Under the pieces are notes generated by a model. It saw only the letters and a program-made list of their open reading frames with translations, was not told where the DNA came from and did no database searches. From contig CAKUQQ010000010.1 in the NCBI GenBank assembly GCA_934675575.1, forward strand, positions 24,789 through 88,788: a stretch of DNA of 64,000 nt, given 5' to 3'. The stretch's first letter is position 1, and the number at the start of each line of letters is the position of its first letter. Of this stretch, positions 1 to 64,000 are shown one piece after another. The stretch is from an uncultured Muribaculaceae bacterium (GTDB lineage: Bacteria; Bacteroidota; Bacteroidia; Bacteroidales; Muribaculaceae). A program made the translations under genes and the position numbers.

Positions 1-169
1 CTTTCATGGAGCCGCAGTCTATCAGCACCATGCCGTATGGTGTGGGCTCTGAATAAGAAATTGCCCCGGCACCTGTCACCTCTCCACCTTGGCTGTTGAC
101 GCTCCGGCGGCCAGAGAAACACGATGTCAGTGTCAATGCTGTTAAAATATATACAAATAACTTTTTCAT
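1..169 (-). CDS. porK: PorK/GldK-type T9SS lipoprotein, N-terminal fragment
   Basis: Only the first 56 codons are inside the window; the gene runs off the left edge. The start encodes MKKLFVYILTALTLTSCF, a lipoprotein signal with the cysteine at residue 17. A short linker follows, then PYGMVLIDCGSMK, which resembles the beginning of the formylglycine-generating-enzyme-like (sulfatase-modifying) domain of GldK/PorK. PorK forms the outer-membrane-attached periplasmic ring of the type IX secretion system together with PorN. The gene starts 3 bases after the porP stop, and porP-porK is the usual order, so context supports the call more than the short fragment does. Confidence 0.72.
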   Translation of the reverse strand, partial: MKKLFVYILTALTLTSCFSGRRSVNSQGGEVTGAGAISYSEPTPYGMVLIDCGSMK

Positions 170-172
170 ATT

Positions 173-1177
173 CTACATTATTCGAATACTCTTATGCTTA
201 TTCTTATTTTTTTCCTTCAAGTCAAGTTTCACATTATAGGTCACAAACACCTCGTGACTGCCGTTGCTCACCTTCGATATTGCCGAAGTAGCATAGTCGT
301 AGGAGTAACCTATGAAGAAATTCTTATATTCTGCTCCCACCATCACCGACACGGCATCTTTATAACGATAGCCAACGCCAGCACTCAGAAACTTGTTGTA
401 ACGAATGCGGGCGGTTGCCTCGGCCTGAAAAAACTGGAAATCACTCTTAACCATGACCGACGGCTGCACTTCAAATAACGTGTTTTTTATCGGAATATTG
501 CTGCCAGCCATAAAATAATAGATGCGGCCGGCGTCAAACTCATATTGCTGGTCTTCGCTCTGGTCGGTCTTTAGCGTAATCGTGGGCTGCGTGATGTGGG
601 TGGCGGAGATTCCTGCCCAAAACCACTTATGGGTGAAGAATACGCCCACGTTGGCATCAAACGCCGTGCCGCCCACTTGAGTGCGCGGTATGGCCTCATC
701 GGTGCCCTGATGATAGTTGTCGCCTTCGGGCATGAATATGCTGTCGCCGTTGAACGACTCGTTGATGATTCCTGCCTGAATACCCACGCTCAACATTCCG
801 CCAAGCATTTTTTTCTTGAAAGCGAGTTGCGCACCCGCATGAATTGACTTATAGAGACCCATGCTCTCCTGCTGCACGCTCACACCTGTGCCCCAACGCT
901 TGTTAAGGAACTTAAACGGCATGTCGCCCAGAGCCACAAATGTGAGTGGTGCATGCTTTATGCCCACCCACTGCGCACGGCTTCCGCCGGTTATGTGTAT
1001 TGAGTCGAGATTGCCGGCTGCCGCAGGATTGTAGTATGTGGGGGCAGCCCAATATTGCGTGAACTGCGCATCTACTTGTCCCGAAGCATATTCACAGCCC
1101 CAGCCAAGCAGTGTCACCACCAGCAACAGGCGTGCCAGCACGCAGTGTCCATATTTTCTTGCAGTGCAGCTCATCAT
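173..1177 (-). CDS. porP: PorP/SprF family type IX secretion outer-membrane protein
   Basis: A protein of 334 aa with a cleavable signal peptide (hydrophobic residues about 13-33, then SGQVDAQFTQYW). The stretch QYWAAPTYYNPAAAG directly after the signal is the hallmark opening of PorP/SprF proteins; the rest is alternating beta-barrel sequence. The family sits in the outer membrane and takes part in type IX secretion or attachment of secreted products. The ATG overlaps the stop of porT by four bases (ATGA), so translation is probably coupled; a second ATG follows immediately. porK starts 3 bases downstream. The C-terminus is lysine/asparagine-rich. Confidence 0.88.
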   Translation of the reverse strand: MMSCTARKYGHCVLARLLLVVTLLGWGCEYASGQVDAQFTQYWAAPTYYNPAAAGNLDSIHITGGSRAQWVGIKHAPLTFVALGDMPFKFLNKRWGTGVSVQQESMGLYKSIHAGAQLAFKKKMLGGMLSVGIQAGIINESFNGDSIFMPEGDNYHQGTDEAIPRTQVGGTAFDANVGVFFTHKWFWAGISATHITQPTITLKTDQSEDQQYEFDAGRIYYFMAGSNIPIKNTLFEVQPSVMVKSDFQFFQAEATARIRYNKFLSAGVGYRYKDAVSVMVGAEYKNFFIGYSYDYATSAISKVSNGSHEVFVTYNVKLDLKEKNKNKHKSIRIM

Positions 1178-1920
1178 TCAAAATAAAACGTCAAGACCAC
1201 CATATTGTTTTGCGCCTTGTCAACACTTTGCGTAAACCGCATCATCTCCGGGTTATCTTTCAAGTCAGGACGTTTCTTCTCAAGAATATTTTTCAGCCCG
1301 AAGCAGAATTTCAGCTCTGGGCACAACTTGAAAAATGGTAAATACAAATCACACCCCATGCCCACAGTGAGCATAACGTCCATGTCCTTAAAGCGCAGTT
1401 GCTCCGGCCGTTCCTTGCCCACGTCATATACCGCCATCACGCCTCCGGTGAAGTATGGACGCATCTGGTGATAGCGCAGTGCCGAGTATTTCAAATCCAC
1501 TGGCAACACTATGTAGGTTGCCTTCACATTCTGGCTCTGCTTATATTCCTGCTGGTTTGCAGCATCGGGGTTGCCAAGCGCATTGCGGTATTTCACCACT
1601 TTGTTGCCAAAATACATTCCAGGAGTAAAACGCAGGTTAAAGTATTGCGACAAACGAAAATCGGCAAGCACATTCACACAAAATCCTGGCGAGTGGCTTG
1701 GAATGTCGGCAAACCACGACTGCCCGTCATCGGTCACATAACCGTTGTTGGTCAAATTAAGGTCCTGAAAATTCATGCCAACAGAAAAACCGAAATGAAT
1801 CCGCCTCATGTCGGCATACGGACGGTTCAAAATTTTGTCGTTTTCCTGTGCCATAGCTGAGCAAGCGCACAGCAGCATGACCAAAACCAATGTTATATGT
1901 CGTATTTTTTTTGTCGCCAT
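1174..1920 (-). CDS. porT: PorT-like outer-membrane beta-barrel protein
   Basis: A protein of 248 aa. A signal peptide ends near CACSAMAQ; the following segment with NRPYADMRRIHFGFSVGMN is the conserved PorT opening, and the remainder looks like an eight-stranded outer-membrane barrel. PorT/SprT is required for type IX secretion in Porphyromonas and Flavobacterium. I start at the ATG at 1920; an in-frame TTG lies one codon upstream. It is the first gene of a porT-porP-porK string and overlaps porP by four bases. A 46-base gap with a small hairpin (1944-1963) separates it from the upstream acyltransferase gene, so whether it shares that transcript is unclear. Confidence 0.8.
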   Translation of the reverse strand: MATKKIRHITLVLVMLLCACSAMAQENDKILNRPYADMRRIHFGFSVGMNFQDLNLTNNGYVTDDGQSWFADIPSHSPGFCVNVLADFRLSQYFNLRFTPGMYFGNKVVKYRNALGNPDAANQQEYKQSQNVKATYIVLPVDLKYSALRYHQMRPYFTGGVMAVYDVGKERPEQLRFKDMDVMLTVGMGCDLYLPFFKLCPELKFCFGLKNILEKKRPDLKDNPEMMRFTQSVDKAQNNMVVLTFYFE

Positions 1921-1970
1921 CAACTTTTATAACGCATTTTTTTAGCCGATATTGCAAACGGCTCTCTTTT

Positions 1971-3074
1971 TCACACTTTTTGCACCACCGTTCCACGCCG
2001 AGACACTCTCTGCGAGCACCACCGCCAATATGGTGTCACAGCCCACTTGTGCAAGCCCCACGACAGCGCTATCTGGCACAGCACCGAAATCGTCACAAAC
2101 CACGCGTTGTGATGCCCAAGCGTAATGCCAGTGAAATGATACAACAGTGGAAGCAGTGTCACACTCAGTGCCATGGGAGCAATAGCCTGATAAAGATATA
2201 GCTCAAAACTGATTTTGCCCAAGAAGCGCAGTGGTTTGGTCAGCAGCAACCTGCCCACCGGTCCTTCCACTCCGTTGCAAGCTGCCATCGTCCACATCAA
2301 CGCACCTGCCGGAATCCACCACAACACCGTGGCGTCGTACCACTCAAGTGCACTGGAGAAGCATCTATGAATCACTATAAACACCACCAGACTACCCCAT
2401 GCGCCCATCTCAAGCCAACGTGCGCCACACCGCGTGACTCTGACGCCTGTGCGAGCCCAAGTCTCGCCAAGTGTCATGCCGAGGGCAAACTCCCCCAAGC
2501 GTGCCAATGGGCACACATACAGGTAGTTTTTCATTTCTTCAGCCACGGCAAAGTGAATTGCTCCAACATTTGCGCACAGCACCACCGCAACCACGCACCA
2601 CAAAGTGCCGAGCCTGGCTTGCGACCAGAAGCGTGCCAGCAACGGATATGCCGCATAACACAGCAACAATGCACTCAAGAACCACGACAGCACGTTATAT
2701 GAAAAAAAACACTCCTGCACAGGCACAAATGTCTGCAAAAGCAGCAAGTTCACCGTCAGCGGCCACAACTTGGCAACAAAAGTGCCATTTCTCACTGCAA
2801 GCAGCACAAACAGCAGCATGGCCAACCAGTGAGCAGGATAGAGTCTTACCGCTCGCCTAAACCAAAATGGCAAGCAATCACGCCAAGTCAGTTTTTCGCC
2901 ACGATGATGAACCGTAACGAGAAATCCACTCGACACGAAGAAAAACACCACACCGCACCACGTCAGCTGGCAAAACCACTGCTTAAAACCAAAGTGAAAC
3001 ATGAAAATGCACATGGCAAGCACGCCTCGCCACGATGCCACTACTGGTATGTTTTGTCGCCTTTGCCTGTTCAT
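1971..3074 (-). CDS. Acyltransferase 3 family membrane protein
   Basis: A protein of 367 aa with about ten hydrophobic segments. The beginning (SWRGVLAMCIFMFHFG) and the region with FFVSSGF followed by FWFRRAVRLYPAHW match the acyltransferase_3 (OafA/NodX/WecH) family, whose members move acyl groups onto surface sugars in the inner membrane; the His in FMFHFG corresponds to the family's essential histidine. It lies 12 bases after a glycosyltransferase gene on the same strand, so the two probably modify the same glycan. Which glycan is unknown; LPS or exopolysaccharide are the obvious candidates given the neighbouring export genes. Confidence 0.85.
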   Translation of the reverse strand: MNRQRRQNIPVVASWRGVLAMCIFMFHFGFKQWFCQLTWCGVVFFFVSSGFLVTVHHRGEKLTWRDCLPFWFRRAVRLYPAHWLAMLLFVLLAVRNGTFVAKLWPLTVNLLLLQTFVPVQECFFSYNVLSWFLSALLLCYAAYPLLARFWSQARLGTLWCVVAVVLCANVGAIHFAVAEEMKNYLYVCPLARLGEFALGMTLGETWARTGVRVTRCGARWLEMGAWGSLVVFIVIHRCFSSALEWYDATVLWWIPAGALMWTMAACNGVEGPVGRLLLTKPLRFLGKISFELYLYQAIAPMALSVTLLPLLYHFTGITLGHHNAWFVTISVLCQIALSWGLHKWAVTPYWRWCSQRVSRRGTVVQKV

Positions 3075-3086
3075 AACAGGATTTTT

Positions 3087-4256
3087 TCAGCCGAGCATTG
3101 AAGTGTAGTTGCTCGATTTAGAGCGTTGTCCACGCAGCTTATACACGAAATTCACCACTGGTCGCCACAAGGCATACACAGGTGACAACACCAGTCCCGG
3201 AGCTTGAAGCACACGGCCAGAGTGATTAAATGAAATCATAAGCGACAGCCACGACAAAAGCAAAACGGTCACAGCTGCTATCAGCACAAACGCATTGTGG
3301 CAGTCAAAAGCCACCGCAGCCGCAAGCGCGCCTATCTGCATATAATTCACAAGCGACATCAGCCCTTGCACAACAAATGGTGTGCGTCTCACAAAACGCA
3401 AGGTGAAATCACGTCGTAGCTTCAGCTCCTTGTGCGCCGAGGCCACGTTGCCATAATATGCCACGAGCTGGCTTTCTGGGGCAATCTCCACACGTGTGTT
3501 GGTGCGCGTGGCAATCTCGCTCAAAAACACATCATCATCGCCCCATCGCAAGTCCATCGACTTAGAGAAGCCATTGTTGTCGAAAAACAATTTCTTGCGG
3601 TAGGCAAGATTATCGCATGTGCCGCGATAAGGCCGCCCCTTTATTGCGCTGTTAAGGTATTGCGAGGCCACGGTCACAGTGTCAAACACTCTGTAGCCAC
3701 GTCCAAGTCCTTTATCCTTGGCATAGCGGTAGTGCGAATAGCCTATCACGACGCCAACTTCGGGCGTGAAATTGCGCATCATGGTTGCAAGCCAGTTGGG
3801 GCTCATTGCGCGGCAGTTGGCGTTGGTGGTCAGCACCACATCATATTTAGCCGCTTTCATACCTATCATCAGCGCAAGTTTCTTTCGCGACAAGCCTCTT
3901 GTTTCCATTGGCGTGAATGTGACGTGCAGATGCGGATAGCCGGTTTTCATGTCGCTCAGTAAATCGCGTGTGCCGTCGGTAGAGCCGTCATTCACCACAA
4001 TCACCTCAAACTCCGGATAATCCTGCTCAAGCATCATGGGCAGGAAACGTGACAGCCAATCGGCATCGTTGCACGCATAAACAATCACCGAAACCGGTTG
4101 CAACTTCTCTGCATAGTCGCGCTCGTCCTCATAGCGCAGCTGACGCTTCAAGCGCACTGTGCGGCTCCAGTGCCACACGGCAAAAATAAGGGCAAACAGC
4201 AGCCCCAAGCCAAGCAACAAACACGAAATCGGATTAAATGCCAATGAAAAACACAT
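3087..4256 (-). CDS. Membrane-anchored family 2 glycosyltransferase
   Basis: A protein of 389 aa. One N-terminal membrane segment (about residues 8-30) precedes a GT-A catalytic domain: PVSVIVYACNDADWL, then VIVVNDGSTDGT, and further on WGDDDVFLSEI, which supplies the acidic catalytic residues. Two or three hydrophobic segments near the C-terminus anchor it in the inner membrane. This arrangement is typical of processive or polyprenyl-linked GT2 enzymes. It is divergent from the exopolysaccharide operon beginning at 4594 and is followed by an acyltransferase gene. The acceptor and the sugar cannot be read from the sequence. Confidence 0.88.
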   Translation of the reverse strand: MCFSLAFNPISCLLLGLGLLFALIFAVWHWSRTVRLKRQLRYEDERDYAEKLQPVSVIVYACNDADWLSRFLPMMLEQDYPEFEVIVVNDGSTDGTRDLLSDMKTGYPHLHVTFTPMETRGLSRKKLALMIGMKAAKYDVVLTTNANCRAMSPNWLATMMRNFTPEVGVVIGYSHYRYAKDKGLGRGYRVFDTVTVASQYLNSAIKGRPYRGTCDNLAYRKKLFFDNNGFSKSMDLRWGDDDVFLSEIATRTNTRVEIAPESQLVAYYGNVASAHKELKLRRDFTLRFVRRTPFVVQGLMSLVNYMQIGALAAAVAFDCHNAFVLIAAVTVLLLSWLSLMISFNHSGRVLQAPGLVLSPVYALWRPVVNFVYKLRGQRSKSSNYTSMLG

Positions 4257-4411
4257 GCTTAAATAAAAAATATACTGTCAATTCTTCGTGCAAAATTAGT
4301 TATACTTGCAGAAATAGTTATCATCAACGCTCCCATTTTTGCCACATCGCGGCCAAATAACACACAATTTTCAATCACACGCACAGCTGCCGACAAGCCC
4401 ACAACACTCAT

Positions 4412-4442
4412 TTTGAACATCACAAAAAATGGCTTACCTTTG
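4412..4442 (+). promoter_or_regulatory. Bacteroides-type promoter of the exopolysaccharide operon
   Basis: TTTG at 4412-4415, a 19-base spacer and TACCTTTG at 4435-4442 match the -33/-7 consensus of the Bacteroidetes primary sigma factor. Transcription would start near 4449, leaving a leader of about 145 bases before the Wza-like gene. It lies in the 337-base divergent gap 4257-4593, where I see no other gene; the minus-strand gene at 4256 shows no comparable match. Confidence 0.75.
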
Positions 4443-4593
4443 TAAGGTTATACAAACGAAATTGGCATTGAATCAGGGTTCATCACAAAAAAGAACTTCC
4501 AAATTCCTAAAATGGCAACGCCACAAAGCAATAAATAGCCAAACCACATCGTTAAATCATTAATTGTATTGAAGAAAACAACAACATCGCATA

Positions 4594-5400
4594 ATGAAAA
4601 ATAGGATACTTTTTGCAATTATCACACTCCTTGTCTTAGCTTCTTGCTCAAGCTCAAAAGACTCAAGACTTGCTTATTTCAAAACGCTTAACGAGAAGGA
4701 CGGCGTTTTGGCAAATATTGACGATAAATACATAATCCGTGTTCAGCCCGACGACGAGCTTATAATCACCGTAACATCATCGGTTCCAGAGGCCACAGCC
4801 ATGTATAACGTGCCTTTAGGCAACCCTTCCACTCGCGGCAATGTAACGATGTCGTCGCAGCCACGCTTGCAAACATATATAGTGGACTCTAATGGAGAAA
4901 TCGAAATGCCAATTTTAGGCAAGTTGAAAGTGCAGGGCATGACCACCAACGAGGTTGCAGAAATGATTAAAGGCAAAGTCAGTCAAAATGTAAAAGACCC
5001 CTTTGTCAGAGTAGAGTTAATTCAATTTGGGATAAACGTCATGGGCGAAGTGCAAAGCCCACATAGGGTAGAAATCAACAAACAACGTTTTACTCTTCTT
5101 GACGCATTGGCTGCAGCAGGCGACCTCACTGTCTATGCCAAGCGTGACAACATACTTGTTATGCGCACTGAAAACGGACAACTAACATATCACCGCGTTA
5201 GCCTTAACGACCCAGATTTGTTCAAGTCTCCATACTTCTACATGCAGCAAAACGATGTGGTGTATGTCGAACCAAACAACATCAGAGTAAACAACTCAAA
5301 ATACGACCAGAACAACGCTTATAAACTGTCTGTAATATCAACTGTCGTAAGTGCCGTTTCGGTCATAACCTCTCTTGTCATAGCGTTAACAATAAAATAA
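4594..5400 (+). CDS. Wza-like polysaccharide export outer-membrane lipoprotein
   Basis: A protein of 268 aa with a lipoprotein signal (lipobox LASC, Cys18). Next comes the Poly_export domain, beginning at YIIRVQPDDELIITV, then an SLBB domain around residues 145-235 (VMGEVQSPHRVEI), and a hydrophobic helix at the end. Proteins of this family form the outer-membrane channel for capsule or exopolysaccharide. The final hydrophobic segment differs from the amphipathic helix of E. coli Wza. It is the first gene of an operon; the Wzc-like kinase follows 5 bases later, the usual partner. Confidence 0.92.
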   Translation: MKNRILFAIITLLVLASCSSSKDSRLAYFKTLNEKDGVLANIDDKYIIRVQPDDELIITVTSSVPEATAMYNVPLGNPSTRGNVTMSSQPRLQTYIVDSNGEIEMPILGKLKVQGMTTNEVAEMIKGKVSQNVKDPFVRVELIQFGINVMGEVQSPHRVEINKQRFTLLDALAAAGDLTVYAKRDNILVMRTENGQLTYHRVSLNDPDLFKSPYFYMQQNDVVYVEPNNIRVNNSKYDQNNAYKLSVISTVVSAVSVITSLVIALTIK

Positions 5401-5405
5401 CAATC

Positions 5406-7754
5406 ATGGGAGCAAATACAACAATTAACAGTCCAAAAGAAAAAGCCATAGATTTTTCTTCAATACTACGCGAATACGCTAAATATTGGTGGTTGTTCAT
5501 CGTCTCATTCGTTGTTTGTGGTGCATTAGCCGGCTTTTACCTAAAGATAAAAGCCCCCACTTACCTTGTGGCATCATCTATTCTCATTGGCGATGATGAC
5601 GCTGCCATGAGTGGCGGTGCAGGCGCATCAAAAGGACAAGGTTCGTCCATAATGAAAAGCCTTATAGGCGGCGGCAACGCCAACGTTGATAACGAACTTG
5701 TGATTATGGGGTCTGAAAGCCTTAACGCGCAAATGATAAGTGTGCTTGGCATCAATCGCACCTATTTTCAAAAAACAGGCTTCCTGCAGAAAAAGGACTT
5801 ATATCGCACTTCTCCTGTCACTGTTGACGCTCCAGAACAAATTTTCGACACATTATCAGTAACTCTGAAATTCAAAATAGAAATCAACAAATCTGGCAAA
5901 GCCAACATAAGCGTTAAAAAAGGAATGTTCAACACCGTTGTTGAAATGAAAGATGTGCAGTTGCCAACAGCCGTAAAAACGCCTTATGGCATCTTTACTG
6001 TCAACAAGACACGCTACTATGTTCCCGGCAAAGAATTGACAATTAACGCTGTGCTTTCAGGAAATATAGCAAAATCAGAGGCATTGTCTGAGGACATGAC
6101 AATAAAAGTCATGTCAAAAAAAGCTGATGCCATTTACCTTGATGTCCTTGACACCGACGTGAAGCGTGGTCGTGACATTCTCAACACGCTTATGGCCCTG
6201 TATAATGAGCGCGGATTGAAAGACAAAGACAACCAGGCCATCAATACAGCCAAATTTATTGACGAGCGCATCAATTTGATTTACAAGAACCTCATGGGCA
6301 CCGAGGCAGAAATAGAGTCCTACAAGAAAGCCCACAAGATGGTTGACCCCGAGATTCAGGTGAAGAGTATTATTAGCAAGCAAGACATCACACAAAGCAA
6401 ACTTATTGGCATGGAAACCCAATACCGCATTGTGAAGATGATTAAAGACTTCATAGCAAACCCTGCCAACAAACACACAATAGTGCCTTTTGAAGCCGAC
6501 TCCACAGCTGCAAGTTCTGCCATCAAAACTTATAACAAATTACTGACCGACCGCATGCGTCTGTCAGGTTCTGCAAAGGACAACAACCAAAGTCTCAAAA
6601 TCCTTGACGAGCAGATTGACGTGATGCGCAACACAGTCAAGAAAAGCATTGACAACACTTTGGCTGCCATTCGCATTCAGATGAGCCAAGTTGGTTCTGT
6701 CAATGCCGAAGCAACCGACAAAGTGAATGAGCTGCCCACCACTGAGCGTGAGGCCAAAAACTTGTATCGCGAGCAAGAAATACAAAACGAGCTCTACATT
6801 TTCCTCCTGCAAAAACGTGAAGAAAATGCACTTCGACTTGCTTCAACCACTCCAAAAGGCAAAGTAGTTGACCCAGCCTATGCAATGAGCAAACCCATCA
6901 CACCCAAGTTATCGATAGTATTGATGTTGACTCTGTTGGGAGGATTCTTTATTCCTATAATCATAATCCAACTCAAAAAAGCACTCAACACCAAGTTCAA
7001 TACACAAGATGAACTTGAAGCCATTGCCAACTCTCCGGTAATCGGCCACATTCACCACAACCGCCATAACACACCGCTGGTTGTCAAGTCAGGAAAGACG
7101 TCATCAATCGTCGAGTTGTTCCGCTATGTGCGCAATAACGTGCAATTTATGCTCAATGGCAAAAACGACAAGGTGGTGCTCGTGACATCAGGTGTGAGTG
7201 GCGAGGGAAAATCGTTCATAAGCACAAACGTTGCTTCATCGTTCGCCCTGCTCGGCAAGAAAGTTGCACTTGTGGGCATGGACATTCGCAGCCCTAAACT
7301 CGCCGATATGCTCAACTTGAAGAGCGTGCCTGGCGTGACAAGCTACTTGGCCGACCCAGAGCAAACCATCGATAGCGTTGTGCAACACATAAGCGAAGTT
7401 GACGGCCTTGATGTGTTCGTTGGCGGAGCAATTCCACCTAATCCATCAGAATTGCTATTGAGCAACCGCACTGCGCAATTCATCGACGAGCTTCGCAGCC
7501 GTTATGATGTTATCATCATCGACTCTGCCCCTGTAGGCATGGTGAGCGACACATTCTCGCTCGCTAAGTTTGCCGATGCCACATTGGTTGTGACACGCGC
7601 CAACTACACCAAGCGCAACATGGTCAAGTTCATCAACAAGCTTGTTGAGGCCAACCGCTTGCCAAACGTTGGTCTTATAATCAACGACACCAAGCCAAGC
7701 AACGACAACACCTATGGCTACGGCTATGGTCAAACCAACGATAACGAAGACTGA
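5406..7754 (+). CDS. Wzc-like chain-length regulator and BY-kinase
   Basis: A protein of 782 aa. An N-terminal Wzz domain has a membrane segment near residues 29-48; a long coiled-coil periplasmic part follows, and a second membrane segment lies at about residues 500-520. The C-terminal cytoplasmic BY-kinase domain shows Walker A SGVSGEGKS (595-603), Walker A' around Asp626 (VGMDIRSPK) and Walker B VIIIDSAP with Asp706. The tail carries a tyrosine cluster (Tyr770, 772, 774), the usual autophosphorylation site. The protein controls polysaccharide length and export with the Wza-like protein. It begins 5 bases after the export gene and is followed 22 bases later by the Wzy-like gene. Kinase and Wzz parts are fused, as is common in Gram-negative bacteria. 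Confidence 0.93.
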   Translation: MGANTTINSPKEKAIDFSSILREYAKYWWLFIVSFVVCGALAGFYLKIKAPTYLVASSILIGDDDAAMSGGAGASKGQGSSIMKSLIGGGNANVDNELVIMGSESLNAQMISVLGINRTYFQKTGFLQKKDLYRTSPVTVDAPEQIFDTLSVTLKFKIEINKSGKANISVKKGMFNTVVEMKDVQLPTAVKTPYGIFTVNKTRYYVPGKELTINAVLSGNIAKSEALSEDMTIKVMSKKADAIYLDVLDTDVKRGRDILNTLMALYNERGLKDKDNQAINTAKFIDERINLIYKNLMGTEAEIESYKKAHKMVDPEIQVKSIISKQDITQSKLIGMETQYRIVKMIKDFIANPANKHTIVPFEADSTAASSAIKTYNKLLTDRMRLSGSAKDNNQSLKILDEQIDVMRNTVKKSIDNTLAAIRIQMSQVGSVNAEATDKVNELPTTEREAKNLYREQEIQNELYIFLLQKREENALRLASTTPKGKVVDPAYAMSKPITPKLSIVLMLTLLGGFFIPIIIIQLKKALNTKFNTQDELEAIANSPVIGHIHHNRHNTPLVVKSGKTSSIVELFRYVRNNVQFMLNGKNDKVVLVTSGVSGEGKSFISTNVASSFALLGKKVALVGMDIRSPKLADMLNLKSVPGVTSYLADPEQTIDSVVQHISEVDGLDVFVGGAIPPNPSELLLSNRTAQFIDELRSRYDVIIIDSAPVGMVSDTFSLAKFADATLVVTRANYTKRNMVKFINKLVEANRLPNVGLIINDTKPSNDNTYGYGYGQTNDNED

Positions 7755-7776
7755 CAAAACGGTTGTTTTGCGATAA

Positions 7777-9144
7777 ATGGAGCTAACAAAAAGCAACATA
7801 ATCAGCAAATGTTTGTACTGGTGGTTCTGGGTGGCCACCTGCTACGGCTTTGTATGCGATGAATTTCTTCCTATCGACATTGTTCACAATGTAAAGCAGT
7901 TTATGCTTTTAGGCACAAGTGTGGTGTTCGTGTTAATGGGACTTGCCACCATACGCCACAAAGTTGACATAGCTGTGGCTGTTAGCTATGCTATCATTTC
8001 TTTCATCTGCACATGTGTAGCCAATCATTTGTCGATTGTAACATGGCTCAATGGCTCCAGAATATTCTATGGAATAATCTTCGCTGTACCCTTGTTCAGA
8101 TACATTTGCGACAATGAGGAATTGCATGACAAGTTCATAAGCAAATTTGACCATGCTTTGCTCATTTGGCTCTATCTTCAAGCATTCTGCATAACATGGC
8201 AATATCTTGAGTATGGGGCAGGCGACCCCGGTGGTGGCACATTTGGTTCCGAAGGTTATTCTGGCAATGTGAGTATCTGCATCTACTTGGTTTCGCTCTA
8301 TTTAATCAGGAAACGGCTCGACAACGACAACCTCTGGGTTAGCGTTGCCAATAACTGGAAATATCTTGCATTGCTGATTCCAACGTTCATGAATGAAACG
8401 AAAATCAGCTTTATTCTGCTGGCCCTTTACATGGTTTTATTGATTCCTATAAACAGAAAAACGGCAAAAAGACTTATGATTGGAATACCTGCCATAGTTG
8501 GCATCTTAGCTGGAGCCATTTTGCTGTTTTCTTCTCTCACCATGTATAGCGGTGATTTCACAGCCAACGACGTGTTCTCCAGCAATTTCCTTGAGCAATA
8601 CATGTATGCCGATATTGACGAAAGTGAAGGCAATGCAAAATACGGACTCGAAACAGCAAATTCCTTGCCTGATGTGCCTCGCCTCACAAAAATCGCATTT
8701 TTGCCAATACTATTGGACCAAGAAGGTGGAAGTGCATGGTTCGGATTTGGCGTTGGCCACTTCATGACTGGAAGCATGTTTGGCACAACAGAGTTTTATG
8801 AAAACTGGGATTGGCTGCTTGTTGGAACATCGCCAATGATTTTCTTGGTCTTCGTGCAACTTGGCATTTTGGGCTGCATCTGGATTACACTCGTTTGGAT
8901 ATTCTGGTTCGTGAGTCACCCCATACTGTACACAAAGCGAGACACCAACATTCAATTGCTGATTTTAGCCATAATAATAGCGCTTTTGCTCTATGGTCCT
9001 CTCTTCCGAGATTGGCCTTTCTGCTATATTGTAATTGCCATATTATATTTCTCTTGGCAAAAGAAAGACCCAGTAAACGAACAGACTGAATCTCCAGAAA
9101 TCCAAATGACACAAGAAAGTCAGCAACCTATTGCAAAAAGCTGA
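7777..9144 (+). CDS. Polytopic membrane protein, probable Wzy-type polymerase or O-antigen ligase
   Basis: A protein of 455 aa with about ten predicted membrane segments and a large loop around residues 245-330 (acidic, rich in polar residues). There is no signature motif I can name. Size, topology and position between the Wzc-like kinase and a glycosyltransferase make a Wzy-like polymerase or Wzy_C ligase the best guess. The end of the gene is hydrophilic. Base composition is more AT-rich than the kinase gene, as usual for serotype-specific polysaccharide genes. The following glycosyltransferase ATG lies 20 bases after the stop. Confidence 0.68.
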   Translation: MELTKSNIISKCLYWWFWVATCYGFVCDEFLPIDIVHNVKQFMLLGTSVVFVLMGLATIRHKVDIAVAVSYAIISFICTCVANHLSIVTWLNGSRIFYGIIFAVPLFRYICDNEELHDKFISKFDHALLIWLYLQAFCITWQYLEYGAGDPGGGTFGSEGYSGNVSICIYLVSLYLIRKRLDNDNLWVSVANNWKYLALLIPTFMNETKISFILLALYMVLLIPINRKTAKRLMIGIPAIVGILAGAILLFSSLTMYSGDFTANDVFSSNFLEQYMYADIDESEGNAKYGLETANSLPDVPRLTKIAFLPILLDQEGGSAWFGFGVGHFMTGSMFGTTEFYENWDWLLVGTSPMIFLVFVQLGILGCIWITLVWIFWFVSHPILYTKRDTNIQLLILAIIIALLLYGPLFRDWPFCYIVIAILYFSWQKKDPVNEQTESPEIQMTQESQQPIAKS

Positions 9145-9163
9145 CATTAATCCATTTATTAGC

Positions 9164-10216
9164 ATGCCAAAAGTTTCTATAATAGTTCCAGTTTACAATG
9201 TTGAACCCTATTTGGACTCCTGCATACAATCATTAATCAACCAAACACTCACAGACATAGAAATAATTTTAGTTGATGACCAATCCCCAGACAACTGCCC
9301 TGCATTGTGCGATGAATACGCACAACAAGACAAAAGAATACATGTAATACATAAGCAAAATGGAGGACTCGGCTATGCCCGCAATTCTGGCATGGCCGCA
9401 GCAACAGGCGAATACATCGCTTTTTGCGATAGCGACGATTTCATGGACCTTAATGCTTATGAAGTGTGTTACAACGCGGCAAAACAGACAAATGCCGATG
9501 AGGTTCGCTTTTTGATGCGCCGCTTTTCCAATGGCGACAATATAATTTATAAAAACTCACCCACAAATGCACGTCTTGCAAAAGCATCAAATGCAACTGA
9601 AAAACTTGACGCGCTACTCACCAACATAGCTCCTCTTCTTCACAGTCAGACACTTAAAGTCCAATCTACAGCAAGTTCATGCACAGCAATCTTCAAAACA
9701 TCTGTCATAAGGGAACATAACATACAATTCCTATCAGAAAGAAAGGTTATATGCGAAGACTACATTTTCAATCTTGATTTTGCCAATGCGTGCGACACCA
9801 TTGTGTTCACAGAAAACACATTCTATAATTATCGCCATAACTGGCAGTCTTTGAGCATGTCGTTCTATCCAGAACGCCTCAACCGAAATCTTTCTTTTAT
9901 CAACATTCTTGCAAACAAACTCAAAAGCATAGGCTATCCTGAGGCAGAAACATTTGCTGTGGGCGGAATATTCAGCATACTATTTGCTTTTATAAAGCAA
10001 ATTTTCTCAATCAATGCCACAATTGCAGAAAAGAAAAATTATTTCAAGACATACATAGACTTCAAGGCTATTAAGTCCTTGACCTCAAAATACCCATTTA
10101 CCACAGTATCTTTTGCAACAAGGGTGCGATTCAGGATTGTGATGTCGCAAAATTTCTGGTTATGCTATGCGTTTGAAGTAGTGAAAAACCTATTGCTCAA
10201 GTTTCGCAAAGAGTAA
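9164..10216 (+). CDS. Family 2 glycosyltransferase
   Basis: A protein of 350 aa beginning MPKVSIIVPVYNVEPYLD, the standard GT2 opening. I chose this ATG; an upstream in-frame TTG at 9131 would overlap the preceding gene. Conserved features include EIILVDDQSPDNC (nucleotide-sugar binding), GGLGYARNSGM and FCDSDDFMD, whose acidic motif binds the metal. The C-terminal 130 residues are basic and hydrophobic, with KQIFSINA and RFRIVM stretches, suggesting membrane association. It is the last gene of the polysaccharide operon and is AT-rich. The sugar specificity cannot be assigned. The gene converges with a secreted beta-helix protein gene ending at 10248. Confidence 0.92.
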   Translation: MPKVSIIVPVYNVEPYLDSCIQSLINQTLTDIEIILVDDQSPDNCPALCDEYAQQDKRIHVIHKQNGGLGYARNSGMAAATGEYIAFCDSDDFMDLNAYEVCYNAAKQTNADEVRFLMRRFSNGDNIIYKNSPTNARLAKASNATEKLDALLTNIAPLLHSQTLKVQSTASSCTAIFKTSVIREHNIQFLSERKVICEDYIFNLDFANACDTIVFTENTFYNYRHNWQSLSMSFYPERLNRNLSFINILANKLKSIGYPEAETFAVGGIFSILFAFIKQIFSINATIAEKKNYFKTYIDFKAIKSLTSKYPFTTVSFATRVRFRIVMSQNFWLCYAFEVVKNLLLKFRKE

Positions 10217-10247
10217 GAGAGTGAATGATACCACGCCACGCCTCAGG

Positions 10248-11891
10248 TCAAAATGTGTTGCCCGACACAACCCGGTGCTTCACGTTAGTCATGTTCTTCA
10301 GCAGTTCCGTGCTCTGTATGCCATAAAACTTGTTATTACACACCTCCAGACGCTCAAAATGCATGTTCTTGGTTGGAACATTGGAGTAGTGCGACAAGAG
10401 GCTTCCACCGCCCTTATTTGCAGTCACCACATTGTTCCTGAAAACAAGAGTTCCTGTCTTTGCAAATTCCTGCAAGAAATATTCCCAATTTGTACTAAAG
10501 AACTCGTTGTTTGATAAATTCAAGTCAAGACGGTCAAGATTATTGCAGAATATCGTAGTTCCGCCCTCAAATCGATTGCCAGAAGCATTTATCTCCATGC
10601 CCTGTATGCTTCCCTTGGTAACCGACAAACTTGCCAACACACATAGTCCTTTCAGCACATTGTTCTTCATGTTCACCTTGCCACCGGCATTGTTAACATA
10701 CATTCCCACTATGCCACTTTGCTTATTGGCAGCATCTTTAGTGGAGGACACGTTGTTGCCATCAAATTCCACTGTGGCACCATCTATGTCAAGCAAATTA
10801 TAATAATTATAGCCGTCAGCCCCCAACACATTAGCCTTGTTATCTATCACATTGCCGCTTATCACGAATGGTTCTTTTGCCTCAGAATGGTCCACAATTC
10901 TAAAAATTGCCCTCGCCGACCCTTTCACCGACGATTCTGCCAAACACCTCACGGTGTTGTTTGCGTACCTTATGTTTTTACCCGTTGTGTTTTGTTCCCT
11001 TTGAAAAGCAAAAATGCAGCGCACGTCGCCAGCCACAGTTATTTCATTGCCTGAGAACGTCACATCGCGCACATCTGCAGCAACATTGCTGCTCTTCTGC
11101 CCCTCTACATTAAACATCGAGAATGCCATGGTCAATGGCTGGCCTGCTGCGCCAGAAAGCCATAATTTGTTGTTACAAACCTTTATGTTGCGCTTATAAG
11201 CCGACTTCGCATTTGTGCCTGCGCTCCATGCGTCGTTTCCTGTTCCATAAAATCCAACCACCTCATCGTTTCCCTGCTTTCTGAATTCATTATTCGACAC
11301 AAGCACATTCTCGGTGTTTCCAGAAAGCCACAAGATTCCTCCATCATGATTGTTGTTATAGTTCGTCAAACTGCAACCCGTCACTGCCACATTACTGCAA
11401 CAACGCATATTCAAGTTTGTGCACACGGCATTATCTATGTAGCTCGACACCGATTTGATGCACACTCGGTCGGCGTGATATATCTTAAGAAGATATTTCG
11501 CGCTATTCACGTTCCAAGCCATACCCTTGTGCTTCTCCAGGTCTATGCCCATGTTTGCCACCTCCACGGCTATCGTGCGCCCAAGGTGCCCGGCTGCTTT
11601 TATGAAACAATCGTCAGTAAAACGGCTGTTAACACGGCATTTCAGCGTGGTTTTGGCAGAGCCCTTACCGCTCATAGTCAAGTTGCACAGCATCTCCACC
11701 GTGCCGCTCAAATAATATGTGCCGGCACCGAAATTCACCTTCACAGTGTCGCGCTCCGCAAGACCGGCTGCAGCGCGCTGCCATGCGGCAGTCACATCTT
11801 GCCCCGATTTTTTGAAATTAAGCACACGCACAGTGCCTTGCGACAGCAGAACGCACATCGCAAGCACCACCAGAGAGAAAAACCTTGTCAT
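10248..11891 (-). CDS. Secreted right-handed beta-helix protein
   Basis: A protein of 547 aa with a signal peptide (MTRFFSLVVLAMCVLLSQG). The body is made of parallel beta-helix coils: repeated asparagine-rich turns such as VSNNEF, VCNNKL, FSGNEI, ISGNVI, FDGNNV and MKNNVL about 20-40 residues apart, the pattern of PbH1 repeats. The N-terminal segment after the signal (VNFGAGTYYLSGTV) resembles the start of pectate-lyase-like proteins. Such proteins bind or cut polysaccharides, but no catalytic residues can be assigned. It converges with the exopolysaccharide operon, 31 bases apart, so a role in trimming or binding that polymer is possible but unproven. Confidence 0.78.
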   Translation of the reverse strand: MTRFFSLVVLAMCVLLSQGTVRVLNFKKSGQDVTAAWQRAAAGLAERDTVKVNFGAGTYYLSGTVEMLCNLTMSGKGSAKTTLKCRVNSRFTDDCFIKAAGHLGRTIAVEVANMGIDLEKHKGMAWNVNSAKYLLKIYHADRVCIKSVSSYIDNAVCTNLNMRCCSNVAVTGCSLTNYNNNHDGGILWLSGNTENVLVSNNEFRKQGNDEVVGFYGTGNDAWSAGTNAKSAYKRNIKVCNNKLWLSGAAGQPLTMAFSMFNVEGQKSSNVAADVRDVTFSGNEITVAGDVRCIFAFQREQNTTGKNIRYANNTVRCLAESSVKGSARAIFRIVDHSEAKEPFVISGNVIDNKANVLGADGYNYYNLLDIDGATVEFDGNNVSSTKDAANKQSGIVGMYVNNAGGKVNMKNNVLKGLCVLASLSVTKGSIQGMEINASGNRFEGGTTIFCNNLDRLDLNLSNNEFFSTNWEYFLQEFAKTGTLVFRNNVVTANKGGGSLLSHYSNVPTKNMHFERLEVCNNKFYGIQSTELLKNMTNVKHRVVSGNTF

Positions 11892-11923
11892 GACAAACTA
11901 TGTTTGGTTTACTGTTTTTCTGG

Positions 11924-13024
11924 TTACACGTTGAAGCGGAACACCACTATATCGCCGTCTTGCACCACATATTCCTTGCCCTCTATGTGCATCTTGCCAG
12001 CCTCTTTCACTGCCGCCTCGCTGCCATAGGCTATGTAGTCGTCATATTTTATAATCTCGGCGCGAATAAATCCACGCTCAAAGTCGCTGTGAATCACGCC
12101 AGCGCATTGTGGTGCCTTGTCGCCCTTGTGGAATGTCCACGCACGCACCTCTTTTGGTCCGGCAGTGAGGAATGTCTGCAAGTTGAGCAATGCGTAAGCC
12201 GACTTTATCAAGCGGTTCACACCACTCTCCTGCAAGCCTATTTCCTGCAAAAACATTTGTCGCTCCTCGTAGGTGTCGAGTTCTGCTATCTCACTCTCTG
12301 TCTGGGCAGCAATCACAAGCATTTGTGCGTTTTCGTCCTTTATCGCCTCACGCACCGCATCTACATAGGCATTGCCTGTGGCAGCACTTGTGTCGTCAAC
12401 GTTGCACACATATAGCACTGGCTTGTTGGTCAGCAAGAACAATTCTCGTGCTATGCGTTCTTCCTCCTTGCTTGCCAGCTCCACCTGACGTGCATTTTTA
12501 CCTTCCGACAACACCTCTTCATAGCGTTTCATCACATCGTACTGCAACTTTGCATCGCGGTCGCCAGCTTGAGCCTGCTTCTGCACACGGCTTATGCGAC
12601 TCTCTATGGTCTCCAAATCGCGCAACTGCAGCTCTGTGTCAATCACGCCTTTGTCACGCACCGGGTCAACCGAACCGTCCACATGCGTCACATTGCCGTC
12701 GTCAAAGCACCTCAACACGTGTATTATTGCGTCTGTCTCACGAATGTTTGCCAAAAACTTGTTGCCAAGGCCTTCTCCTTTTGAAGCACCTTTCACAAGT
12801 CCGGCAATATCAACAATTTCCACCGTCGTAGGCACGATGCGCTCCGGGTGAACAAGCTCCGCAAGTTTGTTGAGCCGCTCATCGGGCACGGTTATCACGC
12901 CCACGTTTGGTTCTATCGTACAAAAAGGAAAATTCGCAGCCTGTGCCTTAGCGTTCGACAGGCAATTAAACAAAGTGGACTTGCCCACATTCGGGAGTCC
13001 CACTATGCCGCATTGAAGTGCCAT
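11924..13024 (-). CDS. ychF: Redox-regulated/ribosome-associated ATPase YchF (OLA1 family)
   Basis: A protein of 366 aa, the family's normal length. The P-loop is GLPNVGKST (residues 9-17), switch II is [17 protein letters not shown], and the last 80 residues form a TGS domain ending in [14 protein letters not shown]. YchF proteins hydrolyse ATP in preference to GTP because the G4 motif is altered, bind ribosomes and respond to oxidative stress. It stands alone between an unrelated beta-helix gene and a dipeptidase gene, behind its own -7-like element at 13059-13066. Nothing unusual is visible. Confidence 0.97.
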
Positions 13025-13058
13025 ATATCAAAGATTTTTTATTGTCCTAAAATTCACG

Positions 13059-13066
13059 CAAAGTTA
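13059..13066 (-). promoter_or_regulatory. -7 element upstream of ychF
   Basis: On the minus strand this reads TAACTTTG, a full match to TAnnTTTG, 35 bases upstream of the ychF ATG. The -33 region is poor (a TTTC near 13086-13089). Confidence 0.55.
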
Positions 13067-13162
13067 CAGAAAAACATTCAGATAAGAAACACTCCCTTCT
13101 TGCTGTCTCTTGCTTAGCCTCTAATCTGCCAGCCATACAATGCCCCCTACCATTAAGCCACA

Positions 13163-13891
13163 TCATTTGGGCCATTGCACAGGAAAAGTGAAATATGTGC
13201 TGGGATATGGTTCGTTTTTCAGAGTGAAATGCCACCACTCTGTGTCGAGCGGCAAGAAACCATGCTTCACCATCACTCTGCGCAGCAAGTTGCGGTTGGC
13301 AAGCTGCTCTGGTGTCACGTCAGCAAAGTCGGGATGCGAGCGTTGCCCGAAATAGTCAAAAGTTCCACCCATGTCGAGGTCACGCCCAGTGCGCATATCC
13401 CACAGCGTGAGGTCAACCGTGCTTCCGCGGCTATGACCGGAGCGACGTGCTATGTAACCCTCTGCAAACAAAACTTTTTTGGGCCGTTCCGGATAAAAAT
13501 AAGGTTTCATGATTGTGTCGCCAAGGTTTTTGCCCCACTTCACAAAGTGGTCAACTGCCTTTTGTGGACGGTAAGAGTCATATATTTTCAGTCTATAGCC
13601 CATGCCTGTCACCTCATCACTCACAGCTTTCAGTGCCTTTGCGGCCTTTTTGGTCATCAGTGCGCAAGGCTCTTCATAGCCATTGATGCGCCTACCCACA
13701 AAATTATATGTGCTGTAATATCTGATTTCAAGCATCACGTCTGGAATATATTCCGAAAGCGACACAAAGTCAGAATTGTCATCTGGTTTCACACTACCCT
13801 TTGCGCTGGCCACACCACAGCCCACAGCCAAGCATAGCATCGTGGCCAAAATATAACGGCGCATCATCTCTACAGTCAAATTTATTCTCAT
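13163..13891 (-). CDS. Exported VanX/DdpX-type D-Ala-D-Ala dipeptidase
   Basis: A protein of 242 aa. After an N-terminal signal (hydrophobic part about residues 13-30, with a possible lipobox at Cys25) comes the peptidase M15D fold. Visible active-site residues are Arg108 in DSYRPQ, His153 and Asp160 in SGHSRGSTVD, and Glu218 and His221 in TEWWHF. These bind zinc and catalyse cleavage of D-Ala-D-Ala. A periplasmic location suggests peptidoglycan recycling rather than glycopeptide resistance. Alternative ATGs lie at 13867 and 13864. It starts 6 bases after the stop of the glutaredoxin-like gene, so the two are co-transcribed. Confidence 0.92.
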   Translation of the reverse strand: MRINLTVEMMRRYILATMLCLAVGCGVASAKGSVKPDDNSDFVSLSEYIPDVMLEIRYYSTYNFVGRRINGYEEPCALMTKKAAKALKAVSDEVTGMGYRLKIYDSYRPQKAVDHFVKWGKNLGDTIMKPYFYPERPKKVLFAEGYIARRSGHSRGSTVDLTLWDMRTGRDLDMGGTFDYFGQRSHPDFADVTPEQLANRNLLRRVMVKHGFLPLDTEWWHFTLKNEPYPSTYFTFPVQWPK

Positions 13892-13897
13892 ATCTTT

Positions 13898-14194
13898 TCA
13901 GCAGCCTTTGCCGTCTATGCTGCAATAAGAGCCTTCTGGCATTCGTGATTTAAGTCCTACTTTTTCGGGCGACAGCGTCACTGTGCCGTCGTCAAGCACA
14001 AAGCAGGGTATTCCCACCGAGCCGTTGGCTCTGGCCTCGGCAAACGCAGGATTGGTGTCGCGCAGCTTCAAGAATTCTTTCAAATGGCGCACATGAGTGC
14101 CTATGTCAATAATTTCAAAACGGTTGTCTCCTTTCACTTGCGCTTCCACAAATGTGCAGTCGGGGCAAGTTGCCATTCCATAAATCTTTATCAT
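13898..14194 (-). CDS. Small glutaredoxin/thioredoxin-like protein
   Basis: A cytoplasmic protein of 98 aa with a CPDC active-site motif (Cys10, Cys13) at the end of the first beta strand and a cis-proline region SVGIPCFVLDDG, as in glutaredoxin-like proteins (NrdH/Grx-type fold). It has no signal sequence. It could reduce a specific disulphide or act in metal or redox handling, but the sequence does not show the partner. The C-terminus is rich in small residues and ends with SIDGKGC, a third cysteine. It precedes the dipeptidase gene by 6 bases and lies 20 bases after a lipoprotein gene on the same strand. Confidence 0.82.
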   Translation of the reverse strand: MIKIYGMATCPDCTFVEAQVKGDNRFEIIDIGTHVRHLKEFLKLRDTNPAFAEARANGSVGIPCFVLDDGTVTLSPEKVGLKSRMPEGSYCSIDGKGC

Positions 14195-14214
14195 AACTTG
14201 TGTCTTTAATGGGG

Positions 14215-15096
14215 TTATTTGCTCGTTTGCGACTCATAAGACTCAACTGTCTTGATTGCCGCCTCCAGTATCTCTATATTGGTTTTAAGCGTGGCATTAT
14301 TGCCGCTCTTAGCTTTCAACGAGTTCAAAAATGCCACACGCTGCCCTTGGCTAAATCCGCCAATCACATATCTCAACCAGAATTGTGGCACAAGTTGCTC
14401 GTCAAGCATCTTTGCAAAACGGTCTTTTTGCGTTGATGTGAGCAGTGTGCCGTTTTCGTCATCAAGGAAATAAACGTATGCGCCAGGGTCGTCAGAGTAA
14501 CGTGCCGGCACAAGCTTCATGTGTCTTGGGCTGTGAAACGTGTAAGCCCACGCCGTGGTGTCGCCATCAAGTGTCACCACACGGTCATACATGTCAAGCG
14601 ACTTGCCCAGATGATATGTTTTCTTCGTCTTGCCTATTGTTAGCATGCTGTCGGCAAAATGCCATGTCTGGCCATTTTGTGATCTGTATGTTCCTTGCAG
14701 CAACGCCTCAATGCCGCGAGCCTGTGCGCTGTCGAGCGCAGTCGTCACGCACGCATACATGGAGTCGCGCGCGGTACACCGCTTGCCGTCAACGAGCAGC
14801 AGCACATCAGTAGCCTTGCCATTCTCTTTCAGCACCAGCGCTGTCTTACCCGCGGTTGTCACGAGTTGCCATTCACCCGATTTTGGCAATTTCATCTCAA
14901 AGCCGCCCTCATGCAAAGTGCCGCCATACAAATTCCAAACAGAGTCAGAATCTTCCACTTGATACAAAGCCTCTCCGTTTTGCCACAACTGCCCGGCTTC
15001 AACAGCCAGGGTGCGCTCATGCTGCGTGGTGCAGGAGCACACAAGCATGGTGCCCACCACCAGTGCCAATATTGCATTAAATTGCTTATTTTCCAT
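14215..15096 (-). CDS. Hypothetical lipoprotein
   Basis: A protein of 293 aa with a lipoprotein signal (lipobox VCSC, reading CSCTTQ after about 20 hydrophobic residues). I start at the ATG at 15096, which gives a clean signal; an upstream in-frame start would add 22 polar residues. The first half (about residues 60-120 of the mature part) looks like an NlpE- or META-type beta-barrel domain (ALLQGTYRSQNGQTWHFADSM), the last 80 residues are helical. I recognise no family with certainty. It is first in a three-gene minus-strand run with the glutaredoxin-like and dipeptidase genes. Confidence 0.7.
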   Translation of the reverse strand: MENKQFNAILALVVGTMLVCSCTTQHERTLAVEAGQLWQNGEALYQVEDSDSVWNLYGGTLHEGGFEMKLPKSGEWQLVTTAGKTALVLKENGKATDVLLLVDGKRCTARDSMYACVTTALDSAQARGIEALLQGTYRSQNGQTWHFADSMLTIGKTKKTYHLGKSLDMYDRVVTLDGDTTAWAYTFHSPRHMKLVPARYSDDPGAYVYFLDDENGTLLTSTQKDRFAKMLDEQLVPQFWLRYVIGGFSQGQRVAFLNSLKAKSGNNATLKTNIEILEAAIKTVESYESQTSK

Positions 15097-15117
15097 TTTT
15101 GTTTTTTTAGAACACTG

Positions 15118-15125
15118 CAAAGATA
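15118..15125 (-). promoter_or_regulatory. -7 element upstream of the lipoprotein gene
   Basis: The minus strand reads TATCTTTG, the exact -7 consensus, 22 bases before the ATG at 15096, which also supports that start. I see no good TTTG at the -33 distance. Confidence 0.55.
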
Positions 15126-15213
15126 ATGCGCCAGCAAGACTTGCGGTTACGTTTTCGCTCAAATATTTTTACCGACAAAAACAGGGGCAACAAGTAAACG
15201 CCACCACTGAGAG

Positions 15214-16467
15214 CTAAAGCACCACCGTGGTGCCCGAAAGGCGGCTTCGCTCGGCCTCCAAGCATACACGGTGACTCTCTATGCTTGCATCTATTGTTGA
15301 CACAAGTCCACCTTGCTTGCCAATTATTGTGTTGACAAACGCCTCCACAAGGCTCAAATCAGAGCCGGCATGAAATGGTTGCTTCATCACTTCACTAAAG
15401 TCAATCGTGTGGCTTGTGCGGCTGCGAAAATGGCTTATGGTCAGTGTCCGTTCATCACCCACAATCTCGCCTTCGGTCAAGTTGATGCGCGTGAAGCGGT
15501 CGTCCTTGCGCGTAAACACGTTTATGGTCATCGTCATATCCACACCATTAGACTGCTGCATTATCAGCGTCTGGTTGTCGGCCACATTGTTGTCGCAGTG
15601 ATACACGCATCGTCCAAATTGACCTTGCTGCAGCTGCCAGTCTATCACATCGTCTATTGTCTGTCCTTGCGGCACATCAAAGTTTCTTATCCACTCATGC
15701 CTCCGTTTATAGAGGTCAACAGCCGAGAATGGGCATTTGTCCTCCACCTTGCAGTCCACACAGCGTGCAGCCGACCCTTTTGGCGCATTTTCGGCTTTGA
15801 ACCACCTTAGCGCCCCCATAGAACTAACTCGCTGGCACTTGCCGCCAACGAGCCAAAGCAAGAAATCCACGTCGTGACAGCATTTGGCCAAAATCAGAGG
15901 GTTTGTAACTTCGGAGTTACGCCAACACCCACGCACAAAGCCATGTGCAAAACGGTCAATTCCCACGCCAGTGCTGTGCTCCACCGATATGATTTTGCCA
16001 AGCTCTCCTGAGTCCACTATTTCCTTTATTTTCATGAAATAGGGGTGGTAACGCATCACATGGCACACGCCCACCACCAGTCCGGCTTTGCGTGCAGCCT
16101 CGGCCATCAGCTCACACTCTGCCACAGTTTGGGCTATGGGTTTCTCAAGCAGCACATGATAGCCAGCGGCTATTGCCTGCAGGGTGGGTTTCACATGCTT
16201 GTCCTCTGGCGTACACACAAATGCGGCGTTAACGCCACTCACCGGATTTCTAAAATAATCGTCAACCGACTTGAAGCACCTGTCGGGTGACAAGCCGAAT
16301 TTTTGAGACACGGCGTCACGCCTTATGTCGTCAGGCTCAACCACGGCAGCCAGCGACACGGTTGACCCATGTTGCTGCACATAGTGCAAATAAGTATTCA
16401 TGCGATTACCGGCTCCGATAGCAACTATCGAAACCGGTCCTCGCACTATATTGTTTTCTATTTTCAC
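15214..16467 (-). CDS. Gfo/Idh/MocA family oxidoreductase (cytoplasmic)
   Basis: A protein of about 417 aa with a Rossmann NAD(P)-binding start (VSIVAIGAGNRMNTYL) and the conserved EKPIAQTVAEC motif, whose lysine acts in catalysis. A cysteine-rich insert (CVDCKVEDKCPF, around residues 240-250) resembles a small metal-binding loop; it is seen in some Bacteroidetes Gfo/Idh enzymes. No ATG is available: the start is either GTG at 16467 or TTG at 16473. It is the last gene of the set that also carries a HEAT/DUF1080 protein and a Tat-exported Gfo/Idh enzyme. Substrate unknown; sugar oxidation at C3 is a reasonable guess from the neighbours. Confidence 0.9.
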   Translation of the reverse strand: MKIENNIVRGPVSIVAIGAGNRMNTYLHYVQQHGSTVSLAAVVEPDDIRRDAVSQKFGLSPDRCFKSVDDYFRNPVSGVNAAFVCTPEDKHVKPTLQAIAAGYHVLLEKPIAQTVAECELMAEAARKAGLVVGVCHVMRYHPYFMKIKEIVDSGELGKIISVEHSTGVGIDRFAHGFVRGCWRNSEVTNPLILAKCCHDVDFLLWLVGGKCQRVSSMGALRWFKAENAPKGSAARCVDCKVEDKCPFSAVDLYKRRHEWIRNFDVPQGQTIDDVIDWQLQQGQFGRCVYHCDNNVADNQTLIMQQSNGVDMTMTINVFTRKDDRFTRINLTEGEIVGDERTLTISHFRSRTSHTIDFSEVMKQPFHAGSDLSLVEAFVNTIIGKQGGLVSTIDASIESHRVCLEAERSRLSGTTVVL

Positions 16468-16510
16468 TTTCAACTATTTACCAAAAACGTGGAGCAGAGG
16501 ATTTTATTTG

Positions 16511-19500
16511 TCATTTCTTGTTTTTGCTTAAATCAAGTATGCGCACATTGCGGAATTTCACACCAGGACCATGGCCGCAGAAGCACACCAGTCCGTCTTT
16601 GTTGAACAAGCCTGGGTGGTTGCGGTGGTCAATGGTGTATGGATTGTTTTTAGAGCCGTCAGGAGCCACATTGTGACCCTTGCATGCCTCACGAATGTTG
16701 CAATCGGTGATTACCTCACCGTTCACAGTCACTTTTATGTTGTCACCCTTAGCCACAATTTCTTCCACATTCCATTTGTTTTGGGTGAAATTCACATGCT
16801 TTGGCACCACAACGCCATACACCGAGCCGTGCTGTTGATATGGGTGCAGCCCTTTATAGATTGGTGCGTCGTGGTCAAGCACCTGTATTTCCATACCCTC
16901 GTATGCGGCATCAACACCTTCGGTGGTGCGTATGCCTATGCCGTTGTTTGCGCCTTCTTCCACAAAGCAGAACTCAAAACGAAGCACGAAGTCGCTATAC
17001 TTTTTGTTGGTGTACAGGTTGCCCTCACCGCCATATTGAGCCGAAACCACAATTGCGCCGTCTTCTGGCACATAGCTGGTCTTGTTGCCGTGCCACTTGT
17101 CGAGCGTGCGGCCGTCAAACAACACCTCGTATCCCTGTTTTGCCTCGTCGGCACTCAACTTGAATACCGGTGTCGTGGCAAGTTCATGAATGTAGAGGTC
17201 ACGAATGTCAAACAGGCCGCTGTCCTTGCCTATGAGCTTTATCAGGCCGCTGAAGTTCACCTGCTTGGTTTTGGGGCTGTTGAGCATAGTGACGTTTTCT
17301 GCTATTGTCACACCATTTGACACCACTTTCAAGCGGTCGTTAACCACTTTCACATACAGAGTGTTCCAGCACTCATCAGTGTTAACCGTCTCTTTGTTCT
17401 TCTTGTCGCCATACATAAACGAAACGCCGTCTTTCCCACTTATCGTCACTTCTGGCATGGAGCGCAGAAACAGAACCGACTCATCGGCAGAACGCCAGTC
17501 GAAGCACATTTCAAAGTTTTCATATTTGTTTGGCAATGCAAACTGATTGCGTGCCGTCTCATTATTCACAAGTTTCTTGAATCCAGAGGCGTTGAGTTTT
17601 GCAATCAAGCCGTTAAGTTCGTTCACGGCATAGCCAGAGTCGGCATCGCTTTGTGCGGCAAACACGTCTTTTGCTTTCACAATCACTTGTTTCACTGCGT
17701 CACCGCCAAGCAATTCGTGATTTTTGGCTATGCTCTGCACAGCCTGCGCAGCTGTGAGGGCTGTTTCGGCATTGCCAAGATAATTGCCAACAAGCATTAG
17801 CGATTGCAGTGTTTTCACATCGCCCAGAGCCTTTATGTAGCCATTTGCTATTTTGGCCTCCGGTTTGAGGTCGAGCGCACGGCGATAGCACAAATAGCGC
17901 AACGCGTCGTTGAGGTTTGATTTCTTGACGAGTTGCAGATAGCGCGGCAATATGGCCGAGCGCAAGTCGCACTCTGCCTCAGCAATGTCAAACAAAGGAT
18001 TGATTGCTCCCTGGTTTTCAACCTGCATCAGAGCATCGAGGGCGGCATTGCGGGTGTCGGCTTTGCCATAGGCAGCCACAAGTGTGGCAAGTGCCGGCTC
18101 ATTGCCCACCTGCGCAAGCAGCGGATAGTATAATTGCGGTTTTGCCGACTTCTTCAGTTGGTTGTTCACCACAGCATATTGCTCGTCTTGCGACTCTGCG
18201 GCTATGGCATTTTTCATGGCCGTCTGCAAAGCCTTCACGTTGTCGGCCGATGCGCTTTCGAGCAATGTGCCGAGCTGCGCAAAATTGTCTTTCGAGGCCA
18301 CACCTTTCATTGCCTGTATGGCTGCCGCACTGACATTTGCATCGCCTGCCGACACCAAGCCTATAACCTTGTCATAGGCCGCATGAATGTGGCGTTGCGA
18401 AGCCAACTCAAGAGCCTTAACCTGCATAGTGGCATCGCCGTCAAGAGCTTTGACCACAGCGTTGCCTATGTTGCCGTTGAACGACAGCAGAGCCAATTGG
18501 GCTTGCTTTGAGTAATTGCCATTCAGGGCCGTCATCAGCGCTTGCAATGCAGCATCACCGCCTATCTTGCCAGCAGCCTCAATGCCTGCGTGTGCCAATT
18601 CCTCATTGCTTGAGCCTATCGCCTTTTCCACTACACCCATTTGGTTAGCAACCTTGTTGTCACCAAGCCATCTGACCACATCAGTCAAGGCATCTGCACC
18701 AAGTCCGCCAGATTTGGCAGCCACAGCGTCTATAATGCCTTTGCCGACATATTTCACACCATATCGCAGAGCCGCATTGCGGAAGTCGCGGTTGCTGCTC
18801 TTGAGGGCATCGGTCACATATTTTGAGGCATTTACCGCATCATTCTTTATGAGCAGTCTGAGTCCGGCACATTGCACTGGCTCCACATCAGCCTTGAGCA
18901 ATGCTTTTGCGGCTTTCACCACATCGTTGCTTTTGCCCAAATTGTCGAGCAACTGCAAATAGCTGTCGGTGGCAGAAGTTGCATCGTCGGCAAACTTAAC
19001 CGCCTTTGCAGCCTTTTCGAGTGCTTTGAGCGATTTTGCCGAACCACACGCCCCAAGTGCTCCTTGCACGGCAGCAAGCGTTGTTGCATCGCCACCAGCA
19101 GCAAGCCACGACAGCAATATTGGCTCGGCAGCTTTTATTTTGCGCTTATAAGCCACATCGGCAAGCAATGCCTTTGGTGCAGCACCGGCTTTCATCAACC
19201 CCAGCACCACATCGTCGCAATTAGGCAGCTTGGCAAGGCCTTGTGCGGCAAATTTGCCCAGATAATCGTCGGTTATATACTTTGCCATGACTTGAGCATC
19301 TTCACTTTTGCCGCAGTTTGCGAGCAGCGTGAGCAAAAATGCCTTGTTTGGGTTGTCATTCACCTTGTCGAGGCTTGCGATTAGCCCTTTGCGCACATCG
19401 GTTGCAAGGGCTTCGTTGCCAGGCAGGGTCACAAAATCCACAATGCCATTGAGAGCATACTCAAATTTGGCGTTTTTGCCCTTGTCGGCAGGTGTCAGCA

Positions 19501-19714
19501 TGCCGGCTATCTGCTCAACGCCTTGCGCACCTGTGCGTGCCATTTCACCCATCACCTGATTGAAAATCGTCACATTGTTTGCCGGCAGTTGTGCCAGTCC
19601 GTCGGCAACCACCGTCGATGCGGCACGGTTGCGGCTGTCTTGGGCATAGGTGCTGAAACTGCCAAGAGCCATGGCAGAAAGCAGAAATATCGAGAATATC
19701 TTATTTCGTTTCAT
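16511..19714 (-). CDS. Secreted HEAT-repeat protein with C-terminal DUF1080 domain
   Basis: A protein of 1067 aa with a signal peptide (MKRNKIFSIFLLSAMALGSFSTYAQ). Residues about 30-750 are a string of alpha-helical HEAT-like repeats rich in alanine and leucine. The last 200 or so residues form a DUF1080 (3-keto-disaccharide hydrolase) beta-sandwich beginning YEVLFDGRTLDKWHG, with GIGIRTTEG and a conserved IQVLDHD. I chose the ATG at 19714; the longer in-frame start at 19756 would overlap the previous gene. DUF1080 proteins in Bacteroides cleave 3-keto-glycosides, which fits the flanking Gfo/Idh genes. A fusion this long is less common than stand-alone DUF1080; the HEAT part may bind a partner at the cell surface or in the periplasm. 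Confidence 0.88.
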   Translation of the reverse strand: MKRNKIFSIFLLSAMALGSFSTYAQDSRNRAASTVVADGLAQLPANNVTIFNQVMGEMARTGAQGVEQIAGMLTPADKGKNAKFEYALNGIVDFVTLPGNEALATDVRKGLIASLDKVNDNPNKAFLLTLLANCGKSEDAQVMAKYITDDYLGKFAAQGLAKLPNCDDVVLGLMKAGAAPKALLADVAYKRKIKAAEPILLSWLAAGGDATTLAAVQGALGACGSAKSLKALEKAAKAVKFADDATSATDSYLQLLDNLGKSNDVVKAAKALLKADVEPVQCAGLRLLIKNDAVNASKYVTDALKSSNRDFRNAALRYGVKYVGKGIIDAVAAKSGGLGADALTDVVRWLGDNKVANQMGVVEKAIGSSNEELAHAGIEAAGKIGGDAALQALMTALNGNYSKQAQLALLSFNGNIGNAVVKALDGDATMQVKALELASQRHIHAAYDKVIGLVSAGDANVSAAAIQAMKGVASKDNFAQLGTLLESASADNVKALQTAMKNAIAAESQDEQYAVVNNQLKKSAKPQLYYPLLAQVGNEPALATLVAAYGKADTRNAALDALMQVENQGAINPLFDIAEAECDLRSAILPRYLQLVKKSNLNDALRYLCYRRALDLKPEAKIANGYIKALGDVKTLQSLMLVGNYLGNAETALTAAQAVQSIAKNHELLGGDAVKQVIVKAKDVFAAQSDADSGYAVNELNGLIAKLNASGFKKLVNNETARNQFALPNKYENFEMCFDWRSADESVLFLRSMPEVTISGKDGVSFMYGDKKNKETVNTDECWNTLYVKVVNDRLKVVSNGVTIAENVTMLNSPKTKQVNFSGLIKLIGKDSGLFDIRDLYIHELATTPVFKLSADEAKQGYEVLFDGRTLDKWHGNKTSYVPEDGAIVVSAQYGGEGNLYTNKKYSDFVLRFEFCFVEEGANNGIGIRTTEGVDAAYEGMEIQVLDHDAPIYKGLHPYQQHGSVYGVVVPKHVNFTQNKWNVEEIVAKGDNIKVTVNGEVITDCNIREACKGHNVAPDGSKNNPYTIDHRNHPGLFNKDGLVCFCGHGPGVKFRNVRILDLSKNKK

Positions 19715-19743
19715 GTTGTTTCTTTTTTCTTGGTTTGCTTTTG

Positions 19744-21030
19744 TCATATTTTCCACGGAGAGCGCATTGGCTGGTCAATAAGGGCATTGGCAGCGTCGTC
19801 GTTAACAAACAATCCTGTTGCCGGGTTAAACTCAAGCGTCTGCCGATTAAGCCTCAAGCCTATTGTGCCCATATTCACAAGAGTGCAGCTATTGAAGCCA
19901 TTCTGCTCGTTGAGAGCGAATTTCTGCCGTGTGTGAATGCACTCTATGAAATCTGTGCGCTGTGGCTCCGGGTCGGGATACTCTGCAATTTTGTTGAACA
20001 CGTCGGGTATCGTGCATCTAAATCCCTTATACACTTTGCCCTTGGGGCCTTCTATATATGGCGTGTCGCCCTTGCTCTCATAGCCTTCGCCTTCAAGCAC
20101 TATCTGGCAACCGTCGCTATAGGTGTAGGTGATTTTGCGCCAAGTGCCCACGGCATCGGGGTGCTGCTGCGGAGCATCAACTTCTATCTTCACCGGCAGG
20201 TCGTTGTCCTTGCCGAGCATATACTGCACAGGGTCGAGGTAGTGCTGCCCCATGTCGGTCAAGCCACCTCCATCATAGTCCCAGTAGCCACGGAATGTCT
20301 CATGCACGCGGTGCTTGTTATAAGGCTTGTAAGGAGCCGGGCCAAGCCACAAGTCATAGTCAAGCTCCGCCGGCACTTGCTGCGGCACAAGATTTTCCTT
20401 GCCCACCCAATAAAACTTCCAAGCGAAACCTGTTGCACCCGACACCGTCACTTTAAGCGGCCAGCCGAGCATGCCGCTGTCAATCAACTTCTTCAGCGGT
20501 CGCACAGTGATACCCATGCCATAGAACGTGTCGGTGAAGCGGAACCAAGTGTTAAGGCGGAACACACGGTTGTAGCGTTCCACAGCCTCTTTCACCCTAC
20601 GTCCCTCACCTATGGTGCGTGTCATGGGTTTCTCACACCAGATGTCTTTTCCGGCCTTTGCAGCCATAACGCTCATTATGCCGTGCCAGTGAGGCGGAGT
20701 GCATATATGCACCACATCCACATTCTTGTCGTTGATTAAATCCACAAAATTGTGATAAGTGCTCATCGTGTCGCCAAAACGCTGCTTGGCTGCTGCGGCG
20801 GCATCGCTCAAGTGCTTGCTGTCAACATCACACAGAGCCACGAGGCGGCATCGCTTGTCGCTCGTGAAGTGATATGACGACCGGCCTATTCCGCCTGTGC
20901 CAATTATACCTTTGGTCAACTGGTCGCTCGGAGCAACATATCCGTTGCCACCAAGCACGTTGCGGGGCACTATTGAAAACAATCCAACACAGCCCAGCGT
21001 CTTAAGAAAATTACGTCTGTTAGAGCCCAT
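19744..21030 (-). CDS. Tat-exported Gfo/Idh/MocA family oxidoreductase
   Basis: A protein of 428 aa. It opens with a Tat signal (SNRRNFLKTLGCVGLFS), so it is folded with its cofactor before export to the periplasm. The Rossmann motif is GIIGTGGIGRSSYH, and WCEKPMTRTIGEG holds the catalytic lysine. C-terminally it has the usual GFO_IDH_MocA_C sandwich (LTDMGQHYLDPVQYML). Family members of this exported type carry tightly bound NAD and oxidise or reduce sugars. It is first of three genes; the HEAT/DUF1080 gene follows after 29 bases. I see no clear promoter in the gap upstream. Confidence 0.92.
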   Translation of the reverse strand: MGSNRRNFLKTLGCVGLFSIVPRNVLGGNGYVAPSDQLTKGIIGTGGIGRSSYHFTSDKRCRLVALCDVDSKHLSDAAAAAKQRFGDTMSTYHNFVDLINDKNVDVVHICTPPHWHGIMSVMAAKAGKDIWCEKPMTRTIGEGRRVKEAVERYNRVFRLNTWFRFTDTFYGMGITVRPLKKLIDSGMLGWPLKVTVSGATGFAWKFYWVGKENLVPQQVPAELDYDLWLGPAPYKPYNKHRVHETFRGYWDYDGGGLTDMGQHYLDPVQYMLGKDNDLPVKIEVDAPQQHPDAVGTWRKITYTYSDGCQIVLEGEGYESKGDTPYIEGPKGKVYKGFRCTIPDVFNKIAEYPDPEPQRTDFIECIHTRQKFALNEQNGFNSCTLVNMGTIGLRLNRQTLEFNPATGLFVNDDAANALIDQPMRSPWKI

Positions 21031-21249
21031 ATATTAGCATTTTATTTGTTTACAATTTGATGTTAACAGCTTAAATCAAGCGTTCATCGTTTAAAGTCAC
21101 AAACAATGGTTTTTAATCAACCCAAATTTAATACATTTTCTCCACCCCACCCAAACTTTCCCCTCTCAAAAAAGTCATTTTTCGCACGAAACCACCCAAA
21201 TCCCCCACCCAGTCATTTTCACCTTTCCACAAGTGACGGATTGGGCGGA

Positions 21250-21281
21250 TTTGGGGCGGTGGGATTTTTTTAGTTACTTTG
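21250..21281 (+). promoter_or_regulatory. Promoter-like element of the MaoC-type gene
   Basis: TTTG (21250-21253), 20 bases, then TTACTTTG (21274-21281; one mismatch to TAnnTTTG). It is the only clear signal in the 323-base gap 21031-21353. A perfect 9-base inverted repeat (21195-21203 with 21247-21255, CCCAAATCC/GGATTTGGG) overlaps the -33 element and could be an operator. The ORF on the other strand in this gap looks spurious. Confidence 0.55.
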
Positions 21282-21353
21282 CAGGAAATTTTTGCCGCTG
21301 TTAGCAGCAAAGGCATATCGCAAATAACAAAAAGACTCACTAAACAGAAGATA

Positions 21354-21824
21354 ATGGGAAAATTAGTCATTAATTCATTCGAGGAATTCGAATCTCATCT
21401 TGGCGAGGAACTTGGCCACTCCGAGTGGCTTACCGTTGACCAAGACCGCATCAACTTGTTTGCCGACGCAACTCTCGACCACCAGTGGATTCACGTTGAC
21501 ACTGAGCGTGCCAAGCGCGAAAGCCCATACAAGAGCACCATAGCTCACGGCTACCTAACGCTGTCGCTGCTGCCGCACCTGTGGGAGCAGATTGTGGAGG
21601 TTAACAACATAACCATGCTTGTAAACTACGGCATAGAGAAGATGCGTTTCGGCGTGCCTGTCATCACCGGCAGCCGTGTGCGCCTTGTCACTACCCTTGC
21701 CGCCATTGAGAATTTGCGTGGCATAGCCAAGACGAGCATCAACTTCAAGATAGAGATTGAGGGCCAACGCAAGCCTGCTCTGCAAGGCATAGCCGTGTTC
21801 CTCTACTACTTTAAGCAAGACTGA
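21354..21824 (+). CDS. MaoC-like hydratase/dehydratase
   Basis: A protein of 156 aa with a single hot-dog fold. The motif around ADATLDHQWIHVDTERAK and SPYKSTIAHGYLTLSLLP is the R-hydratase (MaoC) signature: Asp (in DATLDHQ) and His (DHQWIH) form the catalytic pair. It hydrates enoyl-CoA-type substrates. The ATG at 21354 starts the conserved sequence; the upstream in-frame ATG adds 25 residues overlapping the promoter. It converges with pncB; a strong inverted repeat separates the two. No metabolic partner lies nearby, so the substrate is open. Confidence 0.9.
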   Translation: MGKLVINSFEEFESHLGEELGHSEWLTVDQDRINLFADATLDHQWIHVDTERAKRESPYKSTIAHGYLTLSLLPHLWEQIVEVNNITMLVNYGIEKMRFGVPVITGSRVRLVTTLAAIENLRGIAKTSINFKIEIEGQRKPALQGIAVFLYYFKQD

Positions 21825-21870
21825 GACGCTGTGCCGCAACCGCAGCGGCGCGCATACAAAAGAAACTATT

Positions 21871-21956
21871 AGCAAGGACACGCCCCGGCACAATGTTTGC
21901 CTGATGGGCGTGTCCTCGCTGTTTCGTTGGCAACGTTTGCCACAAGGGGCAAACGT
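21871..21956. terminator. Convergent terminator hairpins between the MaoC-like gene and pncB
   Basis: Two hairpins stand in tandem. The first pairs 21871-21885 with 21906-21920 (15 bases, one mismatch, arm AGGACACGCCC), the second pairs 21933-21941 with 21948-21956 (ACGTTTGCC, perfect, 6-base loop). Neither has a long T tract. Their position between converging genes suggests transcription stops from both sides. Confidence 0.6.
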
Positions 21957-21971
21957 AATGCTATCTATATT

Positions 21972-23186
21972 CTAATGCTGTCTTTCCTTGAAGTGTATGG
22001 TGTCCATGAATCGCTTCACCACATCGGGGCGACCGGTGTGCTTACCCTCGTCTTCGCTGATTTTGCAGGTTTCGTTGTAGAACGGCCACGACTCGGTTAT
22101 CTTCACCGCCACGAGCTTTATCACTATGTTCATGGGCGTAACGTGGTTGAAATCGTTGGTGAAGTGCGTGCCTATGCCAAACGACGGCTGACAGTAGTCA
22201 ACGGCATACTTCTGAATGGCTATCGCCGAGTCGGTTGACAGTGCATTGCTGAAAATCACCTGTTTGGTCTTTGGGTCGATGCCAAATGAGCGATATTTGT
22301 CGGCTATTCGCATCAGCTGCTCATGGTTGTCGCCGCTGTCTATGCGCAACCCCTTGAACAGGTGGGCAAAATCTTCCGAAAAATTCAAGTCGAATATGTC
22401 CCAGCCAAAGCTGTCATACAAATACGTGCCAAGTGCGCCCCTGAATGTCGAGCGCCAGGCGTTCATCGCCAAATGATTTGCCATTTGTGGGCCATACATT
22501 CCGCCTATTGCGCACACAAACTCATGAGCCATGGTGCCAACTGGTGTCAAGTCATGCTTCATGGCCAGATACACATTGCTTGTGCCCACAAACTTGCCTG
22601 GCCACTTCCTTGAGTTCTGGCAGTCTTTCATGGCACGCACCACCACATCTTCAGCCTCAAACGAGGCGCGGCGGCGCATACCGAAGTCGCTATATACGCA
22701 CCCTGCCTCAAGCAGACGCTCTGCCTTGCGATAGGTCTTGTCGTAGTAAGCCTCATAGTCAAAGCCCTTGTCCTTGCCAGTCATTATGTAGTAAAGCTCC
22801 GATATTATGGCGAGCACTTTCACCTCAAGCAATATGGTGTCGGACCATGCGCCCTCAAACTCCACGTGCAAGTGTCCCTCTTCGTCCTGACTTGCCTTAA
22901 CCCACTTGCGATTGAACCTGAATCCACGCAGATAGCGGTAGAACCAATGCGGTATGTAGTAGCACTTGCGCTTCATGAACTCCACTTCCTCATCAGTTAT
23001 TACCAAGTTTTCAAGCAGAGCCACCTGATGAAGAAACTCCTCAACAAATCCCTTGGGATACACCAGATTGTCGCGGTCAACAAACGTGTATTTCACCATT
23101 GCGCGCGGATAGTTGTCAATCACGGCACAACACATAGTGAACTTATACAGGTCATCGTCGGTGAAATGGGTTATAATCTGTTTCAT
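21972..23186 (-). CDS. pncB: Nicotinate phosphoribosyltransferase
   Basis: A protein of 404 aa, normal for the bacterial enzyme. It converts nicotinate, PRPP and ATP into nicotinate mononucleotide in NAD salvage. Recognisable stretches include FTDDDLYKFTMCCAV at the start, the FGMRRRASFEAEDVV region, GTSNVYLA and the phosphate-binding RIDSGDNHEQ. I start at the ATG at 23186, which gives the standard MKQIITHF opening; an earlier ATG adds 19 polar residues. It follows a rhodanese lipoprotein gene by 53 bases on the same strand. Confidence 0.95.
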   Translation of the reverse strand: MKQIITHFTDDDLYKFTMCCAVIDNYPRAMVKYTFVDRDNLVYPKGFVEEFLHQVALLENLVITDEEVEFMKRKCYYIPHWFYRYLRGFRFNRKWVKASQDEEGHLHVEFEGAWSDTILLEVKVLAIISELYYIMTGKDKGFDYEAYYDKTYRKAERLLEAGCVYSDFGMRRRASFEAEDVVVRAMKDCQNSRKWPGKFVGTSNVYLAMKHDLTPVGTMAHEFVCAIGGMYGPQMANHLAMNAWRSTFRGALGTYLYDSFGWDIFDLNFSEDFAHLFKGLRIDSGDNHEQLMRIADKYRSFGIDPKTKQVIFSNALSTDSAIAIQKYAVDYCQPSFGIGTHFTNDFNHVTPMNIVIKLVAVKITESWPFYNETCKISEDEGKHTGRPDVVKRFMDTIHFKERQH

Positions 23187-23239
23187 ATCTATATTTTTAG
23201 TGATTTTTATCCTATGATTTTCATGGTTGCAATAGCTCA

Positions 23240-23644
23240 TCAATCCTTGGTGATGTAGCCACCGCCGCTTTGCCAGCCAATTATGCCATTGTCGAGGTTA
23301 ACGACCTTAAATCCGGCCTTTGAGAGCTTGGCGGCAGCATCGAGGCTGCGCCGGCCACTGCGACAATACACGCAAGCCACCTTCGCTCCACGCTCTCTGA
23401 GCGCTTCAGTGGCCTTGGCTGTGAAGCCATCGGCCAGCACATCTACGTTGACCGCACCGCGCAAATGCCCACCCACAAACTCTTCGGCCGTGCGCACATC
23501 AAGCAACACTGCAGCGGCATCTTTATCGGTCAATATTTTTTGAAATCCGGCATTGTCAACCGTCACCACCGAACCAGTGGAACAAGAGCCAAAAATTCCT
23601 CCAAGCAAACTCATAACCATTAAAGCTAACAGATGTTTCTTCAT
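23240..23644 (-). CDS. Rhodanese-like lipoprotein
   Basis: A protein of 134 aa. The lipoprotein signal ends in IFGSC (Cys21). A single rhodanese domain follows with VLLDVRTAEEF and the active-site loop VYCRSGRRS (Cys94), so catalysis is probably intact. Its place in the periplasm and its substrate (thiosulfate, polysulfide or a protein persulfide) are not shown. It lies between a DUF4919 protein gene and pncB on the same strand, with gaps of 58 and 53 bases. Confidence 0.93.
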   Translation of the reverse strand: MKKHLLALMVMSLLGGIFGSCSTGSVVTVDNAGFQKILTDKDAAAVLLDVRTAEEFVGGHLRGAVNVDVLADGFTAKATEALRERGAKVACVYCRSGRRSLDAAAKLSKAGFKVVNLDNGIIGWQSGGGYITKD

Positions 23645-23702
23645 TCTTTTTTGTCAACGTGCCGTCAAGCCTCATTTTTTCAGCTCACAGCGGCACAACG
23701 CA

Positions 23703-24425
23703 TCATTTGTCGTTATCGGGAAATTTCTTGCCTGCCACGGCCATCATGCGGCTAACGTCGAAATAGAACCCTTCCACACTCTTGCCTTCTTTTTTCTTCA
23801 CGGCTATGTAGTCGAGTCCGTTGCCAAGCTCCTTGTGGTCAGTTGCCACATATCCCAGAAAATTCACAATGTTGTATTCGTGCTCTGGCGCTATGACCAC
23901 CCACGGCTCTTCTTTAGTGCCCTTGCCAGACGACATTATGGTGGCTATGAGCCTGTCGAGGCGGAACTGCCTTACTGCGGCACGCGCATATTTCTTTTTC
24001 TCCTTCAACACATAGATGTAGAATTTCATCTGGTCGAGGTCGAAAAGATTGTCGTTAAGCGACAACTCCGCATATTTCTCAATGCTGTCGCATTCAGCCC
24101 TGTTATGCGGCTGCTTATAGTAGAGTTTCTCCACAACATTGCTGAACTCAGACTCGCGAAACGGATTATAGTCTTCCTGAAACACATAACCGTAGTAGAA
24201 ATCACGGTAGGCATCTATGCTCATCACCGTGTCGTTGCTCTGAAACGACTTCATGAGTCGCGGATAGTAATAGCGGCTTTTGGGGTCTTGCGTGTCTTTT
24301 TTCACTTGCTCAAAATCCACTTTTTTCACTTTAAGGCGAGCCTCGGCTCCAGCAGAAAACGACAACACCGACCACAAGGCCACTGTTGCCACAAGCATTA
24401 TTTTATATCTGAATCTGAATTTCAT
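23703..24425 (-). CDS. DUF4919-like exported protein
   Basis: A protein of 240 aa with a signal peptide (about residues 1-29, ending SAGAEA). The mature sequence begins VKKVDFEQVKKDTQDPKSRYYYPRL, and YRDFYYGYVFQEDYNPF is characteristic of the DUF4919 family of Bacteroidetes. The function is unknown. The predicted fold is all-alpha with TPR-like character. It lies 16 bases after a DUF456 gene and precedes the rhodanese gene; all three may be one transcript. Confidence 0.72.
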   Translation of the reverse strand: MKFRFRYKIMLVATVALWSVLSFSAGAEARLKVKKVDFEQVKKDTQDPKSRYYYPRLMKSFQSNDTVMSIDAYRDFYYGYVFQEDYNPFRESEFSNVVEKLYYKQPHNRAECDSIEKYAELSLNDNLFDLDQMKFYIYVLKEKKKYARAAVRQFRLDRLIATIMSSGKGTKEEPWVVIAPEHEYNIVNFLGYVATDHKELGNGLDYIAVKKKEGKSVEGFYFDVSRMMAVAGKKFPDNDK

Positions 24426-24441
24426 GTTTATTTGCTATTTC

Positions 24442-24933
24442 TCAAAAGATAAAGCCCTCAACGGCTATGCCCAGCATCGACACAGCCACTATGGCCGGCA
24501 AACTTTTAGCACAAAAGTACTGAATAAAAGTGGAAGTTGGAAATTTAAGCCACTTACCCTCTGGCGTGCGGCTATAAGCCATCTGCCCGACAAATGCGCC
24601 AAGCACCACACCAAGCACCATGACTCTCGCCCCCACAAGCATGCCCAGCAGACAGCCGGCCACAGCCGCCACACCCACATACACGTTGCCCGACTTGTGC
24701 CCTGTCGGCTCACCAGGAGGCAACAGCCGGTGTATGCCTGCCACTATAAGCGTGGCAATGCCCCAAAACACAAATGTCTTGACAGGCAGATAGATGTAAG
24801 TGCTGACATGCAGCAGAACCAATGCCGCATAGGCCGGCAAAGCGGCAGCTATGCGCCTGTAAAACAGCAAGCACACAGCAGCGCTAATCATGCACACTAT
24901 GCCCAACACGAGCAGTATAATTCCTAAAACCAT
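24442..24933 (-). CDS. DUF456 family membrane protein
   Basis: A protein of about 163 aa with five to six hydrophobic segments and glycine-zipper-like stretches (GVAAVAGCLLGMLVGARV, LGVVLGAFVGQ) typical of DUF456. The function is unknown. I start at the ATG at 24933; an in-frame GTG 15 bases further upstream would extend the first helix, and both are possible. The next gene upstream, the HD phosphodiesterase, ends at 25064. Confidence 0.75.
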   Translation of the reverse strand: MVLGIILLVLGIVCMISAAVCLLFYRRIAAALPAYAALVLLHVSTYIYLPVKTFVFWGIATLIVAGIHRLLPPGEPTGHKSGNVYVGVAAVAGCLLGMLVGARVMVLGVVLGAFVGQMAYSRTPEGKWLKFPTSTFIQYFCAKSLPAIVAVSMLGIAVEGFIF

Positions 24934-25063
24934 AAGTAACACAATCACATTTTGGCAGAGGCACAGCCGAACGCTGTTATCGACCCGCGCCTCCACATAT
25001 TAATCAACTATCCGCAACTGCAATTTATTGCCAATTTAAAAAAGTTTAGCACTCTGCATGCCG

Positions 25064-27142
25064 TCACTGGCCATCAGTTGCAGTCGGAGCGGCAGCCGAT
25101 TCTTCCGTTTTGCGCTGCTTTATCTCGTCGGGATACGACACCCTTACATGATAGAACGACTGCAAACGCTCAACAAAAGTGTTTTTCACCACCATTATGT
25201 CGCGGAAACTGATTGGAGCCTCATTGAGCAAGCCTTCCTTAACCTTGGAGTCCACCACTTTATCAACAAGTGCCTTTATCGACTCCTTGCTGTGGTCCGT
25301 CAAACTCTTGGCGGCAGCCTCGCACGAGTCGGCAAGCATAACTATTGCCGTTTCCTTGCTCTGCGGATTTGGCCCAGGATAAGTGAACGGTGCCGGGTCA
25401 ATCACCTTGCCCGGATTGGCATTGCAAGCCTGCACATAGAAGAATTTGGCTATGCTCTTGCCATGGTGCTGGGCTATGAAGTCGGTGATTGCCTGTGGCA
25501 AGTTTGCCTTTTCGGCACGGCGCAAGCCATCGGCCACGTGCGAAATCACTATGTGGGCGCTCTGCTCCGGCGACAGGCTGTCGTGCGGATTCACACCATT
25601 CTGGTTTTCGGTGAAAAATGCCGGATTTTCTATCTTGCCAATGTCATGATACAAGGCCCCGGCACGCGTGAGCTGCACATTTGCCCCTATGTCGTGGGCA
25701 GCCTCGGCAGCAAGACTCGCCACTTGAAGCGAGTGTTGGAATGTGCCCGGACAGTTGTCTGACAGCTCTCGAAGCACAGGCGAGCTGATGTCTGACAGCT
25801 CCACAAGCGTCATAACTGAAGTGAAACCAAATATCTTTTCTATCAGAGAAATCAAGAAATAAGCAAACGACAGCACCACGCAGTTTATGCCGAAGCACAT
25901 TATCACATGCCAGCTGAGTGTGGCGAGCGAGCCGTCTTTGACGAGCGTCAGTGCCACATAGGTCACGCAATATGCCAAAAAAATATAGAAAGCTCCATTC
26001 ACAAGCTGCGAGCGGCGTGTCAGCTCATTCATTGTGACTATGCCTATGCACCCTGCCATAAACTGCAACAGCACAAACTCAAGCTGGAAGCGTGCCACAA
26101 GCGAACACAGCAGCACCACAAACATGTGGAGGAAAAACGCCATGCGTTTGTCATAGAATGTGGTGATGACTATGGGCACCAGGGCAAACGGCACCACATA
26201 CACGGCATTTAGCCTGAATGATGTGAACACATACACCAACATCACAAATATGGTGGTGAATGATATGAGCAGCACCATGAGCCTTATGTTGGCAAAATCG
26301 TGCATGCGGCTGAAATACATCACAAAGAAAAATATCACCACCATCATCACGATGAGCAATATCTGGCCTATCAGCACATAGTTCACCCTTGACACAGCCA
26401 TGTTGTGCTGCTGCATCATTTTCTCATAAGTTTTGAGAATCATGAACTTCTGTGGCGTGACGATGTTGCCTGGGAATATGATGCTTTCACCCGTCTGAAC
26501 CACGCCGTTTGGCGCAAGCTCTTTTTTATACACATCATCAAGCAGTTTTGAGGTCTCCACCGAGTCAATAGTCACATTTGGCACCAGATAATTGTTAAGT
26601 CCCACGTTTGCCATGGCGGCATGGATTGCCGGGTGAGCCATCACGGAGTCGAGATAGAAATAAGCCGCACGCACCGAGCGAAACTTGGCTGTAGATGTCA
26701 GCTCGGCTATGTTTGAGTTCAGCAGACGCACTTGCGGCAGTTTACCGAGTTTTATCTGGTCGTAAGTGTCGTTGTCAACTATACCGTCGTCATACACAAT
26801 GCTCACGTTAGCCACTATCTGCTGCCTAATGCCGGCAGGCACATCATGCAGCCGAGTCAGAGCCTTGTTGAGGTTGCTGACCTGAACGCTTGCTGCATTC
26901 AAGTCCTGGCTGTATATTTTTATGAAGTTGGCATTAATGCTGTCGATTTTGTGCCTGGCAGTCACAGAGTCAAGCTCCACCGGAATATCAAATGGTGCCG
27001 TGAGCATGGGGTAATGCCACGGCTTTCCCTCGGTGTAGTCATAAGTAACCCTATTGTTGCCAGGCGGCAGGCACAGCGCCATGAGCGCAACGGAGCCAAC
27101 GAGCATTAATGCCACCAGCAATTTGTTTTTATTTTTTATCAT
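25064..27142 (-). CDS. 7TM-HD (PgpH-like) membrane phosphodiesterase
   Basis: A protein of 692 aa. One N-terminal membrane segment, a periplasmic 7TMR-HDED domain (about residues 40-250), seven membrane segments (about 255-440), then a cytoplasmic HD domain with GTFQHSLQVA (His470), ALYHDIGKIENP (His499-Asp500) and SAHIVISHV (His530). In Firmicutes the same architecture (PgpH) hydrolyses cyclic di-AMP; in Bacteroidetes that remains inference. I use the ATG at 27142. The (p)ppGpp synthetase gene ends 76 bases upstream on the same strand, so two nucleotide-signalling enzymes stand side by side. The C-terminus is alanine-rich. Confidence 0.93.
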   Translation of the reverse strand: MIKNKNKLLVALMLVGSVALMALCLPPGNNRVTYDYTEGKPWHYPMLTAPFDIPVELDSVTARHKIDSINANFIKIYSQDLNAASVQVSNLNKALTRLHDVPAGIRQQIVANVSIVYDDGIVDNDTYDQIKLGKLPQVRLLNSNIAELTSTAKFRSVRAAYFYLDSVMAHPAIHAAMANVGLNNYLVPNVTIDSVETSKLLDDVYKKELAPNGVVQTGESIIFPGNIVTPQKFMILKTYEKMMQQHNMAVSRVNYVLIGQILLIVMMVVIFFFVMYFSRMHDFANIRLMVLLISFTTIFVMLVYVFTSFRLNAVYVVPFALVPIVITTFYDKRMAFFLHMFVVLLCSLVARFQLEFVLLQFMAGCIGIVTMNELTRRSQLVNGAFYIFLAYCVTYVALTLVKDGSLATLSWHVIMCFGINCVVLSFAYFLISLIEKIFGFTSVMTLVELSDISSPVLRELSDNCPGTFQHSLQVASLAAEAAHDIGANVQLTRAGALYHDIGKIENPAFFTENQNGVNPHDSLSPEQSAHIVISHVADGLRRAEKANLPQAITDFIAQHHGKSIAKFFYVQACNANPGKVIDPAPFTYPGPNPQSKETAIVMLADSCEAAAKSLTDHSKESIKALVDKVVDSKVKEGLLNEAPISFRDIMVVKNTFVERLQSFYHVRVSYPDEIKQRKTEESAAAPTATDGQ

Positions 27143-27218
27143 AGACAAGTCGTTGTTTTTCTTATATCAAAAAAAGGAAGTCTCAACACGCGCGCTGCCT
27201 CGGCCTCAGCACAAACCA

Positions 27219-29450
27219 TCAGCTTATGCGAGTGGCGCGGTTCACGCCCTTCACCTTCTTCAGCCGTTTACACATGTTGGTCACCACGTCGGCATCAGAA
27301 ATCAGCACATCAAGGTCGCAACCAAACACGCCGGCATCGGCCGTTATCGACAATTTTCTTATATTTATAGCCAAGTTGGTGGAAATCAGATATATTATTT
27401 CCTGCAAAATGCCCATGCGGTCTATGCCCTCTATGCGCACCGACGCAAGAAACGAGGCGTTCTTTGTTTCCCACTTGGTTTGCAATATGCGCGGTCCATA
27501 ACTGCTCTTCAGCTTCATGGCTTCCGGACAGTCCATTTTGTGTACCTCCACTTCGCCGTTGTCGTCAACAAAGCCAAGCACGTCGTCACCCGGAATTGGG
27601 TGGCAGCAGCTGGCAAGTTTGTAGTTGCTGACACCGTTTTCTGTGCGCAGCCAGTAAACCTTGCTGTAGTCTATCTTCTTTACATCTACCCCCGTCGTTA
27701 CGGCAGGCTTCGGCTTGCTGGCAAACGGATTGTGAAACAGCTTTGAGAACACGCCCTTGGAGTCTGGTTTGGCCACTTTAAGCAACTGGTCGCTCAAGGC
27801 TATTTCATCGTCGCCTATCATGAAGAACAATTCATCTTTGTTCTGCACGTGTTCTGCCGTGATTATGCGGTTGAATGTGGTGGGTTCTATCTCCACATTG
27901 TTTTTGGCAAGGAAATCGCGCAAACGTGTCTCGCCGCGCTCTATCACCACACGGCGGCTGTGGCGCAATGCCGCACGCAGACGCGTTTTGCCCTTGGCTG
28001 TCACCAGGAAGTTTTCCCACTCAGCCTGCGGCTGCTGTGACTGCGACGTGAGCACCTCCACTTGGTCACCGCTCGCCAGCTTGTGCGACAGTGGCACGAG
28101 CTTGTGGTTCACCTTCCCGGCTATGCAGTGCGTGCCAATCTCGGTGTGCAGATAAAACGCCATGTCGAGCACAGAAGCGCCTTTCGGAAGGCTCACAAGC
28201 TCGCCTTTGGGCGTAAACACCACAATCTCCGACGAAAACAAGTTGAGTTTTATCGTGTCAAGAAAATCAAGGGCATTGGGTTCTGGATTTTTCAGAATGT
28301 CCTCAATGGTCTGAAGCCACACGGCAAGCTCCGACTCCTCCTCGCCTTCGCCTATCTTATATTTCCAGTGGGCAGCAAAGCCTCGCTCGGCTATGTCGTC
28401 CATGCGGCGGCTTCTTATCTGCACCTCCACCCAGTTGCCGTCAGGTCCCATCACCGTGACGTGCAGGGCACGATAGCCATTGGCCTTGGGCGTGCTTATC
28501 CAGTCGCGCGTGCGGTCGGGGTGCAGCTTATAGATGTCGGTTATCTCGCTATATATGTTCCAACAAATGCGTTTTTCACTTGACTCGTCTGGACACTCAA
28601 ACACAATTCTGGCGGCATACAGGTCATACACCTCGTCAAACGGAATGTGCTTTGCCTGCATCTTTTTCCATATCGAGTATCTTGATTTAACTCTTGCCTT
28701 AAACTCATATTTAAGCCCAAGTTTGTCGAGTCGCTCGCGTATTGGTGCCGAAAACCGCTCAAAAATCTCATTGCGGTGGCCTTCGCTCTTAGCTATGGCA
28801 TCGCCTATCTCTTTATAGGCATCAGGGTGCTCATACTTGAAGCTCAAGTCCTCAAGCTCGGTCTTTATGGCAAACAAGCCCAAGCGATGGGCAAGCGGAG
28901 CATATATGTAGAGCGTCTCACCAGCTATCTTATACTGTTTGTTGGGCGGCATGGAGTCGAGTGTGCGCATGTTGTGCAGACGGTCGGCCATCTTGATTAG
29001 CACCACTCTGATGTCGTCGCTCATGGTGAGCAGCAGTTTTCTGAAATTCTCGGCTTGCGCTGAAGCGTGGTCGCCAAATATGCCACCCGAAATCTTGGTC
29101 AAGCCTTCCACTATCTGTGCGATTTTTTTGCCAAACTGAGCCTCGATGTCTTCTATTGTGAAATCGGTGTCCTCCACCACATCATGCAGCAGAGCAGCAC
29201 AAATCGACGTTGAGCCGAGCCCTATCTCCTGGCTCACTATCGTGGCCACGGCTATCGGGTGCAATATGTAGGGCTCACCGGAGCGGCGGCGTATGCCATT
29301 GTGAGCCGACTTGGCAAACCTGTAGGCCTTTTCGATTATCTCCACTTTTTTCCGGTGGTTGCTGTGAAGGTAGCCGTTCAACAAATTTTGGTAGGCATCT
29401 TCTATCATTTTCTCCTCTGCTTCGGGAGTCATCTTGGGTGCTTGTGTCAT
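27219..29450 (-). CDS. rsh: Bifunctional (p)ppGpp synthetase/hydrolase (RelA/SpoT)
   Basis: A protein of 743 aa with the complete long-RSH layout. The HD hydrolase domain has YILHPIAVA and LLHDVVEDTD, so hydrolysis is likely active. Next is the RelA/SpoT synthetase domain (YEFKARVKSRYSIWKKM, PFDEVYDLYAARI), then TGS (VVFTPKGELVSLP), a helical part and a C-terminal ACT domain (RIEGIDRMGILQEI). The enzyme makes and degrades the stringent-response alarmone. The ATG at 29450 starts MTQAPKMTPEAE; an earlier in-frame start would add 15 residues. It has its own promoter at 29476-29505 and lies divergent to the MalY-like gene. Confidence 0.96.
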   Translation of the reverse strand: MTQAPKMTPEAEEKMIEDAYQNLLNGYLHSNHRKKVEIIEKAYRFAKSAHNGIRRRSGEPYILHPIAVATIVSQEIGLGSTSICAALLHDVVEDTDFTIEDIEAQFGKKIAQIVEGLTKISGGIFGDHASAQAENFRKLLLTMSDDIRVVLIKMADRLHNMRTLDSMPPNKQYKIAGETLYIYAPLAHRLGLFAIKTELEDLSFKYEHPDAYKEIGDAIAKSEGHRNEIFERFSAPIRERLDKLGLKYEFKARVKSRYSIWKKMQAKHIPFDEVYDLYAARIVFECPDESSEKRICWNIYSEITDIYKLHPDRTRDWISTPKANGYRALHVTVMGPDGNWVEVQIRSRRMDDIAERGFAAHWKYKIGEGEEESELAVWLQTIEDILKNPEPNALDFLDTIKLNLFSSEIVVFTPKGELVSLPKGASVLDMAFYLHTEIGTHCIAGKVNHKLVPLSHKLASGDQVEVLTSQSQQPQAEWENFLVTAKGKTRLRAALRHSRRVVIERGETRLRDFLAKNNVEIEPTTFNRIITAEHVQNKDELFFMIGDDEIALSDQLLKVAKPDSKGVFSKLFHNPFASKPKPAVTTGVDVKKIDYSKVYWLRTENGVSNYKLASCCHPIPGDDVLGFVDDNGEVEVHKMDCPEAMKLKSSYGPRILQTKWETKNASFLASVRIEGIDRMGILQEIIYLISTNLAINIRKLSITADAGVFGCDLDVLISDADVVTNMCKRLKKVKGVNRATRIS

Positions 29451-29475
29451 CGTCCAGTGTGTAATATTACAAGTA

Positions 29476-29505
29476 CAAACATAATAATTTCTCACGAAAC
29501 GGCAA
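29476..29505 (-). promoter_or_regulatory. Promoter of the (p)ppGpp synthetase/hydrolase gene
   Basis: On the minus strand TTG (29503-29505), 19 bases, TATGTTTG (29476-29483). This is a full -7 match, about 26 bases from the chosen ATG. Confidence 0.6.
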
Positions 29506-29533
29506 TCACGCCCTTGTCATTTTTTGTTTAGTT

Positions 29534-29564
29534 TTTGGTGTTTGAGCCAATTATCGTATTTTTG
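29534..29564 (+). promoter_or_regulatory. Promoter of the MalY-like gene
   Basis: TTTG at 29534-29537, a 19-base spacer and TATTTTTG at 29557-29564. The predicted start would leave a leader of about 17 bases before the ATG at 29588. Confidence 0.72.
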
Positions 29565-29587
29565 TACTAACACAAGAAAACAGCAAC

Positions 29588-30769
29588 ATGAACTACGATT
29601 TCAATAAAGTCATTGACCGCACGCAATCTGACACATGCAAATATGGCATGCTTGCACAGGAATTTGGACGCACCGACCTCACACCGCTATGGATAGCCGA
29701 CATGGATTTTGAAGTGTGTCCGGCCATAACCGAGGCCATTATGCAGCGCATTGGCGAGCACCGCATCTACGGCTACACCATGCCCTCGCAAGCCTACTGG
29801 CAGTCCATTATCCACTGGCAGCAGAAGCGCAACGGTTTCACCATAGCCCCCGACGAGATTACTTTCATTCCCGGCATTGTGAAAGGTGTGGCGCTTGCCG
29901 TCAACTTCTTCACCAAGCCCGGTGACAAAATCGTGATTCAAGAACCTGTTTACCACCCATTCCGCAGAGTGGCAGCCGGTAACAATCGCCGTGTGGTGGT
30001 CAACAATCTGCTCCGCACCGCCGACGGCTTCTATGCGATGAATCTTGAGGAGCTTGAGCGCATATTCCGCGAGCACGAGCCAAAAATGATGATTCTCTGC
30101 AACCCTCACAACCCCATAGGCATAGCATGGGACAAAGCCACCCTTTGCCAAGTAGCAAAACTTGCCAGGGAATATCATGTGATTGTGGTGAGCGACGAGA
30201 TTCACGGCGACCTTATGCTCTATGGTCACCGCCACGTGGCTTTTGCCAGCGTTAGCAACGATGCTGCCGCTGTGAGCGTCACGTTTGGTGCGCCAAGCAA
30301 GACGTTCAACATAGCCGGCATAGTCAGCTCGTGGTGTGTCGTGAAAAATCCGGATTTGCGCAATCCGTTTTTCTCATGGCTCGACACCAACGAATTCAAT
30401 GAAGTGAACTTCGTGAGCACCGTGGCCACACAAGCCGCCTATGAGAATGGCGAGGAATGGCTCACGCAGTGCATTGCCTACATAGAGGCAAACATAGCCC
30501 ATGTGGAAGATTTCTGCAAAAATCACTTGCCAGGCATAAAGGCAATTCGTCCACAGTCTTCTTTTCTTGTGTGGCTCGACTGCACCGGACTTGGCCTGCC
30601 GCACGACAAGTTGATTGACTTGTTTGTCAACAAGGCTCACCTGGCGCTCAACGACGGACTGATGTTTGGAAAGGCTGGCGAAGGATTTATGAGGCTTAAT
30701 GTGGCCACGCCGCGCAGTGTGCTCACCCATGCCCTCGAACAGCTTAAAGGCGCATTAGCGTCGGCATAG
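29588..30769 (+). CDS. MalY/PatB-type cystathionine beta-lyase (PLP aminotransferase fold I)
   Basis: A protein of 393 aa. It has WIADMDFEVCPAI near the start, CNPHNPIG at 171-178, SDEIHGDL at 202-209 and the PLP lysine in GAPSKTFNIAG (Lys238). The WIADMDF and DEIHGDL motifs are those of MalY/PatB C-S lyases rather than ordinary transaminases. The likely reaction is beta-elimination from cystathionine or cysteine. It stands alone behind a good promoter and is followed by a hairpin at 30813-30838. A cytoplasmic enzyme of full length. Confidence 0.93.
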   Translation: MNYDFNKVIDRTQSDTCKYGMLAQEFGRTDLTPLWIADMDFEVCPAITEAIMQRIGEHRIYGYTMPSQAYWQSIIHWQQKRNGFTIAPDEITFIPGIVKGVALAVNFFTKPGDKIVIQEPVYHPFRRVAAGNNRRVVVNNLLRTADGFYAMNLEELERIFREHEPKMMILCNPHNPIGIAWDKATLCQVAKLAREYHVIVVSDEIHGDLMLYGHRHVAFASVSNDAAAVSVTFGAPSKTFNIAGIVSSWCVVKNPDLRNPFFSWLDTNEFNEVNFVSTVATQAAYENGEEWLTQCIAYIEANIAHVEDFCKNHLPGIKAIRPQSSFLVWLDCTGLGLPHDKLIDLFVNKAHLALNDGLMFGKAGEGFMRLNVATPRSVLTHALEQLKGALASA

Positions 30770-30812
30770 CCCACTATGACCAACCGGCACAAGCAATGGA
30801 GAAGAAAAAATG

Positions 30813-30838
30813 ATGTGGCTGTTTCACAACAGCCACAT
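30813..30838. terminator. Strong hairpin after the MalY-like gene
   Basis: An 11-base perfect stem (ATGTGGCTGTT with AACAGCCACAT) and a 4-base loop. A tract of six A precedes it on the plus strand, so a T tract would follow only in minus-strand RNA; on the plus strand the hairpin is not followed by a U run. Terminator for the MalY-like gene, or a leader structure of the next transcript. Confidence 0.55.
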
Positions 30839-30864
30839 TACAATAAACTTAAAAATCTAATCCT

Positions 30865-31002
30865 ATGAAAAAACTTATTCGCAAATATATAACACAAATG
30901 CTCAGATTGCAAACATTTGTGCATTCATTTTTTGTTTTTTTACTTTTTATTTTGCAATTACAACGTTTTAGTCACTCCTCACTCCCACTCAAAGTGCAAT
31001 GA
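30865..31002 (+). CDS. Possible small membrane protein ORF overlapping rnz
   Basis: An ORF of 45 codons starting MKKLIRKYITQMLRLQ, followed by a hydrophobic run (SFFVFLLFILQLQ) that could span the membrane, and a short polar tail. Its stop overlaps the rnz ATG by four bases (ATGA), and the ATG stands in an AT-rich context that looks like a real Bacteroidetes start (AATCCTATGAAAAAA). It may be a small protein or a leader that couples translation into rnz. Short length means chance is not excluded; I recognise no family. Confidence 0.35.
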   Translation: MKKLIRKYITQMLRLQTFVHSFFVFLLFILQLQRFSHSSLPLKVQ

Positions 31003-31919
31003 CAAGATTCGAACTCAACATACTCGGCTGCGGTTCAGCCACAATCAGCCTGCGGCACATGCCCTCATCGCAGGTGCTCAATATTCGTGACAACTTGTTC
31101 ATGATTGACTGCGGCGAAGGCACACAAATGCAAATGAGGCGCATGAAACTAAAGTTCTCGCGCCTCAACCACATTTTCATCAGCCACTTGCATGGTGACC
31201 ACTGCTTCGGACTTCCAGGGCTGCTATCCACCATGGCGCTGCTTGGCAAAACCGGCACGGTGACCATACACACGTTTGCCGACGGAGCCGAACAGCTCAC
31301 CCATGTAATGAATTACTTCTGCCGCGAAATGCCGTTTGAGTTGAAATTTGACATAATCACCACGCAAAAAGCCGTTATCTACGACGACGATGCCATCACC
31401 ATCTCCACTTTTCCACTCAAGCACCGAGTGCCGGCAGTGGGCTTCATGTTTCGCGAGAAACCCAAGTTGCGCCACATAAACTCCGGCATGGTCAAGTTTC
31501 ACAACATACCGCTACACGCCCTCAACGGCTTGCGCCAGGGGCTTGACTACACGGCACCCGACGGCACTGTGATAGCCAACGACCTGCTCACCACGCCAGC
31601 CGACAAGTCAATATCTTATGCCTACTGCAGCGACACGGCATTCTCGCCACGCGTGATTGAGGCCGTTACCGGCACAGACTGGATTTACCACGAGGCCACC
31701 TACGACAACGCCCTTGCGCCGCTTGCACGCAGCCGCTACCACAGCACAGCCGGTGAGGCAGCCACCGTGGCATTAAAGGCAGGCGCAAAGCATTTGGTCA
31801 TAGGCCACTTCTCCAAGCGTTACACCGACAACACCCTACTCCTTGAGCAAGCCCGCGAAATTTTCCCTGCCACCGACCTCGCCGACGAAGGAAAACTTTT
31901 CGACCTCAACCACATTTAA
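30999..31919 (+). CDS. rnz: Ribonuclease Z (tRNA 3' processing)
   Basis: A protein of 306 aa, the usual short form. It is a metallo-beta-lactamase fold endonuclease that trims tRNA 3' ends. The zinc motif is SHLHGDH (His63, His65, Asp67, His68); further ligands are in YCSDTAF and the C-terminal IGHFSKRY (with HFS). The opening MTRFELNILGCGSA is standard. The ATG overlaps the preceding small ORF. A short stem-loop at 31935-31950 separates it from the convergent thioredoxin gene. Confidence 0.95.
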   Translation: MTRFELNILGCGSATISLRHMPSSQVLNIRDNLFMIDCGEGTQMQMRRMKLKFSRLNHIFISHLHGDHCFGLPGLLSTMALLGKTGTVTIHTFADGAEQLTHVMNYFCREMPFELKFDIITTQKAVIYDDDAITISTFPLKHRVPAVGFMFREKPKLRHINSGMVKFHNIPLHALNGLRQGLDYTAPDGTVIANDLLTTPADKSISYAYCSDTAFSPRVIEAVTGTDWIYHEATYDNALAPLARSRYHSTAGEAATVALKAGAKHLVIGHFSKRYTDNTLLLEQAREIFPATDLADEGKLFDLNHI

Positions 31920-31934
31920 TTCTTCACCGTATTT

Positions 31935-31950
31935 AGCAGAAAACTCTGCT
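31935..31950. terminator. Short hairpin between rnz and trxA
   Basis: AGCAGA-AAAC-TCTGCT, a perfect 6-base stem with a 4-base loop between converging genes. It has only weak A/T runs on either side. Confidence 0.4.
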
Positions 31951-31963
31951 TAAAAATTAGCGG

Positions 31964-32323
31964 TTATTTAAGGAGGTGTTCGTTGATGACTTCTTGGAAC
32001 TGCGCCTTGCCCATAGCTCCCACTTGCATCTTGGGCTTTTCACCAATTGGTATGAACAGCAACGACGGAATGGAGCGAATGCCAAACAGCGCCGACAGCT
32101 CTGGCTGCGCATCTACGTCGATTTTATAGAAATCTACACGGCCGTCATAGTCGGCGGCAAGCTCCTCCATGATTGGTGCAGTGGCTTGGCATGGGCCACA
32201 CCATGTGGCATAGAAGTCAATCACAGCCGGCTTGTTGCCTTCAAAAACCCACTCGTTGGGGTGAATGTCGTAGTTCATAACCTTTTGTTTGAACGTCTCG
32301 GTATTTAACTCTGTCACTTTCAT
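31964..32323 (-). CDS. trxA: Thioredoxin
   Basis: A protein of 119 aa with DFYATWCGPCQATAP, the classical WCGPC redox site, and SIPSLLFIP with the cis-proline. It has no signal peptide when read from the ATG at 32323; longer in-frame extension upstream runs into the promoter of the neighbouring gene and gives no sensible protein. It is a general cytoplasmic disulphide reductase. The gene is divergent to the C_GCAxxG_C_C gene and convergent with rnz. Confidence 0.95.
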   Translation of the reverse strand: MKVTELNTETFKQKVMNYDIHPNEWVFEGNKPAVIDFYATWCGPCQATAPIMEELAADYDGRVDFYKIDVDAQPELSALFGIRSIPSLLFIPIGEKPKMQVGAMGKAQFQEVINEHLLK

Positions 32324-32448
32324 AGTTCTATTATTTATTGTTAATATATAATTTAGTTGTAGCAAATACAGTGCCTTAAGCTGCAAAAGCGCTGGTTCTA
32401 TGCCAAAACGTACAGCGTGTCTTGGCATTTGCTTTGCCAAAATGAATA

Positions 32449-32480
32449 TTTGGCAGAAACGTCTCAACTGAGTAACTTTA
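32449..32480 (+). promoter_or_regulatory. Promoter deciding the start of the C_GCAxxG_C_C gene
   Basis: TTTG (32449-32452), 20 bases, TAACTTTA (32473-32480, one mismatch). Transcription would begin near 32487, after the ATG at 32482, so the next ATG at 32506 must be the start if this promoter is used. Confidence 0.5.
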
Positions 32481-32505
32481 CATGACACAAAAAAAACAAT
32501 TTGAT

Positions 32506-32988
32506 ATGAAACAGGAACTTGAGGACAGAGTGCAGCGAGCCGTAGATAACTTCATGCAGGGTTATGGCTGCTGCCAGAGCGTGGTGGCAGCTTTTTGCGA
32601 CCTCTATGGCGTTGACGACACTTTGGTCAAAAAGATTTGTGCCGGTTTTGGCGGCGGCGTGGGCAGACTGCGCATGATGTGTGGCACAGTGTCGGGCTTG
32701 GTGATTTTGGCTGGGCTCGACTGCGGTCAAACAGAAGGTAATGACCGTGCCGGCAAGTCGGCTTGCTACAAGGTGGTTCAACAACTAGTGGGTGAATTCA
32801 AAAAGCGCAATGGGTCAGTAATCTGTGCCGACTTGCTCGGCTTAAGTGGCAAGCCTTTGCCAAAGCCCACATTCGAGGCTTCTGCTCGCACACCGGAATA
32901 CTACAAAACTCGCCCTTGTGTCAAGAAAGTGGAAAGTGCCGCAAGAATTTTTGCGGAATATCTTGATGCAAAAGACAACGAAGATTAA
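32506..32988 (+). CDS. C_GCAxxG_C_C family redox protein
   Basis: A protein of 160 aa. The motif GYGCCQSV, then CAGFGGGVGRLRMMCGTVSG, with further conserved cysteines (CGQTEG and RPCVKK), defines the C_GCAxxG_C_C family. These small helical proteins of anaerobes probably bind metal or carry out redox chemistry, but the function is unproven. The cysteine pattern is complete. It converges with the LysE-type exporter gene 12 bases away. Confidence 0.92.
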   Translation: MKQELEDRVQRAVDNFMQGYGCCQSVVAAFCDLYGVDDTLVKKICAGFGGGVGRLRMMCGTVSGLVILAGLDCGQTEGNDRAGKSACYKVVQQLVGEFKKRNGSVICADLLGLSGKPLPKPTFEASARTPEYYKTRPCVKKVESAARIFAEYLDAKDNED

Positions 32989-33000
32989 GAGAACTTGGCG

Positions 33001-33585
33001 TTAAAAAGCTATGATGCAAGCACAAATCAGCAGTGCCACCGACATCACCACATCAACCTGCTTGTGGTAGTTGTCAAAAAAGCGTTTAAACCACGCACCC
33101 ACAGCAATCCATGCCAAGTTTGCGCCAGGCCCGGCAAGCATCACCAAAAGCCCTGCCATAAAAAGGTCGATGAGCCGGTTTGAATAAGGCTGCACATAAA
33201 TGGAAAACACCATAAAATCGAAAATGATGATTTTTGCATTGGTGAGCTGCACAATCATGCCCGAAATGAAATTGCAGTCGCGATTATTTTGGCGAATTTT
33301 GCCGCGCGAGCGGAAAATGCCAAAAGCCACCCATGCGATGTAGGCCGCACCGAGGTATTTTATATACACGGCATACATCTCAATCTCTGTTCCCAAGAAG
33401 TGGGTTATAAGTGCCACGGCGGTCATGGCTATTGTGAAGCCGGTGAGGAGTCCCCACCACATTTTCAAAGCAGGCTTAAAACCATAGCGCAAAGCATTGC
33501 CCATGGCATAGATGTTGGCAGGTCCAGGAGTCAGACCCCACACCAAAATCAGCAACATTAATCTGGGCAACAAGTGCAACGGCAT
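33001..33585 (-). CDS. LysE/RhtB-type amino-acid exporter
   Basis: A protein of 194 aa with about six membrane segments. GLTPGPANIYAM in the first segment is the LysE/RhtB signature, and AYIAWVAFGIFRS and MLAGPGANLAWI follow the family pattern. The ATG at 33585 puts the first helix at residue 5, normal for the family; earlier in-frame starts add 17 to 50 polar residues. The exported substrate is not predictable. It converges with the C_GCAxxG_C_C gene. Confidence 0.85.
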   Translation of the reverse strand: MPLHLLPRLMLLILVWGLTPGPANIYAMGNALRYGFKPALKMWWGLLTGFTIAMTAVALITHFLGTEIEMYAVYIKYLGAAYIAWVAFGIFRSRGKIRQNNRDCNFISGMIVQLTNAKIIIFDFMVFSIYVQPYSNRLIDLFMAGLLVMLAGPGANLAWIAVGAWFKRFFDNYHKQVDVVMSVALLICACIIAF

Positions 33586-33939
33586 AGGCCAAGTCTTTTT
33601 TAGTGTATGGTTTTCGGTGGTGACTGCAATCCGCATGGCAGTGTGGTTTAGCGTCACCGTTTCACATTGCAAAGTTAATACTTTTTTGCCGATAGCCAGC
33701 CAAATTCCACAACCCACCTCCCTTTTGTCACACAAAATCCACTTATGGTAACGACTATTATACCGAACGAACTATAATCGAAGACAATAACTTTCCGGCT
33801 GGAGGCAATGTGGCCAAAAAGTCACTATTTTTATGGTAAATGACTGCCTTTTAGATACATATTATCATATAAGATGGACTTTTTTGCAGAAAAACCGCGG
33901 CTAATGCGGAGTGGCACTGCTTTTGCCATTACTCATGGT

Positions 33940-33967
33940 GAGCGCGGCTCGCAAGAGTGCGGCGCTC
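33940..33967 (+). other. Hairpin in the leader of the hsp20 gene
   Basis: GAGCGC (33940-33945) pairs with GCGCTC (33962-33967), with partial inner pairing of GCTC and GAG. It lies 46 bases before the ATG. The surrounding gap 33586-34013 (428 bases) contains no other gene and no good TAnnTTTG match for the plus strand. I cannot say whether the hairpin regulates the gene. Confidence 0.35.
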
Positions 33968-33999
33968 AAAGATAAATTGAACAACAAAAATTAAAATAT

Positions 34000-34004
34000 A
34001 GGAG
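34000..34004 (+). promoter_or_regulatory. Shine-Dalgarno of hsp20
   Basis: AGGAG nine bases before the ATG. It is one of very few clear Shine-Dalgarno sites in this window, which fits a strongly translated stress gene. Confidence 0.6.
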
Positions 34005-34013
34005 ATTAAAACT

Positions 34014-34442
34014 ATGACTACACGCAGAAACAATCAGAATTGGTTACCAGATGTATTCAACGACTTTTTTGACAATGAATATCTGCCTAAGGCAAATGCC
34101 ACGGCTCCGGCAATCAATGTTATTGAAAAAGAAAAAGAATATGATGTTGAGGTTGCAGCCCCTGGCTTGACCAAGGACGACTTCAAGGTGAGCCTCAATG
34201 AGGACGACAACCTTGTGATTGCAATCGAAAAAGAGAATAAGACAGAGGACAAGAAAGAAGACGGCAAATATTTGCGTCGCGAATTCTACTACTCTCAATT
34301 TCATCAGGAATTGATTTTGCCTGACGATGTTGACAAAGAGAAGATAACCGCAAGCGTCAACAATGGCGTGCTTGCAGTGGTGCTTCCTAAAGTGTCTAAA
34401 GAAGACTTGAAGAAAGAATCTAAGGTTATCGACATCAAGTGA
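34014..34442 (+). CDS. hsp20: Small heat-shock protein (Hsp20/alpha-crystallin)
   Basis: A protein of 142 aa: a short N-terminal arm with WLPDVFNDFFD, then an alpha-crystallin domain starting about residue 33 (PAINVIEKEKEYDVEVAAPGL) and ending with NNGVLAVVLPK, followed by a short charged tail. It binds unfolding proteins and keeps them soluble. The canonical C-terminal I-x-I motif appears only weakly (VIDIK at the end). It is followed by a good intrinsic terminator at 34525-34560. Confidence 0.95.
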   Translation: MTTRRNNQNWLPDVFNDFFDNEYLPKANATAPAINVIEKEKEYDVEVAAPGLTKDDFKVSLNEDDNLVIAIEKENKTEDKKEDGKYLRREFYYSQFHQELILPDDVDKEKITASVNNGVLAVVLPKVSKEDLKKESKVIDIK

Positions 34443-34524
34443 CACGCTTGTGTGGCATAACCTGCCAAGTATAGCAAACCGATGATAGTTCTGAGATAAA
34501 TTTGTTTAATAGATAATTAGAATG

Positions 34525-34560
34525 AAAAGCCGATGCGCAGTGATGCGCGCCGGCTTTTTT
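34525..34560 (+). terminator. Intrinsic terminator of hsp20
   Basis: AAAAGCCG pairs with CGGCTTTT (34525-34532 with 34551-34558), with an inner GCGC/GCGC stem, followed by T6. Confidence 0.85.
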
Positions 34561-34600
34561 GTTTTTGCTGCTATACAAATCGCATGTGTGCGCGTGGCGA

Positions 34601-35179
34601 TTACTTCACCTTACCGACAAGGGTCTTGGCTTCTTGAAGCGTGCGGCCATTGAGCAGAGAGCCCTCTTTCCAGTTGATGTCTGGATATGCGGCTTTGAGA
34701 TTCTTTGTGGCCTTAGCCACAGTGCTGCCGCCTGAAGTGGCAAATGTTATGACGGTCTTGCCTTTCAAGTCGTTGCTCTCAACGAAGGTGTTGATGATAG
34801 TGGGAGCTGTGTACCACCAGATTGGGAAACCCACATACACGGTGTCGTATTGAGCCATGTTATCAACCTTGCCTTTAATAGCAGGGCGTGACTTCAGGTT
34901 TTTCATCTCAACAGAGCTGCGCGAATTGTCGTCGTTCCAGTCGAGGTCGGCCGACGTGTATGGCTTTTCTGGCACAATTTCATATAGGTCGGCGTTTGCA
35001 GCCTTGGCAAGCTGGGTGGCAGCCTCTTTAGTGGTACCTGTGGCAGAAAAATAGGCCACAAGCACATGTTTCTTGACATTTTCGTTCATTTTTGACTCTC
35101 CTTTTTTGTTCTGAGCACAAGCCACGAGCCCAAACACCAGGGCAAGTACCAATGCTAAAATTGTCTTATTATTTCTCAT
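34601..35179 (-). CDS. Exported flavodoxin-like lipoprotein
   Basis: A protein of 192 aa. A lipoprotein signal (lipobox LVAC, Cys21) precedes a flavodoxin domain: HVLVAYFSATGTTKEAA binds the FMN phosphate, VYVGFPIWWYTAP and FATSGGST form the flavin loops. Flavodoxins are normally cytoplasmic electron carriers; this one would be exported and lipid-anchored, so its electron donor must be outside the cytoplasm. A -7 element (TAATTTTG, minus strand, 35212-35219) lies 33 bases upstream in the 356-base divergent gap 35180-35535, which holds nothing else recognisable. Confidence 0.9.
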   Translation of the reverse strand: MRNNKTILALVLALVFGLVACAQNKKGESKMNENVKKHVLVAYFSATGTTKEAATQLAKAANADLYEIVPEKPYTSADLDWNDDNSRSSVEMKNLKSRPAIKGKVDNMAQYDTVYVGFPIWWYTAPTIINTFVESNDLKGKTVITFATSGGSTVAKATKNLKAAYPDINWKEGSLLNGRTLQEAKTLVGKVK

Positions 35180-35211
35180 TGCAATTTGTGTTGTTTTAAA
35201 AATTCACATTA

Positions 35212-35219
35212 CAAAATTA
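35212..35219 (-). promoter_or_regulatory. -7 element upstream of the flavodoxin gene
   Basis: TAATTTTG on the minus strand, an exact -7 match. The -33 region is weak. It is the only promoter signal I find in the gap 35180-35535. Confidence 0.45.
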
Positions 35220-35535
35220 ATGCAAACCGCCCTGCCACCATAACCCCTATTCCACACAGACTTACCTCAAACAACTGACTTGCTCGGCACTTTTCAAGAG
35301 AATGTCCGCGGCATTGCGCCGCAATTGGCCATGATATGCATTTTGCTGACAAGAACCGCCTGATGCAAAAACTTTGCCCCACAAGGTGTGACATGTCGCA
35401 TAAAAAATGTAATTTTGCATAGCAAAAAGAGTAAACACACTATTTCGAAAGACATTATGGTTGTTTGAAACCGTGTTTTAGAGATTTGTTGCAATATGTT
35501 AACCATACAGAAATTTAACCAAAAAGTTCAAAATA

Positions 35536-37671
35536 ATGACAAAAGTATTGAAGATAAGGGACTTGACCTTGCGTGACGGTCAGCAGTCCTCATTTGCCAC
35601 GCGCATGACGCAGGAGCAGATAGACCGTTGTTTGCCATACTATCCAGAAGCTGGCTTTTATGCCATGGAAGTGTGGGGTGGAGCAGTGCCCGACTCTGTG
35701 ATGCGCTATCTAAACGAAAACCCATGGACGCGACTTGAGAAGATACACGATGCCGTGGGCAACGTGTCGAAACTCACCGCCCTGTCAAGAGGCCGCAACC
35801 TCTTTGGCTACTCGCCATATACCGACGAAATAATTGACGGTTTCTGCCGCAACGCCATAAAGAGCGGACTCGGCATAATGCGTATTTTCGACGCCCTTAA
35901 CGACGTTGACAATGTTAAATCAACTGTGAAGTATGTGAAGCAGTATGGTGGCATAGCCGATTGCGCAGTGTGCTACACCGTGGACCCACGCTATCCAAAA
36001 TTGTCGTTCATGCAGAAGCTTATGGGCAAAAAGAACCCCAAGCAAGTCTTCACAGATGATTATTTCCTCGACAAAGCTATGCAAATGGCTGCACTTGGTG
36101 CCGACATGATAACCATAAAGGACATGTCGGGCTTGATTCCGCCTCACCGCATCAGCCGACTGATAAAGCTCTTCAAGCAACACATAAACTTGCCTATCGA
36201 CTTCCACACCCACTGCACGCCTGGCTATGGACTTGCTTCGGTGGTGGCAGCCATTGTGGCTGGTACCGACATTGTTGACACCAACTGCTGGTGGTTCAGC
36301 GAGGGCACTGGTGCTCCGGCACTTGAGTTGATATATGTGTTCTGCAAAAAACTTGGCGTGGAAATTGACGTGAACATGGAAGCCGTGGCTAAAATCAACG
36401 AGCAACTGCGCGGCATTCGCCATGAGCTTGAGCTGTCGGTGTTCGGCGCATCTAAGCCAGAGCCTAAGCCCTTCAACCCTCTGACCGACAAATTGCCGGC
36501 CAACGTTGAGGCTTTGTTCGACACAGCCGTGAGCGCAGTGCAGTCTGACGACTTCGCCACATTACTCGAAGCTTGTCAAAAGATAGAAGCATACTTTGGC
36601 TTCCCTGCTCCAAACAAACTGGTGCAAGAGGCTGAAATTCCAGGTGGAATGTACAGCAACATGGTGGCACAGCTCAAGCAGCTCAAAGCAAGCGAAATAT
36701 TGCCACGCGCCATGGAGTTGATACCCACAGTGCGCCTGGCTGCCGGACTGCCGCCGCTCGTGACACCAACATCGCAAATCGTGGGTGCCCAAGCTGTGAA
36801 CTGCGCCCTTGACGAAAAAGCCGGACGCCCCATGTACACCAACACAAGCATGCAGTTTGCCGGACTTGTAAAGGGTGAATATGGCCACACGCCAGTAAAG
36901 GTTGACCCGGAATTCCGCTTTAAGATTTGTGGAGTGCGCGAAGAAACGCCATACGACACATCAAAGTATAAAACACAGCCCAACCCCACCCTGCCTGAGG
37001 CTGGTGGCGTGAAGCTTGCCGAAAATGAGAAAGAGGAATTGCTGCTTGAGCTTTTCCCATCGGTTGCCAAGACTTATCTCACCAACCTTAAGAAAAAGGC
37101 CTATGAGGCCAAGCACGCTTCCGAGGCAGCAAGCACAGCCGCAGCCAGCGGCACCATTGCGGCCCAACCAATAGTTGGTTTCGCTGTAGATGCCCCTCTG
37201 CCAGGACGCGTGGTTGACATCAAGGTGAAAGTAGGACAAACTGTCAAGACCGGCGATGTTGTGGCAACACTTGAGGCCATGAAGATGCAAAACGCCATTG
37301 TGGCCGAATGTGACGGCGTGGTGCGTCAGATTCTGGTCAAGGAAGGCGATGCCATACTTGCAGGAGCACATATCATAGAAATTGCCGACTCGGCACAAGT
37401 TGGCACGCCTGCGGCTGGTAATGTCAAACCGGCAGCACAGCCAATCACTGGCTACACTGTAGATGCCCCACTGCCAGGACGCGTGGTTGACATCAAAGTG
37501 AAAGCTGGCGACAAGGTGGCTAACGGCGACACTGTTGTGGTGCTTGAGGCTATGAAGATGGAGAACACCATAACCACTTCGTGCGCTGGCACCGTGAAAC
37601 AAGTGCTCGTGTCTGTGGGCGATGCAGTGCCCGACGGCGCACATCTTGTGGAAATTGACCAAAATGCTTGA
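35536..37671 (+). CDS. Biotin-dependent carboxyltransferase (oxaloacetate decarboxylase alpha/PycB type) with two biotinyl domains
   Basis: A protein of 711 aa. Residues 1-300 form the HMGL-like TIM barrel (RDLTLRDGQQSSFATRM with the metal site, DFHTHCTPGYG with histidines) and 300-460 the conserved PYC_OADA domain, so it moves a carboxyl group between biotin and pyruvate/oxaloacetate. After an alanine-rich linker there are two tandem biotinyl domains: the first with EAMKMQN (Lys583), the second with EAMKMEN (Lys674), spaced 91 residues apart. Single-domain proteins are the norm. No beta or gamma decarboxylase subunit and no biotin carboxylase gene lies in the window. A hairpin terminator follows at 37714-37760. 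Confidence 0.93.
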   Translation: MTKVLKIRDLTLRDGQQSSFATRMTQEQIDRCLPYYPEAGFYAMEVWGGAVPDSVMRYLNENPWTRLEKIHDAVGNVSKLTALSRGRNLFGYSPYTDEIIDGFCRNAIKSGLGIMRIFDALNDVDNVKSTVKYVKQYGGIADCAVCYTVDPRYPKLSFMQKLMGKKNPKQVFTDDYFLDKAMQMAALGADMITIKDMSGLIPPHRISRLIKLFKQHINLPIDFHTHCTPGYGLASVVAAIVAGTDIVDTNCWWFSEGTGAPALELIYVFCKKLGVEIDVNMEAVAKINEQLRGIRHELELSVFGASKPEPKPFNPLTDKLPANVEALFDTAVSAVQSDDFATLLEACQKIEAYFGFPAPNKLVQEAEIPGGMYSNMVAQLKQLKASEILPRAMELIPTVRLAAGLPPLVTPTSQIVGAQAVNCALDEKAGRPMYTNTSMQFAGLVKGEYGHTPVKVDPEFRFKICGVREETPYDTSKYKTQPNPTLPEAGGVKLAENEKEELLLELFPSVAKTYLTNLKKKAYEAKHASEAASTAAASGTIAAQPIVGFAVDAPLPGRVVDIKVKVGQTVKTGDVVATLEAMKMQNAIVAECDGVVRQILVKEGDAILAGAHIIEIADSAQVGTPAAGNVKPAAQPITGYTVDAPLPGRVVDIKVKAGDKVANGDTVVVLEAMKMENTITTSCAGTVKQVLVSVGDAVPDGAHLVEIDQNA
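37186..37577 (+). repeat. Tandem repeat encoding the duplicated biotinyl domain
   Basis: Two copies offset by 273 bases (91 codons). At their start (from 37186 and from 37459) about 46 bases agree with only two or three differences, then they diverge; the middle parts are similar mainly at protein level. The linkers (GTIAAQPIVGF and NVKPAAQPITGY) are also repeated. Recent or gene-converted duplication is likely. Confidence 0.85.
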
Positions 37672-37713
37672 CCCACATAGGTCAACGCAATTTATTTCTA
37701 TAGCACAATAAAG

Positions 37714-37760
37714 TTTGGGAGTGATGCACTAATCTGCGCATCACTCCCAAATTATTTTTT
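37714..37760. terminator. Bidirectional terminator between the carboxyltransferase and GH127-type genes
   Basis: A perfect 14-base stem (37714-37727 with 37738-37751, TTTGGGAGTGATGC and its complement), 10-base loop, then TTATTTTTT. It serves the plus-strand gene and probably the converging minus-strand gene. Confidence 0.9.
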
Positions 37761-37782
37761 ACTCACATATTGCAAAAAACGG

Positions 37783-39657
37783 TTATTGCTTCATGGGCAA
37801 CCAGGTGCAAATCTTCTTGCCATTCCAGCAGTTGACCGACGAGAAGTCAATCATGCGAATCGGACCATCGGTTGTGGGCACTTCAAACTCCATTCGTGTG
37901 CCTTTAAGTGTGGGCGTCACGCGTTTTACGGCCACAATGCCATTGGTATCGGCCACCACCTGCACTGGCTTGTCAAATGAAGGGTCTGTGTTCTCGTCAC
38001 GCGCAAGCACTATTGGTCCATATTGCACGGCTTGGAAATAGCGGCCGGCAGGATTGCTGCCTTGCGTGGGAGCATTGATTAGGCGGCACTTCATGTCGAA
38101 TGTGACCTCAATTTTGTCAGCACGTTTCCACTTGCGCTTCAAGTTGAGATATTGGCCGGCAACCACATTGTCCACGGCCTTGCCATTAACCTTGACAATA
38201 GTGTTTTCGCTCCATAGAGGCATGTGCAGCTTGATGGTGAACGATTCGGTTTTTGCAGGATTAACGGTTATTGTAGTCACATTCGAGAGTGGAAATGTGG
38301 TGGCTATGTCGAGCTTCACAGGGTTGCCTTTTGGTGACGATGCAGTGGCTTGCGCAGCGTTATACAGATTTACAACCGGGCCTTGCTTCGACTGCATGAC
38401 TGCCACAAACGGAATGTAGGCCAAGCCCATTGGGCCATTTAGGTTGCAGCATGTCACTGGAAGTCCATCAAATTTCCAGCCCCACCCCTGGTTTGTCACT
38501 TTCTCGCCGTTAAGCAGATTCACATAGCTGAATCCGTCACCCGACGGCTTCATGGCTCCAAGCAATCCGTTATAGATGTATTTTTCTATGTAGTCAACAG
38601 CAAGCGGAGTGCCTGTGATACGCAAAATCTGGCTGCAAAGCTTCTCCCAAGTGATGCCGATGCAGGTTTCCATCATGCGCTTTATGTTAGGATTAGTTTG
38701 CTCAAACTTGGTGTCGTCCCAGGCCTCACCTGCCCAGTCGGGGAAATAAGGTTGGTCACCGCCGGCATTGCCCACTATGGTTATCTCGCGGTCAATCACG
38801 TTGTGAAACAGGTTCATGAAGCTCGTCTTCCACTTCGGGTCGCCTGTCACTCGATAATATTCAGTCAGCCCCTCAAACACCGACATCATCTCGTAGGCCT
38901 TGGGGTAAGGAAGAGCCATTTGTCGAGGCAACACGTTGTCTATGGCTTGCTGAAATATATTTGACCCTTGACAACCGCCATGATTCACAATATAGGTAGC
39001 AAAGTCAAGAAAACGCTTGTCGGCTGTCATCTTATAAAGCCTCATAAACGGTTCGAGGAGCGACGATGACTCTATTTTGTTGGCGCTCCACCCAAGAGTG
39101 TTGATGTCGGTCTTAGGAGCTTCGCCCACCAGGTCTATTATGTTGAGAGCCTCACGCTTCATTGCATCAAGCACAGCTGGGTCGGCCTCCACCTGAGTGT
39201 AGTATTCATGCAGTCCGAGCAACACATATTTGCGCTCCCACATGTCACCGCCGTTCACATCGGGCTGCTTTTCCACAGGGTCACAACTTATGCTGCCGTT
39301 GGAGCGTGTGGTGGTCAGCAAGTCCTCTACTGTGGCATGGAGTATTCGCTTCAACTCCGGGTCGTGGGTGTAGCGATAATACATGGCACCAGAGCGCACA
39401 GCCTTGCCCCACATCTCACCCAATGCGAATTGCGGCCGTCCGTTGCGAAAAAAATCCACAAGCTTGCCGTATGGCAACACACCTTTGTTCCAGTGGGTGA
39501 TGTTGTTTTGAATGTCGTTCTCAAAATATCCGGAAAGTTTTATGCTTCCGGCTGGCAGTGGCGTGAACACGTCGTTCACCTTCAATGGTGCTGTCTGGGC
39601 ACTCGCCGACATGGCAGAAACCACAGCCACGCAGCACATTGCAATAAATTTGTTCAT
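37783..39657 (-). CDS. Secreted GH127-type (DUF1680) glycoside hydrolase
   Basis: A protein of 624 aa with a signal peptide (MNKFIAMCCVAVVSAMSASAQ). The alpha/alpha-barrel has EMWGKAVRSGAMYYRYTHDPEL, a METCIGITWEKLCSQI segment and LPVTCCNLNGPMGLAY; paired cysteines in the last are part of the zinc/cysteine nucleophile site of family 127 beta-L-arabinofuranosidases. A beta-sandwich follows. The exact activity in this family (GH127, 142 or 146) cannot be told. It stands alone, not in a PUL: no SusC/SusD lies nearby. A -7-like TAAATTTG (minus, 39708-39715) lies 51 bases upstream. Confidence 0.87.
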   Translation of the reverse strand: MNKFIAMCCVAVVSAMSASAQTAPLKVNDVFTPLPAGSIKLSGYFENDIQNNITHWNKGVLPYGKLVDFFRNGRPQFALGEMWGKAVRSGAMYYRYTHDPELKRILHATVEDLLTTTRSNGSISCDPVEKQPDVNGGDMWERKYVLLGLHEYYTQVEADPAVLDAMKREALNIIDLVGEAPKTDINTLGWSANKIESSSLLEPFMRLYKMTADKRFLDFATYIVNHGGCQGSNIFQQAIDNVLPRQMALPYPKAYEMMSVFEGLTEYYRVTGDPKWKTSFMNLFHNVIDREITIVGNAGGDQPYFPDWAGEAWDDTKFEQTNPNIKRMMETCIGITWEKLCSQILRITGTPLAVDYIEKYIYNGLLGAMKPSGDGFSYVNLLNGEKVTNQGWGWKFDGLPVTCCNLNGPMGLAYIPFVAVMQSKQGPVVNLYNAAQATASSPKGNPVKLDIATTFPLSNVTTITVNPAKTESFTIKLHMPLWSENTIVKVNGKAVDNVVAGQYLNLKRKWKRADKIEVTFDMKCRLINAPTQGSNPAGRYFQAVQYGPIVLARDENTDPSFDKPVQVVADTNGIVAVKRVTPTLKGTRMEFEVPTTDGPIRMIDFSSVNCWNGKKICTWLPMKQ

Positions 39658-39788
39658 GTCAATGGAAGTTTTCGTTAAAAATATTATTGTCTATATGCAA
39701 ATTTAAGTCAAACCGCAGACATTAGCAAATCTGGCTTTTTCCACCACACCGACATCTGTATGACATGCAATCTTTCAATGCCCAGTTG

Positions 39789-40754
39789 TCAGAACATAAA
39801 CAACATGTCAAGCGAAGGTGATGTCTTGTCTGTGAGAATCCCTCTCTTTCTGGCAAGCTTCAGGCACTCTCCCATTTTGCTCACGTCAGTTTTCACTTTC
39901 CATATCACGGCGTTGTCCTTGGTGCAATACGCCATTTCACCCTTGTCGTTCAAGCCGAAGTATCTTCCGCCATCATCGTCACCCAAAGTGAACGCTTGCT
40001 CCCAACCCTTACGGCCAACAATCTCAGCTTTCCCTTTCTCAAATTTATAGCTCTCCACTTTGCCGTTTTTATTAATCACCGACAGTATCATAGCCGACGT
40101 TGACCCAACGAACACCTTGATTTTGCGTCCATTGTCAGCTGTGAGCGAGAAAACACGGTCTGGTCCGTTTACGTTTATCGTGAATGTAAGATTGTCAGCA
40201 AGTTTACTGTTATAGACTTTCCATTGGCCTTGTGAGTGCAACCAGTCGAAAAACTCCTTAGTTATTTCCTTTCTGCTGTAATCTTTTTTCTCTTCTGGGC
40301 TGAAATTAACAGGCTTATTATCGAGCGTGCAATAGTTGTTGTTCCATGCCAAACTACGTCCTATCATGAAATAATGCTTCTCCGTGCGAATTGAGTCGCC
40401 AGCCTCAATTCCATCTATGGTTTTCTTCCGTTTTATGACCTTGTCCTGCATCTCAAGGCTATCGATTGTCAGGTATAACCAGTTTATGTATGTGCAAGTG
40501 GTTTTCTTGCCACCAATCACAAGTATGGTGCGCAACGAGTCAGTTTCTTTAAGCACACCCAGAGAGTCAAACTCGTCTTTTGGAGTAGATGGATTGGTGC
40601 GTACGCACGACAACTCGGCATCACGTGGAGCCTTGTCACTGGCAGGGAAAGCATTGGTGAACTTCAACCGTTGAACCACCGTGCCACCGGCATAACAGCA
40701 CACAGCGACCGAAAGAGCCACCAAGCTAATCACAAAATAGATGATTTTTCTCAT
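39789..40754 (-). CDS. Hypothetical exported protein
   Basis: A protein of 321 aa with a signal peptide (hydrophobic residues 5-22, ending CCYAG). The mature part is mixed alpha/beta and charged, with several KxGKVESY- and FVGSTS-type strands and four cysteines. I recognise no family. It is isolated on the minus strand, between the GH127-type gene and the flippase gene. A periplasmic location is all that can be inferred. Confidence 0.65.
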   Translation of the reverse strand: MRKIIYFVISLVALSVAVCCYAGGTVVQRLKFTNAFPASDKAPRDAELSCVRTNPSTPKDEFDSLGVLKETDSLRTILVIGGKKTTCTYINWLYLTIDSLEMQDKVIKRKKTIDGIEAGDSIRTEKHYFMIGRSLAWNNNYCTLDNKPVNFSPEEKKDYSRKEITKEFFDWLHSQGQWKVYNSKLADNLTFTINVNGPDRVFSLTADNGRKIKVFVGSTSAMILSVINKNGKVESYKFEKGKAEIVGRKGWEQAFTLGDDDGGRYFGLNDKGEMAYCTKDNAVIWKVKTDVSKMGECLKLARKRGILTDKTSPSLDMLFMF

Positions 40755-40886
40755 TCGTTTTTAAGACAATTATGTTTTATATAAACATTTCCAATCGTAA
40801 AAGTACAACATTCCTCCCACCCTCCAAAATTTCACACACAACGGTCCACCAAAAAGCCTGATTTTAATCTTTTGGGCATTTATTGA

Positions 40887-40915
40887 TTGAAATAATTTAA
40901 TTAGCCGTAACTTTG
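40887..40915 (+). promoter_or_regulatory. Promoter of the flippase/GT32 pair
   Basis: TTG (40887-40889), 18 bases, TAACTTTG (40908-40915). A leader of about 95 bases precedes the GTG start at 41019. It lies in the 264-base divergent gap. Confidence 0.6.
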
Positions 40916-41018
40916 CAGAATGACAATGTGTGACTTTTGTTGACTCATTGTTGGCTCGCCTGCACTCATGGATTCTGGTGGCAGGAGTATAATTATGTAA
41001 AACAACAAACAGGATATT

Positions 41019-42557
41019 GTGACCAATCAGGCATCATTAAATAACAAACGCATTGCAAAAAATACATTGTTTTTGTATTTTAGAATGTTGTTTATGATGC
41101 TTATCTCCCTATATACCAACCGCATCGTGCTTGATAAACTTGGCGTGACGGACTTTGGCATATATAACGTGGTAGGCGGAATAGTGGTTATGCTCGGCTT
41201 CCTTAGTGGCTGCATGAGTAATTCTGTGCAGCGTTATTTGTCGTATGAGATAGGCAGAGGCGACAATGAGCGTGTTGGCCGCGTATTTAATGTGTCACTT
41301 ATGGTGCACGTGTGCATTGCAGTATTGGTGCTTATCGCCATGGAATGTGGTGGCTTATGGTATTTGAACAACTATATCAACATTCCTGCTTCACGCATGG
41401 ACGCGGCCAACTGGGCTTTTCAGTGCTCGTTGTTTGCCACATTGGTGACCATATTGCAGGTGCCATATAATGCAATCATAATTTCAAAAGAAAAAATGGA
41501 CGTTTTTGCCTACATATCAATTTTGGAGGCAACGTTCAAATTGTTGATTGTGTATGTCTTAGCAATTTCCGCCTTCGATAAGCTGAAACTTTATAGTGTG
41601 CTTATAGCCTTGGTGACATTGGGTGTATTGCTCATGTATCAGCTGTATTGCAAAAGAAAATTTGCCGAGACAAAATTGCATTTCACCAAGGACTGGGCTT
41701 TGTTCAAAGAATTGGTGAGTTTCTCCGGTTGGAATATGCTTAGCGAAGTGGCATGGACATTCACTGGGCCTGGAGTAAATTTGATTCTTAATTCTTTTTA
41801 TGGCCCTGTGGTCAATGCTGCGCGAGGCTTGGCCGAGCAGGTCAACAGTGCCGTGTCGCGATTTGTGGCTAATTTCCAGACGGCAGTAAACCCTCAACTC
41901 ATAAAACTTTATGCGACAGATGAAATTCAGGAGATGAAAAGACTTCTTTTCAGGAGCACGCGTTATTCGTTCTTCCTGCTTTATGGATTGTCGTTGCCAT
42001 TGATTTTGGAGATGGATTATGTGTTGCACTTGTGGCTGAAAGAAGTGCCGCAATACACCACTGAGTTTTGCCAGTTGATTTTGATTTGCTCGTTGGTGTC
42101 GGTGACATCTACACTTTTGCCAAGAATTGCATGGGCCTATGGAAAAATAAAGAAGTACCAGATTGTGGTTTCTGCCGTGCTGTTTCTTAATTTCCCACTC
42201 TCGTATTCCGTGTTGGTGTTTGGCATGTCACCACTGGCCACTGTGTATGTGGCCATAGCAATTCAGGTGGCTGTTATTTGGGTTCGCTTATATTTGGTGG
42301 AAAAAATGGTGGATTTGCCACAGATGCAGTATTTCAGAGAAGTGTTGCTACGGGTGCTGGCTGTGGCGGCAGTGTCGCTGGTGTTGCCTCTTATTATACA
42401 ACGCTTGGTTAGTGACAACTTTCTGGGGTTTGTCTGCGTGGCATCTGTGTCGGTTTTAAGCGTGTGCATTTCGTCTTACTTTGTGGGAATGAACAAAGAG
42501 GAAAGGTCTTTCATTTTGAGCTTCATCAAAAAACGATTGCACAAGGGAGATTGCTGA
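41019..42557 (+). CDS. Wzx-like polysaccharide/lipid flippase (MOP superfamily)
   Basis: A protein of 512 aa with about 12-14 membrane segments. The N-terminus NNKRIAKNTLFLYFRMLFMM and the next loops match bacterial lipopolysaccharide/O-antigen flippases that carry undecaprenyl-linked glycans across the inner membrane. The start codon is GTG; no ATG fits. The start of a GT32 gene lies 82 bases downstream on the same strand, so the two make a small glycan locus. It lies 31 kb from the Wza/Wzc operon, which has no flippase of its own. AT-rich compared with its flanks. Confidence 0.9.
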   Translation: MTNQASLNNKRIAKNTLFLYFRMLFMMLISLYTNRIVLDKLGVTDFGIYNVVGGIVVMLGFLSGCMSNSVQRYLSYEIGRGDNERVGRVFNVSLMVHVCIAVLVLIAMECGGLWYLNNYINIPASRMDAANWAFQCSLFATLVTILQVPYNAIIISKEKMDVFAYISILEATFKLLIVYVLAISAFDKLKLYSVLIALVTLGVLLMYQLYCKRKFAETKLHFTKDWALFKELVSFSGWNMLSEVAWTFTGPGVNLILNSFYGPVVNAARGLAEQVNSAVSRFVANFQTAVNPQLIKLYATDEIQEMKRLLFRSTRYSFFLLYGLSLPLILEMDYVLHLWLKEVPQYTTEFCQLILICSLVSVTSTLLPRIAWAYGKIKKYQIVVSAVLFLNFPLSYSVLVFGMSPLATVYVAIAIQVAVIWVRLYLVEKMVDLPQMQYFREVLLRVLAVAAVSLVLPLIIQRLVSDNFLGFVCVASVSVLSVCISSYFVGMNKEERSFILSFIKKRLHKGDC

Positions 42558-42639
42558 ATTTGTCATATGAGGATTCTTGCCACAGTGGCAGGACAATAAT
42601 GCGGCTGCAAATGCGTTATTAAAGAAAAATGTTGACTGC

Positions 42640-43374
42640 ATGACACCAAAAATCATTCATTATTGCTGGTTTGGCGGAAATCCTTTGCCTGATAGCGCAA
42701 AGGCGTGCATAGCCTCATGGCGTAAGATACTTCCGGATTATGAAATTAAGGAATGGAATGAATCGAATTTTGATGTGCATGCCAATGCTTATGTAGAGGA
42801 AGCCTACCGCTTGCGAAAGTATGCATTCGTTAGCGATTATGCCAGATTTTGGGTTTTGTATAAATATGGCGGTATTTATTTTGACATTGATGTAGAAGTT
42901 CTGAAGCCTCTTGACGACATAGTGGCGCGCGGTCCGTTTATGGGACAAGAGGACATGAGCGGCACCGATATAGGTTTTATGGTAGCATCGGGATTGGGCA
43001 TGGGCAGTTGTGCCGGTCAGCCTTTACTTAAAAAGGTTATTGACAGCTACAATAAGATGCACTATGTGACTGCACTTGGCAAAACCACAGGCACAAATGT
43101 TGCCATAACGACTAAAATAATGGAGGCTGAAGGATATGAACCCTTGGATAGCGGTCTGTTGAAATGCTGTGGCGTGTATATCTATCCTGTGGATTATTTT
43201 GACCCTATGAATTTTCAAACACGAGAGGTGCATATCACTGCAAACACAAGAACTTTTCATCATTATGCTGAAAGTTGGGTTACGAGAGACCCTTCTTTTT
43301 TCAGAAAGCTGTGCGACAAGCTAAGGCGTATCTATGTTCGTCACTTTGTGGCATTGCGGCGGGTTATAAGGTGA
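42640..43374 (+). CDS. Family 32 glycosyltransferase (capsular/mannosyl transferase type)
   Basis: A protein of 244 aa. It begins MTPKIIHYCWFGGNPLPDSA, the GT32 opening, and has LYKYGGIYFDIDVEVL, whose D-x-D binds the metal and sugar nucleotide. I start at the ATG at 42640; an upstream in-frame start adds 21 residues unlike the family. It is soluble or peripherally attached by the basic C-terminus (RRIYVRHFVALRR). The donor sugar is unknown. It follows the flippase gene on the same strand. Confidence 0.92.
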   Translation: MTPKIIHYCWFGGNPLPDSAKACIASWRKILPDYEIKEWNESNFDVHANAYVEEAYRLRKYAFVSDYARFWVLYKYGGIYFDIDVEVLKPLDDIVARGPFMGQEDMSGTDIGFMVASGLGMGSCAGQPLLKKVIDSYNKMHYVTALGKTTGTNVAITTKIMEAEGYEPLDSGLLKCCGVYIYPVDYFDPMNFQTREVHITANTRTFHHYAESWVTRDPSFFRKLCDKLRRIYVRHFVALRRVIR

Positions 43375-43442
43375 AAATGTGTCCATTCAAAATGGGAGTG
43401 AAAAATGTGTGGTGGCGTGAGCCGTTCACAACGAATTTTGCG

Positions 43443-43450
43443 TAACTTTG
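43443..43450 (+). promoter_or_regulatory. -7 element upstream of the FprA-type gene
   Basis: TAACTTTG, exact -7 consensus, 36 bases before the ATG at 43487. No clear -33 TTTG. Confidence 0.55.
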
Positions 43451-43486
43451 TGATTGAAAGTTACAAATTTGGTTTATATCTAAATC

Positions 43487-44677
43487 ATGGGGAAGAAAAT
43501 AACTGATAAAGTTACGTGGGTAGGAAAAGTTGACTGGGAATTGAAACGTTTTCATGGCGATGAGCTGTCAACGAGCCGTGGCTCAAGCTACAATGCCTAT
43601 CTCGTGCGTGATGAGAAAGTGGCTCTTATCGACACTGTGTGGAAACCATACGACAAGGAGTTTGTGAGCCGGCTCAAACAGGAGATTGACTTGAAGCAGA
43701 TTGACTACATTGTGATGAACCACAATGAGATTGACCACAGCGGCGCGCTCCCTGAGCTGATGCGCGAAATTCCAAGCACCCCTATTTATTGCACAAAGAA
43801 GGGCGAGGCAATCATAAGAGGACACTATCACGAGGATTGGAACTTTGTGACGGTGAAAACTGGCGACACGCTGTCGCTTGGCCACACCACACTGACGTTT
43901 GTGGAGGCTCCCATGCTTCATTGGCCCGACACCATGGTCACTTATATGGACAGCGACCAGATATTGTTCTCTAACGATATATTTGGGCAGCATTATGCCT
44001 CGGAGTCGCTCTATGACGATGCGGTGGAGCACGCCGACCTCATGCGCGAGGCCGAGAAATATTATGCCAACATCATCAACCTATACAGTCCGCTGGCAGC
44101 ACGTAAAATCAACGAACTGCTGAAACTCAACTTGCCAATCAAAATGATTTGCCCAAGTCACGGTGTAATTTGGAAGACCAATCCGTCGGCCATTGTGGAG
44201 CAATATTTGAAATGGGCTGATGCTTATCAGGAAAACCAGATTACCATAGTTTACGACACCATGTGGCAGTCCACGCGCCTTATGGCTGAGGCTATAGCAC
44301 AGGGAATAGAGGAGCAAGACCATGATGTGACGGTGAAGGTGATGAACGCTTCAAAAGATGACAAAAACGATATATTGACCGAGATTTTCCAATCGAAAGC
44401 AGTGCTTGTCGGCTCACCTACCATCAACTATGGATATTCGTTTGCCATAGCCGGCTTGCTCGAAATGGCAAAAGGATTGAAGTTCAAGAAGAAAAAGGCA
44501 GCCGCATTTGGTTCTTATGGCTGGAGCGGAGAGGCTTCCAAGCAAATTGCCGCTCACTTGGCAGAGGCCGGATTTGAAGTGGTTGACGAAGGTGTGAAAC
44601 TGCTGTGGGTGCCTGACGAAGATGGGCTGAAACAGTGCGTTGAATATGGAAAAAGGTTTGCCGACGCTGTGAAATAG
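43487..44677 (+). CDS. fprA: FprA-family A-type flavodiiron protein
   Basis: A protein of 396 aa. A metallo-beta-lactamase-like N-terminal domain holds the diiron site, with HNEIDH (His79, Glu81, Asp83, His84), and a flavodoxin domain starts at about residue 250 (IVYDTMWQSTRLMAEAI). The enzyme reduces oxygen to water (or nitric oxide) using electrons from rubredoxin, protecting an anaerobe. A rubredoxin gene follows 62 bases downstream. It has no rubredoxin domain of its own. Confidence 0.95.
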   Translation: MGKKITDKVTWVGKVDWELKRFHGDELSTSRGSSYNAYLVRDEKVALIDTVWKPYDKEFVSRLKQEIDLKQIDYIVMNHNEIDHSGALPELMREIPSTPIYCTKKGEAIIRGHYHEDWNFVTVKTGDTLSLGHTTLTFVEAPMLHWPDTMVTYMDSDQILFSNDIFGQHYASESLYDDAVEHADLMREAEKYYANIINLYSPLAARKINELLKLNLPIKMICPSHGVIWKTNPSAIVEQYLKWADAYQENQITIVYDTMWQSTRLMAEAIAQGIEEQDHDVTVKVMNASKDDKNDILTEIFQSKAVLVGSPTINYGYSFAIAGLLEMAKGLKFKKKKAAAFGSYGWSGEASKQIAAHLAEAGFEVVDEGVKLLWVPDEDGLKQCVEYGKRFADAVK

Positions 44678-44739
44678 AGGCAGTGGCGGCCAATCATAAT
44701 TCACTATTTTTATTAACTATCTAAACACTTATCTTTACT

Positions 44740-44901
44740 ATGAAAAAGTACCAATGCGACACATGCGGCTATGTGTATGAACCGGAGTTGGGCGACCCCG
44801 ACAACGGCATAGCCCCGGGAACTTCTTTTGAGTCGCTTCCAGATGATTGGACTTGTCCGATTTGCGGAGCTGATAAAAGTAGTTTCAGTGAAATGGACTG
44901 A
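44740..44901 (+). CDS. rub: Rubredoxin
   Basis: A protein of 53 aa, the exact size of small rubredoxins. Two CxxC knuckles, CDTCG (Cys6, Cys9) and CPICG (Cys39, Cys42), bind one iron; the [18 protein letters not shown] loop is standard. It passes electrons to the flavodiiron protein encoded 62 bases upstream. A terminator follows. Confidence 0.96.
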
Positions 44902-44947
44902 TACCTGAACGGGTAAAACGGCAGCGCATGTAGCTGCTGGTTAAAGA

Positions 44948-44986
44948 AAATGTCGGCAGCGCGCAGTGCATTGCCGACATTTTTAT
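44948..44986 (+). terminator. Terminator after rubredoxin
   Basis: AAATGTCGGCA (44948-44958) pairs with TGCCGACATTT (44972-44982), 13-base loop, then TTTATTT. Confidence 0.8.
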
Positions 44987-45083
44987 TTGTCTATGTTCTT
45001 TTTCAATTAAAGTCTTTCTTGCTGAGAGGCGGTGCGTTTGGCCGAATCGCCAGAACGAGAGTCTAATGCCTTTGCAGCGGCTG

Positions 45084-46022
45084 TTACTTCCACGACAGAA
45101 TTTGCATTTGACCATTGGCAGCGTTGTTGCACTGCACATAGAGGCGGTCGTTGTAGAAATCACAGTCCTCAAACTCAAAAGGCACTTCTGTCTGCATGTT
45201 TATGGCGTTGACCATAGTGTGCTTTTTGAGATTCCAGGAGTAGATTACGCTCGGATATTGCTTCGAGCCTACACCGGTGGGCATGATTAGGCAGTCACCG
45301 GCAATCACGCCGCCTTGCCCTATTTGCACGGCAGGAAAAGCAGAGTCGTAGTCTTGAATCAAGTAGTTCTCTATGATGTCGCTTTTCTTCAATATCACAG
45401 TTGAGCCCTGTTTCAGTTTAGGAAGTTTGAACACCATGATTCTGAAACGGTTGGCAGGGTCGGTGTTGTTGATAGTGTTGCCAAAGCCTATCAAGAGTTT
45501 GTGTTTCTTGTCAATGGCCCACTGCACAGCCCAGCCATAGTAGTCGTTGTGGTTGTCGAGCAGTATTGTCTGCACAAGCTCCGCCTTGCCTTCGGGCAAA
45601 ATGCGCTCCACAAAGCAGGCATCGGTTATGTTTTTGTCCTTGTCGGTCTTGGTTTGCGACACATAGAGCACTGGCATGGGGTCTGACTTGGCCACACGCT
45701 CCACGCCGAAGTTTGCCACGTTGGCATGGTTGTACTTCGACTGGCTTCCGAGCGGAAAGTTGACGAATTCCGTCCAGCTGCCATCTGGGCGCAGCCGTGC
45801 CAGCGATGCGTAGCCGCCGTTGCGCAAGCTCACCATGTAGTCTTTGTGAATGGCAAACCCCTGAAAACCCTCGTTGATGGTGCCGCGTTTCAGTGTCCCG
45901 GCATCAGTGAGCGTGTATCCGCTCAAATCCATGACACCCTTGTTGAGCTTTTGTGCCGACGCTGTGCTGCCCACACTAGCGACAGCAGCCACAGCCAATA
46001 TGGCAAGAAATGCTTTTCTCAT
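45084..46022 (-). CDS. Hypothetical exported protein, possible beta-propeller
   Basis: A protein of 312 aa with a signal peptide (MRKAFLAILAVAAVASVGSTASAQ). The mature part consists of repeated beta-strand segments with spaced aromatic and glycine residues (HKDYMVSLRNGGYASL, LYVSQTKTD, IYSWNLKKH), which suggests a beta-propeller, and has DGSWTEF- and ENYLIQDYDSAF-type turns. I recognise no specific family. It stands between the rubredoxin gene and the CobW gene on the minus strand. Confidence 0.65.
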   Translation of the reverse strand: MRKAFLAILAVAAVASVGSTASAQKLNKGVMDLSGYTLTDAGTLKRGTINEGFQGFAIHKDYMVSLRNGGYASLARLRPDGSWTEFVNFPLGSQSKYNHANVANFGVERVAKSDPMPVLYVSQTKTDKDKNITDACFVERILPEGKAELVQTILLDNHNDYYGWAVQWAIDKKHKLLIGFGNTINNTDPANRFRIMVFKLPKLKQGSTVILKKSDIIENYLIQDYDSAFPAVQIGQGGVIAGDCLIMPTGVGSKQYPSVIYSWNLKKHTMVNAINMQTEVPFEFEDCDFYNDRLYVQCNNAANGQMQILSWK

Positions 46023-46095
46023 ATAATTTCAATCTTGATTCTTCTGCGCTAAGATAGCACAATTTTGCGTTTGTTCTCAAGAGAAATTTTAATTT

Positions 46096-47247
46096 TCACA
46101 TGGTGCGCACTTCAAGACATTCGTCAAGGGCTTTCTCTATGGCAGCCTTGTCGAGGTGCTGGCCTATGAACACCAGCTTTTGCATGCGGTCGCCATATTT
46201 TTCGTCCCAGTCGCGGCGCAGCGTTGCGTCTTGCTGCAGGAGCTTTTCAAGCTCGTCGTGTGGCATTGTGGCATACCACTGTCCGGCGTTTTTGAGGTTC
46301 ACTTGCTTGCCGGCCTGCTCAAACACATAGCACGTTTCGCGCTCGTCGTTGAAATAGCAGATGCCTTTGGCGCGTATCACGTTTTTGGGCCATTTGCGTG
46401 ACACAAAGTCGTCGAAACGGTTGATGTCGAATGCCGGGCGACGGCAATAAACGTATGTGCCTATGCCATATTCCTCAACCTCGCCGCCGTGTTCCTCCTC
46501 TTCGTCGTGGTGACTTTCTATTTCGTTTATCCAAGTGGCAGATGTGGCCACTTTGTCGAAATCAAACATCTTGGTGTTGACAATTTTGGCAAGGTCAACA
46601 TTGCCGTAGTCACACTCTATAATCTCGGCCTTTGGCTGCAAAGCGCGTATAATTTCCTTGATTCGCTTCAAGTCGTCTTTCTGCACTTCAGAAGCCTTGT
46701 TGAGCAGCACAATGTTACAGAACTCTATTTGCTGAATCAGCAGGCTCTCAATGTCGTCTTCGTCGATGTTTTGGCGCATCAAGTCACCGCCTGATTTGAA
46801 CTCGTCTTTCATGCGCAAGGCATCTACCACGGTCACTATGCAGTCGAGGTTAGGGTATGCGCCATCATTGATTGCTTCTGGCACCATTGTTGGAATCGAG
46901 CAGATGGTCTGTGCGATTGGTGCCGGCTCGCAGATGCCGCTTGCCTCTATCACTATGTAGTCAAACTTGTTGAGCTTGGTGATGTCGCGCAACTGTTGCA
47001 CGAGGTCCATTTTCAGTGTGCAGCAGATGCAGCCGTTTTGCAGAGCTACGAGGCTGTCGTCTTTTTTTCCCACTATGCCGCCTTTCTCTATGAGGTTGGC
47101 ATCAATGTTGACCTCGCCAATGTCGTTGACGATAACTGCGAATTTGATCCCTTTCTCGTTGGCAAGAATGTGGTTGACCAGCGTGGTCTTGCCGCTGCCC
47201 AGATAACCAGTGAGCAGCATAACTGGTATGTTGTTGATTTTCATCAT
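46096..47247 (-). CDS. CobW/COG0523-family GTPase (metal chaperone type)
   Basis: A protein of 383 aa. The Walker A is GYLGSGKT (residues 14-21), the conserved metal motif is CICC (Cys73, 75, 76), and LNKAS is the G4 motif (about 183-187). A loop at about 245-259 is packed with histidines and glutamates (HHDEEEEHGG), and a CobW_C domain ends the protein. Members insert or deliver zinc, cobalt or other metals; which metal is not shown. Two ATGs stand at the start. A clear promoter lies at 47267-47298. Confidence 0.92.
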   Translation of the reverse strand: MMKINNIPVMLLTGYLGSGKTTLVNHILANEKGIKFAVIVNDIGEVNIDANLIEKGGIVGKKDDSLVALQNGCICCTLKMDLVQQLRDITKLNKFDYIVIEASGICEPAPIAQTICSIPTMVPEAINDGAYPNLDCIVTVVDALRMKDEFKSGGDLMRQNIDEDDIESLLIQQIEFCNIVLLNKASEVQKDDLKRIKEIIRALQPKAEIIECDYGNVDLAKIVNTKMFDFDKVATSATWINEIESHHDEEEEHGGEVEEYGIGTYVYCRRPAFDINRFDDFVSRKWPKNVIRAKGICYFNDERETCYVFEQAGKQVNLKNAGQWYATMPHDELEKLLQQDATLRRDWDEKYGDRMQKLVFIGQHLDKAAIEKALDECLEVRTM

Positions 47248-47266
47248 TAGAATGAATTTTAATATA

Positions 47267-47298
47267 CAAAAATATTACTCTATTATGGAGTTTGCAAA
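47267..47298 (-). promoter_or_regulatory. Promoter of the CobW-type gene
   Basis: On the minus strand TTTG (47295-47298), 20 bases, TATTTTTG (47267-47274). It lies 20 bases from the ATG. I see no Zur-like palindrome. Confidence 0.7.
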
Positions 47299-47350
47299 TT
47301 ATATGCCAAACGATATAGTGCCTTTTTGTCGTGAAATTATGTCAAGATGC

Positions 47351-48712
47351 CTATGGGGCTGGTTCAGCGATGCGCAGCTGTGCCAGTCGGTGCTTGAAGC
47401 AGATATAATATAGAATTCCGGCAAGCGTGAGTCCAAACGGAAAGGCCGACCACACGCCCACAAGTCCGCCGCCAAAGGTTATGCCAAAAATGTAGCTACA
47501 CGGAATCGACACCACAAAATAGGATATGAACGCCACAAGCATCATGGGCTTCACATGCGACAAACCTCGCAAGGCGTTGGAGAACGTGCATTGCAGTCCG
47601 TCGCCTACTTGATAGACGATCAGTGGCACTATTGTGGCCGACACGATTTGTGCCACGTCGGCAGAGTCGGTGAACAAATAGCCTATTGAGCCCTTAAAGA
47701 TTATCACTGGTATGCTCACGAGCACAGCCACCACCATAATCAAGTGAAATCCTGCCCAAGTTATGGGTGTGATGCTGTCGTAGTCGCGTGTGCCGTGATA
47801 CAGGCTCACCCTTATCGACACAGCAGCAGCTATGCCGAAATACACTTGGTAGAAAAGCATGCTCACGGTGAGCATTATCTGGTGGGCGGCAAGCGCGTTA
47901 GTGCCAATCCAGCCCACAATTATGCTGCACAGCGACCATGCACCAGACTCCATGCCCATCTGCATGCCGAGCGGCCAACCCATGCGGTTGATGAGCAAAA
48001 AGTGGTTACGGTTGAGGCAAGCCTTGGCAAAGGCAAGTCGCACGGTCTTGAACCGCGGCGATGCGAAAAACATTATCCAGATGGCTATTGCCATTATGAT
48101 GCGCGACACCAGTGTGGAGATTCCGGCGCCGAGCAGACCCATTTCTGGCAAACCACATTTTCCATAGATTAAAATCCAGTTGCCCACTATGTTGAGCAAA
48201 TTGCCGCCAAGCAACACCCACATAGGCATCTGCGTGTTGGCAGTGCCGTCGAATGTTTGCTTCATGGAGTTGAACCAGCACACAAACGGCACAGAGGCAA
48301 GGTTGACTATGTAGTATGACCGCATATACGGCAGCAGCTCCTCAGGTTGCCCCATTTTGTCGAGGAAGAAATAAAGCACGGTGTAGATTAGCATCAGCAG
48401 AGCCGCAAGCACGGTGTTGGCCAAAGTGGCATTTTTTACAATTGAGCCAATCCCGTCGTAATCGTGTTGGCCAAACATGCGTCCCACTATGGGTGTTATG
48501 CCATTGGCAAACCCAATGGCTATAAGCAGACCCAGCGTTAGCATGTTGCTCACAAAAGCTGCTGCTGCAAGCTCCACAGTGGAGTGGTGCCCAATCATCA
48601 GTGTGTCGGCAAAGTTGAGCACTATTGTGCCTATTTGACCAACGACGATAGGGAAACCCAGCGTGACCAGCGTGCGGTAGTGATGCTTATAGGTGTTGAA
48701 GTCTGTTGCCAT
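47351..48712 (-). CDS. MATE family multidrug/Na+ antiporter
   Basis: A protein of 453 aa with twelve membrane segments in two homologous halves. LGFPIVVGQIGTIVLNFADTLMIG and ANGITPIVGRMFGQ are family-typical. It exports cationic drugs or metabolites in exchange for Na+ or H+. The ATG at 48712 gives the standard N-terminus; the in-frame upstream extension of 28 residues does not resemble the family. It precedes the CobW-type gene on the same strand with its own gap of 103 bases. Confidence 0.93.
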   Translation of the reverse strand: MATDFNTYKHHYRTLVTLGFPIVVGQIGTIVLNFADTLMIGHHSTVELAAAAFVSNMLTLGLLIAIGFANGITPIVGRMFGQHDYDGIGSIVKNATLANTVLAALLMLIYTVLYFFLDKMGQPEELLPYMRSYYIVNLASVPFVCWFNSMKQTFDGTANTQMPMWVLLGGNLLNIVGNWILIYGKCGLPEMGLLGAGISTLVSRIIMAIAIWIMFFASPRFKTVRLAFAKACLNRNHFLLINRMGWPLGMQMGMESGAWSLCSIIVGWIGTNALAAHQIMLTVSMLFYQVYFGIAAAVSIRVSLYHGTRDYDSITPITWAGFHLIMVVAVLVSIPVIIFKGSIGYLFTDSADVAQIVSATIVPLIVYQVGDGLQCTFSNALRGLSHVKPMMLVAFISYFVVSIPCSYIFGITFGGGLVGVWSAFPFGLTLAGILYYICFKHRLAQLRIAEPAP

Positions 48713-48846
48713 AGGAAATTGAAAAAAGGTGATTATGTGGGCAATATCGCCCAAAAACAGCGCAAAGGTAGTCAAAATTTGCCACCTGTGACCCAATTAT
48801 GGGCGTTTGCAGCAGTTTGCTTGCTTAAAAGCCGCCCTTTTTAGGC

Positions 48847-48875
48847 TTTGGTGACGCAATTTAGGACTATCTTTG
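48847..48875 (+). promoter_or_regulatory. Promoter-like element of the small ORF at 48902
   Basis: TTTG (48847-48850), 17 bases (short), TATCTTTG (48868-48875). The exact -7 match supports the small downstream ORF as a real gene. Confidence 0.5.
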
Positions 48876-48901
48876 CACATTGTTAGTTAATCAGCGTGGC
48901 A

Positions 48902-49204
48902 ATGCAGGCATTGGCCAGTAGCTCGCTCAAAAAAAGAATATCCGTGATAGAAAAATACAGCATCGAGGAGGCTTATTGCTTCCTGCACCAAAAGTGGCGT
49001 GTGTATGAATACTCCAACAACCCCACGCAAAAAGACGACATAGAGCTTGCCATTGCCGACTATGTGGGCAGCATGAACCAGGCACTGTATGCCGAGCTTG
49101 CCCATGGCCGTGAGCACTTCTTGCTCGACCACAGCACATTTGTTACCGACATGGCTCAAGCCGTCAATGAGCTTGAAGCCATGCTCTTCCCTACCACCAA
49201 TTAA
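48902..49204 (+). CDS. Small hypothetical protein
   Basis: A protein of 100 aa, soluble and probably all-helical, with SLKKRISVIEKYSIEEAYCF and an acidic C-terminal half. I start at the ATG at 48902; a GTG six bases upstream is an alternative. A -7 element lies 26 bases before it, and coding to the TAA is uninterrupted. I recognise no family. It converges with the prfH gene, 15 bases away, and could belong to that locus. Confidence 0.6.
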   Translation: MQALASSSLKKRISVIEKYSIEEAYCFLHQKWRVYEYSNNPTQKDDIELAIADYVGSMNQALYAELAHGREHFLLDHSTFVTDMAQAVNELEAMLFPTTN

Positions 49205-49219
49205 CCACTGGCCGCCACT

Positions 49220-49831
49220 CTATAATTTCCCGGAAAACACTTTCACCGGATTTCCACGCACAAGTTCTGTGTGATTCAGCCAAGCTTCTTTGTTTGCAGA
49301 GTCTTGCAGTGATTTTACCATATCATAGAGCTTTAGTAGCAGACGCTCTCTGGCCAGCGACTTGTTTTGTGACTGGGAGCGTTCGTCAGAGCAACGCACA
49401 CTTGTGCCCGATGGTATGTGTGTGGCACGCACGGCAGTCTCCACCTTGTTGACGTTTTGACCGCCATGTCCTCCGCTTCGGCAGCATTCATAGCGAATGT
49501 CACTGTCTTTCACTTCAGGTAACTCCAGTTCGTCAATGAAGTTCACGCCCACAAACCAGTTGCGGCGTTTATGTCCTGGGCGATAGCTGTTGGCGGTGGC
49601 ACGGTAGAGCACAGTGCCTTCCCACTCATTAGCCATTGCTGTTATGGCGGTCTGTTCACCTTCTATGGAAAAGGTCATCGACATGAAGCACCCTGGCTCG
49701 GTGTTGTGTGGTTCCGACTCCACAAGTCGCATTGTGGGGTTGGCCTTCAGCATTTCTTTTGCCACCAGAGTCACGGCTCTGGCACATTCCACAGGCCCAC
49801 GGCCAGCTGTTATTTGAATATATTTTTTCAT
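49220..49831 (-). CDS. prfH: Release factor H (PrfH), RF-2-like peptidyl-tRNA hydrolase without codon domain
   Basis: A protein of 203 aa, half the length of RF1/RF2. The catalytic domain carries SGGHGGQNVNKVETAVRATH with the GGQ at residues 123-125, which releases nascent chains. The stop-codon recognition domain (PxT or SPF) is missing, as in all PrfH. Studies on PrfH with its RtcB partner indicate that it acts on ribosomes whose 16S rRNA decoding centre has been cut, so that RtcB can reseal it. Its ATG overlaps the rtcB stop by four bases (ATGA). It is the last gene of the unit. Confidence 0.93.
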   Translation of the reverse strand: MKKYIQITAGRGPVECARAVTLVAKEMLKANPTMRLVESEPHNTEPGCFMSMTFSIEGEQTAITAMANEWEGTVLYRATANSYRPGHKRRNWFVGVNFIDELELPEVKDSDIRYECCRSGGHGGQNVNKVETAVRATHIPSGTSVRCSDERSQSQNKSLARERLLLKLYDMVKSLQDSANKEAWLNHTELVRGNPVKVFSGKL

Positions 49832-51024
49832 TCTCCTGTGTCTTTAATGTTAAGTAGCGGTTTTATTATTTCAAGAATTTTTACGGTCGGTTCTATGGCC
49901 GCAATTATTTCATCAGTCGGTTTGTAGGCTTGTGGCGACTCGTCGATTGTGCCTTCACACACTGATGTGGAGAAAACTGCAGCCATTGACTCCTTGAATT
50001 CTTCAATTTCAATTTGCTTTTTTGCCTGAATGCGCGACATGGCACGTCCTGCGCCATGAGGAGCGGTATTGAGCCATGTGGGATTGCCTTTACCTTCGCA
50101 TATCGCAATGCCGTCGCGCATGTTGAATGGAATGCAGAGCAATTTGCCCTCAGAAGCATCAACTGCACCTTTGCGAAGCATTGGAGTCTCGTAGGTTAGG
50201 TCGATGTAGTTGTGGGTCGTGAAGATTGACTTCTGGCACTTTGCTTTGCATAATTTCTTTAGAACGGCAAAAATGCGGTCACGTATAACCTCGTGGTTAT
50301 AGCGTGCATAAGCCTGTGCAATGGCCATGTCGGAGAGATAGCCGTTGAGGGCATCGCCCCACAGATAGCCAATCATTGCGGCTCTCTTGGGGTTGTTGGC
50401 AATGTTGTGCCAATGGTTGGCGACTTTTACGCCCAGATTGCGCGAGCCGGTGTGAAGAGTCAGCCAGGGTGTGCCATCAGCAGATTCGCCATACTCTATG
50501 AAGTGGTTGCCACCGCCAAGTGAGCCTATGCTTTTGTAAAAAATACCCTCTTGTAACTTTATCCGCCGGCAGAAATCGGTTATGAACCGAGCATCAATTC
50601 TTGGGGCCTCATTTATAAGGTCGGGCGCGGCTGAACGTGCTTTCTTGTACTGAGAGTCAAGAAAACGGAACAGGTCTTTTTCGTTCAGGCTGTTTTTTGC
50701 ACATATATCCTTGCCCATGGGCACTATTTCGCGAATCCTGTGGTCGAGTAGAGCAAAGTCGTCTGGTGGCACTGGCATCGACAGCCCGTGCATTGATATT
50801 GTGCAGCCTATGTCCACACCCACATGGTCGGGGTTGACGTATGCGCCTATGCGATAGGCTGTGCCCACATTGCAGTTGTTGCCTGCATGCACATCTGGCA
50901 TTTGCACGATGCGCACCCCCTTAAATGCAGGGTGGTCGCATAATCTTTTCAGCCAGTCAAGAGCTGAGTCTTCAATATTTTCAGTAAAAATTTCGGCTTG
51001 TGTTTGTGTTCCTTGAATAATCAT
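49828..51024 (-). CDS. rtcB: RtcB-type RNA ligase (PrfH-associated)
   Basis: A protein of 398 aa. Metal and guanylylation residues are present: Cys74 in VGVDIGC, SLGGGNHFIE (His174), HTGSRNLG (His191), THNY (His271) and the guanylate-accepting His323 in APHGAGRAMSR. It joins 3'-phosphate or 2',3'-cyclic phosphate to 5'-hydroxyl RNA ends, the break left by many toxins. It is slightly shorter than E. coli RtcB (408 aa). Its start overlaps the DprA-like gene by four bases (ATGA) and its stop overlaps prfH, so the three are translationally coupled. No archease gene is present. Confidence 0.95.
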   Translation of the reverse strand: MIIQGTQTQAEIFTENIEDSALDWLKRLCDHPAFKGVRIVQMPDVHAGNNCNVGTAYRIGAYVNPDHVGVDIGCTISMHGLSMPVPPDDFALLDHRIREIVPMGKDICAKNSLNEKDLFRFLDSQYKKARSAAPDLINEAPRIDARFITDFCRRIKLQEGIFYKSIGSLGGGNHFIEYGESADGTPWLTLHTGSRNLGVKVANHWHNIANNPKRAAMIGYLWGDALNGYLSDMAIAQAYARYNHEVIRDRIFAVLKKLCKAKCQKSIFTTHNYIDLTYETPMLRKGAVDASEGKLLCIPFNMRDGIAICEGKGNPTWLNTAPHGAGRAMSRIQAKKQIEIEEFKESMAAVFSTSVCEGTIDESPQAYKPTDEIIAAIEPTVKILEIIKPLLNIKDTGE

Positions 51025-51821
51025 AATTTTAATGGGTTTGCAAGACCTTCTTCAATAAGTTTTTTGTTGCCGCTGTTGCAATTTGTTTGTGTGGCAAAAT
51101 CAACGGCAAGGCAGTTTTTGCGGTATTTGCGGGCAAAGCGCATGGTGTGCATTGAACCACTATGCTCCGGGCATTGTGCCAATATCACCGTTTTCGACAG
51201 TGCCGCTTGCAGCCTGTTGCGTGCCACAAGACGTGCGCCATTGGCTCTTGTACCTATTACTTGTTCAGACAAAAGCAGTCCGTCGCTTTCGAGAATTCGT
51301 TTCTGCAAAGGCACATTCTCCTTAGGGTGGGTGATGTCGAGACCCGATGCCACAATGGCAATGGTTTTGCCACCAACGCTTAGGCACCCCTCATGCGCTG
51401 CCTTGTCGCACCCTATGGCGAGTCCGCTAACTATCATGTTGCCATTCTTTGCATATTCTGCCCCACAACGGAATGCTGCATCAAGGCCTTGCCTGTCGGC
51501 GGCGCGAGCACCAATAATGGCCACTCCATTTTCTGTACCAAGCAGTTTGTCGTTGCCAAGCAGAAATATCAGTGCTGGGGCATCATTGTGTATGTCAGTC
51601 AGGCACTTCGGATATTCCGAATCTTGACAAGAAATTGTTATTATCCCCAGTTCTTCTTGCTTGTCAAAAGCCTTTTCCGCATAGTCGAGCCATTCGTCAA
51701 ATTGGTCGGCATTGTCGTCATAGAGCTTGTCAAATTGCGAGAGGTCTGTTTTTCTAATGTTTTGCGTGGTCATGCCAAACCTCTGCAAACAATAAATTTC
51801 TTCAATGGTTAGCTTTTCCAT
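51021..51821 (-). CDS. DprA/SMF-like Rossmann protein without C-terminal winged helix
   Basis: A protein of 266 aa. The SMF/SLOG core is complete: GVAIIGARAADRQG (99-112), VSGLAIGCDKAAHEG (131-145), ARNRLQAALSKTVILA (200-215), SGSMHTMRFA (221-230) and GNKKLIEEG (251-259). These are the DprA residues that bind phosphate and DNA or nucleotides. It lacks the C-terminal winged-helix (DML1) domain of competence DprA and has its own N-terminal helical part of about 80 residues (IEEIYCLQRFG, with a helix-hairpin look). It is the first gene of the rtcB-prfH unit, overlapping rtcB by four bases. Function here unknown; a role as sensor of a nucleotide or nucleic-acid damage signal is inference. Ordinary dprA would not be placed here. 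Confidence 0.85.
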   Translation of the reverse strand: MEKLTIEEIYCLQRFGMTTQNIRKTDLSQFDKLYDDNADQFDEWLDYAEKAFDKQEELGIITISCQDSEYPKCLTDIHNDAPALIFLLGNDKLLGTENGVAIIGARAADRQGLDAAFRCGAEYAKNGNMIVSGLAIGCDKAAHEGCLSVGGKTIAIVASGLDITHPKENVPLQKRILESDGLLLSEQVIGTRANGARLVARNRLQAALSKTVILAQCPEHSGSMHTMRFARKYRKNCLAVDFATQTNCNSGNKKLIEEGLANPLKL

Positions 51822-51989
51822 ACTTTTTCCCGTGTTTTTTGAAGTTATTATAATTCGTTGTGTTGTTTATTGCTGCGATGTATATAGCGTCAGAATCAAA
51901 GTGAAGAACCAATTACGACTCCTCACAATTCCTTTAAGTTGCAATCCTGATTTATAACACTAATTCTGTTTCAATGATAATTTGTCTTG

Positions 51990-52020
51990 CAAAAGTAATG
52001 CAAATCGCCAATATTGCAAA
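51990..52020 (-). promoter_or_regulatory. Promoter of the dprA-like/rtcB/prfH unit
   Basis: On the minus strand TTTG (52017-52020), 19 bases, TACTTTTG (51990-51997), an excellent match. Transcription would start near 51983, giving an unusually long leader of about 160 bases before the ATG at 51821. A second, weaker TTTG lies inside the spacer. No transcription-factor gene lies nearby. Confidence 0.75.
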
Positions 52021-52057
52021 ATAAAACAGCTATTTCTGTTTTGGAAAATTTATAGGG

Positions 52058-53137
52058 TTAGGTGCCTAGGTAAAGGTGGGCTTTGGGCAGCTTGGCGCAT
52101 AGTGCCATTATGACAAATGTTATGGCAAATGTGATTATGGCCGTGAGCGGTATTGCTGCTGCCACGGAGCTGAATTGCGGAGCCAAGGTCTCATGCACAC
52201 TGTTGAGCACCATGATGTGTGCCAGATACACGGAGTAGCTTATGACCGATGCACGGCAGACGATGCGGCCCACAAGGCTTGTGTGGCTGAGCTTCACGCG
52301 ACTTATCAACCCGAATAATCCGAGGGTCATCATAGCCACATTTATGGTGCAGAAATTCCAGCTCAGTTCCACATCGGCGGCTTGGGTCACAACCGTTGCC
52401 TGATGGTTGAACACTATGGCTGTAATGGCATATCCGGCAACGAGCATAGCTGCCGAGGCTTGCCACGACGGTGCACCATATTTGCGCACATAACTACCAA
52501 GCAGCAAGAAGCCGGCAAATCCGTTGAAGTAATAAAACGTTGGGGTCGGGTTCCATGAGCACTCGCCGAGCACTTCGGGCCACACCTGGTGAAAGTAGGG
52601 CAGCAGCGTGGAGAACGCCCACACAAGCAGGTAGGCGCGCATCTCGCGTTTGCCGCATTGCCGCACCCATGGCGATATGACCGGGATTATGGCATAGACC
52701 CCGACAATCATATACACATACCACAAATGTCCCACTTCTGTGCCCCAGTTTATGGGTGTGTGCGCAATGTGGTCAAGGCAATCGGCCACACTGTCGCCGC
52801 GCCAGAATGTGTAGTAAACGGCATAGGCTATGCACCAGAACACAAATGGCAGCAACACTCTGGCAAACCGTTTCTTGAAGAATGCTGAAGCTGCAGTCTC
52901 GCGCATTGGCAGCAGAAAATAGCCTGACAGCATCACGAAAAGCGGCACGCTTGTACGGGCCAAGCTGTCGAGCCAACCAATGACGCTGGCTTGGTTCCCG
53001 GCAGAGAAAACGCCGTTGTCTCCTATGTAATAGAATTCGGTGGTGTGCTGCCACACCACAAGCAGACATGCCAGCACGCGCAGCAGGTCAAGCGACACAT
53101 TGCGCTCTGCGCAGGTGCTGGTTGGTTCGTTACTCAT
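52058..53137 (-). CDS. Acyltransferase 3 family membrane protein
   Basis: A protein of 359 aa with ten membrane segments. SLDLLRVLACLLVVWQHTTEF carries the family histidine, and VPLFVMLSGYFLLP and RVLLPFVFWC follow the OafA/WecH pattern. It transfers acetyl or another acyl group to a surface glycan. It is separated from the AAA-DUF4435 gene by 21 bases and lies before the dprA-like unit, which has its own promoter. Nothing connects it functionally to either neighbour, but co-transcription with the ATPase is likely. Confidence 0.9.
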   Translation of the reverse strand: MSNEPTSTCAERNVSLDLLRVLACLLVVWQHTTEFYYIGDNGVFSAGNQASVIGWLDSLARTSVPLFVMLSGYFLLPMRETAASAFFKKRFARVLLPFVFWCIAYAVYYTFWRGDSVADCLDHIAHTPINWGTEVGHLWYVYMIVGVYAIIPVISPWVRQCGKREMRAYLLVWAFSTLLPYFHQVWPEVLGECSWNPTPTFYYFNGFAGFLLLGSYVRKYGAPSWQASAAMLVAGYAITAIVFNHQATVVTQAADVELSWNFCTINVAMMTLGLFGLISRVKLSHTSLVGRIVCRASVISYSVYLAHIMVLNSVHETLAPQFSSVAAAIPLTAIITFAITFVIMALCAKLPKAHLYLGT

Positions 53138-53158
53138 AGTGATTGTGTGTTGGTACGT

Positions 53159-54775
53159 TTATTTTTGAGTTTGTTGTTCTGCTGCTGGTTGCAGTAAAAT
53201 CAAAGGGTTGCTCTCATCTATGCCGAAACAGCGTTTTATGGCGTGGCGTATGGTTTGCGCCTCCTCGCAGCCCGATTTCAAGATGTTGAGCACTGCGGTT
53301 ATGTATTCGTCCTTGTTTGTGAGGCCGCACAAGTGCGCCACGTTGCTTGCCACGAGCATAGTCTTTTCGTTATACACGCGCAGCACTTGCAGATAATCGG
53401 CAGTGTCGGCATAAGTGCGGAACTGACGGCACAGCTCATTGTAAGTGCCACGTGGATTGATTTCGTTCACCAAATCCACCATGTGCTCTTCAAGGGCGTT
53501 GATGTTGCGGAAACGCATGTCGATGCGCACCTCCACATCGTGTTTCACCTTGTGACGCACATGCATCAAGGCTTGTTTGTGCAGGTCGCGGCGGAACATT
53601 TCTATCACGGCAGCCTTCACCTTGTTGAGCGCATTTCGCTCGTTGCGGTGTCGGGCATGAGCCACGGCGGTTATCACGTCGGGCAGCATGAGTATGTTCT
53701 CTATCTCAGCCACGTTGGGCACCAATATCTTTTTGTCGCGCAGATATTGCACCTCTTGCATGCCTCTGCGGTCTCTGTCAACTATGCCCCAGCTGTCGAG
53801 GTGATGAAAGCTGCGCAAGTCATTGAACGACCTCACTGATTCTATCACTTTCTCACAACTGCCGAGCGGCTTCACCGTGTAGTCGGGAAAAATAAGCGGA
53901 TACAAGCGGTTGTCGATGCTGTGGGTGGCATCGCCCTCTATGAACAGCACTGGTTTGCGCGTGCCGAGTATGTCGTAATACAAATTGTCAGAAAGAGGGC
54001 TGCCAGGCTCAAACACTTCGTAGTCCCAAGTGGCACGTGCAGGCTCGTAGCTTTTAACCCACACGCACTTGTTGTCGATGCGCGATGATGCAAAATCCAC
54101 GTCGTGGGTGTTGTAGATGAATGTGCAGTCGGGGCGCATTTCCTCTATAACGTTCCACAACGCTTGCATTATGGAGGGGTGAATGAACGTTTCTGGGTCA
54201 TCAACAAAAATCACGGCCTCGGGCATGGCATATAGCACAGCTCCTATGTAATAGAGCACGGTGCGCTCGCCGTCGCTCAATCGCAGTGCCGAGTAAGTGT
54301 CCTGGTGGCCTTCGGTGGTGAACATGAGTTTGCCGTTGGCTCGCAGTATTTTGTTTTGCGGAAATATCTCCTGCCACATCTTCACGGTCTTGTCGAGCCT
54401 CGTCTTTGGAAACACCGCCTCCTCGTGCATCAGCAGATGCGCCTTATAGTTCATCAGTTCACGGAACTCGTCGGCGAGCATTATATAGGTCAACTTTTCA
54501 AATTCGGTTTTGGCTCCGCTTTGCGCCAGCGAATTGCTTTTGTTCACCTGGGCAAACATGTCATCAATTGAGCCTTTGAGCAGCGACGGCTCCGTCTGTG
54601 GAAACATGGCTTTAAGTGCCGATATGCGATAGGCTTTGTCGCCGCACTCGTTCACGAGCCAGTTGCAAAAACGGCTTTTTCCTGAGCCGTTTGCGCCTAT
54701 GAGTGTCACTTGCCGTGCGTTTCTTAGCACATAGGCTTCTTGTCCGTTGGTTTTGTCGGGTAGTTTAATGTCCAT
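53159..54775 (-). CDS. AAA ATPase with C-terminal DUF4435 domain
   Basis: A protein of 538 aa. An ABC/SMC-like ATPase has Walker A GANGSGKS (27-34), signature LSDGERTV (166-173), Walker B VIFVDDPE (188-195) and an H-loop THD (223-225). A TOPRIM-like DUF4435 domain follows with VLFIEGD (Glu280) and WGIVDRDRRG (Asp333, Asp335), typical acidic metal-binding positions. OLD-like ATPases of this plan occur in phage-defence systems, but this exact protein is not characterised. I chose the ATG at 54775; a TTG at 54826 would add 17 residues. The acyltransferase gene follows after 21 bases. The C-terminus is glutamine-rich. Confidence 0.87.
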   Translation of the reverse strand: MDIKLPDKTNGQEAYVLRNARQVTLIGANGSGKSRFCNWLVNECGDKAYRISALKAMFPQTEPSLLKGSIDDMFAQVNKSNSLAQSGAKTEFEKLTYIMLADEFRELMNYKAHLLMHEEAVFPKTRLDKTVKMWQEIFPQNKILRANGKLMFTTEGHQDTYSALRLSDGERTVLYYIGAVLYAMPEAVIFVDDPETFIHPSIMQALWNVIEEMRPDCTFIYNTHDVDFASSRIDNKCVWVKSYEPARATWDYEVFEPGSPLSDNLYYDILGTRKPVLFIEGDATHSIDNRLYPLIFPDYTVKPLGSCEKVIESVRSFNDLRSFHHLDSWGIVDRDRRGMQEVQYLRDKKILVPNVAEIENILMLPDVITAVAHARHRNERNALNKVKAAVIEMFRRDLHKQALMHVRHKVKHDVEVRIDMRFRNINALEEHMVDLVNEINPRGTYNELCRQFRTYADTADYLQVLRVYNEKTMLVASNVAHLCGLTNKDEYITAVLNILKSGCEEAQTIRHAIKRCFGIDESNPLILLQPAAEQQTQK

Positions 54776-54938
54776 AGAGCAAAAAAGGTTTGCTAAATTC
54801 CATTCGGCCTTATGCTTCTTTGCCAATGTGGAATTGTGTGCCCTAAGTTAAGCATAAAATTGCAAAAGGAGATGGCGGCTTTGGTCAAAATGCCGCTTTG
54901 CGAGTGCATTTTTGAGGTTTACGCCAGAAGTGTGACGT

Positions 54939-55727
54939 TTAGAGCGTGTCGTTGCCCTCGGCTGTGGCAAGCACTTGCTGGCGGAATATGGAATCGGTCT
55001 TTAGCCGCTTCAGGGCCTGCTTCGACGCGCCTTGGTGCGACTCTTTCTTGCTATAGCCCACAGCGTCGCTGGCAAATATGCCGCCCAAAATCACGGCTGT
55101 TTTGAAAATAGGGTTGTTTTCGCTGTCGGCATAAGTGTCTATCAGCTCAAACTCTATTGTTACCCTGAATTTTTGCGTCCACTCTATGAGCCTCGACTTG
55201 AAGTTCTGCTCGGTTTTCACGAGCTTGTTGATGTCGATGTAACGCTTTATGATGCGTTCTTCTATGAATTTTTGCGCCACTTTGTAGCCGTGGTCAATGT
55301 AGATGGCACCCACAAGAGCTTCCACCACATTGCCGTTTATGTAGGAGTTGTGCGACTGCGAGTGTGCGGCAGCTCTCACCCTCTGGTCGAGGTGCATAAG
55401 TCCTCCTATGCGGTTCAAACTCTCGCGTTGCACTATTTTTGCCCTGGTGGCAGTAAGGAAGCCTTCGTGCTGGTTGGGATAGTGGCGATATAGATAGTCT
55501 GCAACCACAGCGTCGAGTATTCCGTCGCCCAGGTATTCGAGCCTCTCGTTGTTGGCCCAGTGCTGGCCGTCGAGAGCCTTTACCGGCATGGAGCGGTGCA
55601 CAAAAGCGAGTTTGTAAAGAAAAATGTCATGCGGCAAAACGCCGGTTGTGGAGCGAATAAAAGCATAAAGCTCCCTATCCTTAGAGAAAAGGAGCTTTAT
55701 GTAAGGTATGATGTTTGATAGGAACAT
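54939..55727 (-). CDS. rnc: Ribonuclease III
   Basis: A protein of 262 aa. The RNase III signature ERLEYLGDGILDAVV is intact; its Asp and the downstream Glu (NVVEALVGAIYID) bind magnesium. A double-stranded RNA-binding domain follows (NFKSRLIEWTQ to KQALKRL). It cuts rRNA precursors and structured mRNA. I use the ATG at 55727; a GTG 12 bases upstream is possible. It follows fabF by 45 bases, the standard acpP-fabF-rnc order of Bacteroidetes. Confidence 0.95.
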   Translation of the reverse strand: MFLSNIIPYIKLLFSKDRELYAFIRSTTGVLPHDIFLYKLAFVHRSMPVKALDGQHWANNERLEYLGDGILDAVVADYLYRHYPNQHEGFLTATRAKIVQRESLNRIGGLMHLDQRVRAAAHSQSHNSYINGNVVEALVGAIYIDHGYKVAQKFIEERIIKRYIDINKLVKTEQNFKSRLIEWTQKFRVTIEFELIDTYADSENNPIFKTAVILGGIFASDAVGYSKKESHQGASKQALKRLKTDSIFRQQVLATAEGNDTL

Positions 55728-55772
55728 TTTCAAGTGCACAGAGGTGAGTGTTCCTTGATAACCTCAAGGAAA

Positions 55773-57035
55773 TTAACCTTTGAATTTCTTGACAATGATG
55801 CTTGCATTGTGACCACCAAAGCCAAATGTGTTAGACAGAGCGTAATCGACAGTGCGCTTCTGGGCTTTGCCAAAAGTGAAATTCATGTTATAGTCGATTT
55901 CCTCGTCTTTGTCGTCCTCGGCGTGGTTGATGGTAGGCGGCACAATGTCTTCCTGACACGACTTAACGCAGAACAATGCTTCCATAGCACCGGTAGCGCC
56001 GAGCATGTGGCCAGTCATTGATTTTGTTGAGCTTACGTTGAGTTCATAGGCATGGTCGCCAAACACTTCGGCTATAGCCTTTGTCTCCGACAGGTCACCC
56101 ACATGGGTTGATGTGCCGTGGGCATTGATGTAGTCGATTTTGTCGGCAGAAATGCCTGCATCATCGAGTGCGCGTTGCATCACGAGTTTTGCACCGAGTC
56201 CTTCGGGGTGGCTTGCGGTGATGTGATAAGCATCGCCCGACATGCCTCCGCCCACAACTTCAGCATAAATCTTGGCACCACGGGCCTTGGCGTGCTCATA
56301 TTCCTCAAAGATGAGGCACACACCACCTTCGCCAATCACGAAGCCGTCGCGCGATGCGCTAAACGGACGTGAGGCTGTCTCCGGGCTGTCGTTGCGTGTC
56401 GAAAGGGCCTTCATTGAGTTGAAGCCGCCCACACCGGCAGGGAACACCGGAGCTTCAGAGCCACCGGTCACGATAGCCTCGGCCTTGCCCAGACGCACCA
56501 AGTTGAATGCGTCAATCATTGCGTTGGTCGATGTTGCGCACGCTGAAACCACACCGTAGTTTGGTCCTCTCAGTCCCCACTTGATTGATATATGTCCGGC
56601 AGCTATGTCGGCAATCATCATAGGGATAAAGAAAGGGTTATACATAGGGCCGTTGGCTTCGTGCAGCGCATAATAGCCAGCTTGTTCCTCAAATGTGTGA
56701 AGACCGCCTATGCCTGATGCAAAGACCACACCCACGTTGTCGAGGTCAAAACTTCCGTCGAGCATGCTGGCGTCTTCAATTGCTTGCTTGGCGCACGCCA
56801 TGGCATATTGCGCATAGAGGTCCATTCTCTTGAACTCCTTGCGGTCCATGTAGTCGGCAGGGTTGAAGCCCTTTACCTCACAGGCAAAATGAGTTTTGAA
56901 CAGCGAGCTGTCAAAATGCGTAATAGGTCCAGCGCCACTCACACCTTTCAAGGCGTTGTTCCAAACGGACTCAACGTCGTTTCCAAGTGGAGTAATGGCA
57001 CCCAGGCCTGTTACTACAACTCTCTTTAAATCCAT
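55773..57035 (-). CDS. fabF: Beta-ketoacyl-ACP synthase II
   Basis: A protein of 420 aa, normal length. It condenses malonyl-ACP with acyl-ACP in fatty-acid elongation. The nucleophile is Cys166 in VVSACATST, and the catalytic histidines are in NAHGTSTHVGD and MTGHMLGATG. The C-terminal NTFGFGGHNAS is canonical. It follows acpP by 33 bases. Confidence 0.97.
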   Translation of the reverse strand: MDLKRVVVTGLGAITPLGNDVESVWNNALKGVSGAGPITHFDSSLFKTHFACEVKGFNPADYMDRKEFKRMDLYAQYAMACAKQAIEDASMLDGSFDLDNVGVVFASGIGGLHTFEEQAGYYALHEANGPMYNPFFIPMMIADIAAGHISIKWGLRGPNYGVVSACATSTNAMIDAFNLVRLGKAEAIVTGGSEAPVFPAGVGGFNSMKALSTRNDSPETASRPFSASRDGFVIGEGGVCLIFEEYEHAKARGAKIYAEVVGGGMSGDAYHITASHPEGLGAKLVMQRALDDAGISADKIDYINAHGTSTHVGDLSETKAIAEVFGDHAYELNVSSTKSMTGHMLGATGAMEALFCVKSCQEDIVPPTINHAEDDKDEEIDYNMNFTFGKAQKRTVDYALSNTFGFGGHNASIIVKKFKG

Positions 57036-57068
57036 ATTTACAGGAATAATAGAAGTTTTTTAAGCTAA

Positions 57069-57308
57069 TTATTCAGCTTTAGCGTCTTCGATAAACTTGA
57101 TGGCGTCACCAACAGTTTGGATAGTTTCAGATTTCTCGTCTGGAATTTTGATACCGAATTCTTTCTCGAATTCCATAATCAACTCCACTGTGTCGAGTGA
57201 GTCAGCACCAAGATCCTGTGCAAATGTAGCTTCTGGTGTAACAGCTGATTCGCTTACGCCCAATTTGTCAACGATGATAGATTTTACTCTTTCTGCAATT
57301 TCAGACAT
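57069..57308 (-). CDS. acpP: Acyl carrier protein
   Basis: A protein of 79 aa, acidic, four-helix type. The phosphopantetheine serine is Ser37 in [11 protein letters not shown]. It carries acyl chains for fatty-acid synthesis together with the FabF encoded just downstream. A promoter-like element of the TTACTTTG variety lies at 57358-57365 on the minus strand. Confidence 0.98.
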
Positions 57309-57356
57309 AATAATATAAATTTAAAAAGTTAAAATTAATGTTTCTAATTTTGCTCG

Positions 57357-57419
57357 GCAAAGTAAGCAATTATTATTCAAATAATAAAGTAATTCTCTCA
57401 ATAAAAGCACTTACTTTGC
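57357..57419. promoter_or_regulatory. Mirror-image promoter-like elements between acpP and the secreted basic protein gene
   Basis: GCAAAGTAAG (57357-57366) and CTTACTTTGC (57410-57419) are a perfect 10-base inverted repeat 43 bases apart. Each contains a TTACTTTG -7-like element, one pointing to acpP, the other away from it. It lies in the 367-base gap 57309-57675, which holds no other gene I can support. The rightward element is 258 bases from the next ATG, so that gene probably has a second, closer promoter. Confidence 0.45.
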
Positions 57420-57675
57420 ACTTTTTAATGCAAAGTGGGCAGCTTTGGTGCGTGTTTTAGAAATTTTATAAGAAAACAAAAGTTAAAAAACGTAAACTTT
57501 TTCATTAACATCACCCCCGCTGACACCCAAGTGGCTGAATGACAAAATTTTATCATCATTTTTGTTGAATTAAACCGATAAGCACCACAAAAGTCTAAAC
57601 TACAAATTAACAATATTGCTCCTTTTTCAATGCGTTGGCAGCAACCAGGCGAAAGGACATTAATAATTAAGGATT

Positions 57676-59034
57676 ATGACTACTTTACGAAACATGATGA
57701 TGGGCGTGATGCTCATGGGAAGCGTGACAATGGCGTTTCCAGCTATGTCGCAAGTGATGACAGGCCATCGCGGAACTAATTCCGGACAGTCTTCCGGCAT
57801 GGGAGCTCCGGCAGTAGAGAGAAAAAGCAGCAACCGAAGCATGATGGGCATGCCCAGCGCACCAGCCGGCCGTGGTTCGGGCAATAACATAGAAAGACGC
57901 ATGCAGTCGGCACCACAGCAGCAAAGCGGCAGCCGCAGCAGTGCTTTTGGCGGTGGACGCGTGTTTGGATCTGGCAACCACAATGCCATGCAGAGCTCGC
58001 CAGCGAGCGAGGCAAGGCGTGAAACACAGCCAAACGTTAACCACTGGCCGTCGCAAAACAACTCCACTCCACGTCAATTCGGAGGCGGAAACAATGCGCC
58101 GTCGCGCCGCAACGAGTCAACAGGCAATCGCCGCGTGTTTGGAGCTGGCAACAACGATTTCAGTCGCAGTACAATAACTGGTGGTGGCCCTGTGAAAGTG
58201 GAGAGTCGCCAATACAACAATTCTGGTGGCAATTTCAGTCCTGCTGGCAATGGCGGTTCTGGTCGCATGCCAGGCCGCAATCCAGGCAACAACGGCATTA
58301 ATCCCGGAAAGAATAATGGTGGTGGTAACTTTAACGCCCCTGGTGGCAACAATGGAGGTGCAGGCCGCCGTCCAGGCTACAATCCGGGCAACAACCGCGC
58401 TCCTGGAGGCAACAGGGCCTATGCTCCAGAGCCACCGCGCCAAGAGCGTTTTGGAGGCTATCGCAACCGTGGCGACTTCGACCGTCGCCGCGAGGCCATC
58501 AACCGCAACTACCGCCGTGGTTTCTGGCACGGAGCTTTTGTTCCGCCGCCACCACGCCCATATCGTCCACGCTACGTTAGCGTCTATGCCCCGGTTCGTC
58601 CCTATGGCTGGACACCACGCTATGGCGTTCCGTTGATTGACGGAGTCCTCGGACTCACATTTGGCACACTCTATGATGCCGCGCTCAATTACCTGTACGA
58701 CATGAACTATGCAATCGATGGCTGGGCAAACGACTTGGTTTATTTGCGCGACGTTCCAGTGATGCGCTTCACTTGGCCAGATGCAATGATTAGGTTCGAC
58801 AACTATCGCCGCATGAACTATGTGCAGTTGGTTTATTCCTCTCCATATTACGACCGCTCACGCCTGCGCAGCCTCTACAGCGACCTTTGTGTCACCTACG
58901 GCAGCCCGGTTTCGTTCCGCGACGACGCACTCACGCAAGTGTCGTGGTATGGTGGCGACGGACGAGGCTACGTAACGCTCCGCTACGACAACGTCAATGG
59001 TCGTTATTACACCACACTCTCATTCGGCCGCTGA
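57676..59034 (+). CDS. Secreted Gly/Asn/Arg-rich low-complexity protein with structured C-terminal domain
   Basis: A protein of 452 aa. A signal peptide (MTTLRNMMMGVMLMGSVTMA) precedes about 240 residues of low-complexity sequence rich in glycine, asparagine, arginine and serine (GGNNGGAGRRPGYNPGNN and similar), then a proline/tyrosine stretch PPPPRPYRPRYV and a folded C-terminal domain of about 150 residues with MNYVQLVYSSPYYDRSRL and SWYGGDGRGYVTLRY. The protein is strongly basic. The C-terminal part is DUF-like and typical of Bacteroidetes surface proteins; function is unknown. A good terminator follows. Confidence 0.75.
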   Translation: MTTLRNMMMGVMLMGSVTMAFPAMSQVMTGHRGTNSGQSSGMGAPAVERKSSNRSMMGMPSAPAGRGSGNNIERRMQSAPQQQSGSRSSAFGGGRVFGSGNHNAMQSSPASEARRETQPNVNHWPSQNNSTPRQFGGGNNAPSRRNESTGNRRVFGAGNNDFSRSTITGGGPVKVESRQYNNSGGNFSPAGNGGSGRMPGRNPGNNGINPGKNNGGGNFNAPGGNNGGAGRRPGYNPGNNRAPGGNRAYAPEPPRQERFGGYRNRGDFDRRREAINRNYRRGFWHGAFVPPPPRPYRPRYVSVYAPVRPYGWTPRYGVPLIDGVLGLTFGTLYDAALNYLYDMNYAIDGWANDLVYLRDVPVMRFTWPDAMIRFDNYRRMNYVQLVYSSPYYDRSRLRSLYSDLCVTYGSPVSFRDDALTQVSWYGGDGRGYVTLRYDNVNGRYYTTLSFGR

Positions 59035-59127
59035 CAAAGATTATAAAATTGACAGAAGCGTTTTTGCTCCATACATAAAGTTGCGAGCAAAGACAGCACC
59101 TCAATAAAAGAAACAAAGATAGCCAAA

Positions 59128-59166
59128 TGGGCTGCGTTCCTAAATAGAACGCAGCCCATCTTTTTT
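59128..59166. terminator. Terminator after the secreted basic protein gene
   Basis: TGGGCTGCGTTC (59128-59139) pairs with GAACGCAGCCCA (59147-59158), 7-base loop, then TCTTTTTT. Confidence 0.92.
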
Positions 59167-59219
59167 CACCAGTTGCAAATTCGGCAATCATGGATTGCTC
59201 ATGGCATATTAGCTGAAAC

Positions 59220-60896
59220 TCATATTCTGAAACCTATTTGGCCATAGGTTTTGCTTGCAATGCGCTCGTTTTTACAAATTTCAATTATTGACTGAATGTC
59301 AACGCTGTCTTTTCCCGACAAAATGGAATTAACTGCATATTTTCGCGAAATATTCTCAATTTCTCCCCCCGATAGGTCAAATTTCGAGGCCAATATGTTG
59401 GCGTCATTCAGCGTCAGCATAGGCATCAATTGCTGCCAGATTTGTGCGCGGCACGCAGGTGTTGGACGATTGAATTTGATTTTGTAAAGGAAGCGGCGCT
59501 CAAACGCTTTGTCTAGATTGGCTGTTATGTTGGTTGTGGCAATCATGATGCCTTCAAGCGATTCCATTTCTTGAAGTATTATGTTTTGTATGGAGTTCTC
59601 CATTTTATCCACAGCTCGTGTTGCGCCTTCCATTCTCACTCCAAGTATGGCGTCAGCTTCATTGAAAAGCAAAATCGGAACAATTTTTGTCTGCTTGCAC
59701 GCATTACGGTAAATGTCGAAAAACTTCTTTATGTTTTGCTCGCTTTCACCCACCCAGCAACTCTTGATTTTGTCAACGTCAACACGCAAAATGTCGCGCC
59801 CGGTGGCACGAGCTATCTGATACACTGTCTCCGTTTTGCCAGTGCCTGGGGCCCCATAGAACAAGCAGCAAAAACCGGTTCTCATCTGGGCGTCGCGCAG
59901 CCGTTTCTGAACGGCATGGAAATGGTCGGCTGACAGTATCGATGAAAGCTCTTTGACTTGCGCTCGCTCCGATTCATTATAAATCAACCGCTTTTCCGGT
60001 AAAGAGGCGCATTTTGTCAATTGCTTGCTTTGTTGTGGTTGAATTTTCAAGTCCAGTTCAGACAACAACTCATTTTTGGCGTATTCCGTTAATTCAAAAG
60101 CATTGGGGTTGGCCATGCCGTCTTCGTTGGCATTTTCAATTAATTTATGCTTAAACAGCGATAACTTCCTTTTTTTCAATCCGTCCTTACACCAATACGG
60201 CAATTTTTGATTGTCGTAAAGACCCTCAAGTTGGTAAAAGTGTATGTTGTCGTCACAATCATCAACAAAAAGATGTGCCATGAATATGAATAACAAACGT
60301 TCCTCCTCTGTCAACTTAAATTGTGAGAGCATTCTTGAAAAATGGGTGGCGGCTATTCTGGAAAAGGCGTTGTTGGTGCACTCAAGAATTGCTTTGTGTG
60401 TCAGCTCAGCATTGCTGATTTCTTCACCCAAATCGTTCAAATAATCAAAGAATGATAATAGGTCGTTAACTGGTGTTTCAACATACACGTAGGGCTCGTT
60501 TTTAATCAAAGCATTTTGCACATCTAAAGGCACGCGATAAGAAACTCTGCCATTGCATCTCGACACCTTTATGTAGCGCATTTTTTCCAAGACATCGATT
60601 TCCGGTGAGAGCTGCAGGATTTTGATATTGCTGCAGCCGGTGTCATCTGCAATATGCGACAATTTAATGCAGCAGTCGTCGCTGTGCGAAACAAACAAGG
60701 CAAGCAGAACCGATTGTGTTTCGGAAAGTTCCAATTTTTGTGAGACATATTTTATATATGGCGACGCTTTCTTGAAAAAGTTTGCGGACAATTTGGAGTT
60801 TTCGGCCAGTTCAACAATCTGTTCAAATGCTTCAAGCATACTTTTCACACGAACACTTTTCGTGCTTTTTTCTTGTTTTGTTTGATTTGTCGGCAT
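59220..60896 (-). CDS. AAA ATPase with altered Walker B and long N-terminal helical region
   Basis: A protein of 558 aa. Residues 1-300 form a helical region with winged-helix-like parts, then a classical AAA domain with Walker A GAPGTGKT (348-355), SCWVGESEQNIKKFF, Walker B LLFNEADAIL where Asn412 replaces the usual Asp and Glu413 is kept, and TTNITANLDKAFERRF (sensor 1 and arginine fingers). FtsH-, katanin- or ClpX-like remodellers share this core. The ATG at 60896 is chosen. The gene is AT-rich compared with its neighbours and stands alone, converging with a terminator. Substrate unknown; a mobile or defence origin is possible. Confidence 0.8.
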   Translation of the reverse strand: MPTNQTKQEKSTKSVRVKSMLEAFEQIVELAENSKLSANFFKKASPYIKYVSQKLELSETQSVLLALFVSHSDDCCIKLSHIADDTGCSNIKILQLSPEIDVLEKMRYIKVSRCNGRVSYRVPLDVQNALIKNEPYVYVETPVNDLLSFFDYLNDLGEEISNAELTHKAILECTNNAFSRIAATHFSRMLSQFKLTEEERLLFIFMAHLFVDDCDDNIHFYQLEGLYDNQKLPYWCKDGLKKRKLSLFKHKLIENANEDGMANPNAFELTEYAKNELLSELDLKIQPQQSKQLTKCASLPEKRLIYNESERAQVKELSSILSADHFHAVQKRLRDAQMRTGFCCLFYGAPGTGKTETVYQIARATGRDILRVDVDKIKSCWVGESEQNIKKFFDIYRNACKQTKIVPILLFNEADAILGVRMEGATRAVDKMENSIQNIILQEMESLEGIMIATTNITANLDKAFERRFLYKIKFNRPTPACRAQIWQQLMPMLTLNDANILASKFDLSGGEIENISRKYAVNSILSGKDSVDIQSIIEICKNERIASKTYGQIGFRI

Positions 60897-61063
60897 ATCA
60901 GAAATATTTAAAGTCGTTTGTGTGTATGAATCATTTGTTAGTTGGCACAAAATTACGCCCAGCATGTATCAATAGGTGCTACACGTATATTTTTTTGAGG
61001 GGGATATATGCTTTTACACTAAAACACTTGCTGCAAGATCTTTTTTGATAAATAGAAAAATCA

Positions 61064-61096
61064 TTGCTATAAGTGCCGGATTTTGTTGTATTTTTG
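61064..61096 (+). promoter_or_regulatory. Promoter of the secreted zinc-finger repeat protein gene
   Basis: TTG (61064-61066), 22 bases (long), TATTTTTG (61089-61096, exact). The ATG at 61134 lies 37 bases downstream of the -7 element. Confidence 0.5.
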
Positions 61097-61133
61097 TAGC
61101 GTAATTTCCAATCCGTCAAACAAATTGCATATT

Positions 61134-62546
61134 ATGACGCTACACTTCCACAAACCCATGCAGGCATTACGCCTCGTTGCACTGATTATGCTTGCCGTGT
61201 CGGGCATTGCCAATGGCCATGCCAACGGGCACTTTGCCACAATATTTGAGAGTGGATTGCCCTATAAGGAGCAATCTTGGTTTTATAGTGAAGAGCTTGA
61301 CCAGGACAAAATCAAGAAATTCTGGGACGAAGGCAAACGCATCACGAGTGTTGCCTACACCGACAAAGGTTGGTTTGTGGTTATGGCCAAAAACAGCGGC
61401 TACACGATGCAGACATATCATTATGACAGCTCTTGGCCAACTGAATGGCTGGATAAAAAGACAAAAGAGGGTTATTGCATCACATCGGTGTCGGTGAGCA
61501 AGTCGAAATGGGTGATTGTCATGTCGCAAAACAGCGGCTACACATCGCAAGTCTGGCTCTGCAATGCCGACTGGGCGCAGACCAAGGCCAAAATCAAGAG
61601 CTATTGGGACAAAAATTACTACATAACCAATGTGGCAAATAATGGCAACCAGTGGCTTGTGGTGATGAGCAAAAGTCCAAAGTTCTCGTCGCAAAAATAT
61701 ATGTTTGCCACTACCGAAAAGCAGATTGTTGACAAGATTTCAGCTGAGTGGTCTAATGGCTATAACTTGATGCAAATGGAATATGGCGGAGGCGAATATT
61801 TGGCGGTGATGGTGAAGTATAGCGAAAAGAATTCCGGCCGCCGACAGACCTATATAACCTCGTCATACGACGTGAAAAATGAAATCAGCAAGCAGTGGAA
61901 TGACAGTCGCGACATAGCTTATGTGTGCGGAGGCATCGACATGCCCCAAAACACCAGTGCAGGCAGCAGCACTTACGCCAGCAACAACACTGTTACAAAC
62001 AATAATGTCAACAAAGGCAAGTTTAACATAACAAACAACGCCAACGGCACGCAACGCATAGATTTGCCCGACGGCGGCTTTAGAATAAACAATCCGCAAC
62101 CCGACGGCAGCATACTGTCGTATGAGGAGCACCCGTGCATCATCTGTCACGGTTCAGGCAAATGCACTGTGTGCTGGGGCACAGGCGGACGCTATGCCAA
62201 CGGCATATTCTATCCGTGCAACTATTGCTGCCAGACAAACAAGTGCAAAGCATGTTCGGGCAAAGGCAAAACCACGCTCACTTCCACTTATCGCAACGGT
62301 GTGGCAATAGGTGTGGGCAATGACGGACGCACATACATGGGCACGGCCGACGGCAGCAATTCGCGCTCATCGGAGCGTCGCTCAGAGCGCAAATCGAGCA
62401 GAAGCAGCAAAAGCAAGGAGAATGAGTATTTTGAATACACCCAAGATGCACCAAACTACACAGGCCTCGACCATGACCAAGTGTGGTGTGAAAAATGCAA
62501 ATCATGGGGAAACCGCCACGCCCACATACGCAAGCGCATCAACTAA
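61134..62546 (+). CDS. Secreted DUF7477-like repeat protein with DnaJ-type zinc finger
   Basis: A protein of 470 aa with a signal peptide (hydrophobic residues about 11-28). Residues 55-265 hold about four repeats of roughly 50 residues, each with a Trp-rich strand such as WFVVMAKNSGY, WVIVMSQNSGY and WLVVMSKSPKF, similar to DUF7477. An Asn/Thr-rich linker follows, then a CxxCxGxG zinc finger (CIICHGSGKCTVCWGTG, CNYC, CKACSGKG) at 335-377. A serine/arginine-rich segment and a final CEKCKSWG (CxxC) region end the protein. A zinc finger of DnaJ type in an exported protein is unusual. Function unknown. Confidence 0.75.
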   Translation: MTLHFHKPMQALRLVALIMLAVSGIANGHANGHFATIFESGLPYKEQSWFYSEELDQDKIKKFWDEGKRITSVAYTDKGWFVVMAKNSGYTMQTYHYDSSWPTEWLDKKTKEGYCITSVSVSKSKWVIVMSQNSGYTSQVWLCNADWAQTKAKIKSYWDKNYYITNVANNGNQWLVVMSKSPKFSSQKYMFATTEKQIVDKISAEWSNGYNLMQMEYGGGEYLAVMVKYSEKNSGRRQTYITSSYDVKNEISKQWNDSRDIAYVCGGIDMPQNTSAGSSTYASNNTVTNNNVNKGKFNITNNANGTQRIDLPDGGFRINNPQPDGSILSYEEHPCIICHGSGKCTVCWGTGGRYANGIFYPCNYCCQTNKCKACSGKGKTTLTSTYRNGVAIGVGNDGRTYMGTADGSNSRSSERRSERKSSRSSKSKENEYFEYTQDAPNYTGLDHDQVWCEKCKSWGNRHAHIRKRIN

Positions 62547-62589
62547 CCCCCACAAAATCGTCTAATAGCTCACGATTTTTTGCAAAACA

Positions 62590-62621
62590 TTTGGTGCTTT
62601 CAAAAAAACTCACTACCTTTG
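62590..62621 (+). promoter_or_regulatory. Promoter of tRNA-Lys
   Basis: TTTG (62590-62593), 20 bases, TACCTTTG (62614-62621), full consensus, 19 bases before the mature tRNA. Confidence 0.8.
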
Positions 62622-62640
62622 CATCACTTTAAGGAACGGA

Positions 62641-62713
62641 GATTCGCTAGCTCAGCTGGTAGAGCACAACACTTTTAATGTTGGGGTCTTGGGTTCGAGC
62701 CCCAAGCGGATCA
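62641..62713 (+). tRNA. tRNA-Lys (anticodon TTT)
   Basis: All parts fold. The acceptor stem pairs GATTCGC with GCGGATC (one G-T wobble), the D arm has GCTC/GAGC, the anticodon arm CAACA-CTTTTAA-TGTTG with anticodon TTT, a 5-base variable loop GGGTC, the T arm TTGGG-TTCGAGC-CCCAA and discriminator A. CCA is not encoded. A terminator follows at 62718. Confidence 0.97.
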
Positions 62714-62717
62714 CTTG

Positions 62718-62750
62718 AGAGGTTATAAATGCATTTGTAACCTCTTTTTT
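62718..62750 (+). terminator. Terminator of tRNA-Lys
   Basis: AGAGGTTA (62718-62725) pairs with TAACCTCT (62738-62745), with an inner AAATGCATTT palindrome, then T5. Confidence 0.85.
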
Positions 62751-62856
62751 ATTGTTGTGACTGAAATTTTGAGGGTTATCGGAATGGAATAGGACTCAGT
62801 AGATATTTAGTGGGGATAAATTTCTAATATATGTTAGAAAGGTTTTCCTTTTCGTC

Positions 62857-62979
62857 ATGGAACAAGAATATTTAAACATGTTGGCTCAAGTGGTATTGCC
62901 GAGCCAAATTCTGGATTACTTTGTATTTAAAATAGCACTTTCTAACTTGGTTGCCGTCTGTGGCAGACATACGCATTAA
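62857..62979 (+). pseudogene. Possible remnant of an ISAon1-type transposase N-terminus
   Basis: An ORF of 40 codons starts MEQEYLNMLAQVVLPSQILD, resembling, from memory, the N-terminal region protein of ISAon1-family (ISL3-related) insertion sequences of Bacteroidetes. After about 24 residues the similarity ends and a stop follows, so it would be a fragment. It lies in the otherwise gene-free, AT-rich stretch 62751-63067 after tRNA-Lys. No inverted repeats or target duplication are visible to me. Confidence 0.35.
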
Positions 62980-63067
62980 CCACACGATTTTCTGCTAGCC
63001 ACGGCTGTTTAATGCTTCTTTATTCAATTTTCCTTTTTTTATTCAGCCCATGTTTTTTCCCATCATG

Positions 63068-63772
63068 CTATTTTTTACATAAGGAATCTATAGTCAAATC
63101 AACCATTAATGCCGTTATTGTAACTCCACGCTTTTTCTCATCATTCTTGATAGATGATTTCACAACAGATGAAATGAAGTTTGTCACCAAATGCAACATC
63201 TTGTTGACAGGCTTATCTTCTGGCTTATTGCTAAGAATAGCATCTATACCCTGTAGAGTCATAATCGCCGCATTTGCTTCTGCATAGTTTTCTTTATATG
63301 GCTCAATTGCTTCCGCAATGCTTATTGCATATTTAAACACAGCAAGCACATCGGAAACCTTAAGTTGTTGCCCCTGTGGATTCTGATACAAAACTTCTTC
63401 TTGCCTAAATATGTGATTAGGCCGATAAAGAATGTTTTGAGCATATGTGTAATTTGCTTTATAAATGTTGCGGTGATTAAGTTCCTTATGCAAAGCATTA
63501 AGGCACCCTTCGATGTTCCATTTTAATTGTTCTGTTGTTAGCAGTTCAACAGGCCAAGTTCTGGGACTAATAAATGGACTTTTGGTACAAAAAATCTTAC
63601 GAATTTCATCATCGATAGTATGTCTAAGATTTGGAATGTTTATTAATCCGGCTGCTCTGTATAAATTAATCATTCCAGTTCTGTCTTCTGAAATATATGC
63701 TCGGTAAAGATTGGAGTATACGATTTCTAATATTAAAACTTCATTAGTTTGTTGCTGTTCAAGTATGTCCAT
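63068..63772 (-). CDS. Hypothetical protein
   Basis: A protein of 234 aa with no signal peptide or membrane segment. It is helical, with charged and aromatic residues (LEIVYSNLYRAYISEDRTGMINLYRA) and a lysine-rich end. I recognise no family. The ATG at 63772 gives MDILEQQQTNEV; an earlier in-frame ATG adds seven residues. The gene is clearly AT-richer than the rest of the window and lies after tRNA-Lys and a likely IS remnant, which suggests recent acquisition. Confidence 0.62.
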   Translation of the reverse strand: MDILEQQQTNEVLILEIVYSNLYRAYISEDRTGMINLYRAAGLINIPNLRHTIDDEIRKIFCTKSPFISPRTWPVELLTTEQLKWNIEGCLNALHKELNHRNIYKANYTYAQNILYRPNHIFRQEEVLYQNPQGQQLKVSDVLAVFKYAISIAEAIEPYKENYAEANAAIMTLQGIDAILSNKPEDKPVNKMLHLVTNFISSVVKSSIKNDEKKRGVTITALMVDLTIDSLCKK

Positions 63773-63860
63773 TGTATTATGATATAAGATCATTATTTGT
63801 TTGTAAAGATATAAAGCCTAATGCTATATAAAAAGAAAATGAGAAAAAATTCTCTATAAT

Positions 63861-63884
63861 CTTAAATCAAGTCTTAAATCAAGT
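63861..63884. repeat. Short tandem repeat, 2 x 12 bases
   Basis: CTTAAATCAAGT occurs twice in direct succession within the AT-rich gene-free end of the window (63773-64000). Nothing else is recognisable there. Confidence 0.7.
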
Positions 63885-64000
63885 TTACAAACAGTTTAAG
63901 AAACTCGTTGGTTGAATTAAATTCGCAGATTCTACCTGCTAGTGCAAAATTATGCAATAAATTTGAAGAACTCTGCGACTGGAGAAGAAAAACCAAGTTT

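Follow-up and report, generated by a model that had tools for sequence, protein, structure and literature searches.

Within the window, by which we mean the whole 64,000-nucleotide (64-kb) stretch of Muribaculaceae DNA analysed here, three genes follow one another on the minus strand. The first, at 51021–51821, encodes a DprA-like protein of 266 residues; the second, rtcB, at 49828–51024, encodes a protein of 398 residues; and the last, prfH, at 49220–49831, encodes a protein of 203 residues. The stop codon of the dprA-like gene and the start codon of rtcB share an ATGA at 51021–51024 on this strand, and the rtcB stop and prfH start share another at 49828–49831, which confirms, with exact coordinates, the overlapping three-gene unit described in the earlier note. 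The trio is intact-looking and co-directional, and consists of a known core and a first gene encoding a DprA-fold protein.

The ATGA overlaps are ordinary operon signs, since a gap of −4 occurs between one other pair of same-strand frames in the window too. A Bacteroidales-type promoter match, TTTG-N19-TACTTTTG, which we take to be the consensus in this order, is found on the minus strand at 51990–52020 and precedes the dprA-like start by 168 nt; this pattern is matched nine times in the whole window, against 1.59 matches expected from shuffles. The next gene upstream, across a gap of 236 nt, belongs to the Acyl_transf_3 family, and a search of positions 45000–60000 for structured RNAs gave no Rfam match at gathering score. 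Judged by the gene layout, the dprA-like gene, rtcB and prfH are likely to be co-transcribed as one unit.

The core of the trio is readily recognised. RtcB matches PF01139 (E = 1.2e-55, 190 bits), and its DVHAG, VDIGC, GGGNHF and HGAGR stretches align with those of solved RtcB chains. Its score against TIGR03073, the equivalog model for RtcB2 of the Escherichia coli type, is 81.4 bits where the cut-off is 271.8 bits, so that by its position it is the RtcB partner of PrfH, while standing outside this narrow subfamily. PrfH passes TIGR03072 (195.4 bits, cut-off 166.65 bits) over residues 4–202, and its GGQ motif is invariant across 11 aligned sequences; a chain of 203 residues leaves no room for release-factor domain 1, which is absent. 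As expected of a PrfH–RtcB module, the gene immediately before prfH encodes an RtcB-family protein, is read in the same direction and overlaps prfH by ATGA. The pair was first described in 2006 (PMC1586002). In E. coli, PrfH can free the peptide from ribosomes whose 16S rRNA decoding centre has been cut by colicin E3, RtcB2 reseals the 2',3'-cyclic-phosphate/5'-OH break in the 16S rRNA, and the two together shield the cell from the colicin; in the same work rtcB2 by itself, carried on a high-copy plasmid, likewise restored resistance (PMC9223846). The earlier note was right to assign the pair this role (PMC9223846, PMC6514570), and we take RtcB–PrfH here, recognised from its family motifs, to be the known ribosome-rescue and rRNA-repair pair.

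The DprA-like protein is made up of an N-terminal helical domain and an SMF/DprA Rossmann domain (PF02481, E = 6.7e-56). Structure prediction for this protein alone, as proposed in the earlier note, gave a confident DprA fold in which the extended Rossmann domain of DprA is present and the winged helix is not. The alignment agrees: the chain stops after the Rossmann domain, where full-length DprAs are longer, so that the absence of the winged helix had been correctly read. The protein falls below the cut-off of TIGR00732, the model for DprA of natural transformation (163.1 against 191.15 bits), which is passed by four of five full-length DprAs and by neither of two other short ones. In a tree that includes only part of the DprA-like places and excludes copies with internal stops (G143, G302, G218 and G331), all seven full-length DprA rows stand apart from the short DprA-like family with support of 100/100. 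A longer DprA frame of 278–412 residues was matched in all 12 PrfH-bearing genomes examined. Pocket residues, among them R106, S185-E186, R201-N202-R203 and G222-S223, are invariant in 19 aligned sequences, and this conserved Rossmann pocket is predicted to bind a nucleotide or single-stranded nucleic acid.

The DprA-like protein might instead be an antitoxin or defence regulator of the ShosA or PsyrA type, and the trio would on that reading be a defence unit resembling a toxin–antitoxin system. The protein does match the PADLOC ShosA profile, at 201 bits, but five full-length DprAs score about equally, at 178–237 bits, and the match, being non-specific, was rejected as grounds for membership of ShosA. 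The genes flanking the dprA-like gene are rtcB and, beyond the 236-nt gap, the Acyl_transf_3 gene, and hence neither neighbour is the phosphoribosyltransferase (PRTase) toxin gene, ShosT. We regard this reading as very unlikely.

The earlier note had proposed that the DprA-like protein is the built-in sensor of the repair system, and had named its absence beside most rtcB–prfH pairs as the outcome that would count against the proposal. The distribution of the gene was surveyed in 397 genomes of the Muribaculaceae, the family of G002, which has the closest PrfH among the genomes searched (73% identity) and carries its DprA-like gene alone on another contig. The RNase III encoded in the window reaches at most 72% identity in these 397 genomes, and in the nearest sampled genus PrfH is present in 1 of 101 genomes. 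This RNase III match, and the names of the organisms that have the nearest named protein relatives, place the source of the DNA near Muribaculaceae. A genome scan yielded at least 80 loci; ordinary release factors account for many of these. PrfH is present in 49 of the 397 genomes, and 24 have short DprA-like genes (E ≤ 1e-40). The two co-occur in six (G002, G047, G069, G125, G273 and G386), against about three expected (Fisher one-sided p = 0.061).

Loci were mapped for 45 of the 49 PrfH genomes and for four genomes outside the sample (G006, G007, G407 and G408); the resulting 49 were reduced to 48 when L028, whose piece lacks rtcB, was dropped, and 37 of the 48 extend 1 kb or more in both directions. 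Those left unmapped are G239, G134, G158 and G224, in which the match starts no more than 130 bases from the end of a contig, and a second PrfH site in each of G003 and G012. Among the 48 mapped loci, nearly all from Muribaculaceae, a DprA-like gene is found at one, L241 of genome G386. None of 24 further rtcB–prfH loci (L013–L027, L029–L032, L038, L050 and L088–L090), mostly from other groups although L013 is from Muribaculaceae, has a DprA match over 40 bits within up to 6 kb per side. On viral contigs, six DprA-like loci have no rtcB or prfH matches, and the PrfH profile gave 30 loci, three with both rtcB and prfH and none with a DprA match over 40 bits. The dprA-like gene is thus absent beside most rtcB–prfH pairs, and its role as a built-in sensor is unsupported. 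Its near-complete lack at the other copies examined suggests something added locally, not a sensor at the core of the system.

What usually surrounds rtcB–prfH in Muribaculaceae is of a different kind. At 32 of 42 loci a divergent WYL-WCX regulator lies just upstream of the pair, at 17 of 43 an AAA ATPase gene follows prfH closely, and at 18 of 36 there is a second RtcB further upstream; another WYL gene is present in 16 of 36 and a metallophosphoesterase in 14 of 36. At loci such as L003, L217, L229 and L251 these form an extended RNA-repair island with a divergent WYL regulator, a second RtcB with a WYL gene of its own, a metallophosphoesterase and sometimes the AAA ATPase. WYL domains are predicted to be ligand-binding regulators of defence systems (PMC4012209). 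The 64 kb of the window hold none of these usual neighbours except a homologue of the AAA ATPase (59220–60965, minus strand), which shares 57% identity with the protein encoded next after prfH in L002 and is here 8 kb away. Accessory genes described for RFH–RtcB in 2019, in section 2.4 of PMC6514570, encode TPR, Pol-beta NTase, zinc-ribbon and charged proteins; DprA is absent from that section. No pairing of PrfH with DprA was found in the literature searched, of which the 2016 survey of RNA repair systems did not form part. It is conceivable that in the lineage of the window the DprA-like protein has replaced the usual WYL-type regulator, and that a nucleic-acid sensor of the DprA/SLOG fold gates ribosome repair; if so, the G386 locus, where a DprA-like gene is present and WYL absent, would be a second case. 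We consider such a swap quite unlikely.

At L241 the genes run rtcB–prfH–dprA on a single strand, and 27 nt separate prfH from dprA. In the tree, the window DprA belongs to a starred set of eight (97/91) and the G386 DprA to a different starred set of fourteen (95/97); in both sets most of the other placeable rows are not beside rtcB–prfH, and several protein-only rows are unplaceable. The tree count of one change for the label ‘adjacent’ says nothing about one or two origins, because it was made only against the seven full-length DprA rows. The difference in gene order, together with the placement in the tree, favours two separate gains, although one ancient dprA–rtcB–prfH linkage that was lost many times is a possible alternative.

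Protein matches suggest that the trio has been kept in the lineage of the window. Contig sizes of 135541, 6241 and 43790 bases recur among the matches to DprA, RtcB and PrfH alike, and DprA identity at these three sizes is 100, 88 and 73%, respectively. DprA and PrfH also match at an equal contig size of 11826, for which there is no RtcB among the 120 matches listed. Equal size is a proxy for the same contig, and retention down to about 73% DprA identity is accordingly a statement about protein matches rather than gene maps. Identical or near-identical PrfH and RtcB, in the top clusters, stand on 28 and 43 contigs, respectively, and the top DprA cluster on four, which may mean that many strains are without the DprA-like gene; as these counts seem non-comparable among the three proteins, we draw nothing from them about strain retention.

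Elsewhere the DprA-like genes keep varied company. In 25 regions from 24 genomes, a set that excludes the weaker matches L170–L173, the close same-strand partners include UPF0227 hydrolases, an ADP-ribosylglycohydrolase, a 1490-residue protein that matches sacsin/HATPase weakly, a number of unknowns and, in one case, rtcB–prfH. Genes of the RNA-repair island are present in four of these regions (L158, L169, L274 and L278, with L169 included on a 48% WYL match only), compared with one of 40 evenly spaced control regions. These are raw counts, and the controls come from seven genomes, are longer on average than the DprA-like regions, and include the DprA-like host G228 and the PrfH host G102. 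Since the partners differ and the counts stand at 4/25 against 1/40, we conclude that DprA-like genes have a mild tendency to share RNA-repair neighbourhoods and no fixed partnership.

Individual regions have features of their own. L158:5138-8098 has two DprA-like genes, 66% and 39% identical to that of the window, with one gene between them and a bpMoxR ATPase gene directly downstream; metallophosphoesterase and WYL genes are also in this region. In L170:1937-8781 and L171:7302-8780 a more distant DprA-like gene adjoins a gene for a HAD hydrolase, assigned by Pfam in L170 and judged alike by eye in L171. In L170 a homologue of ZorA of the Zorya system lies about 5 kb away.

A defence gene does lie close to the trio in the window. 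A single-protein AriAB (PARIS) gene at 53159–54826 on the minus strand scores 337 bits against the PADLOC AriAB profile; it lies 1.3 kb upstream of the trio and is read in the same direction. Its proximity and score are what would recommend the idea that the trio repairs tRNA cut by this PARIS-like AriAB, so that the cell could recover from its own defence. The chemistry of the ends argues against it: the published AriB cut has a confirmed 3'-OH end and an expected 5'-phosphate, which are not the 2',3'-cyclic-phosphate and 5'-OH ends joined by RtcB (PMC12409363). AriAB matches are, moreover, absent from all 29 DprA-like regions and all 53 PrfH loci searched, two of the latter being duplicates and the flanks extending to at most about 8 kb. 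The link was rejected on these two grounds, and we hold it to be extremely improbable. The only tRNA found in the window is a tRNA-Lys (anticodon ttt) at 62641–62714 on the plus strand. Published AriB has tRNA-Lys(UUU) as a substrate (PMC12409363); the presence of this tRNA gene in the window is probably a coincidence.

The reading that we prefer, with a probability of about 0.68, is that of a known RtcB–PrfH repair operon to which an accessory DprA paralogue has been added in one lineage. An operon for ribosome rescue and rRNA repair would have gained, as its first gene, a DprA paralogue without a winged helix, drawn from an accessory gene family of Muribaculaceae-like gut bacteria; the protein would be a co-expressed accessory and not an obligatory subunit of RtcB–PrfH repair. 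A functional role for it is possible, as a prediction.

One such role would be that of a working sensor or regulator, which binds a nucleic-acid end or a nucleotide produced during damage and controls or recruits RtcB–PrfH. The gene's place at the head of an operon with four-base overlaps, the second linkage in G386 in a different order, the probable retention of the trio on equal-sized contigs down to 73% DprA identity and the invariant pocket are all consistent with such a function, as is the lack, in the window and at L241 alike, of the divergent WYL regulator. The DprA-like gene is, however, missing at 47 of 48 mapped loci and at all 24 others, its family adjoins unrelated genes elsewhere, and only one of the ten loci (among 42) without the WYL gene has it. 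Overall, a sensor is possible in the lineage of the window, given two linkages neither of which has the usual WYL regulator, but it fails as a general feature of RtcB–PrfH, and we think it unlikely. Were the DprA-like protein to matter, RNA repair would become one of the functions of the DprA/SLOG fold. On present evidence the surroundings of rtcB–prfH across the family, with their WYL gene (32/42) and second RtcB (18/36), offer the more useful lead, and the divergent WYL regulator is a directly testable candidate regulator of RtcB–PrfH repair.

Comparison with known systems places the accessory DprA paralogue and its operon as follows. Relative to ShosA of ShosTA, the DprA-like protein has no adjoining PRTase gene, and its profile match is non-specific. 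From DprA/Smf of natural transformation it is set apart by the missing winged helix, a score under the TIGR00732 cut-off and a separate clade. The trio resembles the RFH–RtcB neighbourhoods of PMC6514570 in having an accessory gene beside a two-gene core, but a DprA-like gene is not among the accessories of section 2.4. The trio is also like the RtcB2–PrfH operon of E. coli ATCC 25922 (PMC9223846), in which rtcB is likewise followed directly by prfH and the family motifs are shared; the RtcB of the trio differs in scoring below the TIGR03073 cut-off, its PrfH is ~35% identical to the E. coli copies, and the operon has an extra gene, dprA-like, at its 5' end.
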